Origin: a virus | DNA length: 23,963 bases | Virus record (IMG/VR): IMGVR_UViG_3300044712_000325 | Span: 1 to 23,963 of that record | Reading direction: 5' to 3' (one strand) | In this document: one piece after another, positions 1 through 23,963 of the stretch | Layout: each line of letters starts with the position of its first letter | Numbering within the stretch: position 1 is the first letter of the stretch | The notes under the pieces: model-generated | The model's input: the letters and a program-made list of their open reading frames with translations, nothing else | Database searches by the model: none | Told to the model about the DNA's origin: nothing | Made by a program: the position numbers and the translations under genes

Positions 1-242
1 GTAGGGGTTAATCCCCACCCCTGAGATTGTAATTGAGAGGCTCTGGCGCTACCGACATCCACAACCTCTTTCTGGCCGTTAGGACCAAATAAAGTTGCTT
101 TTTTAGTGTTAGCCGATGTAGGAGCCTTATAACTGCCAGGAGTCAAACCCCATCCTTGAGACTGTAAAGTACTAGCCCGTTGTGAGCCGACATCTACTGC
201 TTCTTTTTGTCCATTTGGACCATATAATGTAGCCTTTGCCAT
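1..242 (-). CDS. Tandem-repeat protein, 3' part cut by window edge
   Basis: An open frame starts at an ATG on the complement of 240-242 and runs without a stop through the left edge, giving 80 complete codons. The visible protein holds two copies of one module with a 45-residue period (residues 3-36 and 48-80). The shared core is ATLxGPNGQKE, then VDVGS, then LQSQGWGLTP. Copies differ at only a few positions, for example Y8 against F52 and A15 against V60. The module is short, polar and ends in a Gly-Trp-Gly turn, which fits a small beta unit on a structural or surface protein, but I do not recognise a named family. It lies 16 bases after the fibre-like gene and is probably cotranscribed with it. 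The start is preceded by an AT-rich block without a Shine-Dalgarno. Total length and repeat number are unknown. Confidence 0.75.
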   Translation of the reverse strand, partial: MAKATLYGPNGQKEAVDVGSQRASTLQSQGWGLTPGSYKAPTSANTKKATLFGPNGQKEVVDVGSARASQLQSQGWGLTP

Positions 243-258
243 ATTTGTTGAAAATTAA

Positions 259-1560
259 TTAATTTGCTTGCCAGAAATCTAGCCAGTTTGCTGTTACGGT
301 TTTTACAACGTCAGCTTTTGTCCGAGCCTGAATAGTGAAAGCATATCCCGCTTCAGCTGTCCCCGTTGGGGTCCCGTCTCCGTCACCAGTCAACCATAAT
401 GTTCCGTTTACATAATAAGTAATAATACCAGTAGCAGCATTTAAAATAGCTTCGAGAACATAAGTACTGCCAGCAGAAAAGGTAAAAAGCTCAGTTTCAT
501 ATCTATTATTACCATCACATACAGTCGCGTATATCTGTGCCCCGTTTAATAAAAATCCAAAGTGCTGAGCGCTTGCCGGGTTAGCGCCAGAAGCCGTTCC
601 TGTTACAATATATATTTCCTGGTTAGAATTATTAGTTGGAATAATTTCACATTTAAACTTTCTGTTTTTGTTCCAAGTCATTTGTCCTCCTAAATCCTTT
701 TTTATCTGTGAATCATTATCTGTCAAATTACCAGTAGAAACAATTACACCACTGGCGCTAGCTGTTATCAGGCCCGTGCCGTCAGTTATTTTAGAATAGC
801 CATCTACTGATTCAAATACTGTAAACCAATGAAAATCACTACGGGCAAGACTTGATACCTTGCAATTTCCTCCCATATCAACGTTAAACGGTGCATCTGC
901 AAAATTAGCATTTCCTAAAGATATCCCCGCTGCGTCTGATTTAAAAATATTATCTCCAGAGCCGACGGACAAATAGACATCAACCGCAACCGTTCCAGCT
1001 TGGAGCTTAGAAGCGTTAATACTGTTAGCCAAAATATTATCTCCTACTATCTGAGTTGCTTCTGATAAATTGTAAGTAGCATTGACGGCGGCATTCTGAG
1101 CAACCGCCACTAAAACCTTTCCCAGCCCAACAGCCTCAGATGGAGTAGTCGTTGTCTGATATGCCGTCTTAGAATCATTCAATGATAGATATATATAAGT
1201 TTTAGCAACCATGTCTCCAGTATTACCGGCGGAAATAGAGTATGAGACTCCATTAGCAGAAGTAAATGTTCCAGCTCCCCAAGAAACCGTATCTGCATCA
1301 GTGGAAGTAAAGGCGCACGTTTGTCCCCACCCCCAATTAGAAACATCAAGTGTTTCTGGAGGGATAGAGCCCGGTTCTAATTGCGCACCATTTATTTGTA
1401 CATTGCTTACGTTGATATCTTGAGCCGCCCCGCCGGAAGCAATCGGAGCGGGAGAAGCCGGGGTAGAATCAGCTGAAACAAAAACAGAATCCTTGGTCTC
1501 CAAGTTTTGAGAGGTGTCCTTATACAGGAATCGATTGAGCAGAAGGTCTGTTAATTTCAT
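259..1560 (-). CDS. Fibre or appendage protein with a ConA-like C-terminal domain (inferred)
   Basis: This 433-residue protein is rich in Gly, Thr, Ser and Asn and poor in charge, like tail-fibre and capsid-appendage proteins. Residues 1-70 form a Pro/Ala-rich lead that may anchor it to the particle. The middle, around residues 75-200, has short beta-type segments (for example GLGKVLVAVAQNAAVN). From about residue 235 onward the pattern of alternating strands, with FGFLLNGAQIYATV, YVLEAILNAATG and ITYYVNGTLW, resembles a concanavalin-A/LamG-like jelly roll. That fold is common in phage receptor-binding proteins. No catalytic motif is visible. It follows the hub/nozzle candidate with a TAATATATG stop-start junction, suggesting coupled translation. 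Assignment as a fibre rests on composition, fold-like pattern and position, not on a recognised family. Confidence 0.55.
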   Translation of the reverse strand: MKLTDLLLNRFLYKDTSQNLETKDSVFVSADSTPASPAPIASGGAAQDINVSNVQINGAQLEPGSIPPETLDVSNWGWGQTCAFTSTDADTVSWGAGTFTSANGVSYSISAGNTGDMVAKTYIYLSLNDSKTAYQTTTTPSEAVGLGKVLVAVAQNAAVNATYNLSEATQIVGDNILANSINASKLQAGTVAVDVYLSVGSGDNIFKSDAAGISLGNANFADAPFNVDMGGNCKVSSLARSDFHWFTVFESVDGYSKITDGTGLITASASGVIVSTGNLTDNDSQIKKDLGGQMTWNKNRKFKCEIIPTNNSNQEIYIVTGTASGANPASAQHFGFLLNGAQIYATVCDGNNRYETELFTFSAGSTYVLEAILNAATGIITYYVNGTLWLTGDGDGTPTGTAEAGYAFTIQARTKADVVKTVTANWLDFWQAN

Positions 1561-1563
1561 ATA

Positions 1564-3015
1564 TTAATTGGACTCTAGGCCCTTTACTTGAATACTTAAT
1601 AATTCAGTGCCATGATAAATAATTGGCGTCCCCTTAGTGAAACCACTAAGTCTTAATCTAACATTATTAAAATCGTCAGTTGAGGCATTAGGGAAAAGCT
1701 CAGCATAATTCTTCTTTACCGAATCAATATTTTCCCAAGCATTAGCTGGAGCTTTTTCGGTCTGGTACTGAAGTTTCATCCCTGCGCCGTTTTCAGTCAT
1801 AACCATCATTCCGCTGATACTTTTTACTTGAGCATACATTTCAGTAAATGAACGCCAGCGGTCAATAATTTCATAGTAAATATCAACTCCAAAATCAGTA
1901 GTGCCGGAATCTAGCTTACCTATTAAACCAGTAGAAGTCCCGGCAACTTGCTCGATAGTTGTTCCATTATCATAGCGGACCATAGCCGTAATAGCATTGG
2001 CGGCTAAATCATAGATAGTCCAAACCTGAGTAGATATTGTGTATCTCATCTGGCAGTTAGCATAAGTAACTCCTTCAACCGTTATCGCTCCGACGGACCA
2101 TTTTATAGCATCATAGCCATCATAAATCCCAACAACATTGCCGTAGGAAGCTCTCGGAATAGCTTTTACAAAATCAATAACTCTTCGAGATATTTCAGTC
2201 GGTTGCCCGTCGTAATTAAATTTATAGAAACCGGAAGAGTGATGGAAATAAACGCCATCCTTCGCTTGGACAATCGACTCTTGAGAGAACGTTCCGACGT
2301 TGTAAGCTGGATAGGGGTCAACATTTGTCGTGTTATAAACACGATAAATATGGTTTTGTTTAAAAAGAAGCAATGCTTTTGGTACTCTAAATAATCCAGT
2401 GATAGACTCTCCGTCTTGAGGAGAAAATTTGGTTATAAAGTTAGTAGTAATATCAAAAGTTAAAGGAGAAACATAAGTTGTCCCGTCAGTTGATTGGACT
2501 ATGTCTGTGTAGTAAAGAATATCTTTAGAGGCATCAGCAACCCAGACACGACCATCGTAACCAGCTTCAATAAAATCAGCTTTAGGAAACGTGGCTGGAA
2601 CGTCAGTAGTATCGAAAGCCCCGCCGTTAGAAGTCTTAGGCGCATCACCGGCATTTCCGTTTACCATCCAGACTCTATTTAAAAACTGACTAAACCTCGC
2701 CTTAGTGGAAACAGTAGTCGTTCTAACCGAAGCCCACGTTGCCCCGTTCCATACTGAAATAGCCGTTCCTACTTGAGCGAATAGTCTCTTATTTCCTCCC
2801 TGAATATTTAAAGTCCCGAGAGACGTTACGCTCCCGGTTAAAGCTGTGGCAAAAGTTGCAATACCGTCTCTAGTTGTCACCGCCCCAATCCGGTCGAAGT
2901 TCATATTAACCGCTAACTGGACTGAGTTTTCCGGGACAATAGTATCATTCAATTGGGCTGAACGGATAACTCCTTCGGAGGGATATGGAATCTTAATATT
3001 TTTCAATGTTGGCAT
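1564..3015 (-). CDS. Tail hub/nozzle protein, P22 gp10-like beta-propeller candidate
   Basis: At 483 residues it is close to P22 gp10 (about 470), the packaged-DNA stabilisation protein that plugs the podovirus tail. The N-terminus runs PYPSEGVIRSAQ and LAVNMNFDRIGAVTTRDG, a lead-in typical of podovirus nozzle or stabilisation proteins whose body is a beta-propeller. Blade-like repeats follow: RFSQFLNRVWMVNG, YDGRVWVADA, LLLFKQNHIYRVYN and AKDGVYFHHSSGFYKF, with regularly spaced aromatic and Gly residues. Known role of the family: attaches below the portal/adaptor and keeps DNA in the head. It lies between a collagen-like gene and a fibre-like gene, where a tail hub would be expected. A 7-bp hairpin precedes the start, and AAGGA occurs about 15 bases upstream. 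Function is inferred from pattern, length and place. Confidence 0.6.
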   Translation of the reverse strand: MPTLKNIKIPYPSEGVIRSAQLNDTIVPENSVQLAVNMNFDRIGAVTTRDGIATFATALTGSVTSLGTLNIQGGNKRLFAQVGTAISVWNGATWASVRTTTVSTKARFSQFLNRVWMVNGNAGDAPKTSNGGAFDTTDVPATFPKADFIEAGYDGRVWVADASKDILYYTDIVQSTDGTTYVSPLTFDITTNFITKFSPQDGESITGLFRVPKALLLFKQNHIYRVYNTTNVDPYPAYNVGTFSQESIVQAKDGVYFHHSSGFYKFNYDGQPTEISRRVIDFVKAIPRASYGNVVGIYDGYDAIKWSVGAITVEGVTYANCQMRYTISTQVWTIYDLAANAITAMVRYDNGTTIEQVAGTSTGLIGKLDSGTTDFGVDIYYEIIDRWRSFTEMYAQVKSISGMMVMTENGAGMKLQYQTEKAPANAWENIDSVKKNYAELFPNASTDDFNNVRLRLSGFTKGTPIIYHGTELLSIQVKGLESN

Positions 3016-3039
3016 AATATTTGATTAATTTCCTTATCT

Positions 3040-3066
3040 CCCTGCTCATCCGCAAAATAAGCAGGG
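3040..3066 (-). other. Hairpin in the leader before the hub/nozzle gene
   Basis: CCCTGCT at 3040-3046 and AGCAGGG at 3060-3066 form a perfect 7-bp stem with a 13-base loop, in the gap between the collagen-like stop and the hub start. In the minus-strand RNA the T-run lies before the stem rather than after it, so this is not a good intrinsic terminator for the operon. It could shape translation of the next gene or protect a processed mRNA end. Confidence 0.5.
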
Positions 3067-3076
3067 AAGAAAAAAA

Positions 3077-3781
3077 CTAAACTTGAATGTCTGTCACCAG
3101 ACCGTCAACAATAGTAATTGTTTGAATAGGACCAGTAGGGCCAGCATTGTAGCCATTACCAGGGCCGGTGTAACCGGTATAGCCAGTGGCACCAATAGGA
3201 CCAGTATAACCAGTCGCGCCAGTCGGTCCAGCGGGGCCAGTATAACCAGTCGCTCCAATAGGGCCGGTATAACCCGTGAAGCCAGTGGCACCAGTGGCAC
3301 CAATAGGACCAGTGTAACCAGTGGCGCCAGTGGCAGAAGCTGCTCCATCAGGACCGGTATAACCAGTCGGGCCGATAGGACCAGTGTAGCCGGTAGCTCC
3401 TGTTGCAGTTGCTGCTCCAGAAGGGCCAGTGTAGCCAGTAGGTCCGGTTGCTCCGATAGGGCCAGTGTAGCCGGTGGCACCCGTTACTCCAGGGCCAGTG
3501 TAGCCAGTGTAGCCAGTGTAACCAGTTGCACCGGCGGCGCCAGAACCGATAGTAGACCATGCAGGACTAGCGACGGTACCAGTCATCTGATAAACAGCTG
3601 AACCATCTAAGTCTTGAAGTAAACACTCAAGAGAAAAGATGTTAGCGTAAGTTGCGCCGGTGTAAGCGCTTGGATTACCCTCAATAGTACCAAAGGTAAT
3701 TAATTGGTAGGCGCTTGTATTGCTCGGTTGTTCCTGTTGTTGAATATCAACCAATGGAACAAGAGGATTTGATTTAGCCAT
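3077..3781 (-). CDS. Collagen-like (Gly-X-Y) fibre protein, 234 residues
   Basis: Residues 81-209 are an almost unbroken Gly-X-Y tract built from [15 protein letters not shown] and GPTG units, the hallmark of a collagen-type triple helix. The N-terminal 80 residues are a non-repetitive head domain, likely the trimerisation or particle-attachment part. A short tail follows the tract, ending in [17 protein letters not shown]. The very high Thr content at position Y, with almost no Lys or true Pro-Pro-Gly, fits bacterial and phage collagens, which do not need hydroxyproline. Such proteins form trimeric fibres on phage particles. A larger collagen-like gene lies at 11553-13913, and a glycosyltransferase gene lies in the same operon at 5723-7459. 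The start follows an AT-only block with no Shine-Dalgarno. Confidence 0.85.
3155..3541 (-). repeat. DNA repeat tract coding the first collagen-like region
   Basis: The tract consists of short repeated words such as CCAGTATAACCAGT and GGACCAGT, phased at multiples of 9 bases, the DNA form of Gly-X-Y. Near-identical words occur in the two tracts of the 786-residue fibre gene, so slippage or recombination between the genes is possible. Other frames stay open through the tract only because the repeat lacks stops. Confidence 0.8.
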
Positions 3782-3799
3782 AGTTTTAAATTTAATTAA

Positions 3800-4285
3800 T
3801 TATGATGTGATTAAATGTTTTGGCTTGCTGCCAAAAGGATGATTAATAATTTTATCATCTGACCATCCCTGGCGTTGTCTTCTAGCCAAAGTTCCTTTTT
3901 TTATACCAGTGATTTTAGACCATTCAGATAATGTTTTTCCTTTAATTATTTTATTATTTTCTATGTTATTCATATTTTCTAACCGAGTGGCCCAACGACA
4001 ATTAGTTTTACTATAGCCCTTATTGTTATCAATCCGGTCTAATTCAGTGTTATTATTATTGAGACCTCGATGTAATCGATATGAATTCCACATGTCAAGA
4101 AAGAAAAAATCAAAGGTTTTCCATCTATCGCAAACAGTAATCCCCTTAGAATAATAAGACTTATTATTTCTTTTGGTGGTTTCATGCGTGCACCTTCTTT
4201 TCATCTCGCTCCAAACTTTATAGAAATTTCTTTCTACTTTATCAGGATTGCAAGATGATTTAAATTTTGGATGGACTATTGACAT
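3800..4285 (-). CDS. Free-standing HNH/AP2-type homing endonuclease
   Basis: The 161-residue protein has the order seen in phage homing nucleases of this type. An N-terminal part carries W25, RRC at 30-32 and YYSKGITVCDRWKTFDFF at 44-61. A core follows with LDRIDNNKGYSKTNCRWAT (82-100) and a second N-rich element (NMNN). The C-terminal 35 residues (GKTLSEWSKITGIKKGTL, then GWSDDKI) look like a NUMOD-type helix-turn-helix that reads DNA. Known role: cutting alleles that lack the gene so that it spreads by repair. Its start overlaps the stop of the adaptor-like gene as TAATG, so it is translationally coupled. The protein is Asn- and Lys-rich and unlike its structural neighbours, which supports a later insertion. 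No intron boundary is evident on either side. Confidence 0.8.
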   Translation of the reverse strand: MSIVHPKFKSSCNPDKVERNFYKVWSEMKRRCTHETTKRNNKSYYSKGITVCDRWKTFDFFFLDMWNSYRLHRGLNNNNTELDRIDNNKGYSKTNCRWATRLENMNNIENNKIIKGKTLSEWSKITGIKKGTLARRQRQGWSDDKIINHPFGSKPKHLITS

Positions 4286-5679
4286 TAACTTGTAATTATG
4301 GTTGTATCCTGTCCCGTGTAAAGATTGTTATAAAGAGCTTGTACTAATTCTTCAAACTTCTTTAAATCTGGGTCGCTACTGGCCAGTAAAATATCTTTAC
4401 GATACTTGATTGCCCAGCGTAGATACCACTTGTAAATCTCTCGATAATGCTCTGGGAGAACTTGTGAGAGGTCCGTAACAACGCTCATTTTCTGGTAATA
4501 ATCAATGTAACAATTATTACCCTGCATTGAATCCGGGATGATTCTGTCGAAAACCAACTTGTCCGAATAAACCGTATAATAGATAGGCTGTGAAATTGTA
4601 GGTCTCGACCAGACCCGCGTTCCGACTGGTATATCTCTAGTGATACCAGTTACTCCCAGTAACTGGTTCGTTGTTAGGTCAACTGAAGTGTAGGAGATTT
4701 GCATGATTGTCTGAGTATAGGCTGTAGTGGCCACATAAGCCACCCCGGAAGAAGAATTAGGGAAATCACCAACACTGTCTAAGGTTATTGAAACTGCGCC
4801 GGTAAGGGCCGCGGCAGTAGTTGTCCCGCCCATAACCGAGAAGGCAATCTGATTCCAGCTTCGTTTATCAATGTATTTTAAATTAAATGGTGTTAATACG
4901 TTCCCAATCATAAACCTAGCAGCAAGAACTGACCGGTCAGTTTCCTGGTAATCAATATCTTCTGGCAAAGGGATATAATTAGAGCCAGCTAAAATCTTAA
5001 TTGGATATTCAAATACCTGTTGCCAGGCGTGACGAATACCATAAAGCTTAGCTTCGGTATATTTTCTAGCGTCGTCAATCGCCGCTAGACAAAATTCAAC
5101 CGTTATCTTAGGGTCATTTTCAGCTACCCCCATCGCTTTCAAGACCGGGAATATCACTGTCGCAACCGAATTTTCTGGGTAGGAAGAAACTGAGATGGGG
5201 GCTGAAAACGCTGATAGTTCTCCTGTGACAGAATTTTTCCACTGCACCTTGTAATAATCAGTTGATAATCCTGTTAAATCATAAATTACTGTGTTCTGTT
5301 GGGTAACAAAAAATGTCTGAGTGGCTAAAGTTGTATAAGCCCCGTCAATTGTCGCTGATTTGGCAACAAGCACCTGGTCATACTTCAATTCTGCCACAGC
5401 ATCGCCTCTATTGTGGGCCATTAAAGTCGCCGCAGTTACAAAAGATAGAGTGGTATGAGAAGAGGCCGCTACGATTTCAGCGTTCTCTGCCCCGACGGAA
5501 GACAATAATAGCTGAACAGCACCGGAAGTGAAGTCGGTAGCGTTATCAACCGGGACTGCCGTTACCCCCGCAGCAATATTACTGCTCATATAGGTGGATG
5601 TTTTTATATCCAATTCATTAGGAATGTGAATTGTGTTGCCTATATTATGCAGAACTTTTATTTGTGGAAATTCGCTCAT
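4285..5679 (-). CDS. Head-tail adaptor/connector candidate, podovirus type
   Basis: This 464-residue protein is probably a structural connector. Residues 30-90 look like a small beta domain (AGVTAVPVDNATDF, then VGAENAEIVAAS), and residues 95-170 like a fibronectin-type sandwich (YDLTGLSTDYYKVQWKN). Around 180-235 lies a helical part (CLAAIDDARKYTEAKLYG) followed by FEYPIKILAGSNYIPLPED, a pattern seen in podovirus tail adaptor or accessory proteins. The C-terminal 65 residues are helical, with YREIYKWYLRWAIKYRKDIL and KFEELVQALYNN, suited to packing under a portal ring. A strong promoter (5703-5731) gives it a leader of about 17 bases, so this gene probably heads its own tail transcript. The homing nuclease gene overlaps its stop by one base. 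No signature family is certain; function is inferred from architecture and neighbours. Confidence 0.5.
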   Translation of the reverse strand: MSEFPQIKVLHNIGNTIHIPNELDIKTSTYMSSNIAAGVTAVPVDNATDFTSGAVQLLLSSVGAENAEIVAASSHTTLSFVTAATLMAHNRGDAVAELKYDQVLVAKSATIDGAYTTLATQTFFVTQQNTVIYDLTGLSTDYYKVQWKNSVTGELSAFSAPISVSSYPENSVATVIFPVLKAMGVAENDPKITVEFCLAAIDDARKYTEAKLYGIRHAWQQVFEYPIKILAGSNYIPLPEDIDYQETDRSVLAARFMIGNVLTPFNLKYIDKRSWNQIAFSVMGGTTTAAALTGAVSITLDSVGDFPNSSSGVAYVATTAYTQTIMQISYTSVDLTTNQLLGVTGITRDIPVGTRVWSRPTISQPIYYTVYSDKLVFDRIIPDSMQGNNCYIDYYQKMSVVTDLSQVLPEHYREIYKWYLRWAIKYRKDILLASSDPDLKKFEELVQALYNNLYTGQDTTIITS

Positions 5680-5702
5680 ATATTTTTTATTATTCTATCT
5701 AA

Positions 5703-5731
5703 ATTATAACATTTTTTTAGGTTTAGAGCAA
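5703..5731 (-). promoter_or_regulatory. Sigma70-type promoter for the adaptor/tail module
   Basis: On the minus strand, -35 TTGCTC (5726-5731), a 17-base spacer ending in TGT, and -10 TATAAT (5703-5708) form an extended -10 promoter. The -35 overlaps the last codons of the glycosyltransferase gene. The expected start is near 5696, leaving a leader of about 17 bases before the ATG at 5679. Confidence 0.75.
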
Positions 5732-7459
5732 TTCGGCCAATTTCTTTTTCAGAAGCTCTCTATCCTCCTCGATATGAGACCAACCCAAATTGTAAGTTTT
5801 GTCCATATCAGCTCCTTTAGTAAAGTGATAATGGTTAACAATAGCTTTGTCGGCTCTAACAAATATCCCGAGCTTCTTCATTTTGGCCATTAAAAGATTA
5901 TCACATCCAGCGTGCCAGAAGTCAGTGTCAAAAACTTCACCGATTTTCTCAATGATATCTCTTCTAATCATGAAATGTTCATTAGCGTTACCGCCATCAG
6001 GATAAACTTCTCCGGTGTTGAAAGCAACGTAGCCTTTTTCTCCAACAGCTAAAGCCTCGTTGATTGACTCCGGGGTAAACTCTGTATCGTTCGACGCAAA
6101 GACAACCCAGTCGCCGGTAGACTCTTCTACCCCCTGTTTGACAAGTTTAGGAACTCCTGTCCTATTTTCGTAGCTATCTTGCTTAATTATCACTTCTATA
6201 TTACTTTTCGGATAATTTAGAGCCTCTATAGAGGCCATACAGCGTTTTAATCCATCTTCTCGACCCAAAGTAGGTATAACAAATGAAATTTTTGGCTCTA
6301 CTTGATTAGTATAAAATTTAGCATCTTCTAAATATCTAGGATTAGCCGGTTTCATGTTTCTGGCAATAAAGTAATGCTTAGCGCTTTTTACTTTATCACC
6401 GAGCCACCAATAAGATATGTAAAGTAATTCGTGAGGGATATTTTCATAGTAAGGCTGATGATTAGAATAGAACGGTAATTGAGTAACTGATAACGCCGCC
6501 TCGCAATAAGCAACACACTGAGAATACATTCCTTTTTTAAAATAGTGTTCAGCTAATCTCATGTATGGTTCCCGGCGGTTTTCTTTTTCAATCGACTTGC
6601 CGTACCACTTTATCATCTCATCAGTATTACCGAGGTGAGCATAGCAATCCCCAATATAAAGCATCGACTGAGCGGCTTCCGTCGGCCAGCGGTTCATTGA
6701 AATATGATTTAAAAACTCTTTGATGGCAGATTTAAAGCGACCAAGATACATCATCTCTCTAGCGAAGTAGTGAGAGTTTCTGTCGTTGTCGGGGTTATTA
6801 TAACAATCAATTGCCAACCCTTTTAAATATCCAGAGCGATTAGTCTTCTCATTCTGGTAGTGTTCCAGATAAACCTCATCTTCTCCTAAAAATTGTTTCT
6901 TGGCGTCGCCAACTAAAATTTCATGAATTACCCCCTTCCAAGAAAGCTTTCTCCTGTCATAAGCTTTGCAGTGCATAAACTTAATTACGGGATTTCCTTG
7001 GGCGTCATGGCTGAATACAAAATTATATTCAAGTTGTTCTACACCGCCTTCAATGCATTCATCTATTTTATCAATATTAAACTTAGTAAAAATCTCGTCA
7101 CAATCGGGGGTAAATATAAAATCATTTTCCGGAAAAGCAGAGATATAGTTACGCGCTGAAGCAAAATCAAAAAGAGACTCACCAGCTTTAACAACGGGAG
7201 CCTCACCAGCTACTACAAACTTATTATTTATTTTATCAGCCAACTCTTCATCAATTTGAATACGGAACTTGTCTCCAACAGACTCTACATTACAACCTAA
7301 TCTTTTGGCGACCTCTATCGTTTTATCTGTAGACCCGGTATCGAGGACCCAAATATCTCCACCCCTATCTTGGAATTCTTTTAGAGAACCGATTAAACGT
7401 GGAAGCGTTTCAGCTTCGTTCCTTGCTATTAAAGCAAAAGAAAATTTTGGCTTGTTCAT
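5723..7459 (-). CDS. Double GT2-family glycosyltransferase with TPR-like middle
   Basis: The 578-residue protein has two glycosyltransferase family 2 domains. The first (residues 5-200) begins FALIARNEAETLP, has the nucleotide-site motif LDTGSTDKT (39-47) and a DxD-type metal site PDCDE (118-122). Residues 215-380 are helical pairs with TPR-like spacing (MLYIGDCYAHLGNTDEMIKW, then MRLAEHYFKKGMYSQC). The second GT2 domain starts at ISFVIPTLGREDGL (391-404) and has SNDTEF (456-461) in place of a clean DxD, then DTDFWHAGCDNLL. Known family role: transfer of a sugar from a nucleotide-sugar to protein, lipid or glycan in the cytoplasm. Genes of this type next to structural genes may modify virion proteins; the Thr-rich collagen-like fibres in this operon are plausible acceptors (inference). 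The second domain may be weakened by the altered DxD. Confidence 0.85.
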   Translation of the reverse strand: MNKPKFSFALIARNEAETLPRLIGSLKEFQDRGGDIWVLDTGSTDKTIEVAKRLGCNVESVGDKFRIQIDEELADKINNKFVVAGEAPVVKAGESLFDFASARNYISAFPENDFIFTPDCDEIFTKFNIDKIDECIEGGVEQLEYNFVFSHDAQGNPVIKFMHCKAYDRRKLSWKGVIHEILVGDAKKQFLGEDEVYLEHYQNEKTNRSGYLKGLAIDCYNNPDNDRNSHYFAREMMYLGRFKSAIKEFLNHISMNRWPTEAAQSMLYIGDCYAHLGNTDEMIKWYGKSIEKENRREPYMRLAEHYFKKGMYSQCVAYCEAALSVTQLPFYSNHQPYYENIPHELLYISYWWLGDKVKSAKHYFIARNMKPANPRYLEDAKFYTNQVEPKISFVIPTLGREDGLKRCMASIEALNYPKSNIEVIIKQDSYENRTGVPKLVKQGVEESTGDWVVFASNDTEFTPESINEALAVGEKGYVAFNTGEVYPDGGNANEHFMIRRDIIEKIGEVFDTDFWHAGCDNLLMAKMKKLGIFVRADKAIVNHYHFTKGADMDKTYNLGWSHIEEDRELLKKKLAELL

Positions 7460-7486
7460 TTTTTTGCGGATTAATTATTAAAAAGT

Positions 7487-7624
7487 TTACATAAAACTAT
7501 AAGTCTTTGGCTCCTCCGGGGCTGGCTCTTCTGGGACATCTTCAACTTTGGGAGCAGTAAGCTCTTCAATAATTTCTTCGGCCTCATCTTTATCAAACCA
7601 CTTTTTTATTGTATCAAATATCAT
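7487..7624 (-). CDS. Small acidic protein, 45 residues, unknown
   Basis: I take the ATG at 7624 as the start because it follows the previous stop as TAAATATATG, the junction style used elsewhere here. A longer in-frame start at 7681 would overlap the previous gene by 53 bases and adds only a Lys/Thr-rich shadow of its acidic tail. The protein starts MIFDTIKKWFDKDEAEEI, then has a Pro/Glu-rich segment (EDVPEEPAPEEP) and ends KTYSFM. The first 20 residues could form an amphipathic helix. I do not recognise a family. Confidence 0.55.
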   Translation of the reverse strand: MIFDTIKKWFDKDEAEEIIEELTAPKVEDVPEEPAPEEPKTYSFM

Positions 7625-7628
7625 ATAT

Positions 7629-7880
7629 TTAGTCTTCATCTTCATCGTCTTCGTCCTCGTCTTCTTCATCTTCTTGCTCAATGCCCTCTCCAGTTTCCTC
7701 TAGGAGTTCTTTCTCCTGTTTAGCCGCTTCAGCTTCCTGGGCTTTTTTATCCCCGCTTCTTAAAACCTTAATAAGGTTCTTATGTTCAGAAATAAAATCT
7801 TCCCGAGACATTGTAATATTAGAAGACTTGACCTCATTCTTTTTTTCTTCTTCGACTTTTTTATATACTTCCTTCAACAT
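7629..7880 (-). CDS. Charged helical protein with a poly-acidic tail, 83 residues
   Basis: The protein is predicted helical throughout. Residues 1-22 are Lys/Glu-rich, then MSREDFISEHKNLIKVLRSG (24-43) looks like a compact helical unit found in small phage proteins of unknown role. A Glu/Lys helix follows, and the last 16 residues are almost purely Glu and Asp (EQEDEEDEDEDDEDED). Such tails often mimic nucleic acid or bind basic partners, but no partner is evident. It sits directly after the cysteine peptidase gene with a gap of 9 bases and is probably cotranscribed. The function is unknown. Confidence 0.65.
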   Translation of the reverse strand: MLKEVYKKVEEEKKNEVKSSNITMSREDFISEHKNLIKVLRSGDKKAQEAEAAKQEKELLEETGEGIEQEDEEDEDEDDEDED

Positions 7881-7889
7881 ATGTTTAGA

Positions 7890-8870
7890 TTAAAAATTTA
7901 TTAAAAACCCCTGCTTCTGAATCTGATTCCACTCAGCGCCAGTAATTGTAACCGTTTTCCCTTTTCCAATTAGACCTCGAGCATCGCGGTCTATCATGTA
8001 AAGACCGGCGCGCTCAGGTTTGATTTCATTTAATTTACCAGCGTAGATAACTCCATAAGCCCCGGTGTTTTTATTCCTTACCTGATTGGTGTCGTTTTCT
8101 CTAATAAACTTTGCTACGTCCATATTATTTTTATTTAAAGTTATAAAATAAGCCATTAAAGATTTAGTATAATTAGGATTATACCTTTTATATTCCTGCC
8201 AGTAAGTGTCCTCTATTTCATTATACTCTGCTACCCCATAAACACCAGTGACAGCGTGATTTAGGTCACCATTAGGGGCCAATATATCTTCCGGCTTATC
8301 ATAGTTAGCAAATCTTACAATCGCTTGGATTGGGGAATAAATTAAATTATCAAATGAGTTCACCCATTCATAATTTATTGAAATTCTTTTTAAACACTCC
8401 TTACCCTTAGTATACATTGCCTCAGTAATAAATTTAGGGTCAATATTATCTTGAAAATTATCAGCTAAAGGAAACATGTCTTGGGGGATAAGACCATAAT
8501 TTTTTATAGCGTTAGCCACCATAAACTGATAAGCGCCATTAGCAGTTGTTTTGCCTAAAGTACCAATAAACCTTTCACTAAAATTATATTTTCCGTCTTT
8601 TTTATATTCTTTAAAAAACTCTAAATCATCCTGACTCAGAGAACCAATTGATTCTAAATAAGTTAAAAATTTAGCGATTGTCTTTAGGGCGGAATAAGTT
8701 ACACAAAACTGGGTATCATAAGTTCCTTGCCATTGTATTTCATGCTCGACAGAAAACTTTTTCCAATTTTTGTCTGGGACTAGAATATCATGCGCAATAG
8801 GAGAATTACCACCAGCCTGCCAGTCGAACTCACCTCTACCTAATAATACTCCAGATTTTATTTCCTCCAT
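7890..8870 (-). CDS. Papain-like (C1-type) cysteine peptidase, lysis or entry candidate
   Basis: The 326-residue protein has the landmarks of a C1-type peptidase in the right order. WQGTYDTQFCVTYSALKT (47-64) supplies Gln54 and the putative nucleophile Cys56, in the place of the papain QGxCGxCW helix. NHAVTGVYGV (204-213) supplies the catalytic His205. EIEDTYW (218-224) may replace the family NSW motif, with Asp221 as the third residue. N-terminal residues 10-45 could act as a short pro-part or strand. The C-terminal 65 residues (TGAYGVIYAGKL, then GLYMIDRDARGL) form a separate beta-rich module. No signal peptide is seen. The gene follows tiny membrane-protein genes and no muramidase or amidase is visible in the window, so a peptide-cutting endolysin role is possible. 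A virion maturation or entry protease is the main alternative. Its first codons overlap the preceding 45-residue gene by 13 bases. Confidence 0.7.
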   Translation of the reverse strand: MEEIKSGVLLGRGEFDWQAGGNSPIAHDILVPDKNWKKFSVEHEIQWQGTYDTQFCVTYSALKTIAKFLTYLESIGSLSQDDLEFFKEYKKDGKYNFSERFIGTLGKTTANGAYQFMVANAIKNYGLIPQDMFPLADNFQDNIDPKFITEAMYTKGKECLKRISINYEWVNSFDNLIYSPIQAIVRFANYDKPEDILAPNGDLNHAVTGVYGVAEYNEIEDTYWQEYKRYNPNYTKSLMAYFITLNKNNMDVAKFIRENDTNQVRNKNTGAYGVIYAGKLNEIKPERAGLYMIDRDARGLIGKGKTVTITGAEWNQIQKQGFLINF

Positions 8871-8995
8871 AAATTTGGAATTAGTAAACTAATAAGAAAC
8901 ACAATAATAGCCCCTGCTAAAGATATTAATAAATCAAAGTCATAATGTATCAATAGAAAAAATGTAATAATCCCTAACGGGAAAGCTACGCACAT
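8858..8995 (-). CDS. Tiny two-segment membrane protein (holin-like?), 45 residues
   Basis: This ORF starts at ATG 8995, one base after the stop of the glycyl-radical peptide (TAATATG), and ends at TAA 8858-8860 inside the peptidase gene. The protein begins MCVAFPLGIITFFLLIHY, has a short Asp-containing turn (DFDLL), then a second hydrophobic stretch (LISLAGAIIVFLISLLI) and ends PNLWRK with a positive C-terminus. Two membrane segments joined by an acidic turn, with a basic tail, is the plan of the smallest holins and of many toxin-like peptides. Its overlap with the peptidase gene links their translation and fits a membrane protein paired with a cell-wall enzyme. No family is recognised. Confidence 0.65.
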   Translation of the reverse strand: MCVAFPLGIITFFLLIHYDFDLLISLAGAIIVFLISLLIPNLWRK

Positions 8996-8996
8996 A

Positions 8997-9134
8997 TTAT
9001 TCTGGTTGTTTAAAAACTTTACGTTCCTTATATTCAGCAGCTTTTCCCGGATTATAGTTCTTGACTGGAGTTAGCCAGCCGACAACTCTACTGTACACGA
9101 TGCACTCCTGTCTTTGAATTTGAATTGGAGACAT
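8997..9134 (-). CDS. Stand-alone glycyl-radical peptide of anaerobic ribonucleotide reductase (NrdD C-terminus)
   Basis: This 45-residue ORF contains CIVYSRVVGWLTPVKNYNPG (11-30) then KAAEYKERKVF (31-41). The order Tyr-Ser-Arg-Val-x-Gly-[YW]-Leu-x-Pro-Val, then Asn-x-Gly-Lys and a charged ERK element, is the C-terminal glycyl-radical loop of class III (NrdD) reductases; the radical Gly would be Gly19. A full NrdD has about 600-700 residues and an upstream four-Cys zinc site. Here there is only one Cys (Cys11) and an independent ATG with its own AT-rich leader and TAA stop. It is therefore a split or detached domain rather than a fragment at a contig edge. It could complete a catalytic chain encoded elsewhere, or replace an oxygen-damaged radical domain as YfiD/GrcA does for pyruvate formate-lyase (inference). 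The family call rests on motif memory. Confidence 0.75.
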   Translation of the reverse strand: MSPIQIQRQECIVYSRVVGWLTPVKNYNPGKAAEYKERKVFKQPE

Positions 9135-9158
9135 ATTTTAAAAGTTAATTTATTAAGT

Positions 9159-9178
9159 TGGTCGTTAAAGTGCGACCA
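9159..9178 (-). other. Short hairpin between HNH and glycyl-radical genes
   Basis: TGGTCG (9159-9164) and CGACCA (9173-9178) form a 6-bp stem with an 8-base loop, directly after the stop of the HNH gene. No T-run follows on the minus strand, so a terminator is unlikely. It may be a processing or stability element. Confidence 0.35.
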
Positions 9179-9181
9179 GAC

Positions 9182-9472
9182 TTAGAGAGCGTCCTTTAAT
9201 TGAGGATAGAGTTTAAAAGCGTTCTTGCCCTTAAAGCTACAAAATTCAACCCAATTAAATAGACAAGTGATTTTCGTCCAGCGTTTTTCCAAAATCATTG
9301 GATAAAGTCTGTGGAAAGTATAGGTATGGCAATTAGCACAAGCCACTACTTTTATCCTACTTCCTTTATACCAGTATTTAGGGAAAATGTGGTGTTGCGT
9401 CCTGATGTTTTTCTTTGTGTACTGTTTTTCGCAAAGAGGACACACTTCTAGGTAATCGCCTTTAGATTTCAA
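9182..9472 (-). CDS. HNH-type nuclease with two Cys pairs, 96 residues
   Basis: The small protein carries CPLC (residues 11-14), QHHIFPKYWY (26-35) and CANCHTYTFHRLY (45-57). Two CxxC pairs form a structural zinc site, and the His-His followed by the later Cys/His cluster match the beta-beta-alpha-metal core of HNH endonucleases. It has no obvious DNA-recognition domain, so it resembles the minimal HNH proteins of phage genomes that act in packaging or as solitary homing enzymes. It overlaps the Cys-rich gene upstream by 11 bases and lies just before the detached NrdD peptide. That proximity is noteworthy because nrdD is a known target of mobile introns and endonucleases in phages. Confidence 0.75.
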   Translation of the reverse strand: MKSKGDYLEVCPLCEKQYTKKNIRTQHHIFPKYWYKGSRIKVVACANCHTYTFHRLYPMILEKRWTKITCLFNWVEFCSFKGKNAFKLYPQLKDAL

Positions 9473-9818
9473 ATCCGGTGTCTTTAAACATTACCAAGCT
9501 GTTCCAGTTTTTAAGTGTAATCTCGATGCGAGGTGTCCACTTCGTTTCATCAAGACAAAGGAAAGTTTTTCCTTCTTCTTGTTGCGAATAAGAGCCACAA
9601 CCACACATACAGCATACCGAATGGAAATAATATTTATCTCCAACAGGATTGCTAAGGAGGTATAAGTGAGGAGTAAAGCCACGTCTTCCGTTTCTGACAG
9701 CTCGTAGGGCAACGAATTTACCCGAAGAACTGCCAACAGCGAGAAAGCTCTGTCCCGTCTTAGGTCTTGCTTCCTTGAAGCATTCTGGACAAAAACCGAC
9801 CCTAGTGATTGTTGTCAT
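9462..9818 (-). CDS. Zinc-ribbon-like cysteine-rich protein, 118 residues
   Basis: CPEC at residues 10-13 and HSVCCMCGCGS at 66-76 supply at least four well-placed Cys ligands, so a zinc ribbon or knuckle joining the N-terminus to the middle is likely. Between them lies a beta-like part with GRRGFTPHLYLLSN, and after them a strand-rich end (RIEITLKNWNSLV). No catalytic motif is seen. The stop overlaps the HNH gene start by 11 bases, so the two are translated together and may cooperate. Function is unknown; nucleic-acid binding is possible. Confidence 0.6.
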   Translation of the reverse strand: MTTITRVGFCPECFKEARPKTGQSFLAVGSSSGKFVALRAVRNGRRGFTPHLYLLSNPVGDKYYFHSVCCMCGCGSYSQQEEGKTFLCLDETKWTPRIEITLKNWNSLVMFKDTGFEI

Positions 9819-9838
9819 TATTAAGTTATAAAGAACTA

Positions 9839-10144
9839 TTATTTTTCTAAATTTTTTAATCTTACAGAATTTTCAGCTATGACAGTCATTAATTTAGTTT
9901 GCGTTTCTTGCAACTTAGTTATTGTACTTGAATTATCTTCAATTTGTTTTGTCATCGCTTCAATGTGAGCATAATGGTTTTGCTTGATTAAAGCTATTTC
10001 AGTTTTAATATCGTAATAAGGAGCAACAACCCCGACCAAAAAGATAACTATGCCAATGACATACTTCACTTCAGAGGTTAATATTCTTTTTACAATATTT
10101 TCTGTTTGAGCTGTATTAGCTATTTCGTTTTGGTCCTGAGTCAT
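9839..10144 (-). CDS. Membrane-anchored coiled-coil protein, 101 residues (lysis-associated?)
   Basis: A polar N-terminus of about 26 residues is followed by one strong membrane segment (VKYVIGIVIFLVGVVAPYY, residues 26-44). The remaining 55 residues form a heptad-patterned coiled coil (IALIKQNHYAHIEAMTKQIE, then ITKLQETQTKLM). One membrane helix plus a coiled coil is the plan of XhlA-like haemolysin/holin partners and of spanin-like proteins, although the order differs from XhlA. It begins one base after the holin-like gene (TAATATG), so the two are probably coupled and may act together at the membrane. No lipobox is seen. Confidence 0.6.
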   Translation of the reverse strand: MTQDQNEIANTAQTENIVKRILTSEVKYVIGIVIFLVGVVAPYYDIKTEIALIKQNHYAHIEAMTKQIEDNSSTITKLQETQTKLMTVIAENSVRLKNLEK

Positions 10145-10145
10145 A

Positions 10146-10370
10146 TTATTTAATATAAACTGTGGAAGTTATAAACTTCCTAATAAAGTTAATCAAAACG
10201 GAGTTAAAGGCGACTACAATTGGGGTATAAACTCCAAAATCAATATTAGGGATTGCATCTTGTAAGTAAGTAGCCAAAGCGCCAAGTAAAGCAATCCCAG
10301 CTCCAATGGCTAATTTTTTAAGGTCTTGTTTGATTAATCCCCAGTTGGGACTAAAGATTTGATTGTTCAT
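10146..10370 (-). CDS. Holin-like small membrane protein, 74 residues
   Basis: Two hydrophobic segments are visible: KLAIGAGIALLGALATYL (19-36) and VVAFNSVLINFIRKF at about 52-66, separated by a short polar stretch (QDAIPNIDFGVYTP). The C-terminus carries Arg and Lys. Two membrane helices, this length and a Gly/Ala-rich first helix fit class II phage holins, which open the inner membrane at lysis. It lies upstream of another membrane protein, a 45-residue two-helix protein and a cysteine peptidase, forming a probable lysis cluster. The start follows an AT-only block. Confidence 0.65.
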   Translation of the reverse strand: MNNQIFSPNWGLIKQDLKKLAIGAGIALLGALATYLQDAIPNIDFGVYTPIVVAFNSVLINFIRKFITSTVYIK

Positions 10371-10384
10371 ATTTTTATTATTAA

Positions 10385-11551
10385 TTAAATAATTCCAAAC
10401 CTGCCTTTAGCGTTTGTATAATATTTTTGGATTTCAACAGCTGACCATTCCCTTGGTTCATAAATTGCTTCATCGCCGTCAGCTCCAAAATATCTACCAC
10501 CACCATCACCGAATATTGGGAAATCTTTTGTCTGGTCATTAGTTGGAGCAGTTGTTCCAAAAGTATTAATAGCTACTGGGACTCCATTGATATACATTTT
10601 TGAATTGGCAGCTAAACCACTAGACGGTCTAGTAACTGTCAATAAAACATATTTATTTTGTTCTAATAACGTAGAAGCAGTAGCAACAGAATCAATACCA
10701 TTCCAGCCAGAGCGACCACCGCCAGCACCCGAGGAAGGATACCATATGAAGTTAATATGATTATGAGTAAAACCGCCGCCGCTACTGGGTAAGGCTACCG
10801 TCCAGTCATTACCACCGGCTCCTAACCAGTTACCAAACAACTCATAGTGAGCATCTCCAATAGATGCCTGTGTTCTTCTTATCCAGAAGTGTAGTGTCAT
10901 TGCTGAAGAACGCATAGATGTGCTGAACGGAATATTGGCGTAAGAAGATGAACCATTAAAACTACCGCCTTGCCCGAACTTACCGGCAGCGTTTGAGAAA
11001 GTAACATTAGAACTTGTTCCGTTATTATTATTACCACTACTATCTGTCATATTCCCGTTAAAATGCCATAAACCTTTTGTTATGGCAGAACCAGCACTAA
11101 TATATTCTCCTAAAGTTTGAGTAGAAATTCCAGTCCCGTAGACACTAAATGAGCCTCCCTGGTCGGAACTATATGTTTGCTCTCCGTCAACAAAGTGTGA
11201 ACCGGCTTTATATCTCGTGCCAGAGCCTCCAGTACTAGTCCAGTCAAGTGTTCCGGTGGCGAAATAAATACCAATAATATCTCCAACTTTAGCTTCCAAA
11301 GAAACAGAAAATGTTTGTTTCGAGCCAGAAGTTACATTACCGATAGTTTCATAATCACGACAAGTCCAATTTGTGCCACTACCATAAAAAGTTCCAACAA
11401 CACAGCCAGTCATATTTGTGTTAGCCCATATTTCTACACTATTAATAACGCCATTACCATTTACAGGGTTGGCTAAATCAATCCAAGTATCTGTTGCTCC
11501 GAAATTTGAAGTTCTATCTATCGCAGATGAACCAACATCTATGACTGCCAT
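10385..11551 (-). CDS. LamG/concanavalin-A-like domain protein, virion appendage
   Basis: The 388-residue protein has two parts. Residues 1-145 form a beta-rich N-terminal domain with VINSVEIWANTNMTGC and VGDIIGIYFATGTLDW, like a jelly roll that might attach to another virion protein. From about 158 a clear LamG-type domain begins: KGLWHFNGNMTDSSGNNNNG, GKFGQGGSFNGSSSYANIPF, MTLHFWIRRT and KMYINGVPVA are the usual order of strands in this family. These domains bind carbohydrate or protein on cell surfaces, so a role in host adsorption is likely. The gene follows the large collagen-like fibre with a TAATATG junction, and the two products may form one appendage. No enzyme motif is visible. Confidence 0.8.
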   Translation of the reverse strand: MAVIDVGSSAIDRTSNFGATDTWIDLANPVNGNGVINSVEIWANTNMTGCVVGTFYGSGTNWTCRDYETIGNVTSGSKQTFSVSLEAKVGDIIGIYFATGTLDWTSTGGSGTRYKAGSHFVDGEQTYSSDQGGSFSVYGTGISTQTLGEYISAGSAITKGLWHFNGNMTDSSGNNNNGTSSNVTFSNAAGKFGQGGSFNGSSSYANIPFSTSMRSSAMTLHFWIRRTQASIGDAHYELFGNWLGAGGNDWTVALPSSGGGFTHNHINFIWYPSSGAGGGRSGWNGIDSVATASTLLEQNKYVLLTVTRPSSGLAANSKMYINGVPVAINTFGTTAPTNDQTKDFPIFGDGGGRYFGADGDEAIYEPREWSAVEIQKYYTNAKGRFGII

Positions 11552-11552
11552 A

Positions 11553-13913
11553 TTAGCTTAAAGTTAAAAATCTTGTTGGGAATAAATAAAGTTGAACATA
11601 AAGGTCAATAGCAGCCGTAGTTTGAATAGCGTCAATATTTATTCTTACTCTATCGCCTAGTGCTAAACTCGTAGCGGTATCTGCGGTAAAAGGTGTAGGG
11701 CTTGAAGCAACGGTTGTAGCGAGAGTTGGCTTAGTGGTGAACATTGTAGTTGTCGCCTTATCAATATCAATCGTAGTGGAATTAGTTGTTCCAGCTGTTC
11801 CTACTTGTAAATCAGCTCCAATAACTCTCATTGGTTCAGTAGCGTAGTAAGCATTAGCTACATCATCAGCAACAGCTCCAATAGTTCCAGCAACAGCAAA
11901 TCTAGCAATATAAGGCTCTGCTCCTAAGATAACTGAATATTTAAAAGAGTTGGCATCTATTGAGGCACAAGTATCACCTATTATTGTTATAGTTGTGTTA
12001 GGCGAAGAATAAGTTGATGGTATAGAAACCATAGCGACTTTATCCGCAGCACCTTCTTGCCACCTAACTATCATTCCTTTTTTAAATATTGCAGTTAAAT
12101 CAGTGGCGACTGTTATCGTAGTGTTAGAAGCCCTAGTTCCAGTAACAGCAGTCCAAAGAGAAGCGCCGCCAGAAGCAGGTCCGGTATATCCAGTGTAACC
12201 GGTGGGGCCGGTAACAGTAGAAGCTGCGCCGGTGTATCCAGTCGGGCCGGTGGCGCCATTAGCTCCGTTTGGGCCTGTATAACCAGTAGGGCCTGTATAC
12301 CCAGTTGCTCCAGTTGGACCAACGGGACCAGTGTAACCAGTAGCTCCTTGAGGACCAGTATAACCCGTATAACCAGTGAAGTTACCTGCGCCAGTGTAAC
12401 CAGTATAACCAGTAAAACCTGTGGCTCCTAACGGACCAGTATACCCAGTATAACCAGTAGCGCCAGTTGCTCCGATTGGGCCGGTAAAACCGGTTGGTCC
12501 GGTATAACCAGTAGGGCCAATTGGGCCAGTATAGCCCGTATAGCCGGTAGCGCCAGTTGCTCCAGCAGGAGCAGAAACCGCAAAAGTGGTTTCAACATGA
12601 GACGCGAATTGCGTTCCTTGATATACAAAAGTCATTGTTTTTGTTGCTTGGTCAGTCGTCATTAATGGAGTAACAACAATTCTATCAGTTGTTAAGAGAG
12701 AATAAGTGGCGTCAGGAACAGCATATTGAATTATTATTTCCTGTGGAGCCGCTGACGAAGTAGAGCTTATGTCAGCAGATGCTTGAGTCGTAAATAATAT
12801 TGTTGCTGCTCCGGCATCAGTTATTTTTGAAACTTGAAATTTTAAAGTATTATTGCCTGCCGTGTTATTAACATAAGCCCAGGCACGAAAAGTCCACACT
12901 CCTCCAGGGATTGTAGTCTGGCCTGGCACCATAGAAACCGTAGCATAAGAATCTACTGGGGCACCGTTAGTATCTCCGGATTGAGCAACAACACTTTCAT
13001 TTACTTGAACTCCTCCGACAGGGACGCGAGTTAATTTCTCATAATCAGTTGTTATAGAAACAGAAGCTCCGGCAGTTTCATTAGTTAAAGCAGAGCTTCC
13101 AATAAGAGTTAAAGTGGAGGCTGCGACCGTTCTGATAGCCCAAGTTGCATTATTTCCTGGATTAGTAGCACCAGTGACTTTTATTTTCATTCCCGCTAAA
13201 AATCCGTCAGTTATAAAACTTCCGGCATCAGCCCTTGTTATCGTGTCTGGAGTAGAAGCGGTAACAAAAGCGATTGTATTATTATTTGTAATAGTCGGCC
13301 CCGTTATATCAGAAACAACATTATCAAAATATAAAGTTAATCCAGAAATATTTCCCGCGGGACCAGTATAACCAGTGTAACCAGTAAAGTTCCCTGGACC
13401 AGTATATCCAGTGTAGCCGGTTGGACCTGTGGCACCTTCTGAAGCAGGGGCGCCTTCTGGACCAGTGTAACCAGTATAACCGGTCGGACCAACATGGCCA
13501 GTATATCCAGTGAAACCAGTATAACCAGTGAAATTTCCTGGGCCTGTGAAACCAGTGTAACCAGTAGGGCCTGTTTCCCCTTGCGGTCCGGTGTAACCAG
13601 TATCGCCTATAGAACCAGTATAACCAGTAAAGCCAGTGTAGCCAGTATAACCAGTGGCGCCGGTAGATGATGCGACCCCTGCCGGGCCGGTATAACCAGT
13701 TGGACCAGTATAACCAGTCGGACCGATTGGACCAGGAGTATTGGTATTTACCCAATCGCTAGTACCGGAATCCCATGTCCAGACTGAGTCAGTCGAGCCC
13801 ACCATAGCAAAATATCCATCAGCGCCAACGGGGTAGGCAGCTGCCAAAGCGGCTGGCGTAGCAAACCAACCTAAGTTCATTGGGTCGCCAATTTTATTTG
13901 CTAAATATGCCAT
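11553..13913 (-). CDS. Large collagen-like fibre protein, 786 residues
   Basis: The N-terminal head (residues 1-58: [20 protein letters not shown], then [12 protein letters not shown]) is a short domain shared by many phage fibre and collagen-like proteins. Gly-X-Y tract 1 spans about 59-187 and tract 2 about 449-580, both dominated by GYTGP units. They flank a non-repetitive beta-rich domain (188-447) that probably forms a trimeric knob. The C-terminal 205 residues ([20 protein letters not shown], then [13 protein letters not shown]) are another beta-rich domain, likely the distal receptor or folding part. The layout head-collagen-knob-collagen-tip describes a long jointed fibre. It is the first of two collagen-like genes; the other is at 3077-3781. 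Interruptions by GNFTGYTG may be hinge points. The start has no Shine-Dalgarno. Confidence 0.85.
12174..12569 (-). repeat. Second collagen-coding repeat tract of the 786-residue fibre
   Basis: Nine-base-phased Gly-X-Y coding repeats with recurring words such as GGACCAGT and CCAGTATAACC. The unit variants match tract 1 and the smaller collagen-like gene, giving many short exact repeats over long distances and complicating assembly. Confidence 0.8.
13353..13739 (-). repeat. First collagen-coding repeat tract of the 786-residue fibre
   Basis: Same nine-base-phased coding repeats as at 12174-12569. The tract has two GNFTGYTG interruptions (around residues 127 and 175) and a short non-collagen insert, EGAPASEG, near residue 155. 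Confidence 0.8.
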
Positions 13914-13919
13914 ATATTT

Positions 13920-14522
13920 TTAAATTTTATTCTTTATTAATCCGTGCTTTTGAGCTTCCATAATCATTGCCGGTAATTTTTCTATAACAACATTGGTTTC
14001 AAAAACATTCTTTTTATTTACTGCAATAATTTCCTCGAGGCTAGCAGCTAAATCATTAACTAATTTATTTATTCTATTAGAGTTTTCCTGGCTGACGGTA
14101 GTCACTTTGTCTACCACCTTATCTAACATCATGGACTCGCCCTTAATAGTATTAAAAGTAGATAATGCAAAAGAAACGTCAGCTTCGAGCGACGTTTTTT
14201 GAGAAGTCAATAATTTAACCATCTTTTCAAGAGAGGCTACAGTAACTTCTAGTGTATTTTTTTCTGACTGGAGAGTAGCTATTTCTTGAGAGACGAAAAA
14301 TGGAATAGTTGCTTCTTGCGTTTTCAGCTCTTCGATTCTTCCCTTAATCTGATTCATCCTTGCCTCGATATCAGTGTTAGAATCCGCTAATTCTTTATTT
14401 ATTCTTTGGAGCTTATCTCTCTCAGATATTAAAACAGAAACCTGAGAAAGAATTGAATCTCGTTGCTCAGCCCAGGTTTTTAGATTTTCTTTTTGCTCTG
14501 GAGTGAATTCTGGGTCATTCAT
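13920..14522 (-). CDS. Long coiled-coil protein, 200 residues, unknown
   Basis: I choose the ATG at 14522 (MNDPEFTPEQKENLKTW) because an AT-only leader precedes it. The open frame extends 32 codons upstream, but that stretch overlaps the 108-residue gene and has Trp/Arg-rich shadow composition. From residue 10 to about 150 the protein is a nearly continuous heptad coiled coil (INKELADSNTDIEARMNQIK, LQSEKNTLEVTVASLEKMVK). The C-terminus (NVVIEKLPAMIMEAQKHGLI) is a separate amphipathic helix. Lying just before the large fibre, it may be a fibre stalk, an assembly chaperone or a whisker-type protein. No family is recognised. Confidence 0.65.
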   Translation of the reverse strand: MNDPEFTPEQKENLKTWAEQRDSILSQVSVLISERDKLQRINKELADSNTDIEARMNQIKGRIEELKTQEATIPFFVSQEIATLQSEKNTLEVTVASLEKMVKLLTSQKTSLEADVSFALSTFNTIKGESMMLDKVVDKVTTVSQENSNRINKLVNDLAASLEEIIAVNKKNVFETNVVIEKLPAMIMEAQKHGLIKNKI

Positions 14523-14536
14523 ATTTTTAAAATTAT

Positions 14537-14863
14537 TTAATAACCAAAACTGTAATCGATAGCGCCATTGAAAGTCCCGCCAGTTACCTCTAAGATAAAG
14601 GCTTCTCCCGGACGGCATTCAAATCTGGAAACTCCATCCATACCAGGTTCATCTTGTTCAGTAATACCTTGACCGGCATCAAGGGTGAATGAAGCGACTG
14701 TTCTGGTACCGCACTTTACGATTAAATTACCAGCAGACGCTAAATCACCTATTAACTCATGAATATAGATGTAGGCGTCATCTTTCGCGGCGATAACAGT
14801 TGTAGACCCTATCGGAGCAGTTACCGGTTCTGCTATTTTTTTTGTGTGAGCTGCTTGTAGCAT
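14537..14863 (-). CDS. Beta-rich structural protein, 108 residues (capsid- or fibre-associated?)
   Basis: The sequence is an alternating strand pattern (STTVIAAKDDAYIYIHELIG, NLIVKCGTRTVASFTL, GEAFILEVTGGTFNGAIDYS) with an aromatic end, typical of a single beta-sandwich. It follows the major capsid gene after a strong GC hairpin and precedes the coiled-coil gene, so a capsid-decorating or head-fibre role is plausible. No known family is recognised, and no catalytic residues or signal peptide are seen. The start follows an AT-only block. Confidence 0.6.
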   Translation of the reverse strand: MLQAAHTKKIAEPVTAPIGSTTVIAAKDDAYIYIHELIGDLASAGNLIVKCGTRTVASFTLDAGQGITEQDEPGMDGVSRFECRPGEAFILEVTGGTFNGAIDYSFGY

Positions 14864-14901
14864 ATTTTTTAATTATTAATTTATTACTCTTCCTAGCTAA
14901 A

Positions 14902-14921
14902 CCCCCGAGACGAGTCGGGGG
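14902..14921 (-). terminator. GC-rich hairpin after the major capsid gene
   Basis: CCCCCGA (14902-14908) and TCGGGGG (14915-14921) form a perfect 7-bp stem with a 6-base loop, between the capsid stop and the next start. Read on the minus strand it is followed only by TTTAGC, so termination is probably partial. Such an element would give capsid mRNA in excess over downstream genes or protect its 3' end. Confidence 0.6.
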
Positions 14922-14934
14922 CTTAATAGATAGA

Positions 14935-15972
14935 CTAAACAGTGGCACCGTCGCCATCAGACCACATCCAACCACGAAGGTCAGAAGCACCCATAACAGC
15001 TAGGGAGTTGAAGTTTAATACCAAGTCCTGGTTACCTAGCAAGTCAATGACTGCCGGTTCAGCACGAGTTGGGAGAGCTTCAATATATAGGAATCCAAAA
15101 TCTTGAGTCATCATTTTGGAATCGAACATACCCCACATCAATCCATCCATTGCTAAGTTCTGATACGGAGATAGTTCTACTATCTTAAAGGTATCAGTAG
15201 CTGGAGCATTGTTGAAGACATTAGTTTGTTGAGGAGCTAAGCCCTTATCAATTGTACCCTTGATTGTCTTGGCAAATTGAGCAGCGGTTGAACCTCTGCG
15301 AACTACTAATGTGTCTAAATCAGAGATAAGCGGATTACCACGTCCGTCCTTTTTCAAGGAATGTAATCTGCGTGCAGCTAATAAAGATGAATAAGTGAAT
15401 TGAGGTGAGTTTGTAGCACCATCAACAATAACATTAGACCAGGCAGCACCGCCGTCTTCACGAGGGTGAGCTTGTGACCAATATTCAACGGCATCGGCAC
15501 CAATAGTTGCCACTGGAGTTGAAGTACCAACCGCATTGATTGGAGTCCAAGTGAATGAAGTGTTGAATCCTTGTGCTAACAAAGATTGAGCCAAATAATT
15601 TTTTGCATGCTCAATAGCATTCTTTCCTTCAATAACTTTTGATTTAACAGAGCCCTTAATTTTAGCAGCTGCTGATTCGAATAAAAAGAAATTAGTTTGG
15701 AAAGTCAAACGTACTTTTTTTGTGAAGTGCATTTGAACGTAGTTTTTTGAATAACCTTGAATAGGAGCATCAGATGCGCCAATTCCACCATCCGGGATTA
15801 TTTCAGCCATACCAAGGCCAGTGACACCAACGTCAGTGTAAATTCTTTCGTTGTTGTCTACCTTATACATGAAGTCTAAATATTCAGGCTTCACAGTAGG
15901 AGAGACCTTCGGAGCAACATGCTTTAACACATTGTTCACGATAACTGCATAATCATTTATTGTACCGACCAT
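14935..15972 (-). CDS. Major capsid protein (HK97-fold candidate), 345 residues
   Basis: This is the best candidate for the shell protein. It follows the scaffold and a small decoration-like protein, has the usual length of 300-400 residues, and mixes strands and helices as HK97-fold proteins do. Residues 1-60 suit an N-arm (MVGTINDYAVIVNNVLKHVA). A possible E-loop with VRLTFQTNFFLFESAAAKIK follows, then a spine-helix segment (AIEHAKNYLAQSLL). The second half has DTLVVRRGSTAAQFAKTIKG, SPYQNLAMDGLMWGMFDSKM and AVIDLLGNQDLVLNF, resembling P- and A-domain patterns. It lacks a Lys-rich N-terminal cleaved segment, consistent with a separate scaffold gene. The start follows an AT-rich leader with CATATG and no clear Shine-Dalgarno. 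The GC hairpin after it may raise its mRNA level. Confidence 0.8.
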   Translation of the reverse strand: MVGTINDYAVIVNNVLKHVAPKVSPTVKPEYLDFMYKVDNNERIYTDVGVTGLGMAEIIPDGGIGASDAPIQGYSKNYVQMHFTKKVRLTFQTNFFLFESAAAKIKGSVKSKVIEGKNAIEHAKNYLAQSLLAQGFNTSFTWTPINAVGTSTPVATIGADAVEYWSQAHPREDGGAAWSNVIVDGATNSPQFTYSSLLAARRLHSLKKDGRGNPLISDLDTLVVRRGSTAAQFAKTIKGTIDKGLAPQQTNVFNNAPATDTFKIVELSPYQNLAMDGLMWGMFDSKMMTQDFGFLYIEALPTRAEPAVIDLLGNQDLVLNFNSLAVMGASDLRGWMWSDGDGATV

Positions 15973-15994
15973 ATGTTTGTTTTTTAAAAATTAA

Positions 15995-16411
15995 TTAAAC
16001 AGTTATGAACTTGCCGATAATAAGTTTATCAGTAGAGGCTCCGTACGGTTCGACTTGACGTACGACACCAACAGCACTCGTAGTATGAGTATTGTTGACG
16101 ATTGACGAACTTGCACCAAGAATCATGTCCTGACCGTTGTCAGTAGCCAAGGTATCATTGGTGGTTGGGAAGATAAAAGTATCTTCATCTGATGGAACAA
16201 TATAAGAAACACGAGTCTTAGCATCAGCAGCGGCAATAGTTTCGTTGCAAACACCCAAAATAGTAGCTCTAGTTGAACTACTTGTGGCTGCTACAGCTAA
16301 ACCGGCTGTTAAATCTAGGATTTCTCCTAAGGTTGTAACAGTGCTAGCCCCTTTGTTGGCTTCTGCTAATTGGCGTGTATTCTTAATGGTTGCCTGTTTA
16401 ATTACACCCAT
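15995..16411 (-). CDS. Head decoration-like protein, 138 residues
   Basis: The protein starts MGVIKQATIKNTRQLAE, then has an Ala/Thr/Ser-rich body (GEILDLTAGLAVAATSSSTR, VSYIVPSDEDTFIFPTTND) and ends DKLIIGKFITV. The pattern of beta strands, low charge and place between scaffold and major capsid gene match phage head-decoration proteins, which bind the expanded shell and stabilise it. No known signature is certain. It is separated from the scaffold stop by 22 AT-only bases and from the capsid start by a similar block. Confidence 0.65.
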   Translation of the reverse strand: MGVIKQATIKNTRQLAEANKGASTVTTLGEILDLTAGLAVAATSSSTRATILGVCNETIAAADAKTRVSYIVPSDEDTFIFPTTNDTLATDNGQDMILGASSSIVNNTHTTSAVGVVRQVEPYGASTDKLIIGKFITV

Positions 16412-16433
16412 AGAATTAATTTAATTAGTTTAA

Positions 16434-17342
16434 TTAATCCGTTAGGAGTTCGATGGCTTTTTCTTCTGATACCCCGGTCGCTACAATCTCATCGATTGAT
16501 TTACGCATCTCCGGAGAGAAGTCGGTCTTGGCAATGCTTCCACCAGGGAACTGCATCGCATTAACTTTTTCTTGAACATTTGCACCTTTGAGTACTCTTT
16601 CCTGAATAGTCTCAGATGGCTTAAACATATTTTCACGCGCGAGCTCTAAAACTGTCATTAATTCCTTTCCACTCTTGTTTTGCCAATTGTAGTTGGAGTC
16701 AACGAAGTCAAAGAAAACTTCGCGGGTGTCATCATCTTTAAGTTCAGCATGTCTATCAACAAATTTATCTAAGGTATTTTTAACGTCTGTGGCTAAACGC
16801 TCTTGTTGGATAATCGCTTCGATATCCTCCTTGGTCGCGCCACCCAGTTGTTTTAAACGTTCTTTATCAGCAGTCAAAGTCTCATCTTCTGGTTCTAACG
16901 GTTTTTCTGGAACCTCCTCGCTCTTTTGATTAAGCGACTTGGTAAATCTATCAGTTCCATTAAGAGTTTTAAGATTGCTCTTAGCCGCCTTAATTTCTTC
17001 TGATATTTCTTGACGCTGTTCATCGGTTTTAGCAAGTTTTCTTCGTTTGACTAGGTCGAGGAGCTCAATTCGCTTCTCATATGACTCGTCAGACTCAAAC
17101 TTCCCTTTGTTAGGAACACGAAATTCGTATCCTTCCGATTTCTTTTCGTCAGTTGGAGGGGTGCTGGGTTCCTCCGGCTTCTTTGCCTCTGGAATCTCTT
17201 CCTTTGGCTCTTCGCCCTTGGCTTCCTCTTTTGGAGTAAGCGCTTTTCCAGCTTGGACTGAGTTTATTGACTCTTCGAGCTCTTTATCGAGCTGTGATTC
17301 GTCAATATCTCCTTCCACTTTTACTTCTGTATTATTATCCAT
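16434..17342 (-). CDS. Scaffolding protein candidate, 302 residues
   Basis: The product is very acidic and Glu/Lys/Pro-rich for its first 75 residues (KEEAKGEEPKEEIPEAKKPE), then strongly helical (EKRIELLDLVKRRKLAKTDE, TADKERLKQLGGATKEDIEA). The C-terminus has a compact helical domain (MRKSIDEIVATGVSEEKAIE). Length and composition match phage scaffolds (P22 gp8 has 303 residues), and it sits between portal-linked genes and the capsid gene. Known role: guides coat assembly into procapsids and then leaves. A strong promoter (17389-17417) and a pseudoknot-like element (17351-17376) lie in its leader, with GGA spaced 7 bases from the ATG. P22 scaffold is known to control its own synthesis after transcription, which makes the leader structure relevant. 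Family identity is not proven by a motif. Confidence 0.75.
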   Translation of the reverse strand: MDNNTEVKVEGDIDESQLDKELEESINSVQAGKALTPKEEAKGEEPKEEIPEAKKPEEPSTPPTDEKKSEGYEFRVPNKGKFESDESYEKRIELLDLVKRRKLAKTDEQRQEISEEIKAAKSNLKTLNGTDRFTKSLNQKSEEVPEKPLEPEDETLTADKERLKQLGGATKEDIEAIIQQERLATDVKNTLDKFVDRHAELKDDDTREVFFDFVDSNYNWQNKSGKELMTVLELARENMFKPSETIQERVLKGANVQEKVNAMQFPGGSIAKTDFSPEMRKSIDEIVATGVSEEKAIELLTD

Positions 17343-17350
17343 ATGATTAT

Positions 17351-17380
17351 CCGCTCGTATCGTGAACGGTGACGATGGTT
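17351..17380 (-). promoter_or_regulatory. 5'UTR pseudoknot-like element, copy A (before scaffold)
   Basis: On the minus-strand RNA, AUCGU (17376-17372) can pair with ACGAU (17363-17359), and CCGUUC (17369-17364) with GAGCGG (17356-17351). These interleave as an H-type pseudoknot with a CA linker, no middle loop and an AC linker. The 3' strand of the second stem ends in the GG of the Shine-Dalgarno-like GGA. The 25 bases 17356-17380 match copy B at 22 positions. The element starts about 2 bases after the predicted transcription start. Confidence 0.65.
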
Positions 17381-17388
17381 ATAATTTA

Positions 17389-17417
17389 ATTATATCATTT
17401 TTAGGAGATAAAGGCAA
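17389..17417 (-). promoter_or_regulatory. Sigma70-type promoter for the scaffold/capsid module
   Basis: Minus-strand -35 TTGCCT (17412-17417), a 17-base spacer ending in TGA, and -10 TATAAT (17389-17394). The expected start is near 17382, giving a leader of about 40 bases that contains pseudoknot-like copy A. The site lies wholly between the preceding stop and the scaffold start. Confidence 0.75.
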
Positions 17418-17418
17418 A

Positions 17419-17880
17419 CTATCTGTCATTATATTTGACAAATTTTTTGATTTTCTCCAACTTCTGCCTCAATGTGTCAAGATTGACCGACCCTTCAGTT
17501 AAAAAGGATATGGCATGCTTTTGGAAATCCCCGTCCATAGAATCATGTTCTTCTCCGACGGAGTCAGAATACTTTAAAGGAATGATTATCAAATAAACCT
17601 CTTTATCATTCTGTTTGTAAAAAAGAATATTGTCAGTTGGTTTAAACACCTTGTTAAACACCCCCAACAAATCTTCTCGTTCCACTGGTTTTCCACAGGT
17701 TCCTTCGAACCCGGACGGGATTATCCCTTTAAAGAAATAATCATCAGTTTTCACTTCTTGACCGGAAGAGTTCTTTAAGATTAAACTCTTCACTTTTACC
17801 TCGGCTTTCTTAGGAGCGGCCGCCTTTTTTACAACAACCACATCCTTTGTTTCCTCTACCTTTTTTTCAATGTTTTCCAT
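17419..17880 (-). CDS. Unknown protein before the scaffold, Lys/Ala-rich N-tail, 153 residues
   Basis: The first 33 residues are Lys, Val and Ala-rich (VVVVKKAAAPKKAEVKVK), like a flexible basic tail. A folded domain of mixed strands and helices follows (GQEVKTDDYFFKGIIPSGFE, DNILFYKQNDKEVYLIIIPL), and a helical end (NLDTLRQKLEKIKKFVKYND). No family is recognised. Its leader has the second copy of the pseudoknot-like element and a good AGGA at 6 bases from the ATG, so it shares a control signal with the scaffold gene. That suggests a product made in fixed proportion to the scaffold, for instance a head-assembly partner. Confidence 0.6.
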   Translation of the reverse strand: MENIEKKVEETKDVVVVKKAAAPKKAEVKVKSLILKNSSGQEVKTDDYFFKGIIPSGFEGTCGKPVEREDLLGVFNKVFKPTDNILFYKQNDKEVYLIIIPLKYSDSVGEEHDSMDGDFQKHAISFLTEGSVNLDTLRQKLEKIKKFVKYNDR

Positions 17881-17887
17881 ATGTTTT

Positions 17888-17918
17888 CCTAGCCGTATCG
17901 TGGCTGGTGACGATGGTT
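17888..17918 (-). promoter_or_regulatory. 5'UTR pseudoknot-like element, copy B
   Basis: On the minus-strand RNA, AUCGU (17914-17910) can pair with ACGAU (17901-17897), and AGCC (17905-17902) with GGCU (17894-17891). Two further C-G pairs form across a bulged A at 17890, using the GG of the AGGA ribosome site. Linkers CA and AC are the same as in copy A. Compared with copy A, all three changed bases on one side of the stem are matched by changes on the other side. Confidence 0.65.
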
Positions 17919-17925
17919 AAATAAA

Positions 17926-18402
17926 TTAGCTTTTTAATTTTAAATTCTTGAAGCTTGAATAAAACCGCTGCAAGAACTTTTCCTGCTCTGGCTTTATTTT
18001 AGACTTCATATTATTAATGTACTCATTTGTTAAAACTAGGGCCGGTACATCCATATTTATCTTAGCAATCCCGTAAACCTGTTCAATAAGCGCAAACTCA
18101 ATCGGGTATGGGTGGGTATAATTAATGTTTATTTTATCCCCCTTTTTCATATCCTTATCTAACACGCAGGCTAGTTGCCTCCCGACCTCTACAACATTAA
18201 CCCTGTCTGATTCAACAAAAGCGGCCTCCAGCGTATCAGAGTTTACCCCTCCAATAAGCATCGAGGCCATTTCTTCAGCGCCAATCTCAAACTCATCGCC
18301 TGACTTGGAAATGAATTTAAGCAGCTTATTCTTAATAGCATCTTCAGAATAATTTACCTGAACCGTGTAATTATCTTTTTTGATTTCCTTAGGAGTAGGC
18401 AT
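17926..18402 (-). CDS. Unknown head-region protein, 158 residues
   Basis: I take the start MPTPKEIKKDNYTV at 18402, one base after the previous stop (TAATATG). A start 10 codons further upstream would overlap the preceding gene. The domain has mixed strands and helices: VQVNYSEDAIKNKLLKFISK, FEIGAEEMASMLIGGVNSDT, RVNVVEVGRQLACVLDKDMK, ending in a basic helix (FLQRFYSSFKNLKLKS). No family is recognised. It lies among small genes between portal and scaffold, where head-assembly helpers are common. Confidence 0.55.
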   Translation of the reverse strand: MPTPKEIKKDNYTVQVNYSEDAIKNKLLKFISKSGDEFEIGAEEMASMLIGGVNSDTLEAAFVESDRVNVVEVGRQLACVLDKDMKKGDKININYTHPYPIEFALIEQVYGIAKINMDVPALVLTNEYINNMKSKIKPEQEKFLQRFYSSFKNLKLKS

Positions 18403-18403
18403 A

Positions 18404-18640
18404 TTATTCTTTAGGTTCGTGGAGGGAACCATTTCTTATATTTTCTAAAAGGTCAACCATAGTTCTAAGCATCGTCCCTTGGACCTCCAGGGTAATAGCA
18501 TTTACAAGAGTTTTGAATTCGGTATCAGCGATTATTGGATTCTGAGGCATACAATCCTTCATTAACTCAATAATAGTAGAAGCATGCTCGCTCTGAGCTA
18601 AGGCAATCTTTCTCTGTTTCAATGTTTGTTCTCCTTCCAT
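18404..18640 (-). CDS. Small helical protein after the portal, 78 residues
   Basis: The protein is helical over most of its length (LKQRKIALAQSEHASTIIEL, FKTLVNAITLEVQGTMLRTM, VDLLENIRNGS) with no membrane segment. It starts 11 bases after the portal stop and ends with the TAATATG junction to the next gene, so it belongs to the portal transcript. It might be a portal-associated or assembly protein, but I recognise no family. Confidence 0.6.
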   Translation of the reverse strand: MEGEQTLKQRKIALAQSEHASTIIELMKDCMPQNPIIADTEFKTLVNAITLEVQGTMLRTMVDLLENIRNGSLHEPKE

Positions 18641-18651
18641 ATATTTATTAA

Positions 18652-20766
18652 TTATAATTGAGCCGCTGCTCTTCCTAAACTTGCATCCACCGCACTTCCC
18701 ATTTCTGTTTGTGGTCTTGGGACCTCGTTAGGATTTTGAGGCATCATCGGGTCGGTCCCGTCCCCAGCCATTTGTTTTCCCATAGGGACAGCTTCTCCTC
18801 CGCCTCCTCCTCCTCCGGCCATAGTTTGCATGGCCGTTGCTTGAGCGTCAGTTCTCATCTGTTCTTGCTGCATCTGTCGTTGAGCATCTGACGGCTGCTT
18901 AGCCATAATAGCGTCGTAATCGACCTTCGGTATGTAATCAAAAATGTCTCCATTCTGAATATTAAGCATCTTCTCAAGGGCCATTAATTGAGAAGCCGCT
19001 CCTTCTGGGTCTTGGTTCCTCATGGAATAAATCAAAGTAATCTGGTTAGTAATAATTGGGAATAAGGCCATATAAGTCTGCTTCTGGATTTCAAGAGATG
19101 GGAGCAACATTGAATCCGGGTCGATAATAAAATCGATATAGTCGGACATATGTCCAGCATTTTTCATCTCGTCAAATAATCCTTTAGCAGAAATCTGACG
19201 AGTTGGAACGCCCTCCATAACATTTCCTTCTTGGTCAAAATCAAAGTTTAATCTTAAATTCCTAGAGGCGGTAGCAACCATACTAACAGGAACACCGTCG
19301 TCATTTAAAACCTCTTGAGATTCAATGAAATAATCAGGGTTCTGTCTGGTAAATTCTGCTAATTGGTCTTCTGAATCAATCATGAAAACTTTATCAACAG
19401 CGTATGTTTGTCTAATCCAAGTGTTAGCGATATGGGCGTCAGTCTCGAGCCCCATAACCATAGAATTCTTAGGCGGTGTCAGGCGGTTATAAGCAGCCTC
19501 CTTCATAATAACAGTAGAGCCTAAGGTGTTTTCACTATTAGCCCCGGCGACAATGTTATTAATACCAGTATTTTCCTCAATATTACTCTTCTGCAACTGC
19601 CCATATTTTATACCAGCCTCAACATTACCGGAGGTCTTAATAACATCGATATCAGTCCCTGGGTGTTTTGGATTAACAATATTTGGACCTCTCTTATAAG
19701 TAGCAGAGCCATTCTGAACTTGAGCACCAAAAAGCAACGGAAAGATTTCCGCTTCGACTTGCTGAGCATTAAGAGAATTAATATAAGTATAGATAGCCGT
19801 GTTACCGCGCATCATTTCGTATAAACCAACGCCATAAGGGTCATTCATATCACGAATGAAGCAGCGCGCAACAACGACGGAACCGTGGGAGCCATCATTA
19901 GGCAATTCTCCATCATAGATAACCATCTTCCCGCAGGTAACTGTATAACGATTCATCAAAACATTTTCGTAGTAACCGATAGTCACGCTAGTATGAGCCT
20001 TCTCCGAATTTTCATCAGTTGCCTCTGTAGTTACTGAGCAATATTCCAATTTCTTTTTATTCTTTTTAGCCTCCGGGTACATCTCGTAGAACAAATCCTT
20101 TGTCATGTCCTTCTCGTAGTAAACCTCAGTCTGGCTCCAAACGTCTCCATTATTAAAACCAACCCCCAACCAAGTTCTTGTCGGGTCTAATGGTTCACGG
20201 TAAATATCATCAAATAAAATTTTATCAACGCCGTTTCTTTTAGTCTGTACTCTTCGCGGATAGACTCTCCACGCCGCCCAACCGTAGGTAAACAAATTCT
20301 GGTAAGTAATCATTAAAGTGTTTCCACCATTTGCTCCAGTCATCGCCCAATTGCGCTTCCATAATTCATACATCGCCTTTCCGTATACTTTATCGTCAGC
20401 GATAACCGTCGCATCCGGCAGCTTCCCGGCGAGAACCGAAGTAGCAATCATTATTTTTGAAAAAGCTATCGGTTCCTGAGATACCGGCACCCCGGAACGG
20501 TTCTGGTCGCGGTCAGTAAGTTTTTGAGGATAAACATTAATGTCATAAGCGCCGTTAGCCATCTTATTATAGAAGACCATCGAGCCCCAACCACTTTTTT
20601 CGTAAAGTTTCTGACCATAAGAGACATTGGTGTTCATCAAGTTCTGTTTTATCTCCGAAGCAAGAGTATCGAACTTCTCTCGATACTGACTTTTCTTCAT
20701 TTCCTTCTTTTTGTTATCAATAAATTCAATAACTGCCTTGTCTCCTTTTAATTTTGTATTATCCAT
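18652..20766 (-). CDS. Portal protein, P22-like size, 704 residues
   Basis: Length (P22 gp1 has 725 residues) and position directly after TerL identify a podovirus-type portal. The N-terminus is a helical wing lead (EFIDNKKKEMKKSQYREKF). The clip/wing region has EPLDPTRTWLGVGFNNGDVW, and a central part holds IRDMNDPYGVGLYEMMRGNT and IYTYINSLNAQQVEAEIFPL. Residues 390-440 hold the probable crown/stem segment (NIEENTGINNIVAGANSENT, MKEAAYNRLTPPKNSMVMG). The last 75 residues are Gln/Met-rich (RQMQQEQMRTDAQATAMQTM) with a run of seven Gly, a disordered tail. Known role: twelve copies form the ring through which DNA enters and leaves. It has its own promoter at 20793-20821 with a leader of about 20 bases. 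The family call rests on these patterns and on context. Confidence 0.85.
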   Translation of the reverse strand: MDNTKLKGDKAVIEFIDNKKKEMKKSQYREKFDTLASEIKQNLMNTNVSYGQKLYEKSGWGSMVFYNKMANGAYDINVYPQKLTDRDQNRSGVPVSQEPIAFSKIMIATSVLAGKLPDATVIADDKVYGKAMYELWKRNWAMTGANGGNTLMITYQNLFTYGWAAWRVYPRRVQTKRNGVDKILFDDIYREPLDPTRTWLGVGFNNGDVWSQTEVYYEKDMTKDLFYEMYPEAKKNKKKLEYCSVTTEATDENSEKAHTSVTIGYYENVLMNRYTVTCGKMVIYDGELPNDGSHGSVVVARCFIRDMNDPYGVGLYEMMRGNTAIYTYINSLNAQQVEAEIFPLLFGAQVQNGSATYKRGPNIVNPKHPGTDIDVIKTSGNVEAGIKYGQLQKSNIEENTGINNIVAGANSENTLGSTVIMKEAAYNRLTPPKNSMVMGLETDAHIANTWIRQTYAVDKVFMIDSEDQLAEFTRQNPDYFIESQEVLNDDGVPVSMVATASRNLRLNFDFDQEGNVMEGVPTRQISAKGLFDEMKNAGHMSDYIDFIIDPDSMLLPSLEIQKQTYMALFPIITNQITLIYSMRNQDPEGAASQLMALEKMLNIQNGDIFDYIPKVDYDAIMAKQPSDAQRQMQQEQMRTDAQATAMQTMAGGGGGGGEAVPMGKQMAGDGTDPMMPQNPNEVPRPQTEMGSAVDASLGRAAAQL

Positions 20767-20792
20767 ATGAAATTTTTAAAATATATACCACT

Positions 20793-20821
20793 ATTATACC
20801 ATTTTGGAAAATAATATACAA
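20793..20821 (-). promoter_or_regulatory. Sigma70-type promoter for the portal module
   Basis: Minus-strand -35 TTGTAT (20816-20821), a 17-base spacer ending in TGG, and -10 TATAAT (20793-20798). The expected start is near 20786, so the leader is about 20 bases and AT-rich. The site lies in the only long gap between TerL and portal. Confidence 0.75.
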
Positions 20822-20843
20822 GAAAATGTCAAATAAAAATAAT

Positions 20844-22574
20844 TTAATGAGGAATTTGTCCAGTTTCTTCTCCGAACATCGCTCGAATGTGAGAAAATCC
20901 ATCTCCCGCGCTCGAATCGTCGACATAAGTACCCTGTTCTTGAAGAATTGCGTAACCAATAGACGCACTCATTATCACATCATCGTGTTTTTTATCCATC
21001 GCTTCCGGTTTTCCTTTAATATTTCGTACGAAAGTAAACATTTCATCCAATAACTGAGCTGGAAAACCCTTGTCCTTCCTAAAAAATACAGCCTTAAGCG
21101 CCGCTAAAGCAAATGGCCGCGTCGCTGACGTTGTCTTCCACCCAAAAAACTTAGTTACCTTTTGAGTAATATCATCAAAAACCTTCCGGTAGTAAAGATT
21201 AATGTAGCCCATCTTCTCCAGCGCGTCGTTAACCCAAAGTCCATCTTTATTAACCTCTATTCCAAGCAGCGCAAAATTATAGTACTTCCCCAGCTTGTAA
21301 GCCTCGACTGCAAGCTCGTCTGGAGCCACATGGGAGCGGTACAGCGCATCGCACTCCTCCGTCTTCTGATTAATCACATATAAAACCTGAGCGTCTCCAT
21401 GAGCCAATCCCTCAGCGGTATCTCCACCTATAATATATTTAACCCCGACCTCAGGCGCCTTAAAAACCTCGAGCGAACCGGAGGACACTTGATTAAAAAC
21501 AACGTTCCCTTTATCGTCATTTCCCAGCTCTCCACGGACCCCTTTCTCAGCACCTTGAAGAAGCGTAGCCACCTTAGCGGTTGGGAAATATGTCTGGCCA
21601 GTAGATAAAAAGGCTTCCTCCTGAGTAGTCGGATATTCCTGCATCAGCGAATGAATAGCATCCGGAGAGTTCTTACCACCGAACTGCAGCCATTTCATAT
21701 AATAATAAGTAATCTCCTTGTCAGTCAGATTGTGCTCCTGCTTGTAACTCTCCCAGTCAATCTCACAGACGTCCATATCCTTTGTAGGAATCGGCTCGTA
21801 AATCTTCTTCATTTCCATATCATCGTACTGCCAGTTATAGAAATGCGGCAGAAACTGTACCTGTGATAACTGAGGACTTATTTTATCCCGTGATACCCAG
21901 TTCTGTTGGAATATTTCGTAAAACCTCCCGGCCATACCTTCCGCGGTCGACTCAATAAAAATAAACCCGTCGAACGGTACCGTCGGGAATGTTCCTCTTT
22001 CAACTTCCTCCGCCCGCTTAGGAAAAGCCACGCACATCTTAGCAAACTCCGATATGTGCACATAATGATAAGTACCCGACCGACCGGACACTGACACTGC
22101 TAGCGAGGAAGTGGAACCCTGCTCAGGTCCGTAATCAATAACCACCTGCACCTTACGAGCGGAGCGGTGGTTAATCTTAAAAAAGGCGTCCTTTACATCC
22201 TCAGCCATGTTACGCAGAGCGAACTCAATCTTCTTATCAAAAATCTCCGTCGCGTCCTGTACCTTATGGGCAATAATAATACCCTCTCTGTTCGGATTAA
22301 ATAGAATACTGTCGAGAATAAAAATATCAATGAAAGTCGTGAAACCAAGCTGTCTACTTTTTAGGATTACATGCCGGTGGTACGGGTGCGGAATATTCAA
22401 ATAAGTCTGGTAAAAATGAGCCTGCGCCCTATTCATTTTAAACACCTGCTTATCCCCATCCTTACTAATAATCCAGTAAAGGTTATTTAAGCGCCACTCC
22501 TGGTCCTTTATCAGGTCCGGATTATTAGTAAGCAGCTCAACAATTTTCTCGTTATGAACCTTCTGATTATCCAT
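20844..22574 (-). CDS. terL: Terminase large subunit (TerL), ATPase and nuclease
   Basis: The 576-residue protein has both TerL domains. The ATPase motor has the Walker A variant KSRQLGFTT (72-80), a Walker B-like YVHISE (171-176) and a coupling motif FIESTAEG (206-213). The RNase-H-like nuclease has IIGGDTAEG (381-389, metal ligand Asp385), LLGIEVNKDG (437-446, Glu440) and KHDDVIMSASIGYA (529-542, Asp531/Asp532). Known role: docks on the portal, pumps DNA into the procapsid with ATP, and cuts the concatemer. It overlaps the upstream 71-residue gene by 8 bases and is part of the first late transcript. I cannot tell pac-type from cos-type cutting from the sequence. Confidence 0.95.
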   Translation of the reverse strand: MDNQKVHNEKIVELLTNNPDLIKDQEWRLNNLYWIISKDGDKQVFKMNRAQAHFYQTYLNIPHPYHRHVILKSRQLGFTTFIDIFILDSILFNPNREGIIIAHKVQDATEIFDKKIEFALRNMAEDVKDAFFKINHRSARKVQVVIDYGPEQGSTSSLAVSVSGRSGTYHYVHISEFAKMCVAFPKRAEEVERGTFPTVPFDGFIFIESTAEGMAGRFYEIFQQNWVSRDKISPQLSQVQFLPHFYNWQYDDMEMKKIYEPIPTKDMDVCEIDWESYKQEHNLTDKEITYYYMKWLQFGGKNSPDAIHSLMQEYPTTQEEAFLSTGQTYFPTAKVATLLQGAEKGVRGELGNDDKGNVVFNQVSSGSLEVFKAPEVGVKYIIGGDTAEGLAHGDAQVLYVINQKTEECDALYRSHVAPDELAVEAYKLGKYYNFALLGIEVNKDGLWVNDALEKMGYINLYYRKVFDDITQKVTKFFGWKTTSATRPFALAALKAVFFRKDKGFPAQLLDEMFTFVRNIKGKPEAMDKKHDDVIMSASIGYAILQEQGTYVDDSSAGDGFSHIRAMFGEETGQIPH

Positions 22575-22782
22575 TCTTGTCTTTTAGTTTATTAAACCCA
22601 ATCTGCGCCAGCTCCAGTAAGTGAGCCTCCCTATCCTCAAAGTATCTCTTCTGGGAGCGTACCTGACCCAACTGCTGGAAAATAACAAAAAGAGAAGTCG
22701 GCTCCAAAGTTGATTCAATCAACTGGAACCTCTCCTCCTTTGTTAGGGCTTCGTAAGCCCGGTAGAAATTATGTAAAGTCAT
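22567..22782 (-). CDS. Small helical protein between TerS and TerL, 71 residues
   Basis: The ATG at 22782 is chosen because GGAG lies 10 bases before it. An upstream in-frame ATG at 22854 would overlap the TerS gene and has no ribosome site. The protein is mostly helical: MTLHNFYRAYEALTKEERFQ, LFVIFQQLGQVRSQKRYFED and HLLELAQIGFNKLKDKNG. It may be a packaging helper, perhaps binding TerS or TerL, but no family is recognised. Its stop overlaps the TerL start by 8 bases, so translation is coupled. Confidence 0.65.
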   Translation of the reverse strand: MTLHNFYRAYEALTKEERFQLIESTLEPTSLFVIFQQLGQVRSQKRYFEDREAHLLELAQIGFNKLKDKNG

Positions 22783-22799
22783 ATACTTTTTGCTCCGCC

Positions 22800-22818
22800 A
22801 ACAAATTAATAATTTGTT
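22800..22818 (-). repeat. Perfect AT-rich palindrome at the TerS stop
   Basis: AACAAATTA, one centre base, then TAATTTGTT: 9-bp arms that overlap the TerS stop codon. It can form a weak hairpin, without a following T-run. A role is not evident. Confidence 0.5.
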
Positions 22819-23296
22819 AAAAATCCAACTCTTCATCCCCGCCGACTGTTTCAACGTTAACAGCGACCGGAGGCTTACTAATCGGCGTTGACTCCTTAGT
22901 TGTATTTAGCGTCTGATTCTCTACCTGCTGCAAAATAACCGTCCTCAACTTATTACTTTCTAGTGGCTTTTCCTTTGGAATGGTGTTGAACTTACTCCAA
23001 GCAGAGCCAATCGCATTAAGGGCACCGATTAAGTCTTTGTTAGAAAAGTCAGAAAACCCCCTAGCCTTAAACTCGTGCATAGCTGCAAGAGCCAAATTGT
23101 TTGAGTCCACAGCTAACTGCGTCATGGCATAATTAAATCCAGGCTTGTTCTCAATGTGAGAAGAAATGGAATTCGCTACATACGGCGAGTAACCGCAATT
23201 TAAAGCTATCTGTTTTTTAGATATGCCTTGAGCACCTAACAGTTGTTTCGCGTAAGCCATTTGTTTTAAGGTTGAACCTCTTTTTCCTGCATACAT
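22817..23296 (-). CDS. Terminase small subunit candidate (TerS)
   Basis: Residues 8-45 hold a helix-turn-helix-like motif typical of TerS: LKQMAYAKQLLGAQGISKKQ, then IALNCGYSPYVANS, where the Cys-Gly-Tyr-Ser turn precedes the recognition helix. The middle (MTQLAVDSNNLALAAMHEFK) is helical and may form the oligomer ring. The C-terminus is low-complexity and acidic at the very end (VETVGGDEELDF), a likely TerL-binding tail. Known role: recognises the packaging site and delivers DNA to TerL. The promoter at 23305-23333 would start transcription about 2 bases before this ATG, giving a nearly leaderless mRNA. An internal Met at codon 13 is a possible alternative start. Position before TerL supports the call. 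Confidence 0.75.
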   Translation of the reverse strand: MYAGKRGSTLKQMAYAKQLLGAQGISKKQIALNCGYSPYVANSISSHIENKPGFNYAMTQLAVDSNNLALAAMHEFKARGFSDFSNKDLIGALNAIGSAWSKFNTIPKEKPLESNKLRTVILQQVENQTLNTTKESTPISKPPVAVNVETVGGDEELDF

Positions 23297-23304
23297 ATAT
23301 TGTC

Positions 23305-23333
23305 AGTATAACATACGTTGGGTGCTAAATCAA
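23305..23333 (-). promoter_or_regulatory. Sigma70-type promoter for TerS (first late promoter)
   Basis: Minus-strand -35 TTGATT (23328-23333), a 17-base spacer ending in TGT, and -10 TATACT (23305-23310). The expected start is near 23298, two bases before the ATG at 23296. The nearest GGGACAT heptamer ends only a few bases upstream of the -35, so a protein bound there could activate or repress this promoter. Confidence 0.7.
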
Positions 23334-23338
23334 TGGTT

Positions 23339-23591
23339 CGGGACATAAGAATTCATTCGGGACATAACTATTTTAGCGTTTTTATTTAATATTAGCCATT
23401 CATCGGGACACGGGACATGGGACATAACCTTTTGAAAAAGTTCTGTATATTAAATATACTATTTTATCCTTTTTTGCATATATCTATTTTTCTTAATTCT
23501 TATGTCCTTATGTCCCTAAAGTATATATATTAACTAATATTAAATAAAATACCTCGGGACATAACTATTTTGTTATGACCGCTAATGTCCC
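23339..23591. repeat. GGGACAT heptamer array (iteron- or operator-like)
   Basis: Exact GGGACAT lies at 23340, 23359, 23412, 23419 and 23556, and the inverted ATGTCCC at 23510 and 23585. Six-of-seven copies are at 23405 and 23502. The copies at 23359 and 23556 extend to a shared 17-base word, CGGGACATAACTATTTT. The last pair faces inward, and inside it CATAAC (23560-23565) and GTTATG (23572-23577) form a 6-bp hairpin. Clustered direct and inverted copies around an AT-rich core suggest a site for a phage initiator or regulator. Confidence 0.7.
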
Positions 23592-23773
23592 AATGTTGTT
23601 GAGGAGTTGTCAATAGTGGTTGGTTAGACTACCCTTTTCAAATAGAAAATATCTAAAATAATTCATGAACCCCCTACCTATTTCCGGTGATAGTTAAATT
23701 TTAAAAGTTGTTTCACTGGATAAGGTAGAGATGTTTTTTCAATAGGAATAAATAATTATATGGAAGGGGTAAT

Positions 23774-23801
23774 CCCCCCCCTCCCCCACCCCCCCCAGCC
23801 C
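23774..23801 (-). other. G-quadruplex candidate on the minus strand
   Basis: The minus strand reads four G-runs of 3, 8, 5 and 8 with loops of CT, T and A. Very short loops and long runs are the strongest known form of G-quadruplex motif. It lies about 480 bases upstream of the TerS start in the late-control region. C-runs on the other strand may also cause sequencing or assembly errors in run length. Confidence 0.6.
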
Positions 23802-23807
23802 ATTATT

Positions 23808-23852
23808 AATGACTAGCTAATAAACAAAAAAAAATAAATGACTAACTAATAA
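23808..23852. repeat. Direct-repeat pair AATGACTAxCTAATAA
   Basis: Two 16-base copies (23808-23823 and 23837-23852) differ at one base and start 29 bases apart, separated by an A-rich spacer. The spacing is close to three helical turns, so two proteins could bind on one face. Confidence 0.5.
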
Positions 23853-23874
23853 TATTGGGCGCATTTATAATGTT

Positions 23875-23898
23875 GCTATGCTAAACGCATAGCTTTTT
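23875..23898 (+). terminator. Perfect hairpin plus T-run; terminator or operator
   Basis: GCTATGC (23875-23881), loop TAAAC, GCATAGC (23887-23893), then TTTTT. This is a short intrinsic terminator for plus-strand RNA. Because a TATAAT lies at 23866-23871, just upstream on the same strand, the palindrome could instead be a repressor operator over a rightward start; no good -35 is seen for it. Confidence 0.5.
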
Positions 23899-23963
23899 AG
23901 TGTATTGGGGGCGGGAAAGGAGAGGATAGGAGAGGCAAAAAGGGCAGATAATAAGAGACCACC

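Follow-up and report, generated by a model that had tools for sequence, protein, structure and literature searches.

Genomic context of the two leaders

The window analysed here (the whole stretch of 23,963 bases, an IMG/VR record) carries on its minus strand genes in the order terminase, 704 aa, 78 aa, 168 aa (up168), 153 aa (up153), 302 aa, 138 aa and 345 aa. The terminase gene was named through matches to PHROG terminases, and the large subunit it encodes (window 20844-22574) is ~33% identical to those of known phages, mostly Vibrio phage terminases. Apart from the terminase, none of these proteins received a name from the family libraries. The labels portal, scaffold and coat are therefore positional, the 704-aa protein being the presumed portal and the 345-aa protein the presumed major coat. 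The 302-aa protein found no match in family databases; its acidic composition, together with a gene position upstream of the presumed coat gene, suggests that it is scaffold-like. In up153 a conserved core of 120 residues carries a tail that varies and is often rich in lysine. The 153-aa protein has only weak, scattered matches in PHROG and nothing convincing among PDB sequences; a first AF2 model of it was poor, and a model of the core (pLDDT 84.5) gave no fold match in PDB or BFVD, an absence that carries no proof. A search for the host with the coat and scaffold proteins against 84,980 bacterial and archaeal genomes returned no match, and neither did a search of INPHARED phages with the coat protein.

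The first-pass annotation had reported two 25-base elements on the minus strand, each 5' of a gene start, and both are found exactly where and as it described them (Table 1). The pairs of its variable stem are likewise present in both copies, with one bulged A in copy B, and the leaders do overlie the ribosome-binding sites of their genes, the scaffold-like one and its neighbour, the GG falling within the hairpin that we call S2. The sequence ATCGTCACCNNNCACGATACG is present exactly twice in the window, where shuffles expect 0 occurrences even at 3 mismatches, and no third copy of the element was found there. The fold energy of either copy is not significantly better than that of shuffled sequences (z -0.7 to -1.6), and the case for structure therefore rests on homologues.

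Table 1. Features of the two leaders and their genes in the window; P1, S1 and S2 denote pairings, L1 and L3 loops.
Feature	Position	Strand	Evidence
Element A (class 1), leader of 302-aa scaffold-like gene	17337..17381	-	CM match 65.8 bits, E 1.2e-13 (own sequence in seed); homologues
Element A P1: 5' strand CCAU with AUGG (start codon + G)	17375..17378 with 17342-17339	-	MFE fold
Element A S1 pseudoknot stem: CGU with ACG; L1 CA	17374-17372 with 17363-17361; L1 17371-17370	-	S1 covariation in homologues
Element A S2 hairpin: CCGUUC/GAGCGG; L3 AUAC	17369-17364/17356-17351; L3 17360-17357	-	covariation
Element A Shine-Dalgarno-like GGA, GG within S2	17350..17352	-	sequence
Element B (class 1), leader of 153-aa gene	17875..17919	-	CM match 63.9 bits, E 3.4e-13 (own sequence in seed)
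Element B P1: CCAU with AUGG	17916-17913 with 17880-17877	-	MFE fold; leader comparison
Element B S1: CGU with ACG	17912-17910 with 17901-17899	-	as element A
Element B S2: CCAGCC/GGCU(A)GG, bulged A; L3 AUAC	17907-17902/17894-17888; L3 17898-17895	-	fold and covariation
Sigma-70-like promoter of scaffold gene: TTGCCT, 17 nt, TATAAT	17389..17417 (TTGCCT 17417-17412, TATAAT 17394-17389)	-	10/12 matches
302-aa scaffold-like protein gene	16434..17342	-	ORF, ATG 17342; upstream of presumed coat gene; pI 4.7
153-aa protein gene (up153)	17419..17880	-	ORF, ATG 17880; variable N-terminal tail and conserved ~120-aa core

Distribution among relatives

Searches of IMG/VR yielded 72 loci with the scaffold protein and 80 with the coat protein, while the DNA pattern of the element yielded 35 contigs and a wider pattern 80 contigs. 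Two of these 80 (L350 and L367) do not have the phage genes and appear to be chance matches; the pattern contigs otherwise carry those genes, which makes the element a property of one phage clade. With the start codons of the two genes as anchors, the full set of loci gave 71 distinct scaffold and 77 distinct up153 leaders, and these divide into 123 leaders of class 1, the form present in the window (71 scaffold, 52 up153), and 25 of class 2, a different sequence in the same layout that stands before up153 in more divergent relatives. The element family thus precedes the same two genes in ~70 distinct IMG/VR relatives. In nearly all parsed scaffold leaders the element can still be recognised, even where protein identity falls to 48%, the leaders of L149, L170 and L172 being the most altered. 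Long relatives of 40-46 kb, whose completeness is unstated in the record, have two sites per genome and none elsewhere, combining either class 1 with class 1 or class 1 with class 2.

The first-pass annotation knew of no described element with this sequence, and none came to light in Rfam, INPHARED or PLSDB: in Rfam release 15 no family scored above its gathering threshold and relaxed thresholds gave sub-threshold chance matches only, and a scan of INPHARED phages and PLSDB plasmids for the element gave no match. The elements are almost certainly a real and previously undescribed control element that sets the amounts of the two proteins made.

Hairpin and pseudoknot in class 1

The class-1 consensus reads UAACCAUCG-NNN-CCNNNC-ACGAUAC-GNNN(n)GGA-N4-8-AUAUGG. 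S2 is a 6-bp hairpin (CCNNNC/GNNNGG), often with one bulge on its 3' side, that ends 7-11 nt before the AUG. Compensatory change had been claimed from the two copies in the window, and the homologues bear it out upstream of head genes in ~70 relatives: class-1 leaders show no fewer than 19 distinct inner stems of S2 with every position paired, and when 32 representatives were aligned with MAFFT, blind to structure, 54 cells proved to be changed on both sides against 13.9 when shuffled and at most 20 in slid registers (P1 and S1 are included in this count, nearly all of which is S2). RNAalifold recovers S2 unaided, and both U-G pairs and bulges are tolerated within it.

The pseudoknot proposed in the first-pass annotation is supported by covariation of S1, but in another register, of ~3 bp (CGU/ACG) with the 4-nt loop AUAC, and not as a 5-bp stem crossed by a 2-nt linker. 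The AUCGU/ACGAU stem, there called invariant, varies at its fifth pair, which is the third pair of S1 and is unformed in 13 of the 32 representatives, AUCGG with ACG being a common combination. One-sided changes, which had been named as evidence against the fold, do occur, mainly at this fifth pair, and the worry over the tight linker disappears, by pair count, once ~3 bp of S1 are crossed by a loop of 3-4 nt. Two further observations led us to reject the 5-bp stem: the AU of the loop persists in class 2 opposite a 5' partner other than AU (AACCU..AGGAUA), and the loop turns to UU while its 5' partner is still AU (CGUUA loops with AUCG).

Changes on both sides of S1 are seen within class 1, as CGC/GCG in L150 and L165 and as CCC/GGG in the scaffold leader of L170. 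The C-G and G-C pairs otherwise show almost no variation, and G-A is frequent at the third position, so that the pseudoknot could be weak in class 1. The L170 scaffold leader (L170:2455-2505) is a natural hybrid, with a class-1 frame (ACCAU/AUGG, GGA), a class-2-type S1 and the loop ACAA; the up153 leader of the same genome likewise has the loop ACA.

Start-codon pairing and promoter

Three features go beyond the first-pass annotation, namely the pairing of CCAU with AUGG (P1), a promoter at the 5' edge of the element, and a further class of element. In the MFE fold of each window copy the 5'-edge CCAU is paired with the start AUGG, and a complement of the start region stands at the 5' edge in 120 of the 123 class-1 leaders, as against 1 of the 25 class-2 and 11 of 145 control leaders. 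The start itself follows the class: up153 genes begin with ATGG in 52/52 cases with class 1 and in 13/25 with class 2 (Fisher 1.4e-7), all of these being counts of related sequences that are not independent and that overstate the number of events. Three leaders (L068, L168 and L072), which may represent one event, start with ATGAG and match it with the 5' strand CUCA. The predicted probability that the AUG is unpaired is 0.11-0.15 in class 1 and 0.40-0.68 in up168, coat and class-2 leaders, class 2 (0.68) not hiding its AUG. In class 1, by these predicted folds, the structure is one that covers the Shine-Dalgarno site, the start codon or both; the 5' CCAU adjoins S1, and P1 and S1 may form together or in turn. 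The leaders of the presumed coat gene (window 15972-16000) and of its relatives are AT-rich and unstructured, and nearly all are without a Shine-Dalgarno-like site, so that initiation on the coat gene must differ from that on the two element-bearing genes.

A sigma-70-like promoter ends 7 nt ahead of element A in the window. The pattern TTGNNN-N16-19-TANNNT lies upstream of 70 of the 71 scaffold leaders and is found in at most 4 of the 72-73 coat or up168 leaders and in 1 of the 77 up153 leaders. Its spacer is 17 in 60/70, and the distance from the -10 to the ACC of the element is most often 7 nt (35/70). By the usual spacing of promoters the scaffold mRNA should begin at the element, with the predicted 5' end AACCAUCG, and therefore the whole 5'UTR would be operator. 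The up153 leaders are without that promoter, which places element B inside a longer transcript.

A second class with the same layout

Examples of class 2 are GAUCCC-CUG-GUGAC-GGGAUA-GUCAC in L165 and AUCCU-UUA-ACGGU-AGGAUA-ACCGU in L115; members lack P1 and have no Shine-Dalgarno site near the AUG. Their rows were parsed by hand, in a manner that leans toward structure, and in these rows S2 covaries with 42 double-changed cells against 14.4 when shuffled. The first three letters of the loop (AGG, GGG or CGG) are complemented upstream as S1, CCN/NGG, in 23 of 25 leaders, as compared with 15.4 when loops are permuted (p 5e-5).

Both classes can be read as one pseudoknot, in which S1 would have three pairs (CGN/NCG or CCN/NGG) and S2 five to six, the common layout having 1-4 nt in L1 and AUA(C/A) as L3. 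In silico, the short S1 pseudoknot is weaker in class 1 than in class 2, where it is strong. Covariation of S2 and S1 supports an H-type pseudoknot in the leader.

A possible single regulator for two sites

Between the two genes of one genome the element cores agree at 0.86, against 0.75 in comparison with the nearest relatives; the within-genome likeness is the higher in 37 of 46 genomes, against 9 in which the reverse holds. On the coat tree, some four exchanges between class 1 and class 2 have taken place at up153, two of them forced by starred branches. A single trans-acting factor fits these data, because the classes interchange at one site and the copies are alike within a genome. Gene conversion between the 45-bp repeats is another process that could cause the within-genome likeness. 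In L053 and in L114, the scaffold and up153 leaders of each genome share one derived element with the loop CACGTTA, unlike most others, a concerted change at two sites 500-600 bases apart.

We regard it as on balance probable that both elements act in cis as RNA operators of translation, read by a late phage protein, that hold down the scaffold and its partner to match capsid assembly. Each element would fold as a short H-type pseudoknot consisting of the hairpin S2, a pairing (S1) of the S2 loop with the 5' flank, and the third loop, AUA(C), closed in class 1 by P1 between the 5'-terminal CCAU and AUGG, so that in the modelled resting RNA the Shine-Dalgarno-like GG and the AUG are buried. Such a closed fold would limit access of the 30S subunit, and the scaffold-gene promoter, judged by its pattern, would put the 5' end of the RNA at the element. 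One late protein may recognise S1 and the AUA loop on an S2 of free sequence at both genes, and its accumulation, by stabilising (or opening) the fold, would then hold translation down, although the conserved structure could alternatively serve activation or mRNA stability. By analogy, the candidate regulator is the scaffold-like protein or the 153-aa protein, most plausibly acting autogenously; neither is preferred, since the model of the up153 core gives no informative fold match. A bolder and tentative proposal, which we put forward as possible and no more probable than that, is that a single capsid-assembly protein reads both of the interchangeable, sequence-unrelated pseudoknot classes through their common S1 and AUA loop, thereby tying how much scaffold and partner is translated directly to the amount of protein still unassembled, throughout a whole clade of uncultured phages.

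A self-contained 5' element that needs no trans-acting factor, shielding the mRNA from decay and fixing a structure-limited (or temperature-dependent) rate of translation, would account for an element that starts at the predicted scaffold transcription start and has its Shine-Dalgarno site and AUG predicted as paired. We consider it rather unlikely, given that mere occlusion requires neither the conserved loop ACGAUAC nor S1, nor an AUA in two unrelated sequence classes, that element B lies inside a longer transcript and has no promoter of its own, and that the copies of one genome stay alike. That S2 and P1 are the only pairings, the loop and 5' letters being kept for contact with protein and the S1 pseudoknot not forming, agrees with the near invariance of S1 in class 1 and the frequent failure of its third pair; the covariation of S1 in class 2 and the changes on both S1 sides in L150, L165 and L170 argue otherwise, and leave this a clearly unlikely account. 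E. coli S15 uses a pseudoknot operator (rpsO; PMC3014915), and something from the host, for instance a ribosomal protein or the 30S subunit, might similarly read the element, or the element might be an initiation enhancer in a host that uses few Shine-Dalgarno sites, where the unstructured coat leaders would mark out the two elements as special initiation sites; the restriction of the element to one phage clade and to only two phage genes, with no match to the ribosomal protein leaders of Rfam, makes such a host reader very unlikely. A DNA operator for a phage transcription factor, suggested by ATCGT-N8-ACGAT as an inverted repeat found on both strands, was considered and rejected as highly improbable, since U-G pairs and bulges are tolerated and stem letters vary freely with pairing kept, as expected of an element that acts as RNA, and the element lies downstream of the promoter in fixed orientation and at a fixed distance from the AUG.

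Relation to known operators

The system closest in kind to translational operators of the type we favour is the gene 32 pseudoknot; the principle is common, the layout, target genes and sequence are not. In T4-like phages this pseudoknot, ~40-67 nt upstream, nucleates cooperative binding of gp32 on UUAAA repeats and excludes the Shine-Dalgarno site and AUG (PMC535899, PMC3014915). Like the gene 32 operator of T4, T2 and RB69, through which gp32 regulates itself, the element sets an H-type pseudoknot in the leader of a phage mRNA, before a gene that it probably controls. It differs in having the Shine-Dalgarno-like GG and the AUG inside the fold, in being present in two copies and at head genes, and in abutting the AUG with no long unstructured tract of UUAAA repeats to carry the ribosome-binding site; nor is a single-strand DNA-binding protein controlled, only the scaffold-like and 153-aa genes following the element.

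The S15 operator is a pseudoknot over the ribosome-binding site that confers autogenous translational control, and it resembles the present element in that position but belongs to a cellular gene and has another sequence and layout. The P22 scaffolding protein regulates its own synthesis post-transcriptionally, and here too free scaffold would be expected to lower expression of a scaffold gene; the open literature searched describes no comparable RNA site for P22 scaffold autoregulation, and no sequence relation was found between the P22 scaffold protein and the proteins considered here. The coat operator of MS2 is a hairpin bound by a phage protein near the start site. It and the hairpin operator of T4 gene 43, also bound by a phage protein (PMC3014915), share with our elements a hairpin with conserved loop letters near a start site, but neither contains a pseudoknot or pairs its start codon in this way.

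If the operator reading is true, these leaders are a second, independent phage case, located in head-assembly genes and represented by ~70 natural variants, and they would open a molecular route to the balance that phages strike between scaffold and coat, a problem posed by P22 decades ago. The presence of two element classes at the same gene amounts to a natural experiment on what the regulator reads.

Elsewhere in the window, long arrays with a 9-base period (CCAGTNNNN type) occur within genes at 3125-3550, 12181-12570 and 13360-13690, and their predicted products would be repeats of short period resembling the Gly-X-Y of collagen.
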